Assembly (NCBI RefSeq): GCF_032594935.1
Contig: NZ_CP118734.1
Span: 648,001-712,000, forward strand
Direction: 5' to 3'
From: Streptococcus sp. 29892
GTDB lineage: Bacteria; Bacillota; Bacilli; Lactobacillales; Streptococcaceae
DNA length: 64,000 nucleotides
Below, in pieces: positions 1 to 64,000 of this stretch. How positions within the stretch are numbered: the stretch's first letter is position 1; each line of letters opens with the position of its first letter. The position numbers were made by a program, and so were the translations under genes. The notes below the pieces were generated by a model. It had not been told where the DNA came from. It saw only the letters and a list, made by a program, of their open reading frames with translations, and made no database searches.

Positions 1-942
1 GGACAAATCGTGACATTCCAGACTCCGGATCACTTCAAGGAAAAAGTGGATGAGGCCCTCAGTCTGTATTCAAATGGCGGTGAGTTTGCGGTGCTGGCTC
101 CAACTTGGTTGGAAGAAAAAGCCAAGTTCAAGGAAAAAGTTCAGCAGTTGCTGGCTATTGCCCCAAATCCTGAAATGGTGCCAGACCTGGATGCCAGCAG
201 TGATGCCGAGTTGAAACGCTTTGCCAAGGCCTTTCAGGAATTTGACAAGCTCTTTGCCTCCGTCCAGGTCTATGCCGACTACGAGCAAGAGGACATGCTC
301 AAGGAAATCGGGCTTAGTCTGGAGGATATTGAGAATTTTTCTGGACAATACCAAAATGTCATTGAAGAACTCCGCAGACGGCGGAAGGATGACGAGGGCA
401 TAGAAGATACGCCTTTTGATATTGAATACGAGCTGGAGTCTGTCCGTACGGATGAAATCAATTACCACTATATCATCTCTCTTATCCAGAACCTGATTGA
501 CAGTAAAAATCAAGTCATTCCTGATAAGGAGAAAAAGATGGTGGACAACTACATCGCAGACTTGGACAAGACCAATCCCAAACTCTCCCAACTCATCTCA
601 AAAATCTGGCAGGAAGCTCAGACCAATACTCAAGATTACAAGGGCCAATCCATTGCCCACAAGCTTGACGAGATGATTGACCTAACTATCCGTGAGCAAG
701 TCGTCACTACAGCACGAGATTGGTGTGTTGGCGAAGACGAACTCCAGTTTATCGTGGACAACTACCGAGTCGGCAAGGACAAGCAAATCGGAGAAAAAGC
801 CCTTGTTGATACCTACGATTATACCAGCTACAAGGAAAACAAAGGCGACCAAGCCCTCAACAAGCTCAAATACAAAAAAGCCCTCAAAGAGGACTATATG
901 AACATGATTGCGGAAGAAATCCTACCATTGAGGGGGAGGTAG
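1..942 (+). CDS. hsdR: Type I restriction enzyme R subunit, C-terminal part (5' end outside window)
   Basis: This is the last 313 residues of a protein that enters the window already open; the frame is open from base 1, so the GTG at 10 is not the true start. The sequence is a charged, helical region without the helicase or nuclease motifs, which lie upstream in HsdR. It matches the C-terminal helical part of type I R subunits, which docks on the HsdM/HsdS core. The hsdS and hsdM genes follow at 2621 and 3867, interrupted by abiH. Family assignment rests on context plus the sequence character of the tail. No frameshift is seen in the visible part. Confidence 0.85.
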   Translation, partial: GQIVTFQTPDHFKEKVDEALSLYSNGGEFAVLAPTWLEEKAKFKEKVQQLLAIAPNPEMVPDLDASSDAELKRFAKAFQEFDKLFASVQVYADYEQEDMLKEIGLSLEDIENFSGQYQNVIEELRRRRKDDEGIEDTPFDIEYELESVRTDEINYHYIISLIQNLIDSKNQVIPDKEKKMVDNYIADLDKTNPKLSQLISKIWQEAQTNTQDYKGQSIAHKLDEMIDLTIREQVVTTARDWCVGEDELQFIVDNYRVGKDKQIGEKALVDTYDYTSYKENKGDQALNKLKYKKALKEDYMNMIAEEILPLRGR

Positions 943-950
943 GGTAGATG

Positions 951-1143
951 TATTTTGACAAAACCCTCAATTTGTCAAAATAGACCTTGAGATTTATTTT
1001 CTATCTGCTCAAAACAGCTATTTTGTCAAATTAGAATGAAAAAACTAAAGTCTATTTTAACAAAACGGCGATTTTGTCAAAATAGAATTGAATAATTGAG
1101 AGCTATTTCTACAAAATGCGGTATTTGATGGAAATGACAATAG
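951..1143. repeat. Cluster of TATTTTGACAAA-type palindromes between hsdR and abiH
   Basis: The 214-bp gap holds repeated dyads. A perfect 12-bp inverted repeat (TATTTTGACAAA, 951-962, with its complement at 971-982, 8-nt loop) is followed by a single CTATTTTGTCAAATTAG near-palindrome (1018-1034). A second hairpin is CTATTTTAACAAAA (1052-1065) with TTTTGTCAAAATAG (1072-1085), 13 of 14 paired. A degenerate copy begins at 1103 (CTATTTCTACAAAAT). They share a CTATTTTGnCAAA core. They could be operator sites, RNA hairpins that uncouple abiH from hsdR, or both. No clear -35/-10 pair was found here. Confidence 0.75.
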
Positions 1144-1156
1144 AAAGGAGAAGGGA

Positions 1157-2620
1157 ATGGCAGAAAATATTTTAATTTTAGGAAATGGTTTTGACCTTGC
1201 GATGGGGAGAAAGACTAGCTATGGGGATTTTTTGAAATTTGCTAGGCATATAAAGGTTTTAGGTTGCCATATTCTGCAACATTACAATGCAAAAGATATT
1301 CAAGAAGCATTCTCTGCTTTTATCGATGACATAGATGAGCTCTGGGAAGATCATGATGAGACTAAACGATCAGAAGAAGAACAAAATTTTTATAACAAGT
1401 TGAAAGCAGATCAAAAATTTTTACTAATTTCAGAACATATTTTTGAGAAATTAGCAATATTAAAAGATGATTGTATAACCCTAGTAGCTTTGAATTCATT
1501 CAATAATGGTGCAACTAAAAGATATTTACTAAATCAAATTAGGGAAGAACTCAAAAATGGCACTAGCATTAGTAATAGTTTATTTAACTTAGATTGTGTA
1601 CTTGAATTAACAAAAAGCTCCGAAAACAGAAATATTGAATGGTTATTAGAACTCCCAAATAATTTGTACATTAACTATATTGAAAAGTATAAAGATAAAC
1701 TTGGTAAAAACTGGTCAGGAATTGAATTGGCAATCTCTGATATCGCAGAAGGAGTTCAAATAATAAAAAATAATTTAGATCAAATTCAAAAATTATTTGC
1801 ATCTAAAACAGAGACGGCTTTTCGTAATGAGGATAACTATATTGCAATTCTGTATATCTATAATATTATGCGACAACAATTTAAAGGACAGTCGCGTGTT
1901 GTTCGCTCAAATGTATTAGATACTATTAATGACAAGTTCCTAAAAGCATTAGATGATTTGACAAACTACCTTGAATTTTATCTAACCTATTTGGATAAGG
2001 TTGATTTTGAAATTCAAAAGATTAGCCCTGCTTCAACAGCATTGGATGCTATTCAAAATATTGAAAAATCTAAAGTTATTACTTTTAATTATACCAATAC
2101 TGCTAGAAAAATGTTGGATGTGACCGAGGATAATACTCACTTCGTTCATGGAAAATGTAGTTTTGAACGTTCGGATGATGACATCAATACCATGGTTTTT
2201 GGTATTGAAGATAAGGAAGCAGAAGCTGAAAATATCAATCAAGACTTAATTCCTTATCAGAAATTTTATCAACGAGTAGTTAAAGAAACAGGTAATTTTT
2301 ATGAGAAATTTTGGGGTTCTTCCCATAACGGTGGAGATTTTTATACACAATCAACAGCATTAAATATTGTCGTGTTTGGACATTCTGTTGATCCTCTCGA
2401 TAAAGAAATATTCAAGAAGTGTTTTGAATTATCGGAAATTAAAGGTTGGGACTATCGTTTCATTTTTACATATTATAACTTGGATGCTAAACGTGCTATT
2501 GTTAAAAATCTAGCAATTATTTTAGGTAAGAGTGAATTAGTTCGATTGACTGGTGAGGAACGAATAAAATTTGTTCAAAGTAATAATACTGAACAGATGA
2601 GAAAGGAGTTATTAAATTAA
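1157..2620 (+). CDS. abiH: AbiH family abortive phage infection protein
   Basis: This 487-residue protein has the AbiH family signature: an N-terminal LILGNGFDLAMG nucleotide-binding-like motif (about residues 5-16), a central FNYTNT motif (about 309-314) followed by VHG (about 330), and a C-terminal FGHSVDPLDKEIF segment (about 406). AbiH proteins act in abortive infection in lactococci; their biochemical activity is poorly known. The ATG at 1157 follows GAAAGGAGAAGGGA. The gene is clearly more AT-rich than hsdM, which suggests separate acquisition. It abuts hsdS with no spacer (TAA at 2618-2620, ATG at 2621), so it sits in the restriction operon as a defence add-on. Confidence 0.88.
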   Translation: MAENILILGNGFDLAMGRKTSYGDFLKFARHIKVLGCHILQHYNAKDIQEAFSAFIDDIDELWEDHDETKRSEEEQNFYNKLKADQKFLLISEHIFEKLAILKDDCITLVALNSFNNGATKRYLLNQIREELKNGTSISNSLFNLDCVLELTKSSENRNIEWLLELPNNLYINYIEKYKDKLGKNWSGIELAISDIAEGVQIIKNNLDQIQKLFASKTETAFRNEDNYIAILYIYNIMRQQFKGQSRVVRSNVLDTINDKFLKALDDLTNYLEFYLTYLDKVDFEIQKISPASTALDAIQNIEKSKVITFNYTNTARKMLDVTEDNTHFVHGKCSFERSDDDINTMVFGIEDKEAEAENINQDLIPYQKFYQRVVKETGNFYEKFWGSSHNGGDFYTQSTALNIVVFGHSVDPLDKEIFKKCFELSEIKGWDYRFIFTYYNLDAKRAIVKNLAIILGKSELVRLTGEERIKFVQSNNTEQMRKELLN

Positions 2621-3850
2621 ATGAAAACAAACAATAATATCCCAGCCTATCGTTTCCAAGGCTACACTGACGCTTGGGAACTGCGGAAGTTGGGGGAACT
2701 CACAAGTTATCGGAATGGAAAAGGGTATGAGGATAATCAATCTGATTTTGGTAAATACGAACTAATAAACTTAAATTCAATTTCTATTGAGGGTGGCTTA
2801 AAACCATCTGGTAAATTTATCAATTCTGCTTCAGAAACGCTAAATAAAAATGATTTAGTTATGGTTCTTAGTGATGTGGGACATGGAGATTTACTTGGCA
2901 GAGTAGCAATTATTCCAGAAGACGATAGATTTGTGTTAAATCAACGGGTAGCTCTATTAAGAAACAATGATTATGCAGACTGTAAATATTTATTTGCATA
3001 TATAAACGCTAATCAGCATTACTTTAAATTACAAGGAGCAGGTTCTTCCCAGCTAAATATATCCAAGAAAGCTGTAGAAAATTTTGTAGTCCATATACCT
3101 TCGCAACAAGAACAATCCGCCATCGGCACTTTCTTCTCCACGCTGGACCGCCACATCACCCTTCATCAGCGTAAGTTGGACACGCTCAAGGAGCAGAAGA
3201 AGACCTATCTCAAACTCCTCTTTCCAGCCAAGGGACAAACCAAACCAGCTCTTCGCTTCCGAGGCTTTGAAGACGACTGGGAACTGCGGAAGTTGGGGGA
3301 GATTTCTACTCATAGAGGTGGAACAGCAATTGAAAAATACTTTTCAGAAGATGGAAAATACAAAGTTATTTCTATAGGTAGCTATGGTTTAGACAATAAA
3401 TATATAGACCAAAAAATTCGTGCAGTAGAGAATGAAGTAACGCGTTCAAAAGTTGTAAATAAAAATGAATTGACAATGGTTTTGAATGATAAGACCGCTA
3501 ATGGAAATATTATAGGTCGATGTCTTTTAATTGAGACAGATGATGAATTTGTTATCAACCAAAGGACCGAAATTATTAGTTTTAATAGCGTGATATATCC
3601 TAAATTTGCTTATGTGGTATTAAACGGAGTTTTCAGAGAACAAGTGAAGAAAATTGTTCAAGGCGGAACTCAAATTTATGTGAATTATACTTCCGTTGAA
3701 CAACTTTATTTGTCCCTCCCTTCCCTCCCCGAACAAGAAGCCATCGGCACTTTCTTCCAAACCCTCGATCAAGAGATTACTCAAGTGGAGGACAAGCTAG
3801 CTAGCTTGAAAGAGATGAAAAAGACGCTACTCCGTAAATTATTTGTATAA
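2621..3850 (+). CDS. hsdS: Type I restriction-modification specificity subunit S
   Basis: The 409-residue protein has two target recognition domains separated by conserved helical spacers, the usual HsdS plan. Each half opens with a near-identical stretch (WELRKLGE near residues 19-26 and 220-227), and each recognition domain ends with an AIGTFF helix start (near 167 and 373). At DNA level, 2675-2697 equals 3278-3300 (23 bp) and GCCATCGGCACTTTCTTC occurs at about 3119 and 3739. The recognition domains are AT-rich while the spacers are GC-richer, a mosaic typical of domain swapping. HsdS sets the DNA target of the HsdM methylase and the HsdR nuclease. It ends just upstream of hsdM. Confidence 0.93.
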   Translation: MKTNNNIPAYRFQGYTDAWELRKLGELTSYRNGKGYEDNQSDFGKYELINLNSISIEGGLKPSGKFINSASETLNKNDLVMVLSDVGHGDLLGRVAIIPEDDRFVLNQRVALLRNNDYADCKYLFAYINANQHYFKLQGAGSSQLNISKKAVENFVVHIPSQQEQSAIGTFFSTLDRHITLHQRKLDTLKEQKKTYLKLLFPAKGQTKPALRFRGFEDDWELRKLGEISTHRGGTAIEKYFSEDGKYKVISIGSYGLDNKYIDQKIRAVENEVTRSKVVNKNELTMVLNDKTANGNIIGRCLLIETDDEFVINQRTEIISFNSVIYPKFAYVVLNGVFREQVKKIVQGGTQIYVNYTSVEQLYLSLPSLPEQEAIGTFFQTLDQEITQVEDKLASLKEMKKTLLRKLFV

Positions 3851-3866
3851 GAGAAAAGGAAATCAA

Positions 3867-5462
3867 ATGACACAAGAAAACAACTCTCAATCCCTTTACC
3901 AGTCTCTTTGGAATGCGGCGGATATTCTCCGTGGCAAGATGGACGCTAACGAATACAAGTCCTACCTTTTGGGCTTGATTTTTTACAAATACCTATCAGA
4001 TAAGTTGCTTTTGGCAGTGTGTGACAACCTTGATGAATCCTTTGATAGTTTGTCACAGGCTCAAAGACTTTATGAAGAAAATTTTGCGGATCCAGATGTT
4101 AAGGAAGATTTGCTAGATGTCCTTGATGATGAGCTAGGTTACTTTATCGAGCCTGGTCTGACCTTTACGGCCTTGGTGGCAAAAGTCCACACCAGCAACT
4201 TCCAGTTGGAAGATTTGGCACAGGGCTTCCGTGACATTGAGCAGTCCAACGAGATTTTTGAAAACCTTTTTGAAGACATCGACCTCTACTCTAAAAAGCT
4301 AGGGCCAACACCGCAAAAGCAGAATCAGGTCATTTCAGCCCTGATCAAAGAACTTCATGAACTCAATCTCAGTAACCATGATGGGGATGTCTTGGGGGAT
4401 GCCTATGAATACCTGATTGGTCAGTTTGCCAGCGACTCTGGTAAGAAAGCAGGCGAGTTCTATACACCTCAAGCCGTTTCCCACCTCATGACCCAGATTG
4501 TCTTTCTTGGACGGGAACATCAAAAGGGCATGACCCTCTATGACCCAACCATGGGATCGGGTTCCCTCCTTCTTAACGCCAAACGTTACAGTAAAGAGTC
4601 TTCGACCGTTTCCTACTTCGGTCAGGAGATTAACACCTCGACCTACAACCTTGCTCGCATGAACATGATGCTCCACGGGGTTGCCATCGAAAACCAAAAA
4701 CTCCATGTTGGTGATACCCTTGATGCGGACTGGCCAACGACTGAGCCGACAGACTTTGACGGGGTACTCATGAACCCACCTTATTCTCAGAAGTGGAGCG
4801 GGGACGCTGGTTTCTTGCAAGACGCACGTTTCTCCAGCTATGGTGTTCTGGCACCCAAGTCCAAGGCTGACTTCGCCTTCCTTCTTCATGGTTTCTACCA
4901 CCTCAAGCATTCAGGTGTTATGGCCATTGTTCTCCCTCACGGGGTTCTCTTTAGGGGAAATGCAGAGCAGAAAATCCGTCAGCATCTCCTAGAAGAAGGA
5001 GCCATTGACACCGTGATTGGTCTACCAGCCAACATCTTCTATAATACCTCCATTCCAACCACAGTCATCATTCTCAAGAAAAACCGCACCAGTAAAGATG
5101 TCCTCTTTATCGATGCTTCTAAAGAATTTGACAAGGGCAAAAACCAAAATATCATGACCGATGACCATATCGCCAAGATTTTGAAAGCTTATCAAGACCG
5201 GCAAGATGTGGACAAGTTTGCCCACCTAGCTAGCTTTGAAGAGATTGTGGAAAACGACTACAACCTCAACATCCCTCGCTATGTCGATACCTTTGAGGAA
5301 GAGCCTGTTGTTCCACTAACAGAGCTTGCGGACAAGCTGGCCCAGACCGATAAGGAAATCGCAGCAACCACAGCCCAACTTGAAAGCATGCTTGGTCAGC
5401 TAGTCGGTACCACACCAGAAGCCCAGGCAGAGCTGACGGCCTTTCTGGAGAAGTTGAAATAG
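3867..5462 (+). CDS. hsdM: Type I restriction-modification methyltransferase subunit M
   Basis: This 531-residue N6-adenine methyltransferase has an N-terminal HsdM helical domain, SAM motif I DPTMGSGSLLLNA (about residue 225) and the catalytic NPPYSQKW motif (about 302). The length is normal. I chose ATG 3867 because AAAAGGAAATCA precedes it; an upstream in-frame start at 3843 would overlap hsdS and lacks a ribosome-binding site. HsdM forms M2S with HsdS for modification and R2M2S with HsdR for cleavage. The order here is R-abiH-S-M. A terminator follows at 5524. Confidence 0.95.
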   Translation: MTQENNSQSLYQSLWNAADILRGKMDANEYKSYLLGLIFYKYLSDKLLLAVCDNLDESFDSLSQAQRLYEENFADPDVKEDLLDVLDDELGYFIEPGLTFTALVAKVHTSNFQLEDLAQGFRDIEQSNEIFENLFEDIDLYSKKLGPTPQKQNQVISALIKELHELNLSNHDGDVLGDAYEYLIGQFASDSGKKAGEFYTPQAVSHLMTQIVFLGREHQKGMTLYDPTMGSGSLLLNAKRYSKESSTVSYFGQEINTSTYNLARMNMMLHGVAIENQKLHVGDTLDADWPTTEPTDFDGVLMNPPYSQKWSGDAGFLQDARFSSYGVLAPKSKADFAFLLHGFYHLKHSGVMAIVLPHGVLFRGNAEQKIRQHLLEEGAIDTVIGLPANIFYNTSIPTTVIILKKNRTSKDVLFIDASKEFDKGKNQNIMTDDHIAKILKAYQDRQDVDKFAHLASFEEIVENDYNLNIPRYVDTFEEEPVVPLTELADKLAQTDKEIAATTAQLESMLGQLVGTTPEAQAELTAFLEKLK

Positions 5463-5523
5463 GAGAAGGAACTTAATTTACCCACCTTATTCCTGACTTA
5501 CTAAACACACTTATATACTGAGA

Positions 5524-5555
5524 AGCAGAGTTGGATTACTAGCTCTGCTTTTTTT
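5524..5555 (+). terminator. Intrinsic terminator after hsdM
   Basis: AGCAGAG (5524-5530) pairs with CTCTGCT (5543-5549), followed by a run of T residues. It ends the restriction operon. Confidence 0.85.
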
Positions 5556-5568
5556 CGTCTTTTTGGTT

Positions 5569-5597
5569 TTGAAAATTGTTTCCCAAAATGCTATAAT
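5569..5597 (+). promoter_or_regulatory. Sigma-A promoter of the Rpn-type gene
   Basis: TTGAAA (5569-5574), 17-bp spacer, TATAAT (5592-5597), with the extended form TGCTATAAT. Start codon at 5664. Confidence 0.8.
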
Positions 5598-5663
5598 ATA
5601 ACTAGGAACTTCGAATAAATAGGTAGAGAATATTTCTCAATCACTTTATTTGGAGGATAAAAA

Positions 5664-6560
5664 ATGACTAAACGTCGTCAGGCAGTCAGTCCCATGGCTG
5701 ATGTTATTGCAAAAAAGATTTTTAATGACCATGAGATTACTATTGATTTTATCAATACCTTTCTAGGTTTTCGCCCTAAGACGGTTCAAATTTTGAATGG
5801 CACCATAGCGGATGTAAAAAAAGAAAGGACCGGTCACTTTAGCACTACGGTGGATATTCTGGCTCGAATGGATGATGGGACGCAAGTCATCATCGAGATA
5901 CAAGTTGCCTATCAGAATAGTTTTATCAAGCGTTTGTGGACCTATACCTGTCAACATCTGGTCAAGGACTTGCCCAATGTTCGTGAGAAAGTCACGCAGA
6001 CACATGATATGTATGACAAAATTTCACCGATTTATTCGATTGCCTTAGTAGCCAGCAGGTATTTTGATGACGACCAACCTATTCATAGTTTTGTATTGAC
6101 TGAAAAAGATGGGGGTCAAATCTTGGAATTGCCATTTGGCGAACATGAGGAATTGAAAAAGCCGTTTGAGATGGTCATTATTGAACTGAAAAAATTCCGT
6201 AAGGGTCAGCTTGAGAAAAGTCAGCGTCAATGGATTGAATTTTTTGCCAATCGAGAATTTAGTCAAGCTACATCAGATGTAATTGAAAAGGCAGAACACC
6301 TGCTGGATAGAAATACATGGACAGAGGAGGAAGTCAAAATGGTAGATCAATGGTTGCGCAACGCTTCCAACCACTTTGGTGAATTGGAAAGTTCTTTTAT
6401 ACGTGGCAGACGGAACGGTAAGGAAGAAGGACGATTAGAAGGACGATTAGAAGTTGCTCAGCGCTTATTAAACAGAGGTATTGGCATAGAAGATGTTTTA
6501 GAAATCACTGGTTTAACCTCAGAACAGTTGGCTTCCCTTTCACAAGACCATCAGTTTTAG
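5664..6560 (+). CDS. Rpn family PD-(D/E)XK nuclease / putative transposase
   Basis: The 298-residue protein matches the Rpn (recombination-promoting nuclease) group with a PD-(D/E)XK fold. It opens with SPMADVIAKKIF and has the VDILARMDDG...VIIEIQV core (about residues 62-80), where D and the ExQ motif form the nuclease site, then a helical C-terminal half. The GRRNGKEEGRLEGRLE linker contains a 12-nt tandem duplication (6428-6439 and 6440-6451), a known variable zone in this family. ATG 5664 follows TTTGGAGGATAAAAA. It has its own promoter and is not part of the hsd operon. Such proteins can promote RecA-independent recombination in E. coli; the role here is unknown. Confidence 0.88.
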   Translation: MTKRRQAVSPMADVIAKKIFNDHEITIDFINTFLGFRPKTVQILNGTIADVKKERTGHFSTTVDILARMDDGTQVIIEIQVAYQNSFIKRLWTYTCQHLVKDLPNVREKVTQTHDMYDKISPIYSIALVASRYFDDDQPIHSFVLTEKDGGQILELPFGEHEELKKPFEMVIIELKKFRKGQLEKSQRQWIEFFANREFSQATSDVIEKAEHLLDRNTWTEEEVKMVDQWLRNASNHFGELESSFIRGRRNGKEEGRLEGRLEVAQRLLNRGIGIEDVLEITGLTSEQLASLSQDHQF

Positions 6561-6641
6561 GAGGAAGTCAAAATGGTAGAACGATGGTTGCCTAATCACC
6601 CTTCAATGATAGAGGCTTGGTTTAGATATTCTTTCTGTTGA
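6561..6641 (+). pseudogene. Duplicated 3' fragment of an Rpn-type gene
   Basis: Directly after the TAG of the Rpn gene, in the same frame, 26 further codons read EEVKMVERWLPNH and then diverge to a TGA at 6639. The 20 bp at 6561-6580 are identical to 6327-6346 inside the gene, and the encoded peptide resembles EEVKMVDQWLRNA there. This is a partial duplication or the remnant of a second Rpn copy. It has no start of its own with a clear ribosome-binding site. Confidence 0.7.
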
Positions 6642-6677
6642 TTAAGGTCTCTGATTTTCATTTCTTTTCACAAAATA

Positions 6678-6706
6678 TTGAAATCGTTTTCGCATTGTGC
6701 TATAAT
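6678..6706 (+). promoter_or_regulatory. Promoter of the CBS/ACT gene, overlapping a cre-like site
   Basis: TTGAAA (6678-6683), 17-bp spacer, TATAAT (6701-6706), extended TGCTATAAT. The -35 region reads TTGAAATCGTTTTCG, one mismatch from the catabolite-response consensus WTGNAANCGNWNNCA. The CcpA link is only suggestive. Confidence 0.75.
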
Positions 6707-6737
6707 GGATGTAGGAAAAATATCAGGAGGATATCCT

Positions 6738-7394
6738 ATGTCAGTTAAAGATTTTATGACCCGTAAGGTTGTTTATATTTCACCGGATACAACCATTGCC
6801 CATGCGGCTGATTTGATGCGTGAGCAAGGCTTGCACCGTTTGCCCGTGATTGAAAATGACAAATTGGTCGGCTTGGTGACGGAAGGAACTATTGCTGAAG
6901 CCAGTCCATCTAAGGCAACTAGTTTATCTATCTACGAGATGAACTATCTTCTAAACAAGACCAAGGTCAAAGACGTTATGATTAAAAATGTCATCACTGT
7001 TTCAGGCTATGCCAGTCTTGAAGATGCTGTTTACCTCATGTACAAAAACAAGGTCGGTATTCTTCCAGTTGTGGACAATGGCCAACTCTATGGTGTTATC
7101 ACTGACCGTGATGTATTTGCAGCCTTTCTCCATGTGTCAGGTTATGGCGAAGAGGGTGTTCGTGCTCGTTTCCTTGTGGAAAACAAGGCAGGGGAGTTAG
7201 AGAAGATTATTCGCTTGGTTGCTGATAAAGACTATAATATCGCTTCAACTGTTCAATTGGTGACCAAATCAGGCAAGGCAGTTATCGAAGTCCAAATTGA
7301 TGGTAAGGTAGATGTAGAAGAAGTTCGTAGTCTATTCGAGGGTGCGGGTTTGCAAATTGACAGCCTAGTACCAACTGTTGCAAAAAATATCTAA
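6738..7394 (+). CDS. CBS-pair and ACT domain protein (AcuB-like)
   Basis: The 218-residue protein has two CBS domains (about residues 1-60 and 75-135; repeated RLPVIENDKLVGLVTE and ILPVVDNGQLYGVITDRD blocks) followed by an ACT-like domain (about 140-215). CBS pairs bind adenosyl ligands and ACT domains bind small metabolites, so this is a cytosolic sensor; the target is unknown. The architecture matches AcuB-type proteins. I chose ATG 6738 because AGGAGG lies at 6725-6730; upstream ATG codons fall inside the promoter. The gene is monocistronic, with its own promoter and terminator. Confidence 0.85.
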   Translation: MSVKDFMTRKVVYISPDTTIAHAADLMREQGLHRLPVIENDKLVGLVTEGTIAEASPSKATSLSIYEMNYLLNKTKVKDVMIKNVITVSGYASLEDAVYLMYKNKVGILPVVDNGQLYGVITDRDVFAAFLHVSGYGEEGVRARFLVENKAGELEKIIRLVADKDYNIASTVQLVTKSGKAVIEVQIDGKVDVEEVRSLFEGAGLQIDSLVPTVAKNI

Positions 7395-7395
7395 A

Positions 7396-7420
7396 AGTCG
7401 AGATTTCTCGGCTTTTTCTT
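7396..7420 (+). terminator. Intrinsic terminator after the CBS/ACT gene
   Basis: AGTCGAG, short loop, CTCGGCTTTTTC. The stem includes a G-T wobble. Confidence 0.75.
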
Positions 7421-7459
7421 CTTTTTGTAAATAAGTTTTGACTAGATAAAATACTTATA

Positions 7460-7468
7460 TGGTATAAT
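7460..7468 (+). promoter_or_regulatory. Extended -10 promoter of xpaC-telA
   Basis: TATGGTATAATAAAA gives an extended -10 (TGGTATAAT). A TTGACT at 7438-7443 is a -35 candidate with a long 19-bp spacer. Confidence 0.65.
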
Positions 7469-7493
7469 AAAAGGGATTACAAGAGGAGGAAGT

Positions 7494-8318
7494 ATGGGAT
7501 ATAAGAAATACAAGAAGTACAGACATGATGACGATATTGAAAGTATCCTGCTTGTTCTAGTCTTCGGTTTGTTCAAAGTTCTTGGAAAAGTTGTCTTACC
7601 AATGCTTGGAAAGATTTTCCAGCGTGATAATATCAACCGTTTTTTGCATGGGGACAAAATCAATCGCTTGCAGACCCTCCAGCTCAGCATTCGGTCTGGA
7701 TTTGAGAAACACCAGCAATTGTTGGCGGAAAGCGGTGAGGATAAAGTAGTTTTAAGCTTGCGTAGTCGCATCTTAGGAGAATTATTTGAATTAGACCAGC
7801 TCTATCAAAAGAACGGCAAATACCTGGATGCCTTTCAAAGCAAGGAAATTGTCGATACCCTGCAACTAAAATATCAATTAAAAATGCCTGAGCAGACTTC
7901 CTCCTTTACTGAAAGTCATGATAATCTGAAAAGTGAGCGTCCTCCTAGGCAAGCTAAACCTGGGGACGAGCAAGCCTATATTGCAGAATTGGCTCCTGAA
8001 ATTCTTGAAACCTATTGCAATATTCAAAGGGACAATCAGGTTATTCTAGAGAAACTTGAAAATGCACCGGATAAGCGGGAAGAATTGACAGCCATCCATG
8101 AAGCTAATATGAGCCGCTTTAGGGATATTTTACAAGGCTATTTGAAAATCAAGGAATCTCCAAAAGATTATTTCAATGCAGAGGAGCGACTTGCCCAGGC
8201 CAAGCTGGCTCTGGAAACCTTTGACAGGGATTTGGACGATACCATTAAACAATTTAACGAAGCCGATATGCAGGATTTTGAAATCAGCCTGCGCATGATG
8301 AAGAAGAAAGAGGGATAA
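7494..8318 (+). CDS. XpaC-like protein (5-bromo-4-chloroindolyl phosphate hydrolysis family)
   Basis: The 274-residue protein has a short basic N-terminus (MGYKKYKKYRHDD), one hydrophobic helix (about residues 19-42) and a long charged helical cytosolic domain. This fits the XpaC family, named from a Bacillus phenotype of X-phosphate hydrolysis; the true function is not known. ATG 7494 follows AGAGGAGGAAGT. It overlaps nothing and telA starts 2 nt after its stop, so the two are translationally linked. XpaC and TelA pairs recur in Firmicutes. Confidence 0.82.
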   Translation: MGYKKYKKYRHDDDIESILLVLVFGLFKVLGKVVLPMLGKIFQRDNINRFLHGDKINRLQTLQLSIRSGFEKHQQLLAESGEDKVVLSLRSRILGELFELDQLYQKNGKYLDAFQSKEIVDTLQLKYQLKMPEQTSSFTESHDNLKSERPPRQAKPGDEQAYIAELAPEILETYCNIQRDNQVILEKLENAPDKREELTAIHEANMSRFRDILQGYLKIKESPKDYFNAEERLAQAKLALETFDRDLDDTIKQFNEADMQDFEISLRMMKKKEG

Positions 8319-8319
8319 G

Positions 8320-9591
8320 ATGTCAGGATTTAATTTCGATATTGATCAGATTGCTAATAATAGTTTGTCAACCAAGGACAAGACCACAGAAATCATTCAA
8401 GCAACACCAGCTGGAGATACGACCAAGGTATCTTTCTTGGCCCAGTTGACACCAGAACAACAGACAGGCATTCGTGCCAAAGCACCGCAATTGGTAGATA
8501 ATTTCTTGGCCAACCAGAATGCTCTCTTGGACTTCGGTAAGGAAGCCGTAGAAGAAGTCAATGCGACGGTCAACCACATTCTGTCTGAACAGAAAAAGAT
8601 TGAAATTCCACAGGTGGATGAGCTGTTGGCCAATACCAACCGTGAATTAAATGGCTTTGTGGCTAAGTACAAGGACATTTCGACAACTGCTGAGTTGGAA
8701 AAGAAACCAGGTTTCTTCCAGCGCTTGTTTAAGCAGACCAAAAATGACTTGCAGGAATTTTACTTTGATTCGCAGACCATTGAAAAGAAAATGGACAGCA
8801 TGGCGGCCAGCGTGGTCAAGCAAGAGGAAGTCTTGTCCCGTAATATCGTATCAGCGGAGCTCCTGATTGAGAACAATACCAAGTCTATTGAAAATCTAGT
8901 CGGTGTTATCGCCTTTATCGAAGCCACTGGTCAAGAGGCTGCCCAGCGAGCAAAAGCAGAGCAGGAACGCTTGGCAGGTCTGCAACCAACTACGGTAGAC
9001 TATCAAGTTGCTTCTGAAAAGCTGGCGCGTGTGACAGAAGTTGCCAATATTCTGGAACAACAACACTCAGAATACATGAGTCGCCTGTACGTTGCCTGGA
9101 CAACAACGCCGCAAATGCGCAACCTTGTCAAAGTTTCGTCAGATATGAAGCAACGACTTGGTATGTTGCGCCGCAATACCATTCCGACAATGAAGCTGTC
9201 TATTGCCCAGTTGGGTATCCTACAACAGTCTATCAAGTCTAGTCAGACAGCGGATGCCATTGTTAATGCCAACAATGCGGCTCTTCAAATGCTGGCGGAT
9301 ACGTCAAAAGAAGCCATTCCGATGATGGAACGCACGGCACAAAATCCTACCCTTTCAGTGGCTTCTGTTACCAAGTTGGCAGAGAGTTTGGTCGCCCAGA
9401 ACAATGGTATTATTGCGGCTATTGACGAAGGTCGTCAAAAACGTCGTGAGCTGGAAGCGGCCATTATCCGATCTGCTGAAACCATCAATGATTCTGTAAA
9501 ATTGCGTGATCAGAAGATTATCGCTGCCTTGCTAGAACAAGGAAAAGAAGCACAGTCCGAAGCTGAACAGCCACTTGAAACAACTGAATAA
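8320..9591 (+). CDS. telA: TelA family toxic anion resistance protein
   Basis: The 423-residue, mostly helical cytosolic protein matches the TelA family: a PGFFQRLFKQ segment near residue 128 after a helical N-terminus, then long amphipathic helices with AWTTTPQMRNLVKVSSDMKQ (about 254). TelA was named for tellurite resistance; wider roles in envelope stress tolerance are proposed in other bacteria. ATG 8320 follows AGAGGGATAAG. It forms an operon with xpaC and ends at a bidirectional terminator. Confidence 0.88.
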   Translation: MSGFNFDIDQIANNSLSTKDKTTEIIQATPAGDTTKVSFLAQLTPEQQTGIRAKAPQLVDNFLANQNALLDFGKEAVEEVNATVNHILSEQKKIEIPQVDELLANTNRELNGFVAKYKDISTTAELEKKPGFFQRLFKQTKNDLQEFYFDSQTIEKKMDSMAASVVKQEEVLSRNIVSAELLIENNTKSIENLVGVIAFIEATGQEAAQRAKAEQERLAGLQPTTVDYQVASEKLARVTEVANILEQQHSEYMSRLYVAWTTTPQMRNLVKVSSDMKQRLGMLRRNTIPTMKLSIAQLGILQQSIKSSQTADAIVNANNAALQMLADTSKEAIPMMERTAQNPTLSVASVTKLAESLVAQNNGIIAAIDEGRQKRRELEAAIIRSAETINDSVKLRDQKIIAALLEQGKEAQSEAEQPLETTE

Positions 9592-9596
9592 TGCAA

Positions 9597-9632
9597 AAAA
9601 CTGCAGACATTTGAATCTGCAGTTTTAGTTTT
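9597..9632. terminator. Bidirectional terminator between telA and the YitT gene
   Basis: AAAACTGCAG (9597-9606) pairs with CTGCAGTTTT (9617-9626), a perfect 10-bp stem with T-rich flanks on both strands. Confidence 0.85.
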
Positions 9633-9636
9633 CTTA

Positions 9637-10503
9637 TCAATGCCGTTCTAGTGGCTTTTTATCTCGGTCGAGTGTAAATCCTTCCCCTAGCACTTCATGG
9701 GCATCTGTTATGGTGATAAAAGCGTGGGGGTCAATTCGATGGATGAGTTCCTTCATTTCTTGTAATTGACTTTTATAGATGACGGAGTAGATCATATTGA
9801 CATTGGTCTTGCTATAGAAACCTTGTGCCTTGATAAAGGTGACGCCACGTTCAATCTCGCTATCAATGGCCTGGGCAAGCTGATCGGATTTTTGTGAAAC
9901 AATCATCACTCCCTTGCTACCGTAGCCACCCTCAGTGACAAAGTCAATGACACGGGAAGCGATGGCTACCATCATCAAGGTATATAGGACAGTTCGAAGG
10001 TCCTTAAAGACAATGACAATCAAGGTCAGAATTAGGATATCAATGGCTAGGATAATTTGTCCAATAGAATATGGAGTGTATTTATGACCGATACGGGCGA
10101 TAATATCACTCCCTCCAGTTGTTCCCCCTGAACGAAAGATGGTTCCCAGACCCAACCCCATCAGAATGCCACCTAAGATACTGACCAAAATCAAATCTTG
10201 CTGGAGATTGATGGAGAAAGGGATTTTTTCAAAAATGGCCAGCCAAACAGTAACAGCCAAGGTCCCTAAAATACTGAGATAGAGAGTTTTTTTACCTAAT
10301 ATTTTCCAACCAAGAATAAACAAGGGAATGTTGATCACAATGTTCATTACCCATGGTTGAATATGGAATAGGTAATAAATAATGAGTGCCAGTCCAGTCG
10401 CTCCTCCCTCAAACAAGCGATTGGGCATGATGAGGTAATTTAGTCCAAAGGCAAATAGACCAGCACCAAGCAAAATCAAGACTATATTCTTTATACGAAT
10501 CAT
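9637..10503 (-). CDS. YitT family membrane protein (DUF161/DUF2179)
   Basis: The 288-residue protein begins with five or so hydrophobic segments (residues about 5-180, including GLNYLIMPNRLFEGGATGLALI) and ends with a soluble DUF2179 domain (about 200-275, GVTFIKAQGFYSKTNVNMIYSVI). It fits the YitT family, proposed transporters of unknown substrate. The start ATG (10501-10503 on the minus strand) follows TTAGGAGGGCCTT. It is convergent with telA and divergent from tmk. Confidence 0.88.
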   Translation of the reverse strand: MIRIKNIVLILLGAGLFAFGLNYLIMPNRLFEGGATGLALIIYYLFHIQPWVMNIVINIPLFILGWKILGKKTLYLSILGTLAVTVWLAIFEKIPFSINLQQDLILVSILGGILMGLGLGTIFRSGGTTGGSDIIARIGHKYTPYSIGQIILAIDILILTLIVIVFKDLRTVLYTLMMVAIASRVIDFVTEGGYGSKGVMIVSQKSDQLAQAIDSEIERGVTFIKAQGFYSKTNVNMIYSVIYKSQLQEMKELIHRIDPHAFITITDAHEVLGEGFTLDRDKKPLERH

Positions 10504-10770
10504 AAGGCCCTCCTAAGAAATCTATATATCAATTGTAAAAGATTTTCATATAAAAAACAAGTCTATTTTTCAAGTGATTTTTTGCCTATTTTTTGGTAAA
10601 ATGGAATGAATATCTCAGAGCCTATTTTCACCAGTAAAGCGCATAATATCCAGTGATGTTTTTGGCTAGTCTAGTAAGTGTTTGTTGAAAAACGAACAAT
10701 GCTTAGCCTAAAAGATGGTCCTAGATAGAACTGCCAACTGTGAATATAGGTTCAAAGAATGAGGAGAAGG
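10504..10770 (+). promoter_or_regulatory. tmk promoter candidate and structured leader
   Basis: The 267-bp gap has an extended -10 candidate, TTGGTAAAAT (TAAAAT at 10597-10602), then about 160 nt of leader. The leader can form a long hairpin: GGCTA (10664-10668) with TAGCC near 10704, and GTGTTTGTT (10679-10687) with AACGAACAAT, closed by a GAAA loop. No ORF or known riboswitch motif was recognised. Confidence 0.5.
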
Positions 10771-11409
10771 ATGAGTAAGGGTTTTTTTATTACATTTGAA
10801 GGTCCAGATGGGGCTGGGAAGACAACGGTTTTGCAGGAATTGTTACCAGCCTTGCAGGAGCTAGGTCCAGAAGTGGTGACAACTAGAGAACCAGGCGGAG
10901 TGGCCATTGCTGAGGACATTCGCTCTATTATTTTGGATCCAGCCAATACGGAAATGGATGATAAGACGGAGCTCTTACTCTTTATCGCAGCCCGTCGTCA
11001 GCACTTGAAAGAAAAAATCTTACCTCCCTTGGCTGAAGGTAAGTTGCTTTTAATTGATCGTTTTATCGATTCTTCCATTGCCTATCAAGGCTTTGGAAGG
11101 GGCTTGGATGTGGCTGATATTAACTGGCTGAATCAGTTTGCGACAGATGGCTTGAAACCTGATTTGACCCTCTATTTTGACATTGACACAGAAGAGGGCC
11201 TAGCTCGGATTTCTCGTAATGCGGATCGAGATGTGGACCGTCTGGACATGGAAAAGGCGGATATGCATAAAAGGGTTCGGCAGGGCTATCTCAGTATTTT
11301 AGAAAAAGAGCCAGAGCGTTTGGTCAAGATTGATGCAAGTCAGCCTTTAGAAGCTGTTGTTGCGGATGCTTTGTCAGTCATTAAGAAACGGTTTGCGGAA
11401 AGAGCATGA
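10771..11409 (+). CDS. tmk: Thymidylate kinase
   Basis: The 212-residue kinase phosphorylates dTMP to dTDP for DNA synthesis. It has the P-loop GPDGAGKTT (about residues 10-18), the DR(F) motif [15 protein letters not shown] (about 91-105) and TTREPGG (about 37-43), as in bacterial TMK. I chose ATG 10771 (GAGGAGAAGG just before) over 10759, because it gives the usual length and N-terminus [11 protein letters not shown]. It overlaps holB by 4 nt (ATGA), starting the tmk-holB-yabA-rsmI operon common in streptococci. Confidence 0.95.
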
Positions 11410-12290
11410 AAATTGAAGAACTAAGACAGTTACAAGCTGGCCTATTCCAGCGATTTGTGACCATTTTGGAGCAAGGACGTCTGGCCCATGCCTATCTGTT
11501 TTCTGGTGATTTTGCCAGTTATGACATGGCTATTTTTCTCAGCCAGTCCTTATTTTGTGGGGAAAAAGTAGGTGTGTTACCTTGTCAGAATTGTCGAACT
11601 TGTCGTTTAATTGAAGCGGATGAGTTTTCAGATGTGACCTTGCTAGCTCCCCAGGGCAATATCATCAAGACAGAAACTGTTCGTGAATTGGTCAAGAATT
11701 TCTCTCAGTCAGGTTTTGAATCTAGTAAACAGGTTTTTATCATTCGAGATGCTGAGAAAATGCATGCCAATGCAGCCAATTCTCTCCTGAAAGTAATCGA
11801 GGAACCTCAGTCAGATATCCATATTTTTCTCTTGACCAATCAGGAAGAAGCAGTGCTGCCGACCATTAAGAGCCGGACACAGATAATTGGTTTCCCTAAA
11901 AATCTGTCCCTCTTGGAGCGGTTGCTGGAGGAAGAAGGTTTGTTGAAAAACCAGGCCAACCTGCTAGCGCGACTGGTTTCTAGTCAGGAAGAGGCCCTAA
12001 AATTAGCGGAGAATAAGAATTTTCTGGAGCTAATGGGTCAGGCTAGGAAATTTATCGATCTGCTGCTGACCGACAGCAATCGGGCTTATTTGCAGGTAGG
12101 GAGCTTGCTTTCCTTGGCTGTGGAAAAGGCAGAGCAAGGACGTTTGTTTGATTTACTCGGTCTATTATTAGCAGAAAGAATGTTGGAGCCACAGGTAATT
12201 GAAAAAATGGATAACCTACTAAGAGCCAAGGAAATGTGGCAGGCCAATGTCAGCCTACAGAATAGTTTGGAGTATCTGACATTAAAATAA
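11406..12290 (+). CDS. holB: DNA polymerase III delta' subunit
   Basis: The 294-residue clamp-loader subunit has AHAYLFSGD near the N-terminus, a four-cysteine zinc module C-x8-C-x2-C-x2-C ([16 protein letters not shown], about residues 49-64) and the sensor region [20 protein letters not shown](VIEEP) (about 110-137). Delta' normally lacks ATP hydrolysis, and no intact Walker A is seen. It works with delta (holA at 28267) to load the sliding clamp. The start overlaps the tmk stop by 4 nt. Confidence 0.93.
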
Positions 12291-12305
12291 GAAGAAAGGA
12301 AGACC

Positions 12306-12623
12306 ATGGATAAGAAAGAAATTTTTGATGCCCTAGATGATTTTTCACAAAATCTCTTGACCACCTTAGCAGAGGTAGATGCCATAAAGAAGCATTTACA
12401 GGGTGTCATTGATGAAAATACGACCTTGCGTTTGGAAAATTCCAAATTGCGCGAGCGTCTTGAGAAGGAAGATAAGATAGGCCATAAGTCGTCCAACTTT
12501 GGTAAGGAAAACTTGGAACATATCTACGAAGATGGCTTCCATATCTGTACCTTTTCTTATGGACAACGCAGGGAAAATGATGAACCCTGTATGTTCTGTA
12601 TTGAATTATTGAATCGAGAATAG
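12306..12623 (+). CDS. yabA: Replication initiation control protein YabA
   Basis: This 105-residue protein has an N-terminal coiled coil (about residues 1-60, [25 protein letters not shown]) and a C-terminal zinc-binding domain with H-x-C...C-x2-C (HICTFSYG...CMFCIE, about 79-101). YabA binds DnaA and the clamp DnaN and prevents over-initiation of replication. The length is normal. It lies 15 nt after holB with GAAGAAAGGAAG as ribosome-binding site, and rsmI starts 1 nt after its stop. Confidence 0.93.
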
Positions 12624-12624
12624 C

Positions 12625-13488
12625 ATGAAAGTACAAAAATCATTTAAGGGACAGACTAGCTTTGGTACCTTATATCTGGTTCCTACCCCTATTGGTAACC
12701 TTCAGGATATGACCTTTCGAGCTATCCAGACCTTGAAAGAAGTAAATGTAATTGCAGCGGAAGATACTCGCAATACAGGACTTCTGCTCAAACATTTTGA
12801 GATTGAAACTCGTCAAACCTCCTTCCATGAGCACAATGCCCATGAAAAAATTCCAGTTCTGATAGACTGGCTCAAGTCGGGTCAGTCCATTGCCCAGGTA
12901 TCTGATGCAGGTCTGCCTTCTATATCGGATCCAGGTCATGACTTGGTCAAGGTGGCGATTGAAGAATGCATCCCAGTTATAGCCCTACCTGGTGCTTCAG
13001 CAGGTATTACAGCCTTGATTGCCTCGGGACTGGCTCCCCAACCTCATATTTTCTATGGTTTTTTACCGAGAAAAGCAGGGCAACAAAAGGACTTTTTCCA
13101 AGAAAAACGTGCCTACCCTGAAACACAGATTTTCTATGAATCTCCTTATCGGGTAGCTGATACCTTGGAAAATATGCTATCTGTCTATGGAGATCGTCAA
13201 GTGACTGTCGTTCGGGAATTGACCAAGCTCTATGAAGAGTACCAGCGAGGAAGTATCACAGAAGTTCTAGATTATCTGAAGGAAAATCCCCTTAAGGGCG
13301 AGTGTTTAATCATTGTTGCAGGTGTTGGTGAAGAAGAGTTACCATCCGCAGACGAAGTGGATCTAAAGGCAGAGGTGGAAAAGGAAATCGCAATGGGCAG
13401 CAAACCCAACCAGGCCATCAAAGAAGTAGCAAAACGCTACCAACTCAAAAAACAAGAAGTATATGATCTATATCATGGACTAGGCTGA
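12625..13488 (+). CDS. rsmI: 16S rRNA (cytidine-1402 2'-O) methyltransferase RsmI
   Basis: The 287-residue SAM-dependent enzyme of the tetrapyrrole-methylase fold has LYLVPTPIGNLQDMT (about residues 14-28), AEDTRNTGLLLKHF (about 47-60), VSDAGLPSISDPG (about 92-104) and LPGASAGITALIASG. RsmI methylates the ribose of C1402 in the 16S decoding centre. It is the last gene of the tmk cluster; its start is coupled to the end of yabA with only a weak ribosome-binding site. Confidence 0.94.
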   Translation: MKVQKSFKGQTSFGTLYLVPTPIGNLQDMTFRAIQTLKEVNVIAAEDTRNTGLLLKHFEIETRQTSFHEHNAHEKIPVLIDWLKSGQSIAQVSDAGLPSISDPGHDLVKVAIEECIPVIALPGASAGITALIASGLAPQPHIFYGFLPRKAGQQKDFFQEKRAYPETQIFYESPYRVADTLENMLSVYGDRQVTVVRELTKLYEEYQRGSITEVLDYLKENPLKGECLIIVAGVGEEELPSADEVDLKAEVEKEIAMGSKPNQAIKEVAKRYQLKKQEVYDLYHGLG

Positions 13489-13561
13489 GTCTAGTCCTTT
13501 TCTCATTTTCCGTACCTTTTCTGAGAATGTAGCTTATTTTATGGAATTTTCAGAATACTTG

Positions 13562-13570
13562 TGATATAAT
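13562..13570 (+). promoter_or_regulatory. Extended -10 promoter of serC
   Basis: TGATATAAT (TATAAT at 13565-13570) with no good -35. The start codon lies 28 nt downstream. Confidence 0.65.
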
Positions 13571-13598
13571 GAACGCATTCTAATTTTGGAGGGAATTT

Positions 13599-14690
13599 AT
13601 GACAATCTACAACTTTTCTGCAGGTCCTGCAGTATTGCCAAAACCAGTGCTTGAACGCGCTCAAGCTGAATTCTTGGACTACAATGGTTCGGGAATGAGT
13701 GTTTTGGAGATGTCCCATCGCTCCAAAGACTTCGATGATATTATTAAAGGTGCTGAAGCGACCCTTCGTGAATTGATGGCTATTCCTGATAATTATAAGG
13801 TAATCTTCTTACAAGGTGGGGCTTCTTTGGAATTCACCATGATTCCCCTAAACTTTGCCCAAGGTAAAAAAGCCTACTATTTAGCAGGTGGTTCATGGGG
13901 CAAAAAAGCCTACACAGAGGCTGTGAAATTATCTAAGACTATTGACTTTGAACCAATTTTGTTGGGCTCTACAGAAGATATTACCTATGCAGAATTGCCA
14001 ACCTTTGATAAGAACGATATCGATCCAAACGCAGCTTATGTTCACTTGACAACCAACAATACCATCGAAGGTACGGCTGTTTACAATATACCTGATACCA
14101 ATGGCGTTCCGGTTATTGGAGATATGTCTTCAAACATCTTGGCGGCTCGCTACAATGTAGAAGATTTTGCCATGATTTATGCAGGTGCTCAGAAGAACAT
14201 CGGGCCTGCTGGTGTGACAGTTGTCATTGTGCGTGAGGATTTCCTCAACGACCAACCAATGCTTTCAAGTATGTTGGACTACCGTATCCAAGCAGAAAAT
14301 GAGTCACTATATAACACGCCGCCTGCATACTCTATCTACATTTCTAAGCTAGTCTTTGAATGGGTCAAGGAAATCGGTGGTGTGGATGAAATGGAAAAAA
14401 TCAACCGCGAAAAGTCTGGCTTGCTTTATGACTACATTGATCAGTCTAATTTCTACAAAAACCCTGTTCGTAAAAAAGAAGAGCGTTCAGTAGCCAACAT
14501 TCCATTTGTGTCACCTAGCGAGGAATTGGATGCCAAGTTCGTTAAAGAAGCATCAGCGGCAGGCTTTAAGAATATTAAGGGACACCGTTCTGTTGGCGGT
14601 ATGCGGGCTTCGCTTTACAATGCCTTCCCACGCCAAGGTGTGGTCGACTTGATTGACTTTATGAAAAAATTTGCAGCGGAGAATGCCTAA
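13599..14690 (+). CDS. serC: Phosphoserine aminotransferase
   Basis: The 363-residue PLP enzyme converts 3-phosphohydroxypyruvate and glutamate to phosphoserine, the second step of serine synthesis. It opens with [15 protein letters not shown], has the HRSKDFDDI segment (about residues 41-49), and carries the PLP lysine in [12 protein letters not shown] (about 192-203). Length is normal. ATG 13599 follows TTGGAGGGAATTT. The stop overlaps the GNAT start (TAATG). SerA is at 15300 and SerB at 42196. Confidence 0.95.
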
Positions 14691-15247
14691 TGGAAATCCG
14701 TCTTGCGCATCCCAATGAAGTAGGATCAATTTGTCAGATTATGGATCAGGCCAAGGCTTTCCTGGCAGCTTCTGGCAGTAGCCAGTGGCAAGGTGCTTAT
14801 CCTGATCAAGATACGATTTTTGATGATATTTTAAGTGGTAAGGGCTATGTTGGTCTGGTGGACGGAAAGGTTGCGGTTTATGCGGCTGTCTTTCGTGGGA
14901 CCGAGGCTGCCTATGAAGCCATCTATGATGGCAAGTGGCAGCATAACAATCCCCTTTACACCACCATTCACCGTGTGGCAGTAGCTAAGGAGTTTCAGGG
15001 ACAAGGTGTGGTTCAGACCTTCCTGCAAGGAATTATTGAAGGGCAAAAGGGACCAGACTTCCGATGTGACACCCATGAGAAAAATCTGCCCATGCAACAT
15101 ATTCTGGAAAAACTAGGCTTTGTCTATTGTGGCAAGGTGCCCTTGGACGGTGAACGACTAGCCTACCAAAAAATCAAGCATAAGAGCGAACGCAGTCTCT
15201 ATCAGGAGATTAGTGAAGACGATCGATGGTTGCTTGGAAATAATTAA
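14690..15247 (+). CDS. GNAT family N-acetyltransferase
   Basis: The 185-residue protein has the GNAT fold with an acetyl-CoA binding segment HRVAVAKEFQGQGVVQTFL (about residues 104-122; the usual Q/RxxGxG/A appears as QGQGVV) and a C-terminal LEKLGFVYCGKV strand. The substrate is unknown. It starts on the last base of the serC stop and lies between serC and serA, as in other streptococci, so it is probably co-expressed with serine synthesis. Confidence 0.85.
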   Translation: MEIRLAHPNEVGSICQIMDQAKAFLAASGSSQWQGAYPDQDTIFDDILSGKGYVGLVDGKVAVYAAVFRGTEAAYEAIYDGKWQHNNPLYTTIHRVAVAKEFQGQGVVQTFLQGIIEGQKGPDFRCDTHEKNLPMQHILEKLGFVYCGKVPLDGERLAYQKIKHKSERSLYQEISEDDRWLLGNN

Positions 15248-15264
15248 AAATATGAAAGAAAGTC

Positions 15265-15290
15265 AGGCGGAGGCTCTTCCGCCTTTTTAG
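15265..15290 (+). terminator. Terminator-like hairpin between the GNAT gene and serA
   Basis: AGGCGGA (15265-15271) pairs with TCCGCCT (15278-15284), followed by a short T run. It ends only about 10 nt before the serA ATG, so it may attenuate rather than end transcription. Confidence 0.7.
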
Positions 15291-15299
15291 GTAAGAATA

Positions 15300-16481
15300 A
15301 TGGTATTTAGCGTACGAACATTTAACAATATTAACCAAGTTGGTCTTAAGGAATTGGGCAATCGTTTCCAGATTGATGGAGATCATGCAGCAAATCCAGA
15401 TGCCTTTATCATCCGTTCTGAAAACTTGCACGGCTTTGATTTTCCTGAAAATCTCAAGGCTATTGCCCGCGCGGGTGCAGGGACCAACAATATCCCAATC
15501 GATGAAGCGACTGAGAAAGGGATTGTGGTCTTCAATACTCCTGGAGCCAATGCCAACGCCGTAAAAGAAGCAGTCATTGCCTCTATCCTCTTGTCTGCGC
15601 GTGACTATATCGGAGCGACAGCTTGGACCAATACCTTGTCAGGTGATGATGTGCCAAAACAAGTTGAGGCAGGTAAGAAGCAGTTTGCAGGGACTGAAAT
15701 TTCAGGCAAAACCCTTGGTGTTATCGGACTCGGTGCTATCGGTGCTCGTATTGCCAACGATGCTCGCCGTCTAGGCATGAATGTTCTTGGCTACGACCCT
15801 TATGTATCGATTGAAACAGCATGGAGTATTTCTAGCCATGTCAAACGAGTAGATGATTTGAAAGAAATCTTTACCAATGCCGACTATATCACTGTCCATG
15901 TTCCTCTGACGGATAAGACCCGTGATTTGTTCAATGCGGACAGTTTTGGTCAAATGAAAAAAGGAACAACCTTGATTAACTTTGCCCGTGGTGAATTGGT
16001 CAACAATGCCGACTTGTTTGAAGCTATTGAAGCAGGTGTTATCAAGAAGTACATTACTGACTTTGGTACCGAAGAAGTGCTTAATAAGGACAATATTATC
16101 GTCTTCCCACACGTTGGAGGTTCAACAGAAGAAGCGGAGCTTAACTGTGCCATTGCGGCTGGTCAAACCATACGACGCTTTATGGAGACTGGTGAAATTA
16201 TCAACTCCGTCAATTTCCCAAATGTCAAACAATTTTTGGATGCTCCATATCGTATCACCTTGATTAACAAGAATATTCCAAATATGGTAGCAAAAATCAC
16301 CACAGCTGTGTCTGAATTGGGCATTAACATTGATAATATCATCAACAAGTCAAAAGGTGACTATGCCTATACCTTGCTAGACTTGGATGAGGCAGATAAG
16401 GGTAAAATTGACCAGTTGGTTGCTCACTTTGAAGCAACGGAAGCCATTGTCAAGGTTCGTGTTATCAAAAATAAAAACTAA
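15300..16481 (+). CDS. serA: D-3-phosphoglycerate dehydrogenase
   Basis: The 393-residue enzyme oxidises 3-phosphoglycerate to phosphohydroxypyruvate, the first step of serine synthesis. It has the Rossmann motif LGVIGLGAIGARIAND (about residues 138-153), the substrate-binding NARAGAGTNNIP-like segment (about 57-67), an FPHVGGSTEEAE catalytic His region (about 265-276) and a C-terminal ACT domain (about 320-390), which usually gives serine feedback control. It follows a terminator-like hairpin with only AGGTAAGAATA before the ATG. Confidence 0.94.
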   Translation: MVFSVRTFNNINQVGLKELGNRFQIDGDHAANPDAFIIRSENLHGFDFPENLKAIARAGAGTNNIPIDEATEKGIVVFNTPGANANAVKEAVIASILLSARDYIGATAWTNTLSGDDVPKQVEAGKKQFAGTEISGKTLGVIGLGAIGARIANDARRLGMNVLGYDPYVSIETAWSISSHVKRVDDLKEIFTNADYITVHVPLTDKTRDLFNADSFGQMKKGTTLINFARGELVNNADLFEAIEAGVIKKYITDFGTEEVLNKDNIIVFPHVGGSTEEAELNCAIAAGQTIRRFMETGEIINSVNFPNVKQFLDAPYRITLINKNIPNMVAKITTAVSELGINIDNIINKSKGDYAYTLLDLDEADKGKIDQLVAHFEATEAIVKVRVIKNKN

Positions 16482-16483
16482 GT

Positions 16484-16978
16484 ATGTATGTAAAAAACAT
16501 CTACCAGAGCCCACTAGGTCCCATGTCCTTGGTAGCCAGTGATAGAGGCTTGCGCGGTGCCTGGTTCGAAGGGCAGAAATATTTTGAACGTGGTTTAGAT
16601 GAAAAGCCTGTGCTAGGCTCACATCCTATTTTAAACAGTACAAGACTGCTCCTAGATGCATACTTTTCAGGTGAGCAGGTAGATTTTTCAGACCTCCCCT
16701 TAGAGCCTGTTGGAACAGATTTTCAGGAAAAAGTCTGGCGGCTATTAAAAGAGATACCGCATGGACAGACGACCAACTATGGAAGACTGGCCCAGCAACT
16801 TGGTCTTCGGTCTGGTCAGGCTGTGGGGGGAGCGATTGGGCGTAATCCCTACTCTATCATTGTCCCCTGTCATCGTGTTCTCAATCAAAAGGGACAGTTG
16901 ACAGGTTATGCAGGTGGCTTGGATAAGAAAATCTGGCTCTTGCAACATGAAAATCCACACTTTGAGGTGAAAAAATGA
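16484..16978 (+). CDS. ogt: Methylated-DNA-protein cysteine methyltransferase
   Basis: The 164-residue suicide repair protein has the active-site motif IVPCHRVL (about residues 125-132) with the acceptor cysteine, and QAVGGAIGRNPYSI before it. It removes alkyl groups from O6 of guanine. It starts 2 nt after the serA stop and overlaps the next gene by 4 nt, so it lies in the serA operon. Confidence 0.93.
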   Translation: MYVKNIYQSPLGPMSLVASDRGLRGAWFEGQKYFERGLDEKPVLGSHPILNSTRLLLDAYFSGEQVDFSDLPLEPVGTDFQEKVWRLLKEIPHGQTTNYGRLAQQLGLRSGQAVGGAIGRNPYSIIVPCHRVLNQKGQLTGYAGGLDKKIWLLQHENPHFEVKK

Positions 16979-17328
16979 TTTTATATTATGAGTATCCTAA
17001 ATGCTCGACCTGTCGGGCAGCAAAGGCAGAGCTAAAGAGTTTGGGCTTGGAATTTGAAGCTATTGACATCAAGTCAACGCCTCCCAGTGCAGATCAGCTC
17101 AAAGCCTGGATGGAAGCCACAGGTCTTGAATTGAAAAAGTATTTCAATACCTCCGGCAATAGCTATCGTGAACTTGGTCTTAAAGATAAATTTGATAGTT
17201 TGACTGTGGACCAAGCATTAGACTTATTAGCCAATGATGGCATGCTGATTAAGCGTCCCTTGCTGATTCAAGATGGAAAAATCTTGCAGATTGGCTATCG
17301 AACAAAATATGAAAATCTCGGTTTATAG
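16975..17328 (+). CDS. ArsC/Spx family protein (arsenate reductase-like)
   Basis: The 117-residue thioredoxin-fold protein begins with YEYPKCSTCRAAKAEL, giving a CxxC redox motif (residues 10 and 13), and ends with LIKRPLLIQDGKILQIGYR, the usual ArsC/Spx tail. It may be a reductase or an MgsR-type regulator; the sequence alone does not decide. It overlaps ogt by 4 nt, and its last codons form part of a terminator stem. Confidence 0.85.
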   Translation: MILYYEYPKCSTCRAAKAELKSLGLEFEAIDIKSTPPSADQLKAWMEATGLELKKYFNTSGNSYRELGLKDKFDSLTVDQALDLLANDGMLIKRPLLIQDGKILQIGYRTKYENLGL

Positions 17329-17350
17329 GGCCGGGATTTTCATATTTTTT
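17308..17350 (+). terminator. Terminator overlapping the 3' end of the ArsC-like gene
   Basis: TATGAAAATCTCGG (17308-17321) pairs with CCGGGATTTTCATA (17331-17344), then a T run. The stop codon lies in the loop side of the hairpin. Confidence 0.85.
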
Positions 17351-17376
17351 ACGCACTATATAGGTGGAGGTACTTT

Positions 17377-18051
17377 ATGAATAAGATTAAAACCTATGTA
17401 GAAAGCTTAAAAGAATACAAGTGGCAGATTGCCCTGCCTGCGGCAGCTGGTTTGCTTATGGCGACATTCTTAATTTTCAGCCAACCAGCTAAGTCTGACC
17501 AGACGGGTCTGACTGATTTTCCCCAGACCGAACAAACTTCTAGCAGTCAAGAGCAGGTTAATGAAGTCAGTGCAGAAGGAAATACAGAAGAAAGTAAAGA
17601 ACCGAGCCAGCTGGTCGTTGATGTCAAAGGAGCAGTAGCAAAGCCGGGACTCTACACTTTAGAAGCTGGTGCGCGTGTCAATGACGCGGTTGAGGCAGCT
17701 GGCGGATTGACCAGTCAGGCAGACCCCAAGTCTATCAATCTGGCTCAGAAGCTCAGCGACGAAGCGGTGGTCTATGTGGCTAGCAAGGACGAAAATATCT
17801 CGGTGGTGGCCAGCACGACTGCCAGCTCTGCTATGTCCCCAGAAGAAAAAAGCACCAGTCTGGTCAATCTGAATACGGCGACCGAGGCGGACCTGCAGAC
17901 CATTTCGGGAATCGGTGCCAAGCGGGCGGCGGACATTATCGCCTATCGTGAGGCCAACGGCGGTTTCAAGTCGGTGGACGACCTCAACAATGTTTCAGGC
18001 ATCGGCGACAAGACCATGGAAAGCATCCGACCTTATGTCACGGTTGACTAA
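17377..18051 (+). CDS. comEA: Competence DNA receptor ComEA
   Basis: The 224-residue protein has a single N-terminal membrane helix (about residues 17-36), a Ser/Glu-rich linker, a SLBB-like domain (VDVKGAVAKPGLYTLEAGARV, about 85-135) and a C-terminal double helix-hairpin-helix DNA-binding domain (VNLNTATEADLQTISGIGAKRA...VSGIGDKTMESI, about 163-224). It binds double-stranded DNA on the cell surface and passes it to ComEC. ATG 17377 follows GGTGGAGGTACTTT. The upstream TTTTTTACGCACTA resembles a weak ComX box. It overlaps comEC. Confidence 0.95.
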   Translation: MNKIKTYVESLKEYKWQIALPAAAGLLMATFLIFSQPAKSDQTGLTDFPQTEQTSSSQEQVNEVSAEGNTEESKEPSQLVVDVKGAVAKPGLYTLEAGARVNDAVEAAGGLTSQADPKSINLAQKLSDEAVVYVASKDENISVVASTTASSAMSPEEKSTSLVNLNTATEADLQTISGIGAKRAADIIAYREANGGFKSVDDLNNVSGIGDKTMESIRPYVTVD

Positions 18052-20272
18052 GCTACCCTGCCAGCCCATCCACTTGGCTCTTTTGGCGGTGGTAGCCTAC
18101 TTTGTAGTCCACTCTTTTTCCCTCTTGACAATGGGCCTGTTGAGTTTGTTACTAGTTGTCTTTGGTGTTCAGCAAGGTAAGACAGTTTTCCTCAAAACGC
18201 TGCCGCTTCTAGCCCTGTTTGGACTGTTTTTCGGATGTCAAAAGTTTCAATGGGAGGGGGCAGCCCAGTCAGCCCCGGAGCAAGTCACCACTGTGCAGGT
18301 CATTCCAGATACCATTGAAGTCAACGGGGACAGCCTGTCCTTCCGCGGTCGGGCTGACGGACAAACCTATCAAGTTTTCTACAAATTAGCCAGTCAGGAG
18401 GAACAGACCTATTTTCAAAAGCTGGCAGACCTGGTCCAACTAGAAGTGGAAGCAGAGGTCAGCCTGCCAGCAGGTCAGCGGAATTTCAAGGGCTTTGACT
18501 ATCAGGCTTATCTGAAAACACAAGGAATCTATCGGACTGTCAAGCTAACGGCGATTAAGAAGATTGTCCCTGTCCAGTCTTGGAATGTTTTTGACTGGCT
18601 GTCAACTTGGCGGAGGCAAGCCTTGGTCTATGTCAAAATCAATTTTTCGGCTCCCATGAGCCACCACATGACAGGGCTTTTGTTTGGGGAGCTGGATAGT
18701 GATTTCGACCAGATGAGTGACCTCTATTCTAGTCTAGGAATCATTCATCTCTTTGCCCTGTCAGGTATGCAGGTTGGATTTTTCATCGATAAGTTTCGTT
18801 GGATTTTACTGCGTTTGGGCTTGACCAAGGAAACAGTGGATAAGTTGCAGATTCCCTTTTCCCTGGTCTATGCTGGTTTGACAGGCTTTTCTGTGTCAGT
18901 GGTGCGGTCCTTGGTCCAGAAAATTCTGGGCAATATGGGCTTGCGGAAGTTGGATAACTTTGCGGTGACGGTCTTTGTCTGCCTGTTGATGCTGCCCCGA
19001 TTTTTACTGACGGCAGGTGGAGTGCTGACTTTTACCTATGCTTTCTTGCTGACGGTCTTTGATTTTGAGGACTTGGGGCAGGTCAAAAAGGCTGCGGTGG
19101 AGAGTTTCAGTATTTCGCTGGGGATTTTGCCAGTGCTTATGACCTATTTCTATGCCTTTCAGCCCCTGTCTATCCTCTTGACATTTGCCTTTTCCTTTGT
19201 CTTTGATGTCCTACTCTTGCCAGGCTTGTCGGTCATTTTTCTTTTGTCGCCTCTGGTCAAGATTACCTGGGTCAACGGATTTTTCGTCTTGATGGAAAAA
19301 GTCATTGTCTGGGTAGCTGATTTGGGTTTCAGACCTTGGATACTGGGCAAGCCGTCTGAGCTGGTCCTCTTGCTTTTGCTGGTCAGCCTCTTCTTGCTCT
19401 ACGATTTCCACAGGAGAAAGAAATGGCTTCTAGGACTGAGCTTGGTCCTCGCTCTGCTATTTTTCATAACCAAACACCCGCTGGAAAACGAGGTGACGGT
19501 GGCGGACATCGGGCAGGGGGACAGCATCTTTTTGCGGGATATGCGGGGGCGGACGGTTCTGATAGATGTGGGCGGACGAGTCGATTTTGCGGCCAAGGAG
19601 GAGTGGCAGGAGCGATCTTCGCAGGCAAATGCAGAGCGGACTTTGATTCCCTATCTGCACAGTCGGGGCGTGGATAGGATTGATAGTCTAGTGCTGACCC
19701 ACACCGACACAGACCATGTGGGCGATGTGCTGGAAGTAGCTAAGCAGGTTCAGATTGGTCGGATTGTCGTGTCGCCGGGAAGTCTGACGGTACCTGACTT
19801 TGTAGCAACTCTGAAAAAAATCAATGTGCCTGTCCATGTGGTAAAAGTGGGCGACCGCCTGCCGATGTTTGACGCCTATCTAGAGGTCCTCTATCCAGAC
19901 GGGACAGGCGACGGTGGCAATAATGATTCCATTGTTCTCTACGGTCGCTTGCTGGAAACCAATTTTCTCTTTACAGGGGACTTGGAGCAAGGGGAGCTGG
20001 ACTTGATAAAAGCTTATCCGCGACTACCTGTCGATGTCCTCAAAGCTGGTCACCATGGCTCCAAAGGTTCTTCCTATCCTGAATTTTTAGACCATATCGG
20101 TGCCAAGATTGCCCTGGTATCAGCTGGGGAAAACAATCGTTACAAGCATCCACACCAAGAAACCTTGGAACGATTTGATAGTCGCAATATCCAAGTCTAT
20201 CGTACCGATCAGCAAGGAGCTATTCGATTCAGAGGCTGGAAGGAGTGGAGGATTGAGACGGTGAAGGAGTAA
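18035..20272 (+). CDS. comEC: Competence DNA-uptake channel ComEC
   Basis: The 745-residue membrane protein has two N-terminal hydrophobic helices, an OB-like extracellular domain (about residues 85-175), a Competence domain of many membrane helices (about 200-480, with FALSGMQVGFF) and a C-terminal metallo-beta-lactamase-like domain (VADIGQGDSIFL; LTHTDTDHVGD at about 556). It carries single-stranded DNA across the membrane. I chose ATG 18035 inside the comEA end for normal length; TTG 18044 is an alternative. The frame also runs upstream, but that part is a comEA shadow. Confidence 0.94.
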   Translation: MSRLTKLPCQPIHLALLAVVAYFVVHSFSLLTMGLLSLLLVVFGVQQGKTVFLKTLPLLALFGLFFGCQKFQWEGAAQSAPEQVTTVQVIPDTIEVNGDSLSFRGRADGQTYQVFYKLASQEEQTYFQKLADLVQLEVEAEVSLPAGQRNFKGFDYQAYLKTQGIYRTVKLTAIKKIVPVQSWNVFDWLSTWRRQALVYVKINFSAPMSHHMTGLLFGELDSDFDQMSDLYSSLGIIHLFALSGMQVGFFIDKFRWILLRLGLTKETVDKLQIPFSLVYAGLTGFSVSVVRSLVQKILGNMGLRKLDNFAVTVFVCLLMLPRFLLTAGGVLTFTYAFLLTVFDFEDLGQVKKAAVESFSISLGILPVLMTYFYAFQPLSILLTFAFSFVFDVLLLPGLSVIFLLSPLVKITWVNGFFVLMEKVIVWVADLGFRPWILGKPSELVLLLLLVSLFLLYDFHRRKKWLLGLSLVLALLFFITKHPLENEVTVADIGQGDSIFLRDMRGRTVLIDVGGRVDFAAKEEWQERSSQANAERTLIPYLHSRGVDRIDSLVLTHTDTDHVGDVLEVAKQVQIGRIVVSPGSLTVPDFVATLKKINVPVHVVKVGDRLPMFDAYLEVLYPDGTGDGGNNDSIVLYGRLLETNFLFTGDLEQGELDLIKAYPRLPVDVLKAGHHGSKGSSYPEFLDHIGAKIALVSAGENNRYKHPHQETLERFDSRNIQVYRTDQQGAIRFRGWKEWRIETVKE

Positions 20273-20311
20273 ATTTTGAAGAATATACAATAAAGCTACG
20301 ATAATATTTAG

Positions 20312-20348
20312 TTTCCTAACGGCTATTGTTAGGAAATTTTCTTGTTTT
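20312..20348 (+). terminator. Terminator after comEC
   Basis: TTTCCTAAC (20312-20320) pairs with GTTAGGAAA (20328-20336), followed by TTTTCTTGTTTTT. Confidence 0.88.
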
Positions 20349-20370
20349 TGTAAGATTGACAGCGTATTCT

Positions 20371-20399
20371 TTGCATTTCATTCTTTTTACTTATATAAT
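20371..20399 (+). promoter_or_regulatory. Promoter of the surface metalloprotease gene
   Basis: TTGCAT (20371-20376), 17-bp spacer, TATAAT (20394-20399). The start codon is 45 nt downstream. Confidence 0.8.
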
Positions 20400-20443
20400 T
20401 GTAGTGGATTTTTTATTTGGCTCAAGAAGGAGACTATATTTTA

Positions 20444-23400
20444 ATGAATTTGAATTTTTTACAAAAGAAGCATCATTTTGGCATACGGAAGTTTTCCATC
20501 GGTGTCGTATCAGTTGCCTTAGCAATTAGCTTTAGCGTTGCTGGAGGGCAGGTTGCGGCTGCCCAAGAGGCAAGCTCAGCTCCTACTAGTAGCCTTGCCA
20601 CCAGTCAAACTAGTCCGGCAGTGACAGAGGAAGCCACACAAGTACAATCTATTAGTGGGCAGACTGAGGTAGTAGAGGAAGTAGCTAGTTCTCAATCGGC
20701 TACGACTAGTCCTCAAGAAACGCCATCTCAAGATAGTGGATTGGTAGAAACAGGACCAGTAGTACAAGATAGTGCTACCAATCAGGAGCTAGCAGTCAGT
20801 CAAACAGTTGCGCCAAGTCAATCGGAACCAGTGCAAAATCAGACGGTAGGGGGAGAACAGAGTGGGCAAGTTGCTGGAGAACTCTCGCCGTCGATTGAGC
20901 CAACTGCAAGCACTTCTTCAGCTACTGGGGAAGCAGGTGTGAATCTAAGTCAAGTAGAACAACCGGTAGTAGCTTCACCGGATCAGGTTAGTCAATTGGT
21001 TCAACCATCCGAAACATTAGTAGAAGAAGCTACTCCGACCAATCAAGTAGTAGAAGAAGTCGTTCAGCCTGTGTTACGTTCAGCTCGAATGGCTCGCAGT
21101 GTGGCAGCTCAGGAGTTGGCTAAATTACCGCTAGATGCCAATGGAAAGCTGATGATCTCAGTCAGTGGAGTTACTGTTCATCAATACCTAGTAGTCAATT
21201 CAGATGGCAGCAGTCAGATGGTTTCTGCAACGGCTCAGCCAACGACAAACCAGACCAGTGAAACAGTTGCTCAACAGGTCGCTTCGCTGAAAGATGACTT
21301 TGCAGGTGTGACCTACGAATCACTCTATCCTCATTTATCTCATCAAGAAAATTTTTTTGAAAAAATAGACTTGGAAAAGGCTATTCGTCAGGAAAATGGT
21401 GGAAGTAATTTACCAGTTGACCAGCTACAAACTCTCAAGCAGACAGCCTATATGGATATGCTGGATATGAGGGAGAGTTTTGAGCGAGTAAAGGCTAAGA
21501 TTGAAACGACGCTGACAGGTATTTTTGAGAAATCAAGTCAGGTCAATGTAGAGGATATCCGTCGCAATAAAGAGAAAATCTTAGCAGGTTTATCCTATCT
21601 GGATCGCCAATATTCCTTTGAATTTGGTCAATATCAGGCAAAGGATTTGATATTACATTATCCCCGGGTGTTCGGAGGTGGAGGCTCCCCCTTAAATACA
21701 CTTAGTATTTTGAACACTTTAACCTATCGTGATTTGACTTTGGGTCAGTCAGCGACCGCTTACCAAACTAAACTAGCTCCAATTACAAATCAAGCTGATA
21801 TTTTCTCCTTTGTGGAGAAGGGAGTAAGCTTGTTTGAACCAGGCAAAACAGGTGAGCAATGGTTTAAGGATACTAGCAAGGCTCATCTGGCAGAGTCCCA
21901 ATCTCCTTACGGGAACTCCTCGCTCTATCAGAAATTAAAGAGCAATGTACGTCTGAACAACCATTTCATTCCTCTCCTGACCCTACCTAGTGATCTCGTA
22001 TATGCCATTAGCACTTCAAACACAGTCAACTACGGTTTAACGGAATCCTATGTCCGACCAGGTGACCAGACCGGCATGGCAACGTTTAAAGCTAACTTAC
22101 AATCCTACGCTGATGACCAGGAAAGCTTTTTGAAATTCTGGCATCGCATCAGTCAGAACAGGGATATTCTAGCCAATCATGAAGCCATTATTGTGGTTGA
22201 TAGTCCGCAGAAACTAGGGACAGCTACTCAGCGCGTTCAAGAACTTTATTCACCCAAATATGGTTCAGGAGTTTTAGAAGGGGTCGAGAAATTTATCAGA
22301 CCGCTCAGCCTTTATGCCAACTTTTTACAAGCTGATGGTCAGGCCAATGGAAAGACTTCCATTAATCTCTTTTTGAAAAAATCCCTGTCTGAGGCAGGTC
22401 AGTCTGTCTATACTCATGAATTGACCCATATGCTGGATAAGAACGTTTGGTTAAATGGCTATGATAGACGAGCTGGCCAGTTACAAGAAGTTTTTGCCAG
22501 AGGAATGTTTGAGTCTATGGATGTTGCTAAAACACCCTATCAAGACCCGAGCTTTATTATCAATACAGCCTATCGCATGGGGGACAATCGGACACAAAAT
22601 GCTAGTCCAGACCGTTTCCAAACAAGTGATGACCTCAAGACCTATATGCAGGGTATTTTGGATGTGATTTACACTCTGGACTATGCAGAGGCCCAGTCAA
22701 TCTTGAAGAAGGCTCCTGATGAAAGGGCTGTTCTGCTTAATAAAATCAGCCTCATTCCAAATCCAGCCAATAATGGCGGAGGAAAAACGACTGAAATCGT
22801 CAACTCAATTGATACAGCTTCAGCTGCAAACTTACAGACGATTGCTGATTTTGTAGATCAAGGCTTAATTTCGGGACGGTATAAGTTCAATGGTATGGAA
22901 ACCAGAGGAACTGCCCGTACGAACTCCTACTATACCATTCCTCTCTTTGAACCAATTTATGCTGCCCTTCAAAATGATACGGGTAGCGGAGGTGATATTA
23001 GCTTTAAACGGAATGCCTATGAACTATTAGGTGAATACGGTTATGAAAAGGGGATGGTAGCCTATGTTTCTGGCCAATATGCCAATGATCAGGCAGCTCT
23101 TACTGCCATTATGCCAGAATATGGAGGAGACCTAGCAACCTTTAAGAAGGCTATGTTTGACCGTCGCATCGCCAAGGTTACTGAGCTAAAATCCACTAGT
23201 GTAGCCAGCGATTTCGCTGCTATTCAGAGTTTGATGGATGAAGCCATTGCCAAAGACTTAGAACGACTGAAAAGTAATGCTGCTAATAAGGTTCCCTTGT
23301 CCACCAGAGTTTCGGCTGTTCAAGACTTGAAAAAGAGCATCTTCCAGGCTTATTTGAAGGATACAGATGACTTCCGTACTAGCATTTATCAGGAACAAGT

Positions 23401-25873
23401 GGCGCGTGATTTGTATGTAACCAATGGTGATGAGAAATCCCAAGATGGTCGCGGCACTCTTGATAGCCCTTACCAGAGCCTCTCCTACGCTCTTGCCCAA
23501 GCAAAAAACGGGGATAGGATCAAGCTTGTTGACAATATCATGCACCGGCAGGATAAACCTTTCCTCCTTGATAAGGCTGTTACCATTGATGGTCAAGGTC
23601 ATCGTTTAAGCTTCCGTGGACCTGATGTGGAGCTAGGGGCTGATGTGACCTTTGCGGATCTAACATTAAATATGTTGGCAGATGGTAGTAAACAACCCAA
23701 TATTTATGCCAATGGCTATCACTTGACCTTGGATCAGGTATCTACAACAATGAGTCAGGCACAAAGTGACTTGCGTCCAACTCTAATTGCCGGTTCTCGT
23801 TCAGGTCAACCAGCAGGCAGTCATGGGAAAATTACCATTCTTAATGGAAATTCAGACACTCGGTTTAACACCATTTATGCTGGAAATGCTGATTCAGTAA
23901 GTAACATTCCAGTAACCATTTCTATCCTGTCGGATTTTGTTAGTGTAGACCAAGGAATCAAGCTGTCAGGTGTCAATGGAGAAGATGTGATGGGGCCAGT
24001 TTTGGTTACGTCAAAATCTAGCAGTCTGAAGTCAATTGACGGCAACGGAAGTTGGGATAATACAGTTACTATTGATACTGCACGTATCTACGGACTCAAT
24101 CTACAGAACATCCAAACGCTTGAATTGGTCAATAAGGCGGATGTTAGTTTAGCTAGTCAGGTATCTGAAATCTCGACTGGTGTAGAGCTAGAATCGGGTA
24201 CTCAGTTGACTATTGCCAATGATCCAGTCACCTTAGGTAGCTTATCTGGTCAGGGAACAGTCATTATTCCAGTGGAATCCAGTCTCAATGTAATAGGAGA
24301 TATTGAGGGAAATGTTGAGGTACTGGTTAGAGGATTTGAACAAGATCTATCCAAGAATATAGACAAGGAATATATAAAGGTTGAGGGACTATTATCTCCT
24401 ACAGCTCGTATTACCTTGGAGAAAGGCTATAATCGTTTTGACCTGGTCAAAGATGAAATTGTTTATCGCTTGGTAGAGCTAAAACAGCCTGTTCAAACTC
24501 ATACAGTAACCTTGCACTTCACCCAGTCAGGTCAGTTGTTAAAAGAGAAGCAGGTGCAAGTTGATAATGGGCAATCAATCACAGGAATGGAGAACGATTT
24601 GCCTATAGCAACAGAGGGAACCTATCAGTTGGATCCAAACTTTGACAGAACGGTGTTGACAGCTATCACTAGCAGTAAAACGATTGAGATTCCAGTAGTC
24701 TTGGTTCTGCCAAAAGCAAGTCGCTACCAGCCTCACGTTAATGGGGAAGCCCATGTTCTGCCGGCAAGCAGTAGTGAGGAAACAACAGCTGAAATTGTGA
24801 AGCAAATCAGTCTACTAGCTGAAGCAGGTCAATTTGATGTTGTAGTAGTCACTCCTATTCCACAGTCTAGTGGCGACCACTCCATGACTGTTCGTGTGGT
24901 CTATGACGACCGTAGCCAAGAAGAGCTTGTAGTACCTCTTCATATCCTCACAATAAAAAATGGAGAAGTTGCCAAACACAGCTTACCAGAAGGTGTTTTA
25001 GAACCGTTGGTTATTGCCAAAGGCAAGGGAGTTACCCATGAATTGCCGGTCGGAATTCTTCCACCTCTTGAAACGGCAAATGGAGGCGGTGTTCGTCATG
25101 AATTGCCAGCAGGCGTTTTAGAACCGTTGGTTACTGCCAAAGGTAAGGGAGTTACCCATGAATTGCCAGTCGGTATTCTGCCGCCTCTTGAAACGGCAAA
25201 TGGAGGCGGTGTTCGTCATGAATTGCCAGCAGGCGTTTTAGAACCGTTGGTTACTGCCAAAGGCAAGGGAGTTACTCATGAATTGCCGGTCGGAATTCTT
25301 CCACCTCTTGAAACGGCAAATGGAGGAGGTGTTCGTCATGAATTGCCAGCAGGCGTTTTAGAACCACTAGAAGTAGCTAAGGGTGACGCAGTGTGGCATT
25401 TTGTTCCAAGTATCTCCATAGAGGAGGTCGTCCAACTTTTGAATGCTAGTCAGACACTTCCATTTGGTATTCTAGAGGGTGCTATAGTGGCAAAAGGAGA
25501 GAGTTCACTTGGTATCCTACCAAGATTGGAAATCTCTAAAGGAGCAAGTCTAAATCCTTTCCTTCCATCCAGTGTTCTCACGCCATTAGTGACAGAAAAA
25601 GGTGCAAGTTTAACTTTAGAATTGCCAGAAATATCCCTGTCGCAACTTGAGCTAGCTCAAAGCCAGCCTAGACCAAAATTAGCACAACAGCAAGTAGTCT
25701 CTCACCAACAGAAGGAAGAAGTGGTTGGAAAGCAGACAAGAATGGCTTCCATAGCTCCAAGATCTCCTAGCCTCCCAGAAACAGGACAAAGTCATAATAA
25801 TCTGAGTGTTTTTGGCCTCTTGTTAGCATCCCTAGGTGCAGGTTTCTGGCTAGGTAGAAAGAAAGTTGAGTAA
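20444..25873 (+). CDS. LPXTG-anchored M26-type zinc metalloprotease (ZmpB/ZmpC-like)
   Basis: This 1809-residue surface protein starts with a YSIRK-type signal (HFGIRKFSIGVVSVALAIS), then a Ser/Thr/Gln/Glu-rich stretch (about 40-220). The protease core carries HELTH (658-662) and a downstream Glu (E682, in LQEVFARGMFES) matching the third zinc ligand of M26 enzymes such as pneumococcal ZmpC. A beta-helix-like region begins at RDLYVTNGDEKSQDGRGTL. Next come MucBP/Rib-like segments, three 40-residue repeats, and the anchor LPETG plus hydrophobic helix and GRKKVE. ATG 20444 (AAGAAGGAG before) beats the upstream TTG. Relatives cleave IgA or host glycoproteins; the substrate here is unknown. Pneumococcal Zmps carry the sorting signal near the N-terminus, unlike this one. 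Confidence 0.9.
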   Translation: MNLNFLQKKHHFGIRKFSIGVVSVALAISFSVAGGQVAAAQEASSAPTSSLATSQTSPAVTEEATQVQSISGQTEVVEEVASSQSATTSPQETPSQDSGLVETGPVVQDSATNQELAVSQTVAPSQSEPVQNQTVGGEQSGQVAGELSPSIEPTASTSSATGEAGVNLSQVEQPVVASPDQVSQLVQPSETLVEEATPTNQVVEEVVQPVLRSARMARSVAAQELAKLPLDANGKLMISVSGVTVHQYLVVNSDGSSQMVSATAQPTTNQTSETVAQQVASLKDDFAGVTYESLYPHLSHQENFFEKIDLEKAIRQENGGSNLPVDQLQTLKQTAYMDMLDMRESFERVKAKIETTLTGIFEKSSQVNVEDIRRNKEKILAGLSYLDRQYSFEFGQYQAKDLILHYPRVFGGGGSPLNTLSILNTLTYRDLTLGQSATAYQTKLAPITNQADIFSFVEKGVSLFEPGKTGEQWFKDTSKAHLAESQSPYGNSSLYQKLKSNVRLNNHFIPLLTLPSDLVYAISTSNTVNYGLTESYVRPGDQTGMATFKANLQSYADDQESFLKFWHRISQNRDILANHEAIIVVDSPQKLGTATQRVQELYSPKYGSGVLEGVEKFIRPLSLYANFLQADGQANGKTSINLFLKKSLSEAGQSVYTHELTHMLDKNVWLNGYDRRAGQLQEVFARGMFESMDVAKTPYQDPSFIINTAYRMGDNRTQNASPDRFQTSDDLKTYMQGILDVIYTLDYAEAQSILKKAPDERAVLLNKISLIPNPANNGGGKTTEIVNSIDTASAANLQTIADFVDQGLISGRYKFNGMETRGTARTNSYYTIPLFEPIYAALQNDTGSGGDISFKRNAYELLGEYGYEKGMVAYVSGQYANDQAALTAIMPEYGGDLATFKKAMFDRRIAKVTELKSTSVASDFAAIQSLMDEAIAKDLERLKSNAANKVPLSTRVSAVQDLKKSIFQAYLKDTDDFRTSIYQEQVARDLYVTNGDEKSQDGRGTLDSPYQSLSYALAQAKNGDRIKLVDNIMHRQDKPFLLDKAVTIDGQGHRLSFRGPDVELGADVTFADLTLNMLADGSKQPNIYANGYHLTLDQVSTTMSQAQSDLRPTLIAGSRSGQPAGSHGKITILNGNSDTRFNTIYAGNADSVSNIPVTISILSDFVSVDQGIKLSGVNGEDVMGPVLVTSKSSSLKSIDGNGSWDNTVTIDTARIYGLNLQNIQTLELVNKADVSLASQVSEISTGVELESGTQLTIANDPVTLGSLSGQGTVIIPVESSLNVIGDIEGNVEVLVRGFEQDLSKNIDKEYIKVEGLLSPTARITLEKGYNRFDLVKDEIVYRLVELKQPVQTHTVTLHFTQSGQLLKEKQVQVDNGQSITGMENDLPIATEGTYQLDPNFDRTVLTAITSSKTIEIPVVLVLPKASRYQPHVNGEAHVLPASSSEETTAEIVKQISLLAEAGQFDVVVVTPIPQSSGDHSMTVRVVYDDRSQEELVVPLHILTIKNGEVAKHSLPEGVLEPLVIAKGKGVTHELPVGILPPLETANGGGVRHELPAGVLEPLVTAKGKGVTHELPVGILPPLETANGGGVRHELPAGVLEPLVTAKGKGVTHELPVGILPPLETANGGGVRHELPAGVLEPLEVAKGDAVWHFVPSISIEEVVQLLNASQTLPFGILEGAIVAKGESSLGILPRLEISKGASLNPFLPSSVLTPLVTEKGASLTLELPEISLSQLELAQSQPRPKLAQQQVVSHQQKEEVVGKQTRMASIAPRSPSLPETGQSHNNLSVFGLLLASLGAGFWLGRKKVE
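25021..25380 (+). repeat. Three 120-bp tandem repeats in the protease gene
   Basis: Exact 120-bp units at 25021-25140, 25141-25260 and 25261-25380 encode 40 residues each, built from two 20-residue half-units (GKGVTHELPVGILPPLETAN and GGGVRHELPAGVLEPLVTAK). Degenerate half-units flank them on both sides. Copy number may vary between strains. Confidence 0.95.
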
Positions 25874-25907
25874 GTAGGAACGGATTCACTGAAGTGTTAC
25901 TCGAATA

Positions 25908-25970
25908 AACGGACAAATGCATTTACTTGCTGCATAAAGCTAAGTGTATTTGTTCGTTTTCTGTTTTGTC
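25908..25970 (+). terminator. Long terminator hairpin after the protease gene
   Basis: Positions 25908-25928 (beginning AACGGACAAATGC) pair with 25942-25958 (AAGTGTATTTGTTCGTT), followed by TTCTGTTTTGTC. Confidence 0.82.
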
Positions 25971-26311
25971 TTACAGAATCCATCATTTATTATTGGAAAA
26001 ACAAAAGTTCCTAACTAATAATGCAATAATTTTGCTTATATGGTATAATAATATAAACAAGAACATGTAAAAGAAGAGAATACTGGCTAGTCTTCTCTTC
26101 CATAAGTATCCTTATAGTTTTGGAAATCAATATCAAGCCTCTTTGACTAGGGTTAACAAGAGTGTAATACTATGGTTTTATTTTTTGTGCTTTCAGCTGA
26201 TGATGTGGAAGTAGGAGTGATAGAAATAGGATTCATTTTATGTCACATCTTAAGAATAGGTCTGTGGAGGGGAGTTTGATTTTCTAGGACATTATTAGGA
26301 GGAGTAATATA
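25971..26311 (+). promoter_or_regulatory. Promoter and long leader of the LysR regulator gene
   Basis: An extended -10 (TATGGTATAAT, TATAAT at 26044-26049) is followed by about 260 nt of leader with a small hairpin (GAAGAGAA near 26074 with TTCTCTTC near 26095). A 35-codon ORF at 26172-26279 lacks a convincing ribosome-binding site. Nothing else was recognised. Confidence 0.55.
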
Positions 26312-27271
26312 ATGGGAATGGATATTATTCAGATGAGCTATCTCATCAATATTGTAGATTCCAGCTGTAACCTTTCTCTTGCTGCCAAAAAAATCCATAT
26401 CAGCCAGTCTGCCTTAAGTCAATTTATCACGCATTTTGAAGCAAGTGAAGGCATTCAGTTATTTAATCGTAAAAATGGGCGCTTGGATGGTATGACAGAA
26501 GCGGGTCGTATGGTCTATCGTTTTGCGACAGAAATTGTTGCCAAATATGAAGAAATGCAGAATGTTATTCAAAAAGAAGCTGCTAAACAGCAAGGAACTA
26601 TCCGACTGGGTCTTCCGTCCATCATTTTGAGAGCTTATTTTTCTCATCTTTTGCCTAAATTTTATGTCAATTACCCCACTATCAATATCGAAATTCTAGA
26701 GGGGGGTGGCTTGGAAATATGGAAAAAATTTGTGCACAATGAGCTAAATATAGCTCTCCTAGTCGAGCCGACCAATCTGGATAGCAAAAAATATGAACAG
26801 CACCTAATCCACAAAGATGAGTATGTTGCTTTTATGGATAAAGACCATCCGCTAGCCAGTAAGGAATATTTGGAATGGAGCGACTTGCAGGACTATCCCA
26901 TAACGACCTTTAATCAAAACTTTACCAGCTATAGCAATATTATGCAGAAGTTGAAGGATGAGAATATAGATATTCAACGTCTACATCATTCCTCTTCTTG
27001 GGACTATATGGTCGCTGCAACAGCAGGGAATGATATCGTTAGTGTGTTGCCGAATAGTGTCGAAGAATTGATTGATGAAAGTCAGTTTAGGGTCGTTCAC
27101 TTTCGTGATGCCCTACCCTTTAATATCTGGCTGTGTCGACCGCATCGTAAACGAGTGGGGGAAGCAGAGAATTTCATCTATGAGGAAATACTGAAGTTTC
27201 ATGTCCCAACTAGTGAGGAGCAAACGGGTGGTTGCAATTGCATGAGCAGTCTGAATGTACCAGTCGGATAA
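26312..27271 (+). CDS. LysR family transcriptional regulator
   Basis: The 319-residue protein has the N-terminal LysR winged helix-turn-helix (YLINIVDSSCNLSLAAKKIHIS, QSALSQFITHFE, about residues 8-45) and a periplasmic-binding-like effector domain (about 90-300, GTIRLGLPSIILRAYFSHLLP). The N-terminus has a D/Ixx variation but the wing is intact. AGGAGGAG (26297-26304) fixes ATG 26312. It is followed 10 nt later by the lactonase gene, which it may regulate together with the upstream protease; this is inferred from position only. Confidence 0.9.
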   Translation: MGMDIIQMSYLINIVDSSCNLSLAAKKIHISQSALSQFITHFEASEGIQLFNRKNGRLDGMTEAGRMVYRFATEIVAKYEEMQNVIQKEAAKQQGTIRLGLPSIILRAYFSHLLPKFYVNYPTINIEILEGGGLEIWKKFVHNELNIALLVEPTNLDSKKYEQHLIHKDEYVAFMDKDHPLASKEYLEWSDLQDYPITTFNQNFTSYSNIMQKLKDENIDIQRLHHSSSWDYMVAATAGNDIVSVLPNSVEELIDESQFRVVHFRDALPFNIWLCRPHRKRVGEAENFIYEEILKFHVPTSEEQTGGCNCMSSLNVPVG

Positions 27272-27281
27272 AGGAGAAACC

Positions 27282-28202
27282 ATGTTACAAGCATTTGAAT
27301 TTGGAGAAATGAGGATTACCTGGCTACGGGGAGCTGACAAATATACAGATGCAGGTACCTTGTTTGGGCCTGTCCCCAAGGCTGTTTGGTCCAGATATTA
27401 TCCAACAACAGCCGACGGCTTGGTAGCTGATTTGACAGATCCTATACTCATTGAATATAAGGGAAAGAAATTTCTGATTGATAGCAGTTTGGGGACTGAA
27501 AAATTAGATGCCAAACAAGTTAGAAATTTAGGGGTTGTTTCTGAGAACAGAATGTTAGAAAGTTTGGCTGAATTGGGCTATAGCAGACAGGATATTGACG
27601 GAGTGCTGATGACCCACATGCACAATGACCATGCAGGCGGGTTGACATGTTTGGAAAATGGAGAAATCGTTTCAACCTTTCCCAATGCCAACATTTACAT
27701 CAATGAAATAGAATGGGATGAAGTCCGTCATCCAAATCCTCGTACCCGTGCAACCTATCTCAAGGAGAATTGGCAAGCTATTCAATCTCAAGTCAAAACC
27801 TTTGGTTCCTCCATTGAAATCGTCCCAGGTATTGAAATGCACAGGACAGGTGGACACAGCAAGGGGCATTCTATCATTCTATTAAAACAAGACCAGCAGA
27901 CTATTATTCACATGGCAGACCTACTTCTAACGCATGCCCATCGTAATCCTTTATGGGTTGCGGCTGTGGATGACTATCCAATGGATAGTATTGCGGCTAA
28001 GACCAAGTGGATAAAAGAAGCCTATGAAAATGGCTATATTTTCCTTTTTTATCATGATTCATTTTATAGCTTACTACAGTTTGCACCAGATGGGCAAGAA
28101 GTAATGGCATATATGGAAAGACCGCGTCCTCCCCTTGTCCCATTTACAAGTCGGCAAGACAGGAGGCTGATGATCCCACCTACTGCTAAAAAACTTGGTT
28201 AG
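27282..28202 (+). CDS. YtnP-like metallo-beta-lactamase fold lactonase
   Basis: The 306-residue hydrolase carries the metal motif THMHNDHAGG (about residues 112-121), a second His in GGHSKGHS (about 195) and the YtnP-like N-terminus (MRITWLRGADKYTDAGTLFGPVPKAVW). YtnP and AiiA-type enzymes open N-acyl homoserine lactones; other substrates are possible because streptococci do not make them. ATG 27282 with AAAGGAGAAACC before it is preferred over an upstream start inside the LysR gene. It forms an operon with the regulator and ends at a strong terminator. Confidence 0.82.
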   Translation: MLQAFEFGEMRITWLRGADKYTDAGTLFGPVPKAVWSRYYPTTADGLVADLTDPILIEYKGKKFLIDSSLGTEKLDAKQVRNLGVVSENRMLESLAELGYSRQDIDGVLMTHMHNDHAGGLTCLENGEIVSTFPNANIYINEIEWDEVRHPNPRTRATYLKENWQAIQSQVKTFGSSIEIVPGIEMHRTGGHSKGHSIILLKQDQQTIIHMADLLLTHAHRNPLWVAAVDDYPMDSIAAKTKWIKEAYENGYIFLFYHDSFYSLLQFAPDGQEVMAYMERPRPPLVPFTSRQDRRLMIPPTAKKLG

Positions 28203-28205
28203 CCA

Positions 28206-28234
28206 GCACCCAGTGACCTACTGGGTGCTTTTTT
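28206..28234 (+). terminator. Terminator after the lactonase gene
   Basis: GCACCCAGT (28206-28214) pairs with ACTGGGTGC (28220-28228), followed by six T residues. Confidence 0.92.
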
Positions 28235-28235
28235 A

Positions 28236-28244
28236 TGGTAAAAT
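28236..28244 (+). promoter_or_regulatory. Extended -10 promoter of holA
   Basis: TATGGTAAAATGG (TAAAAT at 28239-28244), directly after the terminator. Confidence 0.6.
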
Positions 28245-28266
28245 GGAGAGAGAAGTAGAGGATGAT

Positions 28267-29298
28267 ATGACAATTATTGGACAGATTGAGAAATTAAGAA
28301 AAGAACATTTAGGCTCTCTGACAGTTTTATGCGGTGAGGATGTTGGACAATATCAGATTGCAAAGGACTTACTTTTAAGGCAGGTGGATTTTGATCCCGC
28401 AGATTTGGGTTTTGCCTATTTTGATATGTCTGAGGCTGATTATAGTCAGGTCGATTTGGATTTGGTCTCTTTGCCATTTTTTTCAGATGAAAAAGTAGTC
28501 ATATTAGACTATTTTGCCGATTTGACGACGGATAAAAAGCGGTATTTGACAGATGACGAACTCAAGCAGTTTGAGGCTTATTTGGAAAATCCTGTCGAAA
28601 CAACCCGTTTGATTATCCTAGCCCCAGGAAAGCTAGACAGCAAGCGACGTCTGGTCAAACTCCTCAAACGAGATGGACTGGTACTGGAAGCCAATCCCTT
28701 GAAGGAAACGGACTTGCGACAGTATTTCCAGAAAGAACTGGGGCGTCTAGGTTTGAATATGGATGGAGATGTCTTTCAGTATTTGTTGGTAAAATCTAAT
28801 TTTGAGTTTGCGGAAGTCAGTAAAAACCTAGCCTTCTTGCAATCTTATAAAGGACAAAATTTGATTACTATGGCAGATATTGATTCTGCCATCCCTAAGA
28901 CCTTACAGGATAATATTTTTGACCTGACCCAATTGGTTCTTCAATCCAAAATCGATGAATCCCGTCAACTTGTTCGTGATTTACGTTTACAGGGGGAGGA
29001 TGAAATCAAGCTGATTGCCATTATGTTGACCCAATTCCGCACTTATTTACAGGTTCAACTTCTTCGAGAACAAGGCAAGAGTGAGCCACAAATGGTAGCA
29101 GAATTGTCAGAAATCATGGGGCGAAAGGTCAATCCCTATCAAATCAAATTTGCGCTTCGGGATTCGCGCTACTTATCTCTTGGATTTTTGAAAAAGGTGG
29201 TCAAATTGTTGATCGAAACAGACTACCAAATTAAAACAGGTGTGTTTGAAAAAGACTATCTCTTTGACCTAGCTTTGCTAAAAATTTCAAGCATATAG
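28267..29298 (+). CDS. holA: DNA polymerase III delta subunit
   Basis: The 343-residue protein matches HolA: N-terminal [21 protein letters not shown] (a P-loop-like region without an active Walker A), a central AAA+ lid and a C-terminal collar ([23 protein letters not shown]). Delta opens the beta clamp and acts with delta' (holB). ATG 28267 follows AGTAGAGGATGAT; the longer upstream frame covers the terminator and promoter. The holA-sodA order is conserved in streptococci. Confidence 0.93.
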
Positions 29299-29311
29299 TC
29301 AGACAAATAAG

Positions 29312-29340
29312 TTGAAAAGGCTCTCACAATGGAGTAAAAT
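29312..29340 (+). promoter_or_regulatory. Promoter of sodA
   Basis: TTGAAA (29312-29317), 17-bp spacer, TAAAAT (29335-29340). Confidence 0.75.
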
Positions 29341-29371
29341 AAGATTATCATATAGACAGAGGAGTACAAAA

Positions 29372-29983
29372 ATGGCAATTATTTTACCAGACCTACCATA
29401 CGCATACGATGCCTTGGAACCACACATTGATGCAGAAACAATGACCCTTCACCATGACAAGCACCATGCAACTTATGTTGCAAATGCAAATGCTGCCCTT
29501 GAAAAGCACCCAGAAATCGGTGAGGACTTGGTAGCACTTTTGTCAGATGTAGAGCAAATTCCAGCTGACATCCGTCAAGCACTTATCAACAACGGTGGTG
29601 GTCACCTGAACCACGCACTTTTCTGGGAATTGCTTTCACCAGAAAAAACAGAAATTTCAGCAGAATTGGCAGCAGATATTGATGCGACTTTCGGTTCATT
29701 TGATGCCTTCCAAGAAGCATTCACTACAGCAGCAACAACTCGCTTCGGTTCAGGCTGGGCTTTCTTGGTTGTCAACAAAGAAGGCAAGTTGGAAGTTATC
29801 TCAACTGCTAACCAAGACACACCAATCATGCAAGGTTTGAAACCAATCTTGGCACTGGATGTTTGGGAGCACGCCTACTACCTCAACTACCGTAACGTCC
29901 GTCCAAACTACATCAAAGCTTTCTTTGAAGTGATTAACTGGAATAAGGTAGATGAGCTGTATAAAGAGGCTCTCAGCAACTAA
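29372..29983 (+). CDS. sodA: Manganese-type superoxide dismutase
   Basis: The 203-residue enzyme has the metal ligands of Fe/Mn SODs in [11 protein letters not shown] (about residues 25-35), NHALFWE (about 80) and [13 protein letters not shown] (about 164-176). It removes superoxide in the cytosol. ATG 29372 follows AGAGGAGTACAAAA. Its C-terminus, [12 protein letters not shown], is unusual; a second reading of the tail ending KVDELYKAAK lies downstream at 30117-30149, with an element between them, so the 3' end has been replaced. Confidence 0.95.
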
Positions 29984-30116
29984 TCTACTAGCTTACTGTG
30001 ACGTTTTTTCGAGGAAACGATCTTTTTCCGAGAAAAAACTAGTCAGTCCTCTAGGAAAGCTAATCGGGCTTTCCGTGCTACAAGGAGCAAGGCCCTTGTA
30101 GCTGAGGAGTGGGACA
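29984..30116. repeat. Structured small element inserted at the 3' end of sodA
   Basis: Three hairpins follow one another: GTTTTTTC...GAGAAAAAAC (30003-30039), GGAAAGC/GCTTTCC (30054-30074) and GCTACAAGG/CCTTGTAGC (30077-30102). The last two are enclosed by CCTC (30048-30051) and GAGG (30104-30107). It ends in GAGTGGGAC, a motif seen at the edge of other streptococcal intergenic repeats. No ORF is present. Confidence 0.65.
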
Positions 30117-30149
30117 AAGGTTGACGAACTTTATAAAGCAGCTAAATAA
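30117..30149 (+). pseudogene. Relic of the ancestral sodA C-terminus
   Basis: AAG to TAA reads KVDELYKAAK and stop, nearly the same as [12 protein letters not shown] at the present end of sodA. The two DNA copies match at 18 of 22 positions. The relic is followed by what must be the original sodA terminator. Confidence 0.85.
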
Positions 30150-30156
30150 GGTGGTA

Positions 30157-30186
30157 AAACAGGCGATTTTTCGCTTGTTTTTTTCA
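30157..30186 (+). terminator. Original sodA terminator
   Basis: AAACAGGCGA (30157-30166) pairs with TCGCTTGTTT (30171-30180), with a T run. Confidence 0.85.
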
Positions 30187-30204
30187 ATATTTTGAGTATT
30201 TTTC

Positions 30205-30233
30205 TTTACAAGAAAAGAGGATTTTAGTATAAT
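30205..30233 (+). promoter_or_regulatory. Promoter of rplS
   Basis: TTTACA (30205-30210), 17-bp spacer, TATAAT (30228-30233). Confidence 0.82.
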
Positions 30234-30237
30234 CTAT

Positions 30238-30312
30238 TTTGTGTGTAATGGACGCACAAAAATACAGTTTATCCGCTGGGTTTAAAAGCACCTATGATTG
30301 ACAAAGATAGGA
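30238..30312 (+). promoter_or_regulatory. Probable L19 ribosomal protein leader
   Basis: The untranslated leader has a first hairpin TTGTGTGT/GCACAA (about 30239-30260) and then TTATCCGCTGGGTTTAAAAGC. Position and size fit the L19 leader known in Firmicutes, an autoregulatory RNA bound by L19. I have not checked the full covariance fold. Confidence 0.55.
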
Positions 30313-30319
30313 GAATAAA

Positions 30320-30667
30320 ATGAATCCATTGATCCAAAGTTTGACAGAAGGTCAACTTCGTACTGACATCCCTTCATTCCGTCCTGGTGACACTGTACGT
30401 GTTCACGCTAAGGTTGTCGAAGGTAACCGCGAACGTATCCAGATTTTCGAGGGTGTTGTTATCTCTCGTAAAGGCCAAGGCATCTCAGAAATGTACACTG
30501 TACGTAAAATCTCTGGTGGTGTAGGTGTTGAGCGTACATTCCCAATCCACACTCCACGTGTTGATAAGATTGAAGTAGTACGTTACGGTAAAGTACGTCG
30601 TGCTAAATTGTACTACCTACGTGCATTGCAAGGTAAAGCAGCGCGTATCAAAGAAATCCGTCGCTAA
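30320..30667 (+). CDS. rplS: 50S ribosomal protein L19
   Basis: The 115-residue protein matches L19 throughout: [25 protein letters not shown] (about residues 18-42), [20 protein letters not shown] (about 66-85) and a basic [18 protein letters not shown] tail. L19 lies at the 30S-50S interface. Codon use is biased toward highly expressed genes. ATG 30320 follows ATAGGAGAATAAA. It is a single-gene unit with promoter, leader and terminator. Confidence 0.97.
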
Positions 30668-30675
30668 GATGGGAG

Positions 30676-30702
30676 GAAGCAGCGAAAGTTGCTTCTTTTT
30701 TT
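30676..30702 (+). terminator. Terminator after rplS
   Basis: GAAGCAGC (30676-30683), GAAA tetraloop, GTTGCTTC (30688-30695), then T residues. Confidence 0.92.
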
Positions 30703-30817
30703 GTTTCTAATAGATGGTATCCTATATTTATAAGGGCTAGTCAAGATGAGTGGAATTATCTAGCTATTAACATAAAAAATATGTTATACTATGTCTATAG
30801 ATATAAGGAGGTCCCGA

Positions 30818-31492
30818 ATGAGTAAGCAGTTTATTCCGTCTGTTTTGTCTGATTTACGCCAGGATATTGTGCAGGTACCTGACATTATTAAGGAATGCAG
30901 CGGTATTCGGATTTATGGTCGTCGTATCCGCTCGGTTTTATTTACAACTGATGTGGCGATTATTGCCAATCATAATGCAGATGCCGTTTTAGCAGTTTAT
31001 CCATTTACTCCTAGTCCAGCCATCCTCAAAAGTATTATGATGGTTGCTTCTGTCCCGGTTTTAGCTGGTGTTGGTGGTGGACTAACGACAGGAATGCGGT
31101 CGGCCAATATGAGTTTGCTTTCTGAGTCCGAAGGAGCTTATGCTGTTGTGGTCAATGGTCCTACGGATGTTAAAACCATTGAGCAAATTAACAAGATGGC
31201 TGATATTCCCATTATCTACACAGTCGTTTCAGAGAAGGCAGACTTGTTATCACGAATAGAGGCTGGCGTAGATATTTTAAACGTTTCCTGTGGACTAGAA
31301 ACTCCCAGCGTGGTGAAAAAAATCCGTCAAGTACTCCCAGACTTTCCCATCATTGCGACAGGTGGTCCAACTGAAGAATCCATTCGTTGCGTGATCGAAG
31401 CAGGAGCCAATGCCATTTCCTACACAGCTCCAAGCAATGCCGAACTCTTTAAAAAGAAAATGGAAAAATATCGAATATCAAGTAAGGACTAG
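30818..31492 (+). CDS. TIM-barrel fold protein of unknown function
   Basis: The 224-residue protein looks like a phosphate-binding TIM barrel: repeated beta/alpha units and a C-terminal FPIIATGGPTEESIRCVIEAGANAISYTAPS (about residues 177-208), which resembles the phosphate-binding ATGG loop of ThiE/HisF-type barrels. Family members in streptococci are often labelled hydrolase without evidence. ATG 30818 follows AAGGAGGTCCCGA. A weak TATACT (30785-30790) precedes it. No operon partners. Confidence 0.7.
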   Translation: MSKQFIPSVLSDLRQDIVQVPDIIKECSGIRIYGRRIRSVLFTTDVAIIANHNADAVLAVYPFTPSPAILKSIMMVASVPVLAGVGGGLTTGMRSANMSLLSESEGAYAVVVNGPTDVKTIEQINKMADIPIIYTVVSEKADLLSRIEAGVDILNVSCGLETPSVVKKIRQVLPDFPIIATGGPTEESIRCVIEAGANAISYTAPSNAELFKKKMEKYRISSKD

Positions 31493-31499
31493 CCCGACC

Positions 31500-31528
31500 T
31501 TGCAATCTTCTATTTTATGAGTTAAAAT
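31500..31528 (+). promoter_or_regulatory. Promoter of tRNA-Arg
   Basis: TTGCAA (31500-31505), 17-bp spacer, TAAAAT (31523-31528), 10 nt before the tRNA. Confidence 0.72.
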
Positions 31529-31538
31529 AGAAGAGTAG

Positions 31539-31610
31539 CTTCCCTTAGTTAAATGGATATAACAAATTCCTCCTAAGAATTAGTTGCAGGTTCGATTCCT
31601 GCAGGGGAGA
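31539..31610 (+). tRNA. tRNA-Arg (anticodon CCT)
   Basis: The sequence folds as a cloverleaf: acceptor CTTCCCT/AGGGGAG with one G-T pair, D stem GTTA/TAAC, anticodon stem AATTC/GAATT with loop CTCCTAA (anticodon CCT at 31572-31574), and T stem GCAGG/CCTGC with loop TTCGATT. The discriminator is A and CCA is not encoded. It reads AGG codons. Confidence 0.95.
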
Positions 31611-31623
31611 TAGAAACCACCTA

Positions 31624-31650
31624 AAAAAGCCCGATTTGACGGGCTTTTTG
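31624..31650. terminator. Terminator shared by tRNA-Arg and the ClC gene
   Basis: AAAAAGCCCG (31624-31633) pairs with CGGGCTTTTT (31640-31649); it has A/T tracts for both strands. Confidence 0.88.
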
Positions 31651-31653
31651 TGT

Positions 31654-32844
31654 TTAAAATTTTCTTATCTGCTGTCCATAAATCGTTTGTTTTCTGTTTA
31701 CAAGATAAGCTAGGGCAAGCACTGGAATGGCGTAGGGGATGATATTCCAACCAAATACCTCGTAGCCTATTAAAATCGGTGCCAGTAATGTGTTGGTTGC
31801 TGAGCCAAACACAGCACAATAGCCAAGGGCAGCAACAGGTTCTATTGGCAGCCCCAATATTCCAGCTAAAAGGGCTCCAGAACTAGCTCCAATAGCAAAG
31901 AGAGGAGTGACCTCACCCCCTTGAAAACCTGCGGCCAAACATAAACAGGTCAGTAGGAGTTTGAGTAGCCAATCGTAAGCAAATACCTGTTCCCCAGCTA
32001 AACTGACATCAATTAAATTGGTCCCCAGACCTGAATACCGCCCCTGCTGAACAAGGAGCAGTAGAACGCTTAGTCCAACTCCCATGATAGCTATTTTAAT
32101 GTAAGGATTAGGAAACCAGCGAGTAGAGTACCTTTTTGACTGTGCCAAAAACCAGGCAAAAAAATTACCGACGATACCAAAACATAGTGCCAATAGAAGT
32201 AATTTGAAACCGTAGGTAAGCTGGAAAGGGGGAGCCGAAATGGCATGAGCAAATTTTTCTAAGCCCAATAAATGTGAAGTGGTAGAAGCTGTAAAAGCAG
32301 CCACTAAACAATAGACCAAGCTATTCCAAGCATATTGACCAACGATCAAGACCTCGATGGCAAAGAAACTGGCAGCCAAGGGTGTTTGAAAGAGGCCAGC
32401 AAAACCTGCTGCCATACCCATCTTCGTCACCATATCTTTGGACAAGTCTGAAAAACCATGCTTCTGTAGCCAATGCGAAAGACTAGCTCCAAGCTGAACC
32501 GCCACCCCTTCACGGCCAACGGAAGCACCAAAAAGATGACTGAGCCAGGTCGTGCAGATGATGAGTGGTACTAAGACTGGAGAAATGTGACTGTCTTCAC
32601 CCTGTCCCGCTTTAAAAACCAACCCCATCCCAGCTTGAACTTCTCTGCCCCATTTTTGATAGACAAATACAACTACTAGCCCAGCCAATGCAAGAAAAGG
32701 AACAAGATAATCGAAATATTCAGATCGTACTTGTCCAATTTCTAATAAAATCTTTCCAAAAAATGTAGTGACCAATCCAGCTAACAGTCCCATGAGTACA
32801 GAAAAGAGCAGGAGTTGAAGTATTTGTTTATCTTTACTGGTCAT
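31654..32844 (-). CDS. ClC-type chloride channel/antiporter family protein
   Basis: The 396-residue membrane protein has about ten hydrophobic helices and the ClC signatures GASVGREGVAVQLGASL (about residues 105-121, with the gating Glu in GREG) and AAGFQGGEVTPLFAIGA (about 304-320). ClC proteins move chloride or fluoride, often in exchange for protons. Its start overlaps the end of the chorismate mutase gene by 11 nt, so the two are co-expressed with flavodoxin upstream. Confidence 0.9.
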   Translation of the reverse strand: MTSKDKQILQLLLFSVLMGLLAGLVTTFFGKILLEIGQVRSEYFDYLVPFLALAGLVVVFVYQKWGREVQAGMGLVFKAGQGEDSHISPVLVPLIICTTWLSHLFGASVGREGVAVQLGASLSHWLQKHGFSDLSKDMVTKMGMAAGFAGLFQTPLAASFFAIEVLIVGQYAWNSLVYCLVAAFTASTTSHLLGLEKFAHAISAPPFQLTYGFKLLLLALCFGIVGNFFAWFLAQSKRYSTRWFPNPYIKIAIMGVGLSVLLLLVQQGRYSGLGTNLIDVSLAGEQVFAYDWLLKLLLTCLCLAAGFQGGEVTPLFAIGASSGALLAGILGLPIEPVAALGYCAVFGSATNTLLAPILIGYEVFGWNIIPYAIPVLALAYLVNRKQTIYGQQIRKF

Positions 32845-33112
32845 CTCTAGCTAGTTTTCCAGCTTGATAGGCTCTGGACTGGGCCATGATGTCGCTAAAG
32901 GTCGCTTGAATAGCTGAGCGGTAGTCCTCCTTTTGGACCAGGCTTCCAACCCGTTCAAGAACCGCATTTTCCCGACTGGTATCCAAAACAGGTTTGCCTG
33001 TTGCACGCTTAAAGGCTGTGACTTGATCAACTAGCTCCATGCGTTGTTCAAGCAAGTCAACTAATTGACTATCTATAGCGTTAATATTTTCCCGGATATG
33101 ATCTAGATTCAT
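32834..33112 (-). CDS. Chorismate mutase (AroQ type)
   Basis: The 92-residue helical protein matches the AroQ mutase domain: IREN(I)NAIDSQLVDLLEQRMELVDQV with the Arg and Lys active-site positions, and VLDTSRENAVLERV (about residues 40-53). It converts chorismate to prephenate for Phe and Tyr synthesis. The start follows AAAAGGAGAAAAA. It is the middle gene of flavodoxin-chorismate mutase-ClC, a conserved streptococcal order. Confidence 0.9.
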   Translation of the reverse strand: MNLDHIRENINAIDSQLVDLLEQRMELVDQVTAFKRATGKPVLDTSRENAVLERVGSLVQKEDYRSAIQATFSDIMAQSRAYQAGKLARDDQ

Positions 33113-33121
33113 TTTTTCTCC

Positions 33122-33154
33122 TTTTAAGAAAACCAGTAACAGATGTTACTGGTT
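33122..33154 (-). terminator. Terminator-like hairpin between flavodoxin and chorismate mutase genes
   Basis: A perfect 10-bp stem, AACCAGTAAC (33131-33140) with GTTACTGGTT (33145-33154). On the minus strand it is followed by TTCTTAAAAGG, a weak U tract, so it may act as an attenuator. Confidence 0.7.
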
Positions 33155-33161
33155 GATTTGA

Positions 33162-33617
33162 TTATTCATTTACTTTGGCAGCAAGGTCAGTTGCAAATTT
33201 TTCGAGGTTAACGATATCCTCGTCTTCAGCAGCAAGGTCTACCTTGACATTTTCAGCCCCCTTGACTGCACCACGTGAACCAAGCATGACATCAAAGTCA
33301 TCTACTGCACTACAGAAGTCATCATAGAAGGTATCGCCAGAACCGCAAACACCGTACACCTTACCAGTCAAATCCAAGTCCGCTAGGTCAGCATAGAAAT
33401 CAACGATTTCATCTGGAAGCTCACCATCACCACCATAAGAATAAGTGTAGCTGGCTACGACAATTAAGTCAGCATCCAAGATTTCTTCTGTTTCAATGGT
33501 CGTACATTCGTGCACCTGTACTTCCAAACCCAACTCTTCTAGCTTACTGGCGACGATATCAGCAATTTCTTCTGTGTTACCAGTCATACTAGCGTAAACA
33601 ATTTTTGCTAGTGCCAT
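33162..33617 (-). CDS. Flavodoxin
   Basis: The 151-residue protein has the FMN phosphate loop YASMTGNTEEIAD (about residues 8-20), the VASYTYSYGGDGELPDE loop (about 53-69) and GSGDTFYDDFCSAVD (about 87-101), typical of short-chain flavodoxins. It transfers electrons in the cytosol. I chose the ATG at 33617 (MALAKIVYAS), preceded by TTGGAGGAAATT. An extended -10 promoter lies just upstream. Confidence 0.93.
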   Translation of the reverse strand: MALAKIVYASMTGNTEEIADIVASKLEELGLEVQVHECTTIETEEILDADLIVVASYTYSYGGDGELPDEIVDFYADLADLDLTGKVYGVCGSGDTFYDDFCSAVDDFDVMLGSRGAVKGAENVKVDLAAEDEDIVNLEKFATDLAAKVNE

Positions 33618-33645
33618 AATTTCCTCCAAATTACATAGTAATCTT

Positions 33646-33654
33646 ATTATACCA
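33646..33654 (-). promoter_or_regulatory. Extended -10 promoter of the flavodoxin operon
   Basis: On the minus strand, TATGGTATAATAAG (TATAAT at 33646-33651), 29 nt before the start codon. Confidence 0.7.
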
Positions 33655-33685
33655 TACTCCCATCATTTTCAAAAGGGGAAGTTTA

Positions 33686-33694
33686 TGCTAAAAT
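33686..33694 (+). promoter_or_regulatory. Extended -10 promoter of nrnA
   Basis: TATGCTAAAATG (TAAAAT at 33689-33694). AAGGAG follows and the start is at 33712. Confidence 0.62.
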
Positions 33695-33711
33695 GATGAA
33701 AAGGAGTTGCT

Positions 33712-34656
33712 ATGACTATTTACAATACAATTATCGAAAAAATTCGCGAATACGACACCATTATCATTCATCGTCACCAACGACCAGATCCAGATGCTAT
33801 TGGCAGTCAGGTTGGCTTGCAAAAACTCTTGCAGAAGAATTTTCCTGAAAAAACCATCAAGGTAACCGGTTTTGAGGAACCAAATCTTGCCTGGATGGCA
33901 GAAATGGATCAGGTTTCCGACCAAGACTATCAAGGGGCCTTGGTTATCGTGACAGACACTGCCAATACGGCGCGTGTGGATGATGACCGCTACACTCAGG
34001 GTGATTTCCTGATTAAAATCGACCACCATCCAAATGAAGAGCCATACGGCGACTTGCTCTGGGTCAATACTGAGGCTAGCTCATGCAGTGAAATGATTGC
34101 AGACTTGGCCCTTCAAAGCCAGTTGGAATTGGATGGGGAAACTGCTCGTCTGCTATATGCTGGTATTGTTGGCGATACGGGACGTTTTCTTTATCCTGCG
34201 ACTAGTTCACGCACTTTTGAAATTGTTGCTCGACTTCGTCAGGAAGATTTTGACTTCGCAAGAATGTCCCGCCAGATGGATACCATTGATTTCAAGATTG
34301 CCAAGCTGACAGGTTACGTTTACGACAACTTGGAAGTCGATGAGCACGGTGCGGCACGGGTCATTTTGACTCAGGATATCCTCAAAAAATACGGGGTGAC
34401 CGATGCGGATACTTCCTTTATCGTCGGGGCTCCAGGGCGGATTGGCACTGTACAATCTTGGGGGATTTTTGTGGAACAAACTGACGGAAACTATAGAGTA
34501 CGACTACGCAGCAAGTACATTCCGATAAACGAGATTGCCAAGCGCCACGATGGCGGTGGCCACCCACTAGCCAGCGGTGCTAACTCTTATTCCCTTTCCG
34601 AAAATGAGCAAATCTACCAAGAAATTCAAGAGGTCGTGAGGAATGCAAGTAAGTAG
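33712..34656 (+). CDS. nrnA: DHH/DHHA1 phosphoesterase, NrnA-type
   Basis: The 314-residue enzyme has the DHH motifs HRHQRPDPDAIGSQ (about residues 20-33), VIVTDTANTARVDD (about 82-95), IDHHPNEEP (about 102-110) and a C-terminal GGGHPLASGA (about 283-292). NrnA degrades short oligonucleotides and pAp; streptococcal relatives (Pde2) also hydrolyse pApA from cyclic di-AMP turnover. ATG 33712 follows AAAAGGAGTTGCT. It overlaps apbE by 14 nt. Confidence 0.9.
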   Translation: MTIYNTIIEKIREYDTIIIHRHQRPDPDAIGSQVGLQKLLQKNFPEKTIKVTGFEEPNLAWMAEMDQVSDQDYQGALVIVTDTANTARVDDDRYTQGDFLIKIDHHPNEEPYGDLLWVNTEASSCSEMIADLALQSQLELDGETARLLYAGIVGDTGRFLYPATSSRTFEIVARLRQEDFDFARMSRQMDTIDFKIAKLTGYVYDNLEVDEHGAARVILTQDILKKYGVTDADTSFIVGAPGRIGTVQSWGIFVEQTDGNYRVRLRSKYIPINEIAKRHDGGGHPLASGANSYSLSENEQIYQEIQEVVRNASK

Positions 34657-35671
34657 CCGTTCCCTTCGTCTAATGGGAACCATTATTGAAACAAAAATAT
34701 GGCATCCAGAAGCTGAACCGATTTTGGATCAGGTTGAAGAGCTGCTTTATCTTTATAAAGACCGGTTTTCTGCCAATGATTTGACATCTGAATTGATGGA
34801 GGTCAATCTCAACGCGGGTGTTCAAGCAGTTCCTATTGCCGATGACCTGTATGAATTGATTAAATTGGGCAAGGAACACAGTCTGGCTCAGGGATCTTTT
34901 TTGAATATTACCATCGGTCCCCTTGTACAAAGCTGGCGGATTGGATTTAGTGATGCTAAGCTCCCTAGTCCCGAAGTCATCTCAGAAAAACTCCAGCTCA
35001 TCAATCCAAGGGATATCGAACTCGATGACCGAGAGCAGACCGTCTATCTAAAAAAAGAAGGCATGGCTATTGACCTGGGTGCCCTAGCCAAAGGCTATGT
35101 AGCAGATAGGATTGTTGATTTTCTAAAAAGAATTGGAGTAGAGGCTGGACTGATTAACCTGGGAGGCAATGTCTTGACGTTTGGACAAGCTCCGCATAAT
35201 CCAGATGGTTGCTGGCGAATTGGTATTCAGGATCCTCAGAAAGCACGTGGTGAGAATGCCCTTGTCCTCAAGATAGGCGAAGAGTCGGTTGTCACCTCTG
35301 GTATTTACGAACGAAGCCTCACGGTAGATGGTCAGACCTACCACCATATTTTAAGTTCGCAAACGGGCTATCCTATCCAGAGTCAGCTGGCCAGTGTGAC
35401 CATTGTGTCCAAGCAATCGGTTGATGGTGAGATTTGGACGACCAGGTTGTTTGGTCAAGCTATTGATCAGATTATTAAAGTGGTTGAAGATACGGATGGC
35501 ATTGAGGTGGTCTTGATAGGTCTCGATAGGAAGATTTTTGTGACCTCAGGACTTACTGAAAAAATACTGGCAGGTAGGGAGCGGATTTCAGACAGTTTGG
35601 GCAGCCCATCCAGAGGTGGATTTGGAGCAAGAGTAACTTCTGACCTGGCATCAGGTGCTTCTGTTCTATAA
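34643..35671 (+). CDS. apbE: FAD:protein FMN transferase ApbE
   Basis: The 342-residue protein has ApbE motifs: MGTIIETKIW near the start, IDLGALAKGYVADRIVDFL (about residues 149-167), INLGGNVLTFG (about 172-182) and HHILSSQTGYPIQSQLASV (about 234-252). ApbE attaches FMN to Thr in redox proteins, usually outside the membrane, but no lipobox or signal is visible here. The start overlaps nrnA; GTGAGGA precedes ATG 34643, while a start at 34673 is possible. Confidence 0.88.
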   Translation: MQVSSRSLRLMGTIIETKIWHPEAEPILDQVEELLYLYKDRFSANDLTSELMEVNLNAGVQAVPIADDLYELIKLGKEHSLAQGSFLNITIGPLVQSWRIGFSDAKLPSPEVISEKLQLINPRDIELDDREQTVYLKKEGMAIDLGALAKGYVADRIVDFLKRIGVEAGLINLGGNVLTFGQAPHNPDGCWRIGIQDPQKARGENALVLKIGEESVVTSGIYERSLTVDGQTYHHILSSQTGYPIQSQLASVTIVSKQSVDGEIWTTRLFGQAIDQIIKVVEDTDGIEVVLIGLDRKIFVTSGLTEKILAGRERISDSLGSPSRGGFGARVTSDLASGASVL

Positions 35672-35791
35672 TCTCTTAAAAATCTCTAAAAAATCGGTAA
35701 AAATACTTGCCAGAAGAAAAAAGTTTTGGTAAACTTAAATGGTTATAATCTATGGCTCGGAAAGAGTCCATGGCAGAAAGGAATTTTTAAA

Positions 35792-36034
35792 ATGAAAAAA
35801 GATATCCATCCAGAATATCGCACTGTTGTCTTCATGGACACAACTACTGGCTACAAGTTCCTTAGTGGTTCAACTAAGAAAACTAGCGAAACTGTAGAAT
35901 TCGAAGGTGAAACTTACCCATTGATCCGTGTGGAAATTTCATCAGACTCACACCCATTCTATACTGGACGTCAAAAGTTCACTCAAGCAGATGGACGTGT
36001 GGATCGTTTCAACAAAAAATACGGTCTCAAGTAA
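35792..36034 (+). CDS. rpmE2: 50S ribosomal protein L31 type B
   Basis: The 80-residue protein begins [20 protein letters not shown] and ends FNKKYGLK, matching type B L31, which lacks the zinc-binding cysteines of type A. Such zinc-free paralogs can replace the zinc form. ATG 35792 follows AAAGGAATTTTTAAA; the longer frame upstream lies in the promoter region (TATAAT at 35744-35749). Three terminators follow. Confidence 0.94.
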
Positions 36035-36062
36035 AAAAACAACCCCAACGGGTTGTTTTTTC
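36035..36062 (+). terminator. First of three tandem terminators after rpmE2
   Basis: ACAACCC (36039-36045), CAAC loop, GGGTTGT (36050-36056), then T residues. Confidence 0.92.
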
Positions 36063-36089
36063 TTCGCATCTTTAAATACGAAAAGGCGA

Positions 36090-36116
36090 ATACAACCCCA
36101 ACGGGTTGTTTTTTTA
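36090..36116 (+). terminator. Second tandem terminator, same stem as the first
   Basis: ACAACCC (36092-36098), CAAC loop, GGGTTGT (36103-36109), T run. The hairpin sequence duplicates the first one. Confidence 0.92.
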
Positions 36117-36142
36117 CGAGCTTGAAAACAAAAGAGCGAGTT

Positions 36143-36165
36143 ATGGTCCAGTGGACCATTTTTTC
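36143..36165 (+). terminator. Third tandem terminator, unrelated stem
   Basis: ATGGTCC (36143-36149), AGT loop, GGACCAT (36153-36159), T run. Confidence 0.88.
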
Positions 36166-36411
36166 TTTGCCTCTAGAAATAAAAGAGGGCTTTTTTGGTG
36201 AGTGATTGCCAAAATGATTGCCATTTGTTTTAATATACATTGTAGATAAATGTTCGAGTTTTTAGTGTGTTGACCAGATGATTTTTTGTTCCTGCTAGAG
36301 CCTTTTCGTTTTTTTTGCTATAATGTTAAAAGCTATGTTTAGAACTGTATTCACAGTTTAGCACTTTGCTGGTGAATAGAGTCTCTTAAAAATGAAAGTA
36401 TGAGGTTTTTG
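36166..36411 (+). promoter_or_regulatory. rodA upstream region with extended -10 promoter
   Basis: TTTTTTGCTATAATG (TATAAT at 36319-36324) is an extended -10 promoter. Its roughly 80-nt leader has a small hairpin AACTGT/ACAGTT (36346-36361). The part before 36300 is AT-rich, holds a GATTGCCA repeat, and shows no gene. Confidence 0.65.
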
Positions 36412-37629
36412 ATGAAATACAGAGGAAGTATAGATAGTCGTGTGGACTATTCTCTCATTTTACCAGTCTTTTTTTTATTGGTTGTAGGCATCTTAGCTCT
36501 TTTTATTGCAGTGAGCCAGGACTATCCCAATAGTGTTTTGCAAATGGTGGGGCAACAAATTGCCTGGATAGGTATTGGAATCGGAGCAGCATTCCTGGTG
36601 ATGTTCTTTTCGACCAAATTTCTCTGGCAGATAACTCCATTTTTATATGTACTTGGCCTAGGATTGATGGTCCTGCCCTTATTCTTCTACAGTCCAGACC
36701 TGGTGGCTTCGACAGGTGCGAAAAACTGGGTAACCATTGGAGGAATGACCCTTTTTCAGCCGTCGGAATTTATGAAAATATCCTATATTGTCATGATTGC
36801 AAGGGTTATTGTCACCTTCCATAAGCACCATACTGAACGAGGTCTTCGAGAAGATTTTATGCTGATTGCTTATATGACTCTCTTTACTCTTCCTGTTTTG
36901 GTACTACTGGCCTTGCAGAGTGACTTGGGAACTTCTTTGGTATTCGTGGCCATCTTCAGCGGGATGCTTCTCCTGTCGGGGGTGTCATGGAAAATCCTTC
37001 TGCCAACAGCTTTAATGGTCTTGGTTCTTGCTGGAGGCTTCATGCTGATTTTTGTGTCACCAGGTGGAACAACCTTCCTGCATAATATGGGTATGGACAC
37101 CTATAAAATCAACCGTATTTCAGCTTGGTTAGACCCCTTTAAACACGCCCAGTCAACAACCTACCAACAAGCACAAAGTTTGATTGCCATCGGTAGCGGT
37201 GGTCTGAAAGGTCTAGGGTTCAATAAAACAAATCTGCTGATTCCGGTTCGTGAAAGTGATATGATTTTTACAGTTATCGGTGAGGATTTTGGTTTTATTG
37301 GTGGGACAGTCTTGATTGGCCTCTACCTCCTGCTGATTTATCGGATGTTACGGATTACATTAAAATCCAATAATCGTTATTATACCTACATCTCTACAGG
37401 TTATATTATGATGCTCCTCTTCCATGTATTTGAAAATATCGGGGCAGCTACTGGTTTACTACCTCTGACAGGTATCCCACTTCCATTCATCTCTCAAGGT
37501 GGCTCTTCTATAGTGTCCAATCTGATTGGGATTGGCTTGGTACTATCCATGAGTTACCAGTCGCATCTGGCGGATGAAAAAGAAGAAGTGAGATCACGGA
37601 AATACAGGAAAATTACGTTAGAACGTTAG
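36412..37629 (+). CDS. rodA: Peptidoglycan glycosyltransferase RodA (SEDS family)
   Basis: The 405-residue membrane protein has ten or so helices and SEDS motifs: VASTGAKNWVTIGGMTLFQPSEFMK (about residues 97-121), RESDMIFTVIGEDFGFIGG (about 280-298) and a C-terminal TGLLPLTGIPLPFISQGGSS (about 350-369). RodA polymerises glycan strands for side-wall growth, with a class B PBP. I chose ATG 36412 because ATGAGGTTTTTG gives the better ribosome-binding site; 36400 would add four residues. Confidence 0.93.
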   Translation: MKYRGSIDSRVDYSLILPVFFLLVVGILALFIAVSQDYPNSVLQMVGQQIAWIGIGIGAAFLVMFFSTKFLWQITPFLYVLGLGLMVLPLFFYSPDLVASTGAKNWVTIGGMTLFQPSEFMKISYIVMIARVIVTFHKHHTERGLREDFMLIAYMTLFTLPVLVLLALQSDLGTSLVFVAIFSGMLLLSGVSWKILLPTALMVLVLAGGFMLIFVSPGGTTFLHNMGMDTYKINRISAWLDPFKHAQSTTYQQAQSLIAIGSGGLKGLGFNKTNLLIPVRESDMIFTVIGEDFGFIGGTVLIGLYLLLIYRMLRITLKSNNRYYTYISTGYIMMLLFHVFENIGAATGLLPLTGIPLPFISQGGSSIVSNLIGIGLVLSMSYQSHLADEKEEVRSRKYRKITLER

Positions 37630-37642
37630 AAAGTTGGTTACT

Positions 37643-38182
37643 ATGGTAAAAGTTGCAGTTATGTTGGCAAATGGCTTTGAAGAAATTGAAGCCTTGGCCC
37701 CTGTCGATATTTTTCGAAGAGCAGATTTTCAATGCGATATGATTGGTTTAACCAGTATTCGTGTGGAAGGTTCCCATGCTATCAAGGTTGAAGCAGACAG
37801 TTTGTTTGATGGGGATTTGAGCCAGTATGATTTGATTGTCCTACCGGGAGGGATGCCTGGTTCAATAAATCTCCGTGATGATGACCGTTTGATTGCAGAA
37901 TTGCAAAAGGCTGTTGCAAATGGGAAACGGGTTGCGGCTATCTGTGCGGCCCCAATCGTTCTAGACAGGGCTGGTTTACTGGCTGGGCGTCGCTATACTT
38001 GTTTCCCAGGAAAAGAAGCAGATGTTGCTTCAGGTATTCATGTTGAAAACAATGTAGTCGTTGATGGACCGATTATTACCAGTCGCGGTGCAGGTACTAG
38101 CCTGGACTTTGCTTACAAATTGGTTGACTTACTTGGTGGTGACGGTCAGGGGCTGGCAAGGGTCATGGTTCATAAAAATTAG
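37643..38182 (+). CDS. DJ-1/PfpI family protein
   Basis: The 179-residue protein has the DJ-1 fold: VAVMLANGFEEIEALAPVDIFRRA (about residues 4-27), VLPGGMPGSINLRDD (about 70-84) and the nucleophile elbow AAICAAPIVL (about 100-109) with Cys103. Members act as glyoxalases, chaperones or thiazole-pathway related proteins; the role here is not known. It lies 13 nt after rodA without a clear promoter, so it is probably co-transcribed. Confidence 0.88.
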   Translation: MVKVAVMLANGFEEIEALAPVDIFRRADFQCDMIGLTSIRVEGSHAIKVEADSLFDGDLSQYDLIVLPGGMPGSINLRDDDRLIAELQKAVANGKRVAAICAAPIVLDRAGLLAGRRYTCFPGKEADVASGIHVENNVVVDGPIITSRGAGTSLDFAYKLVDLLGGDGQGLARVMVHKN

Positions 38183-38204
38183 AGGAATAGAGTGTTAAAA
38201 AGTA

Positions 38205-38236
38205 GGGAGCTGAAGGAGAAAATTCAGCTCCTTTTT
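38205..38236 (+). terminator. Terminator before gyrB
   Basis: GGGAGCTGAA (38205-38214) pairs with TTCAGCTCC (38223-38231) and a T run follows. Confidence 0.88.
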
Positions 38237-38258
38237 GGTGGGAATTTTATGAAAAATA

Positions 38259-38267
38259 TGGTATAAT
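38259..38267 (+). promoter_or_regulatory. Extended -10 promoter of gyrB
   Basis: TATGGTATAATG (TATAAT at 38262-38267), about 110 nt before the start codon. Confidence 0.72.
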
Positions 38268-38380
38268 GTTGGGTACGATTGTAAAGTTTTTATACTCTTG
38301 TTTTTCCTATCCAGATACTTCAAATCTTGTCGGATGGTTTAACGTTTTTGAGAGTAGAGCTTAGAAATAAAGGAATAAGA

Positions 38381-40333
38381 ATGACAGAAGAAATCAAAGA
38401 TTTACAAGAAAAAGCACAAGAATATGATGCCAGTCAGATTCAGGTTTTGGAAGGTCTGGAAGCTGTTCGTATGCGTCCAGGTATGTATATCGGAACAACC
38501 TCTAAAGAAGGACTTCACCACCTGGTTTGGGAAATTGTCGATAACTCGATTGACGAGGCCTTGGCCGGTTTTGCCAGCAAGATTGAAGTTTATATCGAGC
38601 CCGATAACTCCATTACAGTTGTGGACAATGGTCGTGGTATCCCGGTTGATATTCAGGAAAAAACAGGTCGTCCAGCCGTAGAAACTGTTTTCACAGTTCT
38701 CCATGCCGGTGGTAAATTTGGCGGAGGCGGATACAAGGTTTCAGGTGGTCTGCATGGCGTAGGTTCATCCGTAGTAAATGCCCTTTCGACCCAATTGGAT
38801 GTACATGTCTATAAAAATGGTCAGGTTTATTTCCAAGAATACCGTCGTGGTGAGGTGGTTGCTGATTTGAAGGTTGTGGGTGAAACAGACCGCACTGGTA
38901 CGACTGTGCATTTCACACCAGATCCAGAAATCTTTACGGAAACGACGGAATTCGAGTTTGCTAAATTAAATAAACGCATCCAAGAACTAGCCTTCCTAAA
39001 CCGCGGTTTAAATCTTTCGATTACAGACAAGCGTGAGGGAATGGAACAAACCAAGGAATATCACTATGAGGGTGGTATTGCCTCCTATGTGGAATACCTC
39101 AATGAGAACAAGGATGTTATCTTTGAAACACCTATTTACACAGAGGGTGAAATGGATGACATCACAGTCGAAGTAGCTATGCAATACACGACTAGCTACC
39201 ATGAAAATGTGGTTAGCTTTGCTAACAATATCCACACCCATGAAGGCGGTACCCACGAACAAGGTTTCCGTACAGCTCTGACGCGTGTCATCAACGACTA
39301 TGCTAAGAAGAATAAAATTCTCAAGGAAAATGATGACAACCTAACGGGTGAGGATGTGCGTGAAGGTCTGACAGCGGTTATCTCAGTCAAACACCCTGGT
39401 CCTCAGTTTGAAGGACAAACCAAGACCAAGCTTGGAAATAGTGAAGTTGTTAAAATTACTAACCGTTTGTTCTCAGATGCATTTTCAGAATTCCTTTTGG
39501 AGCATCCTCAGATTGCTCGTCGGATTGTGGACAAGGGGATTGTAGCGGCCAAGGCGCGGATTGCTGCCAAACGGGCGCGTGAGGTCACTCGCAAGAAGTC
39601 AGGTCTTGAAATTTCTAACCTGCCAGGCAAGTTGGCAGACTGTTCATCAAATGATGCGACTAAGACAGAGCTCTTCATCGTGGAGGGGGATTCTGCGGGA
39701 GGTTCAGCAAAATCTGGTCGTGACCGTGAGTTTCAGGCTATTTTGCCAATTCGTGGTAAGATTTTGAACGTGGAAAAGGCCAGCATGGATAAGATTTTGG
39801 CCAACGAGGAAATCCGCAGCTTGTTTACAGCTATGGGAACTGGCTTTGGAGCGGACTTTGATGTGGAAAAAGCGCGTTATCAGAAATTAGTCATCATGAC
39901 CGATGCCGATGTCGATGGAGCCCATATTCGTACCTTGCTCTTAACCCTCTTCTACCGCTATATGCGTCCGATTGTAGAAGCTGGATATGTGTACATTGCC
40001 CAACCGCCTATTTATGGTGTCAAGGTTGGAAGTGAAATCAAGGAATACATTCAACCAGGTGCCAATCAAGAACAGGAATTGCAAGAAGCCTTAGAAAGAC
40101 ATAGTACTGGACGTTCTAAACCAACCATCCAACGTTATAAGGGATTGGGTGAAATGGATGACCATCAGTTGTGGGAAACAACCATGAATCCAGAGAATCG
40201 TCTGATGGCGCGTGTTTCAGTTGATGATGCTGCAGAAGCAGATAAGATTTTCGATATGTTGATGGGGGACAAGGTTGAACCTCGCCGTGAGTTTATTGAA
40301 GAAAATGCGGTATATTCAACATTAGATATCTAA
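38381..40333 (+). CDS. gyrB: DNA gyrase subunit B
   Basis: The 650-residue ATPase subunit has the GHKL motifs [12 protein letters not shown] (about residues 56-67) and DNGRGIPVD, the TOPRIM motifs [16 protein letters not shown] (about 432-447) and [14 protein letters not shown], and [13 protein letters not shown] near the C-terminus. With GyrA it introduces negative supercoils; it is the target of novobiocin. I chose ATG 38381 (AAAGGAATAAGA before) for the usual N-terminus [20 protein letters not shown]. Confidence 0.97.
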
Positions 40334-40368
40334 AAATTAAGAAAACAAGTGCATAAACTAGAGATTTA

Positions 40369-40377
40369 TGGTATAAT
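40369..40377 (+). promoter_or_regulatory. Extended -10 promoter of ezrA
   Basis: TATGGTATAATAAAG (TATAAT at 40372-40377). Confidence 0.7.
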
Positions 40378-40421
40378 AAAGCGATATTTTCTAGTAATTA
40401 CTATGAACTAAGGAGATTTAC

Positions 40422-42146
40422 ATGCCTACAGGAACAATCATCTTAATCGTTTCGATTGTTATTATTTTAATCGTTGCCTACGTAGCCTGCCTGATTGTTC
40501 GCAAACGTAATGACAACCTCTTGGTTGCATTAGAAGAGCGCAAGGAAGAGCTATTTAACCTCCCTGTAAATGAAGAAGTTGAAGCGGTAAAGGCCCTTCA
40601 CTTGATTGGTCAAAGCCAGGTTTCCTTCCGTGAGTGGAATCAAAAATGGGTTGATCTATCCCTCAATTCATTTGCAGATATTGAAAATCATATTTTTGAA
40701 GCAGAAGCTTTTAACAATTCTTTCCGTTTCGTCAGCGCTAAGAATGCTATTGATAGCATTGAAAGTCAGATTGACCTAATTGAAGAAGACATTTCTTCTA
40801 TCCGCCATGGTTTGATGGATTTGAAGGAACAGGAGGAGAAGAACTCAGGTCGTGTCAAACATGCCTTGGACTTGTTCGAAAATCTGCAAGCCTCTGTTCG
40901 TGATAATTCTGAAAGTTATGGAGAAACCTTGCCAGAACTTGAAAAACAACTGAAAAATATTGAAGTTGAATTTTCTGAGTTTGTTATGCTCAACTCATCT
41001 GGTGATCCGATTGAAGCATCTGAAATTCTTGATAAGACAGAGGAGCACATGATTGCTCTCAATCAGATTATGGATCGTATTCCGCAGTTGATTGAACGTG
41101 TTAGTAAGGATTTTCCAGAGCAGTTGGAAGACTTGGAAACAGGCTACCGTAAACTTGTAGAGCAAAACTACTTGTTTACAGAAGGAAATATCGAATCCCA
41201 ATTCCAAAATATCCGAGTTTCTATTCGTGAAAATACTGCCTTGATTGTATCTTTTGATTTGGATGCAGCAGAAGCTGAAAATGAGGGCATTCAAGCTAAA
41301 ATTGATCATCTTTATAAACTGTTTCAACGTGAAATTGAGGCAAATAAGTCTGCTAATAAGATTAGTAAAAGCTTGCCAAAATTCTTGGAGCATGTGGTAC
41401 AGAATACCCAGCTCTTGGATGAAGAAAGCCAGCGTCTAAATGCCAACTATCTTTTGGTAGATAGTAAGCTTGCTCGTATCAACCAGCTGAAAAAACGTTT
41501 GGAAACCATTGAAATAGTTGTAGCTGAAAGTATTGAAGGTATTGAAACACCACAGGTAGCCTATTCTATTTTAGAGGAACGTTTAGATCACTCACTTTCA
41601 GGTTTGAAAGAAATTGAAGAAGAGCAGCTTGTATTGGCTGAGTACCTCAAATCACAAGAAGTATCAGAAAGTACGGCACGTAAGCAAGCAACCCTTTATA
41701 TTAATAAGTTGCACACTCTCAAACGCTATATGGAGAAACGTAATCTTCCAGGTATACCTGAAGAATTCTTAACAAACTTCTTTAGAACAAGTGATCATGT
41801 CGAGGCCTTGATTGCTGAACTGGACTATAAGCGTATCAATATTGAAATTGTTAATCGTTTATTGGAAAATGCGACCTACGATATGAATCAATTAGAAGAG
41901 CTTGCATATCTCATCGTCCAGAATGCGACCCTGACAGAGCAACTCTTGCAGTATTCTAACCGTTATCGTTCGACGGAGGAAGGTATTCAACGTGCTTTCA
42001 ATCGCTCATTAGAAATTTTTGAAAGAGATTTTGACTACCAAGCAGCTTTTGAAGAAATTTCATTTGCCTTGGAAACAGTTGAACCTGGCGTAACAGAACG
42101 TTTTGTTCGTTCTTATGAAAAAACACGCGAAGCAATTCGTTACTAA
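40422..42146 (+). CDS. ezrA: Septation ring formation regulator EzrA
   Basis: The 574-residue protein has one N-terminal membrane helix (about residues 4-26, [21 protein letters not shown]) and then an almost entirely coiled-coil cytosolic domain built of spectrin-like repeats, the EzrA plan. It binds FtsZ and coordinates division and peripheral wall growth in streptococci. ATG 40422 follows AAGGAGATTTAC. A small hairpin with a T tract at 42150-42172 separates it from serB. Confidence 0.95.
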
Positions 42147-42149
42147 ATG

Positions 42150-42172
42150 AAAAGCCGTTTGGCTTTTTATTT
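42150..42172 (+). terminator. Weak terminator between ezrA and serB
   Basis: AAAAGCC (42150-42156), GTTT loop, GGCTTTT, then a T-rich tail. Confidence 0.7.
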
Positions 42173-42195
42173 TTATACAAGAAAGGATATGAAAC

Positions 42196-42834
42196 ATGAC
42201 AAAAGGATTATTGGTTATGGATGTGGATTCAACACTTATCATGGAAGAAGCTATTGACCTTCTTGGTGAGGAAGCGGGTGTAGGCGAGCAGGTTGCAGAC
42301 ATTACAGAACGTGCTATGCGTGGGGAATTAGATTTTGAAGAAGCATTACGCGAGCGTGTAGCCTTGTTAAAGGGACTGCCTGTTTCTGTTTTTGATTGGA
42401 TTATGGAAAAAATTCATTTTACACCAGGGGCAGTGGAATTGGTTGCGGAATTAAAAAATCGCGGTTTCAAGGTTGCAGTCGTATCAGGTGGATTTCATGA
42501 AACAGTGGATCGTCTTGCTAGTCAGTTAGAATTAGATTATGTTCGTGCCAATCGTTTAGAAGTAGTTGATGGATTTTTGACAGGTCAAGTTTTGGGCGAT
42601 ATTGTGACCAAGGATACTAAAAAGGCGTGTTTAGAGGCCTGGGCGGCTGAAAATGGTCTAGCTCTATCTCAGACTATTGCTATGGGGGATGGGGCAAATG
42701 ACCTACCTATGATTCAAGAAGCAGGAATTGGCGTGGCATTCTGTGCTAAACCAATTGTTCAAGAACAGGCACCTTATCAAATCAATGAAAAAAATCTCTA
42801 TAAACTAATAGAGATTTTGGATGGTAAATATTGA
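42196..42834 (+). CDS. serB: Phosphoserine phosphatase
   Basis: The 212-residue HAD enzyme has motif I MDVDSTLI (residues 8-15; nucleophile Asp), motif II VVSGGFHE (about 95-102) and motif IV AMGDGANDLPMI (about 158-169). It releases serine from phosphoserine, completing the pathway begun by serA and serC at 13599-16481. ATG 42196 follows AGAAAGGATATGAAAC. Confidence 0.93.
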   Translation: MTKGLLVMDVDSTLIMEEAIDLLGEEAGVGEQVADITERAMRGELDFEEALRERVALLKGLPVSVFDWIMEKIHFTPGAVELVAELKNRGFKVAVVSGGFHETVDRLASQLELDYVRANRLEVVDGFLTGQVLGDIVTKDTKKACLEAWAAENGLALSQTIAMGDGANDLPMIQEAGIGVAFCAKPIVQEQAPYQINEKNLYKLIEILDGKY

Positions 42835-42837
42835 GGA

Positions 42838-42861
42838 AGTCAGCTGGTTGCTGGCTTTTTC
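42838..42861. terminator. Terminator between serB and the HAD gene
   Basis: AGTCAGC (42838-42844) with GCTGGCT (42850-42856) and a T run on the plus strand. Confidence 0.82.
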
Positions 42862-42868
42862 TATATGC

Positions 42869-43510
42869 TTATAGCAAGAGCTCTTTCAGGTCAACTACCG
42901 TTTGGGCGATCCTTGTAGCCCCTGCCTCCTCTAGTTCTTGTTTCGTTCCGTAGCCATATAGGACGCCGATAGAAGCTAGCTGGTTGGCCTTGGCTCCTTC
43001 GATATCATGTTCACGATCCCCGACCATAATGCTTGTTTGCGGATTGTAGTCCAGCTGTGCTAAGGCATAGGAGATGACATCAGTCTTGTTAATGCGGCTA
43101 CTATCCAGACTGGCTCCTGCAATGACATCGAAATAGTGGGAAATATCAAAATAATCCAGAATTTGCTTGGCAAAGACTTCGGGTTTAGAGGTGGCGATAG
43201 CCAAGGTTTTACCTGCTTCCGTCAGAGATTCTAAAAGAGGAATAACACCGTCGTAGAGTTGGTTCTCAAACATGCCCTTTTCTTTAAAATAAACCCGAAA
43301 GGCATCAACAGCTGCCTGGGTATCTGCTGGATTTAGTTGATAAAAACGGGCAAAGGATTCGTAGAGCGGAGGACCGATGAAGCGTTTTAAGTTTTCTGGG
43401 TTCGGCTCCTCAATCCCCATTTGGTACAGGGCGTAGGTGACGGAATTTAGGATACCTGGTCCAGAATCTGTTAAGGTACCGTCAAGGTCAAATAAAATAG
43501 TCTGATACAT
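42869..43510 (-). CDS. HAD family phosphatase (phosphoglycolate phosphatase-like)
   Basis: The 213-residue protein has HAD motif I FDLDGTLTDSGPGI (about residues 7-20), a four-helix cap, motif II AIATSKPEV (about 110-118) and motif IV MVGDREHDIEGAKAN (about 161-175). It belongs to the Gph/PgmB-like subgroup; the substrate is not certain. The start follows AAGGAGGCTTCC. It is transcribed against serB from an extended -10 promoter. Confidence 0.87.
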   Translation of the reverse strand: MYQTILFDLDGTLTDSGPGILNSVTYALYQMGIEEPNPENLKRFIGPPLYESFARFYQLNPADTQAAVDAFRVYFKEKGMFENQLYDGVIPLLESLTEAGKTLAIATSKPEVFAKQILDYFDISHYFDVIAGASLDSSRINKTDVISYALAQLDYNPQTSIMVGDREHDIEGAKANQLASIGVLYGYGTKQELEEAGATRIAQTVVDLKELLL

Positions 43511-43528
43511 GGAAGCCTCCTTTTGTCC

Positions 43529-43537
43529 AGTATATCA
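43529..43537 (-). promoter_or_regulatory. Extended -10 promoter of the HAD gene
   Basis: Minus strand CATGATATACTGG (TATACT at 43529-43534, preceded by TGA). Confidence 0.58.
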
Positions 43538-43564
43538 TGTTTTAAGGAAATACTCGAATTTTTC

Positions 43565-43593
43565 TTGAAAGACCTGAAAAGGAGTGCTACAAT
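43565..43593 (+). promoter_or_regulatory. Promoter of the glycerate kinase gene
   Basis: TTGAAA (43565-43570), 17-bp spacer, TACAAT (43588-43593), with an extended TGC. Confidence 0.78.
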
Positions 43594-43616
43594 TTATATA
43601 GAAAGGTGGGATATCT

Positions 43617-44747
43617 ATGCGTATTCTAATTGCTCCAGATTCCTTCAAAGAATCTCTCTCAGCAGTAGAGGTTGCTAAAGCCATAAAGCAAGGATTTGCA
43701 AAGGTCTATCCCCAGGCAAGTTATGATTTGCTTCCCTTGGGTGATGGAGGTGAAGGAACCCTCGACAGTTTGACGCAAGCCTTGGATTTAGAGAAATACC
43801 AGACAGAAGTGACAGGACCATTTGGGGATAGAATATGTGTTGACTATGCAATGCGTGATGGTCTTGCTGTTTTTGAAATGGCTGCGATAGTGGGACTTGC
43901 CAGCATTCCGCTAGAAAAAAGAAATCCTTTGCTAGTTTCTACTAGAGGAGTGGGTGAACTGCTGGTTGAACTGGTGCAGAAAGGTGTCAACCAGTTTTTT
44001 ATCGGAATTGGTGGCTCTGCCAGCCATGATGGTGGCATTGGAATGGCATCGGCTTTGGGCTTTCATTTTTTTAATCAATCGGGTCAGGAGCTTGAAGCGA
44101 TTGGGGCTAATCTGGGTAAGATTGCGGACTTTTCCCAAGATGACATAGGTATTGATTTGTCGTCTGTTCAGATTGATTTGGTAACTGACGTGGATAATCT
44201 TCTCTGTGGACATCAGGGAGCCACTTATGTTTTTGCTGGTCAGAAGGGGCTGGAAGCTACGAAGTTTGAGCAAGTGGATAGAGAGATGGAAAGATTTTAT
44301 CAGCTTGTCAATCCAGCAATCTTGACACTGGCTGGTGCTGGTGCAGGCGGTGGGATGGCGGCAGGCTTGGTGCAGTTTGCAGGTGCCCGCATACAAACAG
44401 GCATAAACTTTGTTCTGGATCAATTAGATTTTGACAAGCGAGTAGCTGAGGCTGACCTAGTTATTGTCGGTGAGGGACGAATGGATGCCCAGAGTTTGGC
44501 GGGCAAAACGCCAATCGGTGTAGCTCGAAGGACCCCAGCACCTATTCCCATCATCGCTATTTGTGGCAGTTTGAAGGATGATTTACCTGATTTTCCTTTT
44601 GAAAATATCTGCGCCACATTTCCCATTATTGCTGAAGTTGATGACTTAGAAAATACGCTTAAAAAGGGAGAAAAAAACCTGGTCCGCACAGCAGAACAGG
44701 TGGCAAGAATTCTTCAGTTGGGAGGAAAATTGGAGGAATTTGATTAA
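43617..44747 (+). CDS. Glycerate kinase
   Basis: The 376-residue protein matches the GarK/GlxK glycerate kinase family: IAPDSFKESLSAVEVAKAI (about residues 4-22), LPLGDGGEGTLD (about 42-53), FIGIGGSASHDGGIGMASALG (about 129-149) and LVIVGEGRMDAQSLAGKTP (about 282-300). It phosphorylates glycerate to 2- or 3-phosphoglycerate, feeding glycolysis and the nearby enolase reaction. ATG 43617 follows GAAAGGTGGGATATCT. Confidence 0.92.
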   Translation: MRILIAPDSFKESLSAVEVAKAIKQGFAKVYPQASYDLLPLGDGGEGTLDSLTQALDLEKYQTEVTGPFGDRICVDYAMRDGLAVFEMAAIVGLASIPLEKRNPLLVSTRGVGELLVELVQKGVNQFFIGIGGSASHDGGIGMASALGFHFFNQSGQELEAIGANLGKIADFSQDDIGIDLSSVQIDLVTDVDNLLCGHQGATYVFAGQKGLEATKFEQVDREMERFYQLVNPAILTLAGAGAGGGMAAGLVQFAGARIQTGINFVLDQLDFDKRVAEADLVIVGEGRMDAQSLAGKTPIGVARRTPAPIPIIAICGSLKDDLPDFPFENICATFPIIAEVDDLENTLKKGEKNLVRTAEQVARILQLGGKLEEFD

Positions 44748-44756
44748 AGAAATAGC

Positions 44757-45206
44757 TTATCCAAATAATTTTTTCCAGAAGGAGGGTTTTTGCTCTTCCT
44801 TTTTTTCTTCCTTCTTGACAAGATTTGGAAAGATAACTTCTAAGTTAATTTCTTCTAAATCAACTGCATGATCTGTATGGAAGACCAGAGCGTAGGGAGA
44901 TTGCCCAATTTTCTCATCGATGATGGAAGTAGTAATTCCATGGGCTTGAGCGAGTTTCATCAAGGAAATTTGTTGCTTGTCCACCAGGGAGGGAGAGAGT
45001 TTAAGAAAGAGAGGTATGTAGCTATTTGTTAGCTTTTGGCAGATGGTATCGAATGCCGATATGGCAAACTCATTTGCTAAGTCCTCGAAGGTGAGAAGAA
45101 GGACAACGCGCTCGCGATAAGTTCCCATGTATAAGCGCTGTTCATCAGGGTTTAGACGGGTTTCACCAGAGGCTTTTTGTAGGATAGTAGTATGTAAATT
45201 AGTCAT
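44757..45206 (-). CDS. YueI family protein (DUF1694)
   Basis: The 149-residue protein matches the YueI family: RLNPDEQRLYMGTYRERVVLLLTFEDL (about residues 17-43), a C-terminal HTDHAVDLEEINLEVIFPNL stretch and a Lys/Glu-rich tail. Function is unknown. The minus-strand -10 (TATACT, 45213-45218) ends six bases before the ATG and there is no ribosome-binding site, so the mRNA is predicted to be leaderless. It is convergent with the glycerate kinase gene. Confidence 0.85.
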   Translation of the reverse strand: MTNLHTTILQKASGETRLNPDEQRLYMGTYRERVVLLLTFEDLANEFAISAFDTICQKLTNSYIPLFLKLSPSLVDKQQISLMKLAQAHGITTSIIDEKIGQSPYALVFHTDHAVDLEEINLEVIFPNLVKKEEKKEEQKPSFWKKLFG

Positions 45207-45212
45207 AGTTTT

Positions 45213-45221
45213 AGTATAGCA
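45213..45221 (-). promoter_or_regulatory. Extended -10 promoter of the yueI gene (leaderless)
   Basis: Minus strand TGCTATACT, then AAAACT and the ATG. The expected transcription start coincides with the start codon. Confidence 0.68.
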
Positions 45222-45271
45222 TATCCCAGTAAAAACGCAAAGGAAGGCGTTTACATTATTTCTTTCAGTAA

Positions 45272-46661
<1,390 letters not shown>

Positions 46662-46663
<2 letters not shown>

Positions 46664-46684
46664 AACAGTCTGGGAGACTGTTTT
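46662..46684 (+). terminator. Terminator overlapping the eno stop codon
   Basis: AAAACAGTCT (46662-46671), GGG loop, AGACTGTTTT (46675-46684). The stem begins within the TAA. Confidence 0.9.
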
Positions 46685-46724
46685 ATCCCCGAGCTAGTAT
46701 AGCGAGGGTCATAATAAGAACAAG
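46682..46724 (+). repeat. 43-bp direct repeat, copy 1
   Basis: Begins TTTATCCCCGAG and ends TAAGAACAAG. It matches copy 2 at 46768-46810 in all but about seven positions. Confidence 0.85.
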
Positions 46725-46749
46725 TCTGGAAATTTCCAGACTTGTTTTT
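46722..46749 (+). terminator. Palindromic terminator between the two repeat copies
   Basis: A perfect 22-bp palindrome (46722-46743, AAGTCTGGAAA to its complement) is followed by GTTTTTC. Confidence 0.8.
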
Positions 46750-46767
46750 CGTAGTACAGTGTACTAA

Positions 46768-46810
46768 TTTATCCCCGAGTTAGAATAACGAGGGCTATAG
46801 TAAGAACAAG
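46768..46810 (+). repeat. 43-bp direct repeat, copy 2
   Basis: Second copy of the TTTATCCCCGAG...TAAGAACAAG repeat. The rest of the eno downstream region (46811-46884) holds no recognised feature. Confidence 0.85.
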
Positions 46811-46884
46811 AGAAAATGGCAAATGGCAGAGCGATTGGGTAGTTGCTTCATTGAAAGAACTACCAACTATTTTGGGGTAAAAAG

Positions 46885-46917
46885 AAAACTAGACTGAACA
46901 TTCTCAGCCTAGTTTTT
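46885..46917. terminator. Bidirectional terminator before the 61-residue protein gene
   Basis: AAAACTAGACTGA (46885-46897) pairs with TCAGCCTAGTTTT (46903-46915), one mismatch, with T-rich flanks on both strands. Confidence 0.82.
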
Positions 46918-46924
46918 ACATGTA

Positions 46925-47110
46925 TTAGAACAAGCCTTTAACCTTGTCCAAAAGACCGCTTACGCCTTCAGAACCTGACAACAAGCCTTTTGCTTGCTCC
47001 AAGTATTCGCCGAAGTTGTCTTTGTTTTCTTCGATAAATTGTTTAGCTCCGTCAAAGTCTTTGTTTGCGATTAAGTCTTTAACTTCGTTGAAAAGATCTA
47101 CTGGATTCAT
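46925..47110 (-). CDS. Small conserved-looking protein, 61 residues, function unknown
   Basis: The protein (MNPVDLFNEVKDLIANKDFD...) is acidic and predicted all-helical, with two amphipathic helices and a C-terminal LLDKVKGLF; no signal or membrane segment. The start at 47110 is set by AGGAGG eight bases before; the upstream GTG lies inside that site. A promoter (TTGTGA-17-TTTAAT) and a terminator bracket it, so it is a real single-gene unit. I do not recognise a characterised family. Confidence 0.8.
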   Translation of the reverse strand: MNPVDLFNEVKDLIANKDFDGAKQFIEENKDNFGEYLEQAKGLLSGSEGVSGLLDKVKGLF

Positions 47111-47132
47111 GTAATTCACCTCCTATACAAAT

Positions 47133-47161
47133 ATTAAACCAAAAATAGAGCGATTTCACAA
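47133..47161 (-). promoter_or_regulatory. Promoter of the 61-residue protein gene
   Basis: Minus strand TTGTGA (47156-47161), 17-bp spacer, TTTAAT (47133-47138) with an extended TGG. Confidence 0.7.
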
Positions 47162-47165
47162 CTGA

Positions 47166-48176
47166 TTAGTCTTCAAAAAATGTGACACATACAGCTTCTG
47201 GTAGGTAAAAATCATGAGAAAGTTCCGTCAGTCGACCTGTTTCTGTATCTCTTGAAAAAACAGTCGCATTATCAGAGTCTTGATGGACGGCAATCAGATG
47301 TTTCTCGTCTGGGCTTAGGGTAAAGTCACGGGGGGTCTTGCCCTGGGTTGACATGATTTGGACCAATTCAAGACTGGCATCACCAAGTGTTTTGTAGACG
47401 GCGATTGAGTCGTTACCACGGTTAGAACCGTAGACAAATTTTCCATCTTTGGTGATACGAATAGCAGCTGTGCCATTGAAGCCTGTATGGTCTTGTGGAA
47501 GTGTAGAGATAGTTTGTAGGTGCTCGAACTCTCCCCAGCCATCGTAAATAAGGACTTCAATAGTTGAATTAAGTTCGCAGATGAGATAGGCAATTTTCGC
47601 AACCGGATGGAAAACGATGTGGCGCGGACCACTTCCAGCAGCGGCCTGATAGGTTGCCAATTTTTCTACTTTTCCTTGGTCTGAGACCTTGTAGGTTACA
47701 ACTTGGTCAGCACCTAAATCACAGGTCACCAAGAACTTATCTGGTGTCAAATCAGAAAAGTGAACATGGGCGGATGCTTGATTTTCATGTGGACCAGAAC
47801 CTTGGTGCTGAGCAATATCAGTAAGTTCTAGGGAGCCATTTTCTAGTCGTTTATAGACCAGAACTTGTCCCTTGTGGTAATTGGCAGCATAAACTAGATT
47901 TCGCTCCTCATCAACGGCTACATAGCAGTGGGGCGCCCCTTCGCTGACGACATGGTTTAGTAAGCTGAAATCTGTATCGAAAGCTACGATTCCCCCTTGC
48001 TCATTCTCAGCCCCGACTGAATAAAGTCGTCCAGCCTTATCAAAAGCAAGATAGGTTGGGTTTGGTTCCTCAGCAACCAATTCTAAGTTACTGAGATGCC
48101 CAGTTTCGCTATTAAATTGTGCCTTATAAATACCTTTTGATTCACGTTTGGTGTAAGTACCGAAATAGACAGCCAT
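47166..48176 (-). CDS. Lactonase family protein (6-phosphogluconolactonase-like beta-propeller)
   Basis: The 336-residue protein has the seven-bladed propeller repeats of the Pgl/YbhE family: YFGTYTKRESKGIYKAQF at the N-terminus, GSGPHENQASAHVHFSDLTPD (about residues 121-141), GSGPRHIVFHP (about 177-187) and GKTPRDFTLSPDEKHLIAVHQDS (about 282-304). It may hydrolyse 6-phosphogluconolactone in the pentose phosphate pathway; streptococci often have it without a classic NagB-type lactonase. The start follows AAAGGAGATAAGC. Confidence 0.88.
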   Translation of the reverse strand: MAVYFGTYTKRESKGIYKAQFNSETGHLSNLELVAEEPNPTYLAFDKAGRLYSVGAENEQGGIVAFDTDFSLLNHVVSEGAPHCYVAVDEERNLVYAANYHKGQVLVYKRLENGSLELTDIAQHQGSGPHENQASAHVHFSDLTPDKFLVTCDLGADQVVTYKVSDQGKVEKLATYQAAAGSGPRHIVFHPVAKIAYLICELNSTIEVLIYDGWGEFEHLQTISTLPQDHTGFNGTAAIRITKDGKFVYGSNRGNDSIAVYKTLGDASLELVQIMSTQGKTPRDFTLSPDEKHLIAVHQDSDNATVFSRDTETGRLTELSHDFYLPEAVCVTFFED

Positions 48177-48205
48177 GCTTATCTCCTTTGAAAATGATTG
48201 CTAAA

Positions 48206-48214
48206 ATTATACCA
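48206..48214 (-). promoter_or_regulatory. Extended -10 promoter of the lactonase gene
   Basis: Minus strand TATGGTATAATTTTAG (TATAAT at 48206-48211). Confidence 0.7.
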
Positions 48215-48274
48215 TATTTCTCCTGTAAAGTCTGAGAAAGCCTATGGTTTATTTGTCTAAAATACTCCATTACA

Positions 48275-48283
48275 TGATACAAT
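48275..48283 (+). promoter_or_regulatory. Extended -10 promoter of the AI-2E family gene
   Basis: ACATGATACAATAG (TACAAT at 48278-48283, preceded by TGA). Confidence 0.6.
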
Positions 48284-48310
48284 AGAGAAAAAGAATGAGG
48301 AGTGAGCGAG

Positions 48311-49477
48311 ATGGATGAACAACAGCAACGATTTAGAATGTCCTGGTTTTTTAAGTGGTTTGTAAACAATCAGGCTGTTACCTTTTTTCTAGTAACCTTA
48401 TTGGTTCTATTAACTATTTTTATTTTTACTAAAGTCAGCTTTTTACTGAAGCCGATTGGGAGTTTTATTGAAATTATTCTCCTGCCTATGTTATTGACCG
48501 GTTTGCTCTATTATCTCTTAAATCCTATTGTGGATTGGTTGGAGAAATATAAGATTACACGGACAGCTGCTATTTCGGTCTTATTTGTATTGATTGGCAT
48601 GCTGTTGGTTTGGGGCTTGGCTGTTGTTATTCCAAGTATTCAAGGGCAGGTCGTTTCTTTCGCTCAAAATCTGCCGTCTAATATTCAAAAGATTGAAAGT
48701 CAAGTGACGACCTTATTGGATAATGAACAATTTGAACAGTTCCGTCCAACTGCCTTGGAAATTTTGAATAAGGTCAATGACCAAATTATTTCTTATGCAC
48801 AGAAATTTTCATCTAGTGCGGTAAACTGGGCTAGTAGCTTGATTTCAACGGCATCGCAGATTATCGTGGCTATTTTGATTATGCCCTTTATTCTCTTCTA
48901 TCTATTACGAGATGGTCAGCATTTAAATCGCCATGTCACCCAGTACTTACCGACAAAATGGCGTTCATCCGTCAGCAAGGTTTTGACAGATGTCAATGCT
49001 CAGTTGTCTAACTATGTTCGTGGTCAGGTGACGGTCGCTATTATTGTTGCTCTCATGTTTTCTGTCATGTTTTCAGTGATTGGACTTAGTTATCCTGTAA
49101 CCTTGGGGGTTATGGCTGGTTTCCTTAATCTGATACCCTACTTGGGCTCATTTTTGGCTATGATTCCTGCAGTAGTGTTAGGATTGATTGCTGGACCTGT
49201 CATGTTGGTCAAGGTTTTGATTGTTTTCATGTTGGAGCAGACCATTGAAGGCCGTTTTGTAACTCCACTTATTATTGGTAGCTCTTTGAGTATTCACCCC
49301 ATTACCATTTTGTTCGTCTTGTTGACTGCTGGTCAGATGTATGGTGTGTTAGGGGTCTTGTTAGGAATTCCAATTTATGCCTCTATTAAGGTAGTGGTCA
49401 AGGCGGCTTTTGACTGGTATAGAGAGTATAGCGGTTTATATGTTGAGGAAGGGGAACAGACGGTTCGAGATGAATAA
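48311..49477 (+). CDS. AI-2E family transporter (PerM-like)
   Basis: The 388-residue membrane protein has the AI-2E exporter plan: two N-terminal helices, a loop region, and five or more C-terminal helices, with GFLNLIPYLGSFLAMIPAVVLGL (about residues 273-295) as the family signature. Substrates vary, including autoinducer-2 or sodium ions. ATG 48311 follows GAGGAGTGAGCGAG; an upstream GTG would overlap that site. Its end overlaps the TPR gene by 8 nt. Confidence 0.87.
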   Translation: MDEQQQRFRMSWFFKWFVNNQAVTFFLVTLLVLLTIFIFTKVSFLLKPIGSFIEIILLPMLLTGLLYYLLNPIVDWLEKYKITRTAAISVLFVLIGMLLVWGLAVVIPSIQGQVVSFAQNLPSNIQKIESQVTTLLDNEQFEQFRPTALEILNKVNDQIISYAQKFSSSAVNWASSLISTASQIIVAILIMPFILFYLLRDGQHLNRHVTQYLPTKWRSSVSKVLTDVNAQLSNYVRGQVTVAIIVALMFSVMFSVIGLSYPVTLGVMAGFLNLIPYLGSFLAMIPAVVLGLIAGPVMLVKVLIVFMLEQTIEGRFVTPLIIGSSLSIHPITILFVLLTAGQMYGVLGVLLGIPIYASIKVVVKAAFDWYREYSGLYVEEGEQTVRDE

Positions 49478-50699
49478 TAGTGAAAAAATGTTGATTTGCC
49501 TGCAAGAGCAGGATTTACAGAAGGCAGATAAGTATTTCAAACGTGCCTTGGCAGAAGATGACAGCGACACGCTCTTATCCTTGGCCACTTATCTGGAAAG
49601 TATTGGTTTCTTTCATCAGGCACGGGATATCTATATCAAGCTCTTGCCTGACTTTCCTGAGTTAGCCTTACAACTGGCTCAGATTGCTTTTGAGGATGGC
49701 CTGGTTGAAGAAGCTTTCGGATACTTGGAGGAAATCCCAGAAGATAGCCCAGTTTATGTGGAAGCTTTATTGGTCAAGGCAGATTTGTATCAGGCAGAAG
49801 GATTGTCAGATGTTGCGCGTGAAAAATTGTTAGAAGCTAGTCACATATCTGATGAACCCATTATTCTCTTTGGCTTAGCAGAGTTGGATATGGAGTTGGA
49901 ATTTTTTAATGAGGCCATCTCTTACTATGCCCAGCTGGATAATCGTGAAATCTACGAATTAACTGGGGTTTCTACCTACCAGCGAATTGGTCTGGCCTAT
50001 GCAAGTTTGGGGAAATTTGAAGCGGCCATTGAATTTCTTGAAAAAGCTGTCGAGTTGGAATACGATGACCAGACTGTTTTTGAGTTAGCTGCTCTGCTAT
50101 TTGAAAGCGAAGAATACCAAAAGGCCAATCTCTACTTCAAGCAGCTGGACACCATCAATCCTGATTTTGAGGGCTATGAATACGCCTACGCCCAATCCCT
50201 TCATGCCGAGCATAAGATTGAAGAAGCCTTGGCAATAACAGAAAAGGGCTTGGCCAAAAATGATTTTGATGCCAATCTCTTGCTTCAAGCTTCTCAGTAT
50301 GCCTATGAAATGCACGATGAGGAAGCTGCTGAAGACTATCTTCTCAAAGCAAGGGAAGTGGCAGATGACAGCAATGAATTAGCCCTCCGCTTGTCCAATC
50401 TCTATTTGGAGCAGGAGCGGTTTGATGAGGTTGTGGCCCTCTTTGACGAGGATTTGGACAATGTCTTGGCGCGTTGGAATGTGGCTAAGGCCTATCAAGC
50501 TCTGGAAAGAGATGAGGAAGCGAGTGAGCTTTACGCTGAATTAGCTAGAGAATTGGCGGAAAATCCTGAATTTTTGGCTGATTATGTAGGTTTATTACGT
50601 CAACTTGGTCGTTTGGAGGAGGCAAGAGAGCAAGCTAGCCGTTATATCCAATTGGTGCCAGATGATTTGGCCATGCAAGAATTTTTGAATGAAGAGTAG
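49470..50699 (+). CDS. Tetratricopeptide repeat protein
   Basis: The 409-residue soluble protein consists of TPR units along its whole length, such as ALAEDDSDTLLSLATYLES, FEAAIEFLEKAVELEYDDQ and YLLKAREVADDSNELALRLSNLYLEQ. It is likely a scaffold or chaperone-like adaptor in the cytosol. I chose ATG 49470 (MNNSEKMLICLQEQ), overlapping the exporter stop; the ribosome-binding site is weak and 49488 is possible. It is followed 3 nt later by budA. Confidence 0.85.
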   Translation: MNNSEKMLICLQEQDLQKADKYFKRALAEDDSDTLLSLATYLESIGFFHQARDIYIKLLPDFPELALQLAQIAFEDGLVEEAFGYLEEIPEDSPVYVEALLVKADLYQAEGLSDVAREKLLEASHISDEPIILFGLAELDMELEFFNEAISYYAQLDNREIYELTGVSTYQRIGLAYASLGKFEAAIEFLEKAVELEYDDQTVFELAALLFESEEYQKANLYFKQLDTINPDFEGYEYAYAQSLHAEHKIEEALAITEKGLAKNDFDANLLLQASQYAYEMHDEEAAEDYLLKAREVADDSNELALRLSNLYLEQERFDEVVALFDEDLDNVLARWNVAKAYQALERDEEASELYAELARELAENPEFLADYVGLLRQLGRLEEAREQASRYIQLVPDDLAMQEFLNEE

Positions 50700-50702
50700 G
50701 TT

Positions 50703-51419
50703 ATGCAAGTAAATCGATTATTTCAATACAATACACTTGGTGCCTTGATGGCTGGACTGTATGGCGGCTCCTTGACGGTTGGCGAATTGTTGGAACATGG
50801 TGATTTGGGCTTGGGAACTCTGGATTCCATTGATGGTGAGTTGATTGTCCTAGATGGAAAGGCTTATCAGGCCAAGGGGGCTGGGGAGAAACCAGAAGTG
50901 GTTGAAGTTCCTGCTGATATGAAGGTTCCCTATGCAGCGGTTATTTTCCATGAGGCAGAAGTGATTTTCAAGCAACGCTTTGAAATGACTAGCGATGAAT
51001 TGCACCAGCGGATTGAATCCTATTACGATGGCGAAAATCTTTTTCGTTCTATCAAAATCAAAGGGACGTTTTCACGGATGCATGTTCGTATGATTCCTAA
51101 ATCGGCTTCGGATGTTCGATTTGCGGAGGTGGCTAGCCGTCAGCCCGAATATACCGCTGAGAACATTTCTGGAACCATTGTTGGTATTTGGACGCCAGAG
51201 ATTTTCCATGGTGTCAGTGTGGCAGGTTATCATTTGCATTTTATCTCAGACGATTTGACCTTTGGGGGCCATGTCATGGACTATATCATTTCACAAGGAA
51301 ATATCGAGGTTGGCCCAGTCGATCAGCTGGATCAACGCTTTCCAGTTCAGGACCGCCAGTATCTGTTTGCTAAGTTCAATGCCAAGGAAGTCAGGGAAGA
51401 TATTGATAAGGCGGAGTAG
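50703..51419 (+). CDS. budA: Alpha-acetolactate decarboxylase
   Basis: The 238-residue enzyme converts acetolactate to acetoin. It has FQYNTLGALMAGLYGGSLTVGELLEHGDLGLGTL at the N-terminus, GTIVGIWTPEIFHGVSVAGYHLHFISDD (about residues 158-185) with the zinc His residues HLH, and FGGHVMDY. Acetoin formation balances pyruvate and pH. It starts 3 nt after the TPR gene stop, so it is read from the same transcript. Confidence 0.94.
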   Translation: MQVNRLFQYNTLGALMAGLYGGSLTVGELLEHGDLGLGTLDSIDGELIVLDGKAYQAKGAGEKPEVVEVPADMKVPYAAVIFHEAEVIFKQRFEMTSDELHQRIESYYDGENLFRSIKIKGTFSRMHVRMIPKSASDVRFAEVASRQPEYTAENISGTIVGIWTPEIFHGVSVAGYHLHFISDDLTFGGHVMDYIISQGNIEVGPVDQLDQRFPVQDRQYLFAKFNAKEVREDIDKAE

Positions 51420-51433
51420 TTATAAGTAGCAAA

Positions 51434-51468
51434 AAAATCCATGAATTAGATTTTCATGGATTTTATTT
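51434..51468. terminator. Terminator at the convergent budA and rqcH ends
   Basis: AAAATCCATGAA (51434-51445) pairs with TTCATGGATTTT (51453-51464). The rqcH stop codon lies in the loop. Confidence 0.88.
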
Positions 51469-53104
51469 TGTCTTCAGTTGGGGTGACACGGAGGGTTTTC
51501 TGACCGCGGTAGGTCACAAAACCTGGCTTGCCACCTGTTGGTTTATGGAGCTTCTTGGCTTCAATCATATCGACTTGAACCAAGTTAGAATGTCTAGCCT
51601 TTGAAAAGTAGGCGGCCAACTCCGCCGCATCGGTCTTGACTTCGTCGCTTGGATCCAAGTTGTCTGTGATGACCACATGACTGCCTGGAATGTCTTTGGC
51701 ATGGAACCAGAGTTCGCCTTTCTTGGCCATTTTGAAGGTCAGCTCATCATTTTGCAAGTTATTTTTCCCAACCAGAATAATAGTCTTCCCGTCCGTCGCC
51801 AAGTAAGGCTCAGGTTTCTGGCGTTTATGGATTTTCTCACGGTGGCGGCGTTTGAGGTAGCCTGTTTCAATCAATTCCTCACGGATTTCGTCGATTTCAG
51901 CCAAACTAGCCTGTCCCAGCATGGTGTCAACGGACTCCAGATAGACAATGGTCGCCTTGGTTTCCTCAATCAAGCTGGTCAAGTGCTTGACTGCCTCCTT
52001 GAGTTTCTGGTACTTCTTGAAGTACCGCTGGGCATTCTGACTAGGAGTAAGAGCCACATCCAACTCAATCTCCAACTCCTCTCCCGTATAGTAGTTGTCT
52101 AAGGTCACACTAGCCTGGTCATTTGGCACCTGATGCAGATAGGTGGTCAAGAGCTCACCCTTTTGCCGCACCAACTCCGCACCTTCTGTATCCGCCAATT
52201 CCTGCTCCTGTTTGACCAACTTTTTGCGATTTTTCTCTAGCTCACTGGCCACCCGCTTGATTAGCTCATTGGCTTGCTGGGCCACCCGGTCCCGCTCCGC
52301 CTTGTCCTGATAGTAGAAGTCCAGCAGACTGCTCAGGCTCTCAAAGTGTGGCTGGTTTTCAGGGCTATTGGCAAATGGCAGAGCAGCATAGGCCTTGTCT
52401 GTCAGGCTAGGCTGACTAGCCTGGTCAAAAAAGGCACGGAAGTTCTTCAGGCGGTCCGTCTGCAAGTGACTAGCCAGTTCAGTAGCTGTATCCCGTCCCA
52501 AACCTTGAAAGACCTGTTGGAGATTTTTGGCTGATAAGTCTTGTGTGGATAAGATTTCAAACAATTTCTCGTCAGACACCGTGTAAGGATTGAGAGAATG
52601 CGTTTCCGGTGGACGAATGTAGGTGGAACCTGGCAGGATGGTCCGGTAGGAATTTTGCGAAAATCCAACGTGCTTAATAGCTTCGATAATCCGCTGTTCA
52701 GACTTGTCCACCAAGATGATATTACTGTGCTTGCCCATGATTTCCACAATTAAGGTTGCTTGGATATGGTCGCCAATCTCGTCCTTGTTGGACACCGAAA
52801 ATTCTAAAATGCGGTCATTGTCCAGTTGGCGAATATCCTCGATAATAGCACCCTGCAAGTATTTTCGTAAAATCATGGTAAAGGTATTAGGCACCTTGGG
52901 ATTGGTAAAATCCGACTGGGACAGCTGAACCCGTCCGAAAACAGAGTGGGCAGACAGGAGCAACTTATGGCTCTGGCGGTTGCTGCGGATGTTGAGGACA
53001 ATCTCCTGTTCAAAGGGCTGGTTGATTTTCTGAATCCGCCCGCCTTCTAAATTGGCCTTTAACTCAGCCGTCATGTGATGTAAAAAAAATCCGTCAAAAG
53101 ACAT
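51446..53104 (-). CDS. rqcH: Ribosome quality control protein RqcH / fibronectin-binding protein family
   Basis: The 552-residue protein matches RqcH/PavA (NEMF): MSFDGFFLHHMTAELKANLEGGRI at the N-terminus, a NFACT-N domain, a long coiled coil (about residues 270-420), and a C-terminal NFACT-R domain with ELWFHAKDIPGSHVVI (about 462-477). RqcH adds alanine tails to stalled nascent chains on 50S subunits; streptococcal members were also described as fibronectin-binding adhesins. It lacks a signal peptide. The start follows GAGGAAAACC. Confidence 0.92.
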   Translation of the reverse strand: MSFDGFFLHHMTAELKANLEGGRIQKINQPFEQEIVLNIRSNRQSHKLLLSAHSVFGRVQLSQSDFTNPKVPNTFTMILRKYLQGAIIEDIRQLDNDRILEFSVSNKDEIGDHIQATLIVEIMGKHSNIILVDKSEQRIIEAIKHVGFSQNSYRTILPGSTYIRPPETHSLNPYTVSDEKLFEILSTQDLSAKNLQQVFQGLGRDTATELASHLQTDRLKNFRAFFDQASQPSLTDKAYAALPFANSPENQPHFESLSSLLDFYYQDKAERDRVAQQANELIKRVASELEKNRKKLVKQEQELADTEGAELVRQKGELLTTYLHQVPNDQASVTLDNYYTGEELEIELDVALTPSQNAQRYFKKYQKLKEAVKHLTSLIEETKATIVYLESVDTMLGQASLAEIDEIREELIETGYLKRRHREKIHKRQKPEPYLATDGKTIILVGKNNLQNDELTFKMAKKGELWFHAKDIPGSHVVITDNLDPSDEVKTDAAELAAYFSKARHSNLVQVDMIEAKKLHKPTGGKPGFVTYRGQKTLRVTPTEDKIKSMKI

Positions 53105-53219
53105 GGTTTTCCTCTTTCTAACTGGTCTAACTCTGTCTAGTATATCACACTTCGTTGATTTTTTGATGAGAGTTGCAGAATGGGAGTAGAAAAATTTTCA
53201 GAAAATTTAATCAAAAGTC

Positions 53220-53248
53220 TTGACAAAGTCTTTGGGATGCCGTATAAT
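53220..53248 (+). promoter_or_regulatory. Consensus promoter of the trpXYZ leader
   Basis: TTGACA (53220-53225), 17-bp spacer, TATAAT (53243-53248): a perfect consensus. Transcription should start near 53255. Confidence 0.93.
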
Positions 53249-53353
53249 CGTCTGTAATCAGAAGAAGTAATAAAGCAGAAGTCTTCAGGGAGCCTGTGGT
53301 GCTGAGAACAGGTGGCGGAGTTTTATGAAATGGGCTGATGTGCATTTATGTCT

Positions 53354-53566
53354 ATTTTATGACGTCGTTAGTCGTGCTTGCCGTACCACCAGTACTGCCT
53401 TCACTCGACTGCCTAGTCCTAAAATGCCCTAAATTCACAAGGATTGTTTGGTATAGCATACTTTGCGTAGACTGTTTTGGCTGAGTACGAGGCAGGTCGA
53501 CGCAGCTTATACTGGCGGTATAGCAAGGAGAGCTAACGAAGTAATCGACCAAAACAGTCACGCAAA
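53354..53566. repeat. BOX-like inverted-repeat element inside the T-box leader
   Basis: The reverse complement of 53354-53425 aligns with 53470-53560: both read GGCAG(G)TCGA, TACTGGyGGTA, GCAAG and CTAACGA, so the element consists of two inverted half-copies. Its right part is also closed by TTTGCGTAGACTGTTTTGG (53462-53480) and CCAAAACAGTCACGCAAA (53549-53566). The CTAACGAAGT motif resembles the boxC part of pneumococcal BOX elements. No protein is encoded. Confidence 0.72.
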
Positions 53567-53687
53567 TGAACTTAAAACAATGATAGTTCGGTCCGCACAC
53601 CTTACAGTGCAACTCCTTGTTAGAGGAGATGAGATATGGGAGGATTCTAGACAATTCCCATAAGTGAGGTGGCACCGTGTCATTGAC

Positions 53688-53725
53688 GCCCTCGCATACT
53701 GTTTTTCAGTATGCGGGGGCTTTTT
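53688..53725 (+). terminator. T-box-controlled terminator
   Basis: GCCCTCGCATACTG (53688-53701), TTTTT loop, CAGTATGCGGGGGC (53707-53720), then TTTTT. Confidence 0.95.
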
Positions 53726-53814
53726 CATTGTCTTGGTAGATTGGCGTTCAAATGAAAAATGAAATACTGATCATTATATTCTACTTTGACAATGATAGAA
53801 ATTACGAGGTAATC

Positions 53815-53859
53815 ATGATGAAACGATGGCGATGGTGGAATAAAATTTTGATGATGTAG
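53815..53859 (+). CDS. Trp-rich leader peptide, 14 codons
   Basis: The ORF reads MMKRWRWWNKILMM and stops at TAG (53857-53859). Three of 14 codons are TGG (53827, 53833, 53836). A Shine-Dalgarno sequence, GAGGT, lies at 53806-53810, within a small inverted repeat ATTAC-GAG-GTAAT. The frame is open upstream to ATG 53752, but that start lacks a ribosome-binding site. It lies after the T-box terminator and 36 nt before trpX, so ribosome pausing at Trp codons could tune trpX expression, as in the Bacillus rtpA leader. Confidence 0.7.
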   Translation: MMKRWRWWNKILMM

Positions 53860-53895
53860 AAATTGGATATTATGTATTTTACGAGGAGAATGAAT

Positions 53896-54897
53896 ATGTT
53901 GAAAAATAAAAACTTACTAGCTACAATTGTTGCCCTTACTGTTATGGTAGTTGCTGCTTTGTTTATGACACAAAAAGAGCAGAGCAATTCATCTACATCA
54001 ACGGAAAAAGTTAAGATTGGGGTTCTTCAGTTCGTAACCCATGATTCACTAGATGAGATTTATAAGGGGATCAAGGATGGACTAAAAGAGGGTGGCTATT
54101 CAACGACGGATAATTTGGACATTGATTTCATGAATGCTGAGGCTGACCAGTCACAGGTGCAGACCATGAGTAAAAAATTGGTGGACAATGGTAATGAACT
54201 CTTAATCGGTATCGCGACACCAGCTGCACAAGGTTTGGCAAACGCAACGACTGAATTGCCAATCATCATGGGTGCGGTAACAGACCCAGTTGGTGCCAAC
54301 TTGGTCAAAGACTTGAAAAATCCTGGTGGGAATATCACTGGTGTGTCTGACCAGACACCAGTAGCAGATGCTGTTTCCCTCATCAAGGAAATCACACCGG
54401 AGGCAAAAACAATCGGCGTCCTCTATTCTTCAAACGAAGACAATTCAAAAATTCAAGTAGCAGAGTTTAAGGCGGCAGCGGAAGAAGCAGGTTATACTGT
54501 CCTTGAATACGCAGTTGCCTCAAGCAATGAATTAGCAGCGACAGTAGAAGTGGCAACTAGCAAAGCAGATGTTCTTTTCACACCAGTTGACAACACAGTC
54601 GCATCAGCATTTTCAACAGTCGTTTCTGTGGCAAATAAAACAAAAACTCCGATTTTCACTAGTGTAGAAGACATGGTCGAAGGTGGAGGTATTGCATCTG
54701 TAACCCTCAGCCAATATGACTTGGGTGTGGCAACAGGAAAAATGGCTGCGAAAATCCTAGACGGTGCAAATCCTGGGGATACACCAGTCCAAATCTTCAA
54801 TGAAGGTACGGTCGTTGTTAACCAGAAAGTTGCAAAAGAATTAGGTATCAGTTTGTCAGAAGAGATTATCAATAAGGCAAGCAAGGTTATCGAATAA
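53896..54897 (+). CDS. trpX: Tryptophan ABC transporter substrate-binding protein
   Basis: The 333-residue protein has an N-terminal hydrophobic segment (about residues 6-24, LLATIVALTVMVVAALFMT) without a lipobox cysteine, then a periplasmic-binding fold of the ABC_sub_bind family (KIGVLQFVTHDSLDEIYKGIKDGL; GNITGVSDQTPVADAVSLI; TPIFTSVEDMVEGGGIASV). ATG 53896 follows GAGGAGAATGAAT. Trp specificity is inferred from the T-box and from streptococcal TrpXYZ; the fold itself does not prove it. Confidence 0.88.
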   Translation: MLKNKNLLATIVALTVMVVAALFMTQKEQSNSSTSTEKVKIGVLQFVTHDSLDEIYKGIKDGLKEGGYSTTDNLDIDFMNAEADQSQVQTMSKKLVDNGNELLIGIATPAAQGLANATTELPIIMGAVTDPVGANLVKDLKNPGGNITGVSDQTPVADAVSLIKEITPEAKTIGVLYSSNEDNSKIQVAEFKAAAEEAGYTVLEYAVASSNELAATVEVATSKADVLFTPVDNTVASAFSTVVSVANKTKTPIFTSVEDMVEGGGIASVTLSQYDLGVATGKMAAKILDGANPGDTPVQIFNEGTVVVNQKVAKELGISLSEEIINKASKVIE

Positions 54898-54911
54898 AAC
54901 AAAGGAATGTT

Positions 54912-55778
54912 ATGATTGTATCAACAGTTTCACAGGCTCTTTTATGGGCTGTACTAGGAATGGGAATATTCGTCACCTTTCGGATTTTGAATTTCCCGGA
55001 TATGACGACAGAGGGCTCTTTTCCACTGGGAGGAGCAGTTGCAGTAACCTTATTGACACAGGGAGTTCATCCTGTCTTGGCAACGCTGGCAGCCGTTTTG
55101 GCAGGCTGTTTGGCAGGTTTGGTCACAGGCTTGCTCTATACCAAGGGGAAAATCCCTACACTTTTAGCTGGTATTCTGGTCATGTCTTCTTGTCACTCCA
55201 TTATTCTCTTTATCATGGGTCGGGCAAATTTGGGTTTGTTAAATACCAGTCGATTGCAGGACTTGCTTCCCTTTTCTGAGCAAGTGAATGGACTTTTACT
55301 TGGTTTGGGAAGTGTTGCCCTAGTCATTGGATCCTTGATGTTCTTCCTCTATACTCGCCTGGGTCAAGCCTTTATCGCGACGGGGGACAATCCAGATATG
55401 GCTCGCAGTTTTGGTATCAATACCAGCAGAATGGAGCTGCTTGGGTTGATTCTTTCTAATGGGATTATTGCTCTTGCGGGTGCCTTGATTGCTCAACAAG
55501 AAGGTTATGCGGATGTATCCCGTGGTATCGGGGTCATCGTAGTTGGGATGGCTAGCTTGATTATCGGTGAGGTCTTGTATGGAAATTTGACCATGTTGGA
55601 ACGGTTCTTGGCCATTGCAGTAGGTGCTATCTTCTATCAGTTCTTGATTTTGGTGGTTATTTCCCTCGGTATCAATACCAGCTACCTCCGTATCTTCTCA
55701 GCCATGATTTTGGCAGTCTGCCTCATGGTTCCTGAGTTGAAAAATAAAGTCTTGAAAGGAGCCAGCCTGTCACGATGA
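54912..55778 (+). CDS. trpY: Tryptophan ABC transporter permease
   Basis: The 288-residue membrane protein has about eight hydrophobic segments and resembles the branched-chain permease family (LLWAVLGMGIFVTFRILNFPDMTTEGSFPLGGAV; a GDNPDMARSFGINTSRMELLGLILSNGI EAA-like loop at about residues 157-184). It starts 14 nt after trpX and overlaps trpZ by 4 nt, so the three genes form one operon. Confidence 0.88.
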   Translation: MIVSTVSQALLWAVLGMGIFVTFRILNFPDMTTEGSFPLGGAVAVTLLTQGVHPVLATLAAVLAGCLAGLVTGLLYTKGKIPTLLAGILVMSSCHSIILFIMGRANLGLLNTSRLQDLLPFSEQVNGLLLGLGSVALVIGSLMFFLYTRLGQAFIATGDNPDMARSFGINTSRMELLGLILSNGIIALAGALIAQQEGYADVSRGIGVIVVGMASLIIGEVLYGNLTMLERFLAIAVGAIFYQFLILVVISLGINTSYLRIFSAMILAVCLMVPELKNKVLKGASLSR

Positions 55779-56533
55779 AAGCAATTGTTGAATTAAAAAA
55801 TGCCACCAAGGTGGTGACCAACGGTTTTGATGAAGAGCGCGTGATTTTGGACAATGTCAATTTGACCATCTACCAAGGGGATTTTATTACTATTTTAGGT
55901 GGAAACGGTGCTGGGAAATCAACCCTCTTCAATGTCATTGCTGGTACCCTGCCCTTGACAAGTGGTTCGGTCCACATACTCGGTGAGGATGTGACCAACT
56001 GGCCTGCTGAAAAACGGGCCAAGTATCTGGCTCGTGTCTTCCAAGATCCTAAAATGGGAACTGCTCCGCGGATGACAGTGGCAGAAAACATGCTCATCGC
56101 CAAGTATCGTGGTGAGGGGCGGGGCTTGGTGCCACGTAGATTGGTCCAAGAAAGGGAAGAATTTGCCCAGCTTTTGCCGAGAGTGGGAAATGGTTTGGAA
56201 AAGCATTTGGACACACCAGCAGGGCTTTTATCAGGTGGGCAAAGACAGGCCTTGAGTTTGTTAATGGCTAGCTTGAAACAACCAGAGCTCTTGCTCTTGG
56301 ACGAGCATACTGCCGCTCTCGACCCTAAAACTAGCCAATCCTTAATGCAACTGACGGATGAATTGATTGCGACCAAGGGAATGACAGCCCTCATGGTCAC
56401 TCATCAGATGGAAGATGCTCTTCGCCATGGCAATCGCCTGATTGTTATGAAGAATGGTCAGATTATCCAAGACCAAACGACTGAAGAGAAATCCAAGATG
56501 AAGCTGGAAGATTATTATAAGTTGTTTGACTAA
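55775..56533 (+). CDS. trpZ: Tryptophan ABC transporter ATP-binding protein
   Basis: The 252-residue ATPase has Walker A GGNGAGKST (about residues 42-50), the signature LLSGGQRQALS (about 147-157), Walker B LLLLDEHTAALDP (about 168-180) and the His switch VTHQ (about 208). It powers uptake through TrpY. ATGA overlap with trpY. A terminator follows at its stop codon. Confidence 0.9.
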   Translation: MKAIVELKNATKVVTNGFDEERVILDNVNLTIYQGDFITILGGNGAGKSTLFNVIAGTLPLTSGSVHILGEDVTNWPAEKRAKYLARVFQDPKMGTAPRMTVAENMLIAKYRGEGRGLVPRRLVQEREEFAQLLPRVGNGLEKHLDTPAGLLSGGQRQALSLLMASLKQPELLLLDEHTAALDPKTSQSLMQLTDELIATKGMTALMVTHQMEDALRHGNRLIVMKNGQIIQDQTTEEKSKMKLEDYYKLFD

Positions 56534-56558
56534 AGTCTGGAGAAATCCAGGCTTTTCT
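56532..56558 (+). terminator. Terminator after trpZ
   Basis: AAAGTCTGGA (56532-56541), GAAA loop, TCCAGGCTTT (56546-56555), then TTCTT; one G-T pair. Confidence 0.85.
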
Positions 56559-56563
56559 TATCC

Positions 56564-56593
56564 TTTGATTTTTTGGTTGAAACGAAGTATAAT
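56564..56593 (+). promoter_or_regulatory. Promoter candidate of the YbaK-type gene
   Basis: TTTGAT (56564-56569), 18-bp spacer, TATAAT (56588-56593). Confidence 0.6.
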
Positions 56594-56620
56594 ATACTAA
56601 ATGTGTCAAGAGGTGCTGTC

Positions 56621-57106
56621 ATGGATAAATTGGTTTTTGAAAGCTTAGCTGACTTGGGAATGGACTACACCATTGTAGAGCATCCACCAGCTCGGACAAC
56701 CGAGGAAGCAGACTCTTACATCGAAGGGTTAGAAGGAGTACGGACCAAGTCCATGTTTCTGACTAATAAGAAAAAGACTGCATTTTATTTACTGATTATG
56801 GATGACCAGAAGCAGCTGGACATGGACCAGTTTCGTGATTTGGTAGGAGCCAATCGTATTCGGATGGCCTCGAGTGATAGCTTGATGGAAAAAATGCACT
56901 TGCCTGCGGGTGCGGTATCTGTTTTTGGCTTGTTACATAATGTTGATAAGGATATTCAAGTCTTTTTTGATAAAGAAATCCTTTCTGAACCCATTCTAAC
57001 CTTCCATCCTAATGTCAATACCAAAACAATTTTTGTCAAAACTGAGGATGTATTACGTTTTGTGGAAGAGATTGGCTTTTCAGCAACGATTGTTGAATTG
57101 GGGTAA
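56621..57106 (+). CDS. YbaK/ProX-type aminoacyl-tRNA deacylase (PrdX-like)
   Basis: The 161-residue protein matches the stand-alone editing domain family: YTIVEHPPARTTEEAD (about residues 16-31), TKSMFLTNKKKTAFYLLIM (about 41-59, with the conserved Lys), LPAGAVSVFGLLHN (about 94-107) and FHPNVNTKTIFVK. PrdX/ProX hydrolyses Ala-tRNA-Pro. ATG 56621 follows AAGAGGTGCTGTC. The upstream frame covers the promoter. Confidence 0.87.
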   Translation: MDKLVFESLADLGMDYTIVEHPPARTTEEADSYIEGLEGVRTKSMFLTNKKKTAFYLLIMDDQKQLDMDQFRDLVGANRIRMASSDSLMEKMHLPAGAVSVFGLLHNVDKDIQVFFDKEILSEPILTFHPNVNTKTIFVKTEDVLRFVEEIGFSATIVELG

Positions 57107-57111
57107 CAAAG

Positions 57112-57516
57112 ATGAGAAAATGTTTAGCTATTTGTAGTCTGTTTTGTTGTCTATTTTTGGTAGGATGTCGGACAGGAGCAGCTTATCAGGCAAAGATTGA
57201 GCCGATGGAAGCATCGGAATTATACTCGGAAAAAGAAATTCAGGATGCTGTAGTTGTCGTTCAAGATTACTTTGATAAGCATTTTAAGAGTTGCCAATTA
57301 TTGACCATTGGATATGGTGGTGATGATGAAAAGTTATTTGATGACTGGGCTGAGCATTATGGTGCAGAGGAGGCTATAGTGTTAACCTCTTCTTTCAAAG
57401 TAGCCGCTGAAGGGGCAGAACCAACCTTGGAACCAAATAGTATTCATCGGGATTGGAAATGGATTTTAGTGCGTAATGCTGGTGGAAAGTGGGAACATAG
57501 GGGACATGGTTATTGA
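57112..57516 (+). CDS. Putative lipoprotein of unknown function
   Basis: The 134-residue protein has a lipoprotein signal peptide: basic MRK, hydrophobic LAICSLFCCLFLVG, lipobox LVGC (Cys19). The mature part has a YSEKEIQDAVVVVQDYFDKHFKSCQLLTIGYGGDD segment and ends WKWILVRNAGGKWEHRGHGY, which suggests a small cystatin-like fold of the DUF4829 kind. It starts 5 nt after the deacylase stop, so they share a transcript. Confidence 0.78.
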   Translation: MRKCLAICSLFCCLFLVGCRTGAAYQAKIEPMEASELYSEKEIQDAVVVVQDYFDKHFKSCQLLTIGYGGDDEKLFDDWAEHYGAEEAIVLTSSFKVAAEGAEPTLEPNSIHRDWKWILVRNAGGKWEHRGHGY

Positions 57517-57527
57517 TTAAATGGGAG

Positions 57528-57558
57528 AACTCTGTTGAATTTCAGCAGAGTTTTTTGT
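57528..57558 (+). terminator. Terminator after the lipoprotein gene
   Basis: AACTCTGTTGA (57528-57538) pairs with TCAGCAGAGTT (57542-57552), then T residues. The rnj -35 overlaps its T run. Confidence 0.86.
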
Positions 57559-57583
57559 AAATTTTCCTGAAAAAAGGTATAAT
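57555..57583 (+). promoter_or_regulatory. Promoter of the RNase J2 gene
   Basis: TTGTAA (57555-57560), 17-bp spacer, TATAAT (57578-57583). Confidence 0.75.
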
Positions 57584-57589
57584 AGAAGC

Positions 57590-57693
57590 GATAGCTAAAA
57601 TCATTAGCAGACTGTAATTCGACTTGGGCATCCCAAGGACCGTTGGTAAGAAAAATAAACTGGACACCTGTGGGATGTCCAAAAGGAGAAAAA
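57590..57693 (+). promoter_or_regulatory. Structured leader of the RNase J2 gene
   Basis: A leader of about 100 nt with two hairpins: CTTGGG/CCCAAG (about 57625-57639) and TGGACA/TGTCCA (57661-57681). The second ends just before the Shine-Dalgarno AAAAGGAG. RNase J transcripts are often autoregulated, but no mechanism is shown here. Confidence 0.55.
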
Positions 57694-59355
57694 ATGAGTA
57701 GCATAAAAATCATGGCTCTCGGTGGTGTACGTGAAAATGGTAAAAACCTCTACATTGCCGAAGTAAATGAGCATATTTTTGTCATGGATGCTGGTGCCAA
57801 GTATCCAGAAAATGAACAGTTGGGTGTTGATGTAGTTGTTCCCAACTTTGATTATTTAGAAGAAAACAAGCACCGTGTAGCTGGGGTCTTTCTGACACAT
57901 GGTCACGCTGATTCGATTGGAGCCCTGCCTTATCTTTTAGAAAAAGTGAAAGTTCCTGTTTTTGGCTCACACTTGACCATTGAATTGGCGAAATTGATTG
58001 TCAAGAACAATAATGCAACCAAGAAATTCAAGGATTTCCACGTCATCAATGCAGCGACTGAGATTGATTTTGGTGATTCAGTTGTATCTTTCTTTAAGAC
58101 AACTCACTCTATTCCTGAGAGTTTGGGAATTGTGGTCAAGACAGACCAAGGAAATATCGTTTATACTGGTGACTTCAAATTTGATCAGGCTGCGGATAAG
58201 TACTACCGGACAGACTTTGGTCGTCTGGCTGAAATTGGTTCAGAAGGTGTATTGGCTCTCTTATCTGATTCTGCCAATGCAGATAGCAATGTGCAGTCAG
58301 CTAGTATGCATGAAGCTGGTGAAGAAATTCTCAATACCATTGCAGACTGTGAAGGTCGTGTGATTGTAGCTGCTGTGGCAAGTAACATTGTCCGTATCCA
58401 GCAAATCTTTGATGCGGCAGAGGCTACAGGTCGCCGTGTTGTTTTGACGGGGCACGATGTGGAAAATATTGTCCGTACCGCTATCCAATTGAAAAAACTT
58501 CGATTGGTTAGTGAGCGACTTTTGGTCAAGCCAAAGGATATGGGCAAATACGAAGACCATGAATTGATTATCCTGGAAACAGGCCGTATGGGGGAACCCT
58601 TGAACGGGCTTCGTAAGATGGCCATTGGTCGCCACCGTTATGTTGAAATCAAGGAAGGTGATCTGGTTTACATCGTTACGACACCAAGTGTTTCTAAAGA
58701 AGCAGTCGTTGCCCGTGTTGAAAACTTGATTTACAAGGCTGGTGGAACGGTCAAATCCATTACCAAAAACCTGCGTGTGTCTGGTCACGGCAATGCGCGT
58801 GATTTGCAGCTCATGCTCAATATCCTCCGTCCTAAGTATCTCTTCCCAGTTCAAGGGGAGTATCGTCAGCTAGATGCCCATGCCAAAGCTGCGCTTGAGA
58901 TCGGCATGTTCCCAGAGAATATTATTATCGTCAAGCGTGGGGATGTCATGGCTTATGAAGATGGGGATTTTGTCCATAGCGGAGCGGTTCCTGCTGGTGA
59001 TGTCATGATTGACGGAAATGCCATGGGAGATGTTGGAAATATTGTCCTTCGTGACCGTAAAATCCTCTCAGAAGATGGTATCTTTATCGTGGCAATCACT
59101 GTCAACCGCCGTGAGAAGAAAATCATTTCCAAGGCCAAGGTCAATACGCGTGGATTTGTCTATGTCAAGAAGAGCAAGGATATCTTGCGTGAGGCATCAG
59201 ATTTGGTTAATGCAACGGTGGAAAATTACTTCACCAAGGATAGTTTTGATTGGACAGAACTCAAGAGTGCTGTTCGCGATGACTTAGCTAAATTCCTCTT
59301 TGACCAAACCAAACGTCGCCCAGCCATTTTACCAGTGATTATGGAAGTGAAATAG
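57694..59355 (+). CDS. rnjB: Ribonuclease J2
   Basis: The 553-residue protein has the RNase J plan: metallo-beta-lactamase core, beta-CASP domain and C-terminal domain. The usual HxHxDH motif reads HGHADS (about residues 68-73), losing the final His, while HSI and TGDFKFD metal segments remain. This altered site is typical of the J2 paralog, which has weak activity and partners RNase J1 in mRNA decay. I chose ATG 57694 (AAAAGGAGAAAAA); the longer frame covers the leader. The downstream esterase gene is a conserved neighbour. Confidence 0.92.
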   Translation: MSSIKIMALGGVRENGKNLYIAEVNEHIFVMDAGAKYPENEQLGVDVVVPNFDYLEENKHRVAGVFLTHGHADSIGALPYLLEKVKVPVFGSHLTIELAKLIVKNNNATKKFKDFHVINAATEIDFGDSVVSFFKTTHSIPESLGIVVKTDQGNIVYTGDFKFDQAADKYYRTDFGRLAEIGSEGVLALLSDSANADSNVQSASMHEAGEEILNTIADCEGRVIVAAVASNIVRIQQIFDAAEATGRRVVLTGHDVENIVRTAIQLKKLRLVSERLLVKPKDMGKYEDHELIILETGRMGEPLNGLRKMAIGRHRYVEIKEGDLVYIVTTPSVSKEAVVARVENLIYKAGGTVKSITKNLRVSGHGNARDLQLMLNILRPKYLFPVQGEYRQLDAHAKAALEIGMFPENIIIVKRGDVMAYEDGDFVHSGAVPAGDVMIDGNAMGDVGNIVLRDRKILSEDGIFIVAITVNRREKKIISKAKVNTRGFVYVKKSKDILREASDLVNATVENYFTKDSFDWTELKSAVRDDLAKFLFDQTKRRPAILPVIMEVK

Positions 59356-59369
59356 AGTTTTATAAATGC

Positions 59370-59399
59370 AAAGAGCCCAGGGCAACCCAGGCTCTTTCT
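59370..59399 (+). terminator. Terminator-like hairpin between rnj and the esterase gene
   Basis: AAAGAGCC-C-AGGG (59370-59382) pairs with CCC-A-GGCTCTTT (59385-59397). The tail is weak in T, so read-through into the esterase gene is possible. Confidence 0.7.
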
Positions 59400-59415
59400 A
59401 CATAAGGAGAAACAT

Positions 59416-60192
59416 ATGGCAATCATGAAAATTGAATACCATTCAGAAGTTTTGGATATGTCCAGACAGGTAACGGTTTTATATCCCGACCGAAATCGTG
59501 TGGACAATCCTGACGATACAGATATTCCCGTGCTGTATCTCTTGCACGGGATGGGAGGCAATCAGGATTCCTGGCTCAATCGGTCGACTATTGAACGCTT
59601 GGTTCGTTATACTAATCTGATTGTGGTTATGGTCAATACGGACAAGGCTTGGTACACCAATACCACCTATGGTATGAATTATTATGATGCCATAGCGATT
59701 GAGTTGCCTCAAATCCTCAAGCGGTTTTTCCCAAATATGTCTGACAAGCGGGAGAAGAATTTTATTGCTGGCTTGTCTATGGGGGGCTATGGGACTTTCA
59801 AGATTGCCATGATGACCAATCGCTTTTCTTACGCCGCCTCGCTTTCAGGAGCCTTGCAGGTTGATTTTACCAGTCCATCTGCCTTGGAATTAGGTAGTCC
59901 TGACTATTGGAAGGGTGTTTTTGGGGATTTAGATGATCCAGAAAATCCAAATCTTTTGACCAATTTTTGTAGACTTTCGGACAAGAAGACTAAATTTTAT
60001 GCCTGGTGTGGTGATGAGGATTTTCTATTTGAGGGGCATCAAAAAGCAGTTCGAGAGCTGGAAGAACAGGGATTTGATATAGAGGCAAGTTTCGGACCAG
60101 GTAAACATGAGTGGTATTATTGGAACCAACAGATTGAAAAGGTCTTGGCTTGGCTACCCATTGATTTCAAATTAGAAGAAAGATTGTCCTAG
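59416..60192 (+). CDS. estA: Esterase (EstA family, tributyrin esterase-like)
   Basis: The 258-residue alpha/beta hydrolase has the nucleophile elbow GLSMGGYG (about residues 118-125, Ser120), [15 protein letters not shown] (about 38-52), an acid residue in [11 protein letters not shown] (about 198-208) and the catalytic His in GKHEWYYW (about 231-238). It cleaves short-chain esters. It has no signal peptide. ATG 59416 follows AAGGAGAAACAT. Confidence 0.9.
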
Positions 60193-60257
60193 AATTTAAG
60201 AAAAATTTCAGAAAATAATTCTATACTGAAATCTATTTCTAGAGTGAGGTATAGTGT

Positions 60258-60953
60258 ATGAAATTTTTTACTTCAATTTTTAAATTTATCTGGCGAACGG
60301 TTTGGAGCTTGGTTTGGCTCTCCATGGTTATAATCACATGTAGTTTGGGGATGTTGTTCTATTTTCAACAGGAAGCTGCGCCTCAGATGCTACAAACCTT
60401 GGCTCAGGAAGTACAATTGATGGTTAAAGGTCAATCTGAAGTGACGATTGAAGAGGGTGTTGATACCATTAAACACCTGACTACTGATACGGTTAATACA
60501 GCTGACCATGGACGTTGGGAAACCAATACTGCGACTGTCTATATTGAAACCCAAAATCCAACATTCGTAGCTGCCTATGAAACGGCTATTGCCAATTGGA
60601 ATGCGACGGGTGCCTTTACTCTTGTCCTTACCACAGATCCAAATCAGGCGGATATCATTGCTACTGAGATGAATGATGGCAATACCCAGGCGGCAGGTGA
60701 GGCTAATTCAACGACCAATTTATTGACCAATTATTATAGCTCGGTGACAGTTCGCTTGAATAGTTATTATCTCTTGAATGAAGAGTATGGCTATGATATG
60801 GACAGAATTATCCATACAGCTGAACATGAATTGGGTCATGCCATTGGTTTGGATCATGATGATAGTCAGGCTTCTGTTATGGAATCGGCCGGTTCTAATC
60901 ATGGTATTCAGCAAACAGATATTGATGCCCTAGTGGCCTTGTATTCAGAATAG
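60258..60953 (+). CDS. Matrixin-like secreted or membrane-anchored zinc metalloprotease
   Basis: The 231-residue protein has an N-terminal membrane helix (about residues 11-36) that may be a signal anchor, a short linker, and a catalytic domain with the metzincin motif HELGHAIGLDH (about 190-200) followed by the Met-turn SVMESAG (about 205-211). This is the M10/M12 zinc protease motif HExxHxxGxxH. Extracellular action is likely. It is followed 11 nt later by a membrane protein gene. A weak TATACT lies at 60222. Confidence 0.86.
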   Translation: MKFFTSIFKFIWRTVWSLVWLSMVIITCSLGMLFYFQQEAAPQMLQTLAQEVQLMVKGQSEVTIEEGVDTIKHLTTDTVNTADHGRWETNTATVYIETQNPTFVAAYETAIANWNATGAFTLVLTTDPNQADIIATEMNDGNTQAAGEANSTTNLLTNYYSSVTVRLNSYYLLNEEYGYDMDRIIHTAEHELGHAIGLDHDDSQASVMESAGSNHGIQQTDIDALVALYSE

Positions 60954-60963
60954 AAGGGAAAAT

Positions 60964-61329
60964 ATGTTTCGAACAATTACAAATACGATAAAACGTTACC
61001 CAGAGCAAGCCTTGCTCTTTCTCTATAATGCTGGGATTTTTGCATGGTTACAATCGACCAGTCATTCCATTATGGAGCAAATCGGTATAGATAGCAGCTG
61101 GTTTGATAAAATTCCAGAACCTATCAAGGCTTGGACAGGGGCGAGCTTAGAGAGTATGCAGACCTTGCTCCATTCTTCTGCTTGGGGATGGCTGATTGTA
61201 TCTATGATATTGATGTTGGTCATCCGCTTTGTTAAGGGCTTGATCAAGTTTGTCATCATGCTCATCATTATTGGTGGCGGTCTTTATCTGATCTGGCAGA
61301 ATAGGGAATTACTTAGCGGTTTGGTCTAA
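60964..61329 (+). CDS. Small membrane protein of unknown function
   Basis: The 121-residue protein has a hydrophobic segment near residues 16-30 and two more near 75-90 and 93-112 (WLIVSMILMLVIRFVKGLIKFVIMLIIIGGGLYLIW). I do not recognise a family. It follows the matrixin-like protease by 11 nt, with AGAAGGGAAAAT as ribosome-binding site, so it may assist that protease; this is inference from position. Confidence 0.75.
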   Translation: MFRTITNTIKRYPEQALLFLYNAGIFAWLQSTSHSIMEQIGIDSSWFDKIPEPIKAWTGASLESMQTLLHSSAWGWLIVSMILMLVIRFVKGLIKFVIMLIIIGGGLYLIWQNRELLSGLV

Positions 61330-61414
61330 ATATTTTTTGAGAAGGACAGTGGCTGAAAAGTTGCTGTTTTTTGCTGAAATCAGAAAAAGGATTCCGCACT
61401 GTTACCCTAAATTA

Positions 61415-61423
61415 TGGTACAAT
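61415..61423 (+). promoter_or_regulatory. Extended -10 promoter of the ABC-F gene (leaderless)
   Basis: TATGGTACAAT (TACAAT at 61418-61423), then ATTGCT and the ATG at 61430, where transcription should start. Confidence 0.65.
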
Positions 61424-61429
61424 ATTGCT

Positions 61430-63328
61430 ATGATTATTCTAAGCGGAAACAAGATTGAACGCTCTTTTGCGGGCGAAGTTTTATTTAACAATATCAACAT
61501 TCAAGTCGATGAGCGGGATCGGATTGCCCTTGTCGGAAAAAATGGCGCAGGCAAGTCCACCTTGCTAAAAATCTTAGTGGGTGAAGAAGCAGCGACCAGC
61601 GGTGACATTTCAACCAAGCGTGATTTGTCCCTCTCCTATCTGGCACAGGACAGCCGTTTTCAATCGGAAAACACCATTTACGATGAAATGCTTCATGTCT
61701 TTGACGACCTGCGAACGACGGAAAAACGCTTGCGGTCTATGGAAGAGCAGATGGGCAGCCTATCTGGTAGCGACCTAGACCAGCTTATGAAAACCTATGA
61801 TAGTCTGTCGGAGGAATTTCGTCTGGCAGGTGGTTTTAGTTATGAGGCAGACATCCGTGCTATTTTGAATGGTTTCAAGTTTGACCAGACCATGTGGGAC
61901 ATGAAAATCTCCGAACTCTCCGGCGGTCAAAATACCCGACTTGCACTGGCAAAAATGTTGCTTGAAAGCCCAGAATTATTGGTGCTGGATGAGCCAACCA
62001 ACCACCTGGACATTGACACGATTGCTTGGTTGGAAAACTACCTAGTGCATTACAAGGGAGCCTTGATTATCGTCAGCCATGACCGCTATTTCTTGGACAA
62101 GGTGGCGACCATAACGCTGGACCTGACCAAGCATTCCTTGGATCGCTATGTAGGTAATTATTCTCAGTTTGTCGAGCTCAAAGAGCAAAAGTTGCAAACG
62201 GAATTGCAAAACTATGAAAAGCAGCAGAAGGAAATTGCCAAACTAGAAGACTTTGTTCAAAAAAATATTGTCCGTGCTTCGACCACCAAGCGTGCTCAGG
62301 CTAGGCGCAAGCAGTTGGAAAAGATGGAGAGACTGGACAAGCCAACAACTGGTCAGAAGTCTGCCAATATGACCTTTCAGTCGGACAAGACTTCTGGCAA
62401 TATCGTCTTGACAGTGGAACATGCTGCGGTGGGCTACGATGGAGAAATACTTTCTCATCCTATTTCCATTGACCAACGAAAGCTGGATGCCATTGCCATT
62501 GTCGGCCCGAATGGAATCGGAAAAACAACCCTGCTCAAATCCATCATCGGAGCTCTGCCATTTATCAAAGGGGAAGCCAAACTAGGTGCCAATGTGGAAG
62601 TAGGCTATTACGACCAGACCCAGTCGGCTCTGACACCATCCAACACCGTCTTGGAGGAGCTCTGGTCCGCCTTTCCGACCACACCTGAAGTGGAAATCCG
62701 CAACCGCCTTGGAGCCTTCCTCTTCTCAGGTGACGATGTCAAAAAGTCCGTGTCCATGCTGTCTGGTGGGGAAAAAGCCCGCCTGCTCCTTGCTAAGCTA
62801 TCTATGGAAAACAACAACTTCCTCATCCTTGATGAGCCGACCAACCACCTGGACATCGACAGCAAGGAAGTGCTGGAAAATGCCCTCATCGACTTTGACG
62901 GCACCCTGCTCTTTGTCAGCCACGACCGCTATTTCATCAACCGCGTCGCCACTAAGGTCCTGGAAATCTCGGAAATGGGCTCCACGCTCTACTTGGGCGA
63001 CTATGACTATTATTTGGAGAAAAAGGCAGAGCAGGAAGCAGAAGCCCAGCCTGACCAGCTAGAAAGTATCAGCCAATCAGCCGGAGCCATGGACTACCAA
63101 GCCCAAAAGGAAAACCAAAAAGAGCAACGCAAACTAGCCCGTCGCATCGAGCAAATCGAGGCAGAAATCGAGACCATCGAAAACCGCCTGAGCGAACTCA
63201 ACCAAGCCATGTTAGAAACCAATGATATCGGACAGCTGACCGATTATCAGAAAGAAATCGATCAATTGACTGCCCAACAAGAAAGCCTTATGGAAGAATG
63301 GGAAGCATTATCTGAGCAATTAGGTTAG
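61430..63328 (+). CDS. ABC-F family ATPase
   Basis: The 632-residue protein has two ATPase domains: Walker A GKNGAGKST (about residues 37-45) and GPNGIGKTT (about 358-366), two LSGG signatures (ELSGGQNT; MLSGGEKA) and two DEPTNHLDI Walker B blocks, and a C-terminal coiled coil (about 560-632). ABC-F proteins act on stalled ribosomes and have no membrane part. ATG 61430 is chosen from the family N-terminus (MIILSGNKIERSFAGEVLFNNI); no ribosome-binding site precedes it and the mRNA is probably leaderless. Confidence 0.92.
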   Translation: MIILSGNKIERSFAGEVLFNNINIQVDERDRIALVGKNGAGKSTLLKILVGEEAATSGDISTKRDLSLSYLAQDSRFQSENTIYDEMLHVFDDLRTTEKRLRSMEEQMGSLSGSDLDQLMKTYDSLSEEFRLAGGFSYEADIRAILNGFKFDQTMWDMKISELSGGQNTRLALAKMLLESPELLVLDEPTNHLDIDTIAWLENYLVHYKGALIIVSHDRYFLDKVATITLDLTKHSLDRYVGNYSQFVELKEQKLQTELQNYEKQQKEIAKLEDFVQKNIVRASTTKRAQARRKQLEKMERLDKPTTGQKSANMTFQSDKTSGNIVLTVEHAAVGYDGEILSHPISIDQRKLDAIAIVGPNGIGKTTLLKSIIGALPFIKGEAKLGANVEVGYYDQTQSALTPSNTVLEELWSAFPTTPEVEIRNRLGAFLFSGDDVKKSVSMLSGGEKARLLLAKLSMENNNFLILDEPTNHLDIDSKEVLENALIDFDGTLLFVSHDRYFINRVATKVLEISEMGSTLYLGDYDYYLEKKAEQEAEAQPDQLESISQSAGAMDYQAQKENQKEQRKLARRIEQIEAEIETIENRLSELNQAMLETNDIGQLTDYQKEIDQLTAQQESLMEEWEALSEQLG

Positions 63329-63329
63329 G

Positions 63330-63358
63330 TTGACAGCAAGTTGACAAGAGGCTAAAAT
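63330..63358 (+). promoter_or_regulatory. Promoter upstream of the XRE regulator
   Basis: TTGACA (63330-63335), 17-bp spacer, TAAAAT (63353-63358). A second TTGACA lies at 63341. Confidence 0.7.
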
Positions 63359-63384
63359 CCTTGATAGAACAGGTTTGCAAGCCA

Positions 63385-63632
63385 GTCTTGCGGAGCTAGC
63401 AAGACCACCTTTCGCTAAAAAAGTCCAGAGCAAGCCAGCCTTTCTTGGCAAACATCGACCGACAAGCTAAGATAAGTATAGAGATTAGCATCACTTCTCG
63501 AAGGTGGTGTCAACATCTCAGCGCAGTGGTTGATTGGCAGATTTGTTCGTGTTGCACACTTCAAATCTGGCCTAATCAACTGTGCGGGGGCGGGACGACG
63601 AACTCTTTTTCATTTTTCGAGTTCTGTCCCGC
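63385..63632. repeat. Hairpin-rich noncoding region before the XRE gene
   Basis: Three inverted repeats: GTCTTGC/GCAAGAC (63385-63405); a 22-25 bp imperfect stem at 63521-63545 with 63562-63585 (GGCAGATTTG and CAAATCTGGC at the tip); and GCGGGAC...GAACTC with GAGTTC.GTCCCGC (63590-63632). The last resembles a GGGAC-bordered streptococcal intergenic repeat. No ORF was recognised. Confidence 0.75.
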
Positions 63633-63651
63633 TCCCTGAAAGGAGAAAGAA

Positions 63652-64000
63652 ATGAACTTTGGACAGCAAATCAAAGACTTACGAAAAAAGAAAGGTTTGA
63701 CCCAAGAGCAGTTTGCCATCAAACTCAATGTGACCAGGCAGGCCGTTTCCAACTGGGAAAATGATAAAAACCTACCTGACTTGGAGCTCTTGATTCTCAT
63801 GTCCTCGGTCTTTTCGATCTCCTTAGATCAACTTATCTTAGGAGGAACTGACATGAACAACATGACAGAAAAACTTGTAAAAGACGGTCGCGAAGGCCGC
63901 CGTACCCAGATGCACCTGACCATTACCGTTATTGGTAGTTTTCTCATGCTTCTCGGCTTCGTCTGCTTTGTCATCAAGGCAAACTCAGTCGAATATGTCG
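63652..64000 (+). CDS. XRE family regulator with membrane segment (3' end outside window)
   Basis: The visible 116 residues start with a helix-turn-helix of the XRE type (IKDLRKKKGLTQEQFAIKLNVTRQAVSNWENDKNLPDLELL, about residues 6-46), then a short linker and a hydrophobic segment (IGSFLMLLGFVCFVI, about 96-110), so it is a membrane-associated DNA-binding protein. The frame runs off the window. ATG 63652 follows AAAGGAGAAAGA. It may autoregulate; targets are unknown. Confidence 0.88.
   Translation, partial: MNFGQQIKDLRKKKGLTQEQFAIKLNVTRQAVSNWENDKNLPDLELLILMSSVFSISLDQLILGGTDMNNMTEKLVKDGREGRRTQMHLTITVIGSFLMLLGFVCFVIKANSVEYV

Follow-up and report, generated by a model that had tools for sequence, protein, structure and literature searches.

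In the trpL-type attenuators of Escherichia coli, the position of the ribosome at tryptophan (Trp) codons serves as the sensor, and in Bacillus rtpA, a short open reading frame (ORF) with Trp codons follows the T-box, a combination of T-box and Trp leader peptide that was reportedly described by Chen and Yanofsky in 2003 and 2004. Occlusion of the rtpA type requires that the leader stop adjoin the Shine-Dalgarno (SD) sequence of the gene. To our knowledge, tandem sensing by a T-box and a leader peptide is otherwise known only from Bacillus rtpA. Both the transcription and the translation of the Bacillus subtilis rtpA gene, which encodes anti-TRAP, respond to uncharged tRNA-Trp (PMC11255114, PMC4027176; these and the other articles are cited here from the part of their text that was available). 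In Streptococcus pneumoniae, the available text of PMC8546594 reports no obvious homolog of TrpL or TRAP. In Streptococcus suis strain 10, a T-box riboswitch upstream of trpX has been demonstrated experimentally, with mutants, along with its response to Trp, the promoter and a transcript start that 5' RACE places 676 nt ahead of trpX (PMC9382623).

We analyzed a 64,000-nucleotide stretch of the genome of Streptococcus sp. 29892 (the window, in what follows), which contains the same leader region and operon as those described in PMC9382623. In the available text of that article, the stretch behind the terminator is taken as a 5' untranslated region and a leader ORF goes unmentioned. This stretch carries a short conserved ORF with the core Lys-Arg-Trp (the KRW leader), so that what was published as the trpX '5' untranslated region' probably undergoes translation and the reporter results on that region need rereading. 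As in rtpA, a tRNA-Trp T-box is followed by a short Trp-codon ORF, located between the terminator and the gene. Unlike in rtpA, the leader precedes genes of uptake and biosynthesis rather than anti-TRAP, its KRW core includes CGA and often the only Trp codon, and its stop lies either far from the gene or overlaps it; the control of translation is putative here. A ribosome at Trp codons would be the sensor, as in the trpL type, whereas the terminator is located upstream, under the control of the T-box, and in the window no terminator was seen in the stretch from the leader to trpX, for which folding gives no stable structure on average.

No description of the KRW leader was found in the available text of the literature searched, most subscription papers being outside its reach. 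We rate the S. suis T-box as known and the conserved KRW leader as new, in the form of a variant of tandem T-box/leader-peptide control. Tandem sensing at these loci would be a recurrent, strongly conserved module on genes for Trp uptake and biosynthesis, with an unexplained core and a fixed CGA codon, an uncommon one for Arg, and it raises a question that can be tested in lactic acid bacteria, namely, why the same tRNA is read twice and how a ribosome stalled 50 nt upstream helps.

The T-box and the leader ORF in the window

The regulatory region is on the forward strand of the window and starts with a sigma-70-type promoter (53220-53248), with TTGACA at 53220-53225 and TATAAT at 53243-53248 as read from the sequence. 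The tRNA-Trp T-box leader, the function of which has been published (PMC9382623), spans 53244-53696 from Stem I to the antiterminator and matches Rfam family RF00230 with 65.9 bits (E 6.6e-14), under the gathering score of 93. Stem I with the specifier, the UGGN antiterminator bulge and the terminator are all present. Both the sequence and the alignment to RF00230 place the UGG specifier codon at 53331-53333, where a preliminary description of this locus had seen it, and the acceptor-pairing motif UGGC of the T-box bulge at 53670-53673; the motif itself had been recognized in that description, with a position (53671) off by one. The intrinsic terminator (53688-53725) reads as a 14-bp stem, with the arms at 53688-53701 and 53707-53720, and a T-run at 53721-53725; a 3' end was mapped by cRACE in strain 10 (PMC9382623).

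The T-box is enlarged by a long, near-perfect inverted repeat with arms of about 20 bp (53462-53565), and this extra palindromic stem may be the reason for the score below gathering. The possibility that the segment containing the palindrome (53440-53580) is a repeated mobile element was ruled out because it is present in a single genome copy. At the gathering score, RF00230 matched one of 12 loci (L026), with several of the 12 sequences being partial, and at E <= 0.001, it matched six of nine loci, none of them at gathering, with L291, L235 and L344 unmatched.

The trpX SD, GAGGAG (53883-53888), precedes trpX (53896-54897), which encodes the substrate-binding protein of the tryptophan ABC transporter (NF041285 equivalog, 454.6 bits with the cut-off of 390) and is followed on the same strand by trpY, encoding the permease (54912-55778; PF02653), and trpZ, encoding the ATPase (55775-56533; PF00005). 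The TrpX protein of the window is 92-99% identical to TrpX of many S. suis contigs, which assigns the window to S. suis or a close relative of it. TrpX contains no Trp residues, and TrpY and TrpZ contain one each, a scarcity that suits genes made under Trp starvation. The divergent neighbor of the T-box (51446-53104, reverse strand) belongs to the RqcH/fibronectin-binding family, a ribosome-rescue relative, with matches below the cut-offs of the models.

Between the terminator and trpX lies the 14-codon leader ORF, MMKRWRWWNKILMM, with the stop codon TAG (53815-53859, forward strand), preceded by its own SD, GAGGT (53806-53810, with GAGG at 53806-53809). The core AAA CGA TGG (Lys-Arg-Trp), which is conserved in the leaders compared, occupies 53821-53829, and two more TGG codons, found only in the S. 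suis clade, follow at 53833-53838. All these parts, the ORF with its SD, the three TGG codons and trpX behind them, had been correctly listed in the preliminary description. For comparison with other leaders, the second ATG (53818) was taken as the start. The ATTAC-GAG-GTAAT mini-hairpin that had been singled out at the SD exists in the window, yet it is present in only two of the 15 loci with GAGGTAAT and was dropped as a feature. The stretch between the terminator and the leader (53729-53800 in the window) differs among S. suis-type strains (L003-L014).

Conservation and codon choice across Streptococcus

A TrpX match was found in 145 of 147 Streptococcus genomes, and for every one of these, the sequence preceding its best match was compared. 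The T-box was called by the core GGTGGNACC alone, within 450 nt, and was present in 107 of the 145 genomes; given this way of calling, the 38 'T-box-less' loci may include divergent T-boxes. A short, SD-led ORF with the motif K-R-W-(R/H) was identified in 101 of the 107 loci with the T-box core (R-R-W-R in one of the 101), and no KRW motif was detected upstream of trpX in the 38 genomes without the core. The six loci that have the core and no leader are G026, G021, G090, G036, G073 and G098. Among the named loci (20 of 22, with two from Christensenella left out), the leader is present in all 17 with the T-box core and in none of the three without it.

A chance ORF is ruled out by simulation: among 30300 spacers of matched dinucleotide composition, the motif appeared in 14 and, together with an in-frame start and an SD, in one, compared with 101 of the 107 real loci. 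An SD-like match precedes 100 of the 101 Streptococcus leaders. When the closest ATG behind an SD was taken regardless of frame, it was in frame with the leader in 94, out of frame in six and absent in one. These sequence features strongly indicate that the leader is translated.

The combination of a T-box with a Trp-codon leader that had been put forward for this single streptococcal transporter is therefore real and conserved, and it extends far beyond that transporter; the loss of the TGG codon or of the frame, named in advance as evidence against it, was looked for across Streptococcus, and both are conserved. What did not survive is 'Trp-rich' as the defining trait, because 85 of the 101 leaders contain one Trp codon, five contain two, and three are present only in 11, those of the S. 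suis clade. The leaders vary from 7 to 25 residues, with a tail that is not constant; the constant part is Lys-Arg-Trp, with Trp at residue 4-6.

The codons of the core are nearly fixed, with AAA in 96 and CGA in 100 of the 101 leaders; in the long ORFs of the window, CGA accounts for 87 of the 731 Arg codons. On a tree built from the T-box and trpX DNA, the wobble position changed twice in the Lys codon, once in the Arg codon and eight times in the next codon. The pattern by which the leaders were picked demanded KRW followed by a codon beginning with C, which makes the invariance of the first and second positions partly a product of the selection, whereas the wobble counts are unaffected. 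The codon-phased changes thus favor translation combined with an extra requirement for CGA. In the genome of the window, the tRNA-Arg genes identified have the anticodons ACG, TCT, CCG and CCT, and accordingly, CGA should be decoded by inosine-34 through a purine-purine (I:A) wobble; the gene with the CCT anticodon is in the window (31539-31610). Slow decoding of CGA and P-site effects have been described (PMC10454642, PMC11805395), and we infer that CGA primes the stall at UGG. Arrest of the +X+ type (Arg-Trp-Arg) was rejected as a rule because the residue after Trp is His, Gln or a stop in some leaders.

Leaders before other genes and beyond Streptococcus

A search of 395 Lactobacillales genomes with an order-wide pattern (T-box core, ATG, AARCGNTGG) yielded matches in 60 genomes, with three control matches. 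In one family, f9, which is probably Lactobacillaceae, this pattern identified eight real leaders in six genomes; eight candidates outside Streptococcus and f9 (L280-L286 and L293) look like chance on inspection. Altogether, f9 has 13 leaders in nine genomes, located before trpD (6), trpE (4), trpB (1) and the gene for an oppA-like binding protein (2). CGA is used in all 13, though any CGN codon would have satisfied the patterns, and an SD-led ATG is in frame in every one of them, though the patterns set no frame. A profile check of nine downstream genes from f9 and the one from the streptococcal locus L235 returned six trpD, one trpE, two trpB and one oppA-like gene. The other three f9 trpE genes match TIGR00564, with f9 trpE scores of 377-418 bits, below the curated cut-off of 517.7; the oppA-like gene of L245 is under its profile cut-offs, and L247 was outside the profile check. 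UGG specifiers are readable in three T-box alignments of these leaders.

One streptococcus has a second KRW leader, before trpB (L235), where the trpB frame is broken near its start at a T run (677-720). At another locus (L374, 288-450), a transposase-like ORF comes no more than about 300 nt after a T-box-like core and its KRW leader, MKKTNTKRWRLMKI; trpX of that streptococcus is without the T-box core.

The streptococcal trpE genes (matched above the family cut-off in 52 genomes) show that the leader does not simply come with every Trp T-box: the T-box core is present in all 30 loci fetched, and none of the 30 carries a KRW leader. At L310 and L312, a short ORF that by eye resembles chorismate mutase lies between the T-box and trpE. 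For f9 trpE, 66 genomes were searched and six full-length loci were obtained, of which four have both the T-box core and the leader and two have neither.

A pattern search for KRW N-termini outside Streptococcus (30 loci) produced, among the matches listed, ordinary proteins or chance hits. Class-wide, a loose pattern was too noisy and was left out of the results, and a strict one matched 42 of 398 genomes. Outside Lactobacillales, none of the seven T-box-like matches (L358, L361, L363, L364, L366, L375 and L376) precedes a trp gene, and, judged by their letters, the remaining matches do not resemble T-boxes.

A putative second layer of tryptophan control

The distance from the Trp codon to trpX is 51-78 nt in 89 of the 101 Streptococcus leaders, and the corresponding distance to the gene is 50-73 nt in the 13 leaders of f9. 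The leader stop is 27-56 nt from the trpX ATG in 85 of the 101 and 116-172 nt from it in 12, so that the distance between leader and trpX is not strict; in f9, its position varies between 55 nt upstream and 101 nt downstream of the gene start and is past the start in five of the 13. The positioned element seems to be the stall site. The stretch from the leader to trpX is about 100 nt longer in some streptococci that are not of the S. suis type.

Folding was assessed for the leader-to-trpX stretch, in leaders within 100 nt of trpX. Compared with shuffled sequences, the mean z-score is -0.41 for 86 distinct sequences, with single cases down to -3.58, and the predicted probability that the trpX SD is unpaired averages 0.85 for 84 sequences, with 6% under 0.5. 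Because the stretch on average folds like shuffled sequence and the SD is mostly open, a switch by hairpins is unlikely to apply generally; a hairpin that hides the trpX SD was likewise ruled out as a rule in this mostly unstructured region, some sequences of which have z-scores of -2 to -3.6. In the window, no terminator was seen between the leader and trpX, nor was the combination of mutually exclusive hairpins with a terminator behind the leader that characterizes attenuators.

The leader is conserved, in frame and biased in codon use. With about even confidence, we propose that these features reflect two-layer control, whereby the T-box is followed by stalling at the Trp codon of the leader as a second sensor; both the stalling and the direction in which it would act on trpX are inferred. 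These cells would thus probably check their Trp supply twice. In the first layer, as described in S. suis, uncharged tRNA-Trp on the T-box lets RNA polymerase past the terminator (PMC9382623). In the second layer, the leader SD would load ribosomes, which would reach CGA-UGG within codons 3-9. A shortage of charged tRNA-Trp would halt the ribosome with its A site on UGG while its P site holds the tRNA that reads CGA by inosine-34 through the I:A wobble, an arrangement that would probably slow decoding in the A site. The stalled ribosome would cover the start of the leader itself, about 50-78 nt before the gene in most loci, and would stop further ribosomes from translating into the ribosome-binding site of the gene or terminating near it, so that this site would stay free; the parked ribosome may also shield the mRNA. 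With ample Trp, the ribosomes on the leader would run on and pass through this site or end near it. The net effect would be higher expression when Trp is short, in the same direction as that of the T-box.

Several observations speak against a second sensor. The leader is absent from all 30 streptococcal trpE T-box loci and from six of the 107 at trpX, and thus is dispensable in some settings, and one Trp codon is a weak sensor. When the T-box was wholly deleted from an S. suis promoter/5'-UTR reporter, expression became independent of Trp, and GFP was lower when Trp was low (PMC9382623); if the leader was kept in this T-box-less reporter, it added no strong or visible positive response under those conditions. 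The motif strings searched for do not occur in the main text of a pneumococcal Ribo-RET paper, an absence that may reflect a medium in which the operon stays off. With greater reserve, we suggest that 'KRW leaders' could be a class in Lactobacillales, a ribosome-borne sensor of tRNA-Trp charging that would use CGA-UGG at a near-fixed distance before Trp-acquisition genes, behind a Trp T-box, and would act through the stall and not through the position of termination.

A different role, which we regard as unlikely although it comes closest among the alternatives, is stabilization of the mRNA: the transcript would be cut near the terminator after read-through, and a ribosome parked on the leader would block 5'-to-3' decay of the trpXYZ mRNA. 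This would require no RNA fold and would fit the usual location of the leader right behind the terminator (66-86 nt from the T-box core to the leader start in 77 of the 101) and the tolerance of long leader-trpX spacers in 12; however, 148-298 nt separate the leader from the T-box core in all but one of the 15 loci of the S. suis type (those with GAGGTAAT), streptococcal trpE mRNAs manage without a leader, and we know of no processing site. Pneumococcal T-box RNAs are substrates of RNase Y and PNPase (PMC8546594), which is also in line with stabilization.

Occlusion of the rtpA type, by which a ribosome terminating at the leader stop masks the SD of the gene unless it is stalled upstream on Trp codons, has the order of parts on its side, which is the same as in Bacillus rtpA (PMC11255114, PMC4027176). 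The spacing makes it improbable. In the window, 23 nt separate the leader stop from the trpX SD, which bears out the doubt raised in the preliminary description. In ten of the 101 leaders, the stop is either no more than 31 nt from trpX or beyond the trpX start, but 79 stop 35-63 nt from the ATG and 12 are farther away, and the overlap in five of the 13 f9 leaders is also at odds with masking. With a spacing this long and variable, the rtpA mechanism is unsupported.

Stalling could also have the opposite sign from that in the two-layer reading and act as a brake under severe starvation, when the stalled ribosome would lower expression, for example, by blocking re-initiation at trpX. We consider this no more probable than occlusion: leader stops are at a plausible distance for re-initiation, and the T-box-less reporter did give less GFP at low Trp, but the authors attribute this decrease to limited Trp (PMC9382623), and retention of the leader on Trp-acquisition genes would suggest a helpful role in starvation.

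Finally, it is very improbable that the conserved letters act as RNA, as a binding site for a protein, an sRNA or a tRNA end, and not as codons, because, although AAACGATGG is near-invariant in nucleotides, including the synonymous choice of CGA, and UGGC fits the 3' end of the tRNA, like the T-box motif, the changes are phased by codon, with wobble changes (AAG, CGT) occurring and the next wobble free, all 13 f9 leaders have the SD and in-frame ATG, and UGGU at L287 shows that UGGC is not required, which rules it out as another site for the tRNA end.

The AUG within CGAUGG was considered as the start of a coupling ORF and is not taken as a function, given that this ORF ends within 10 nt of trpX in only four of 98 Streptococcus leaders. 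At L241, L242, L245, L246, L247 and L288, an ORF in the +1 frame begins at this AUG and runs up to the ATGA at which trpD, trpE or the oppA-like gene starts, an arrangement that we keep as unexplained. Such an ending on the ATGA of the gene is found in five of the 13 f9 leaders, or in six if the gene start at L242 is the ATG 15 nt farther on.
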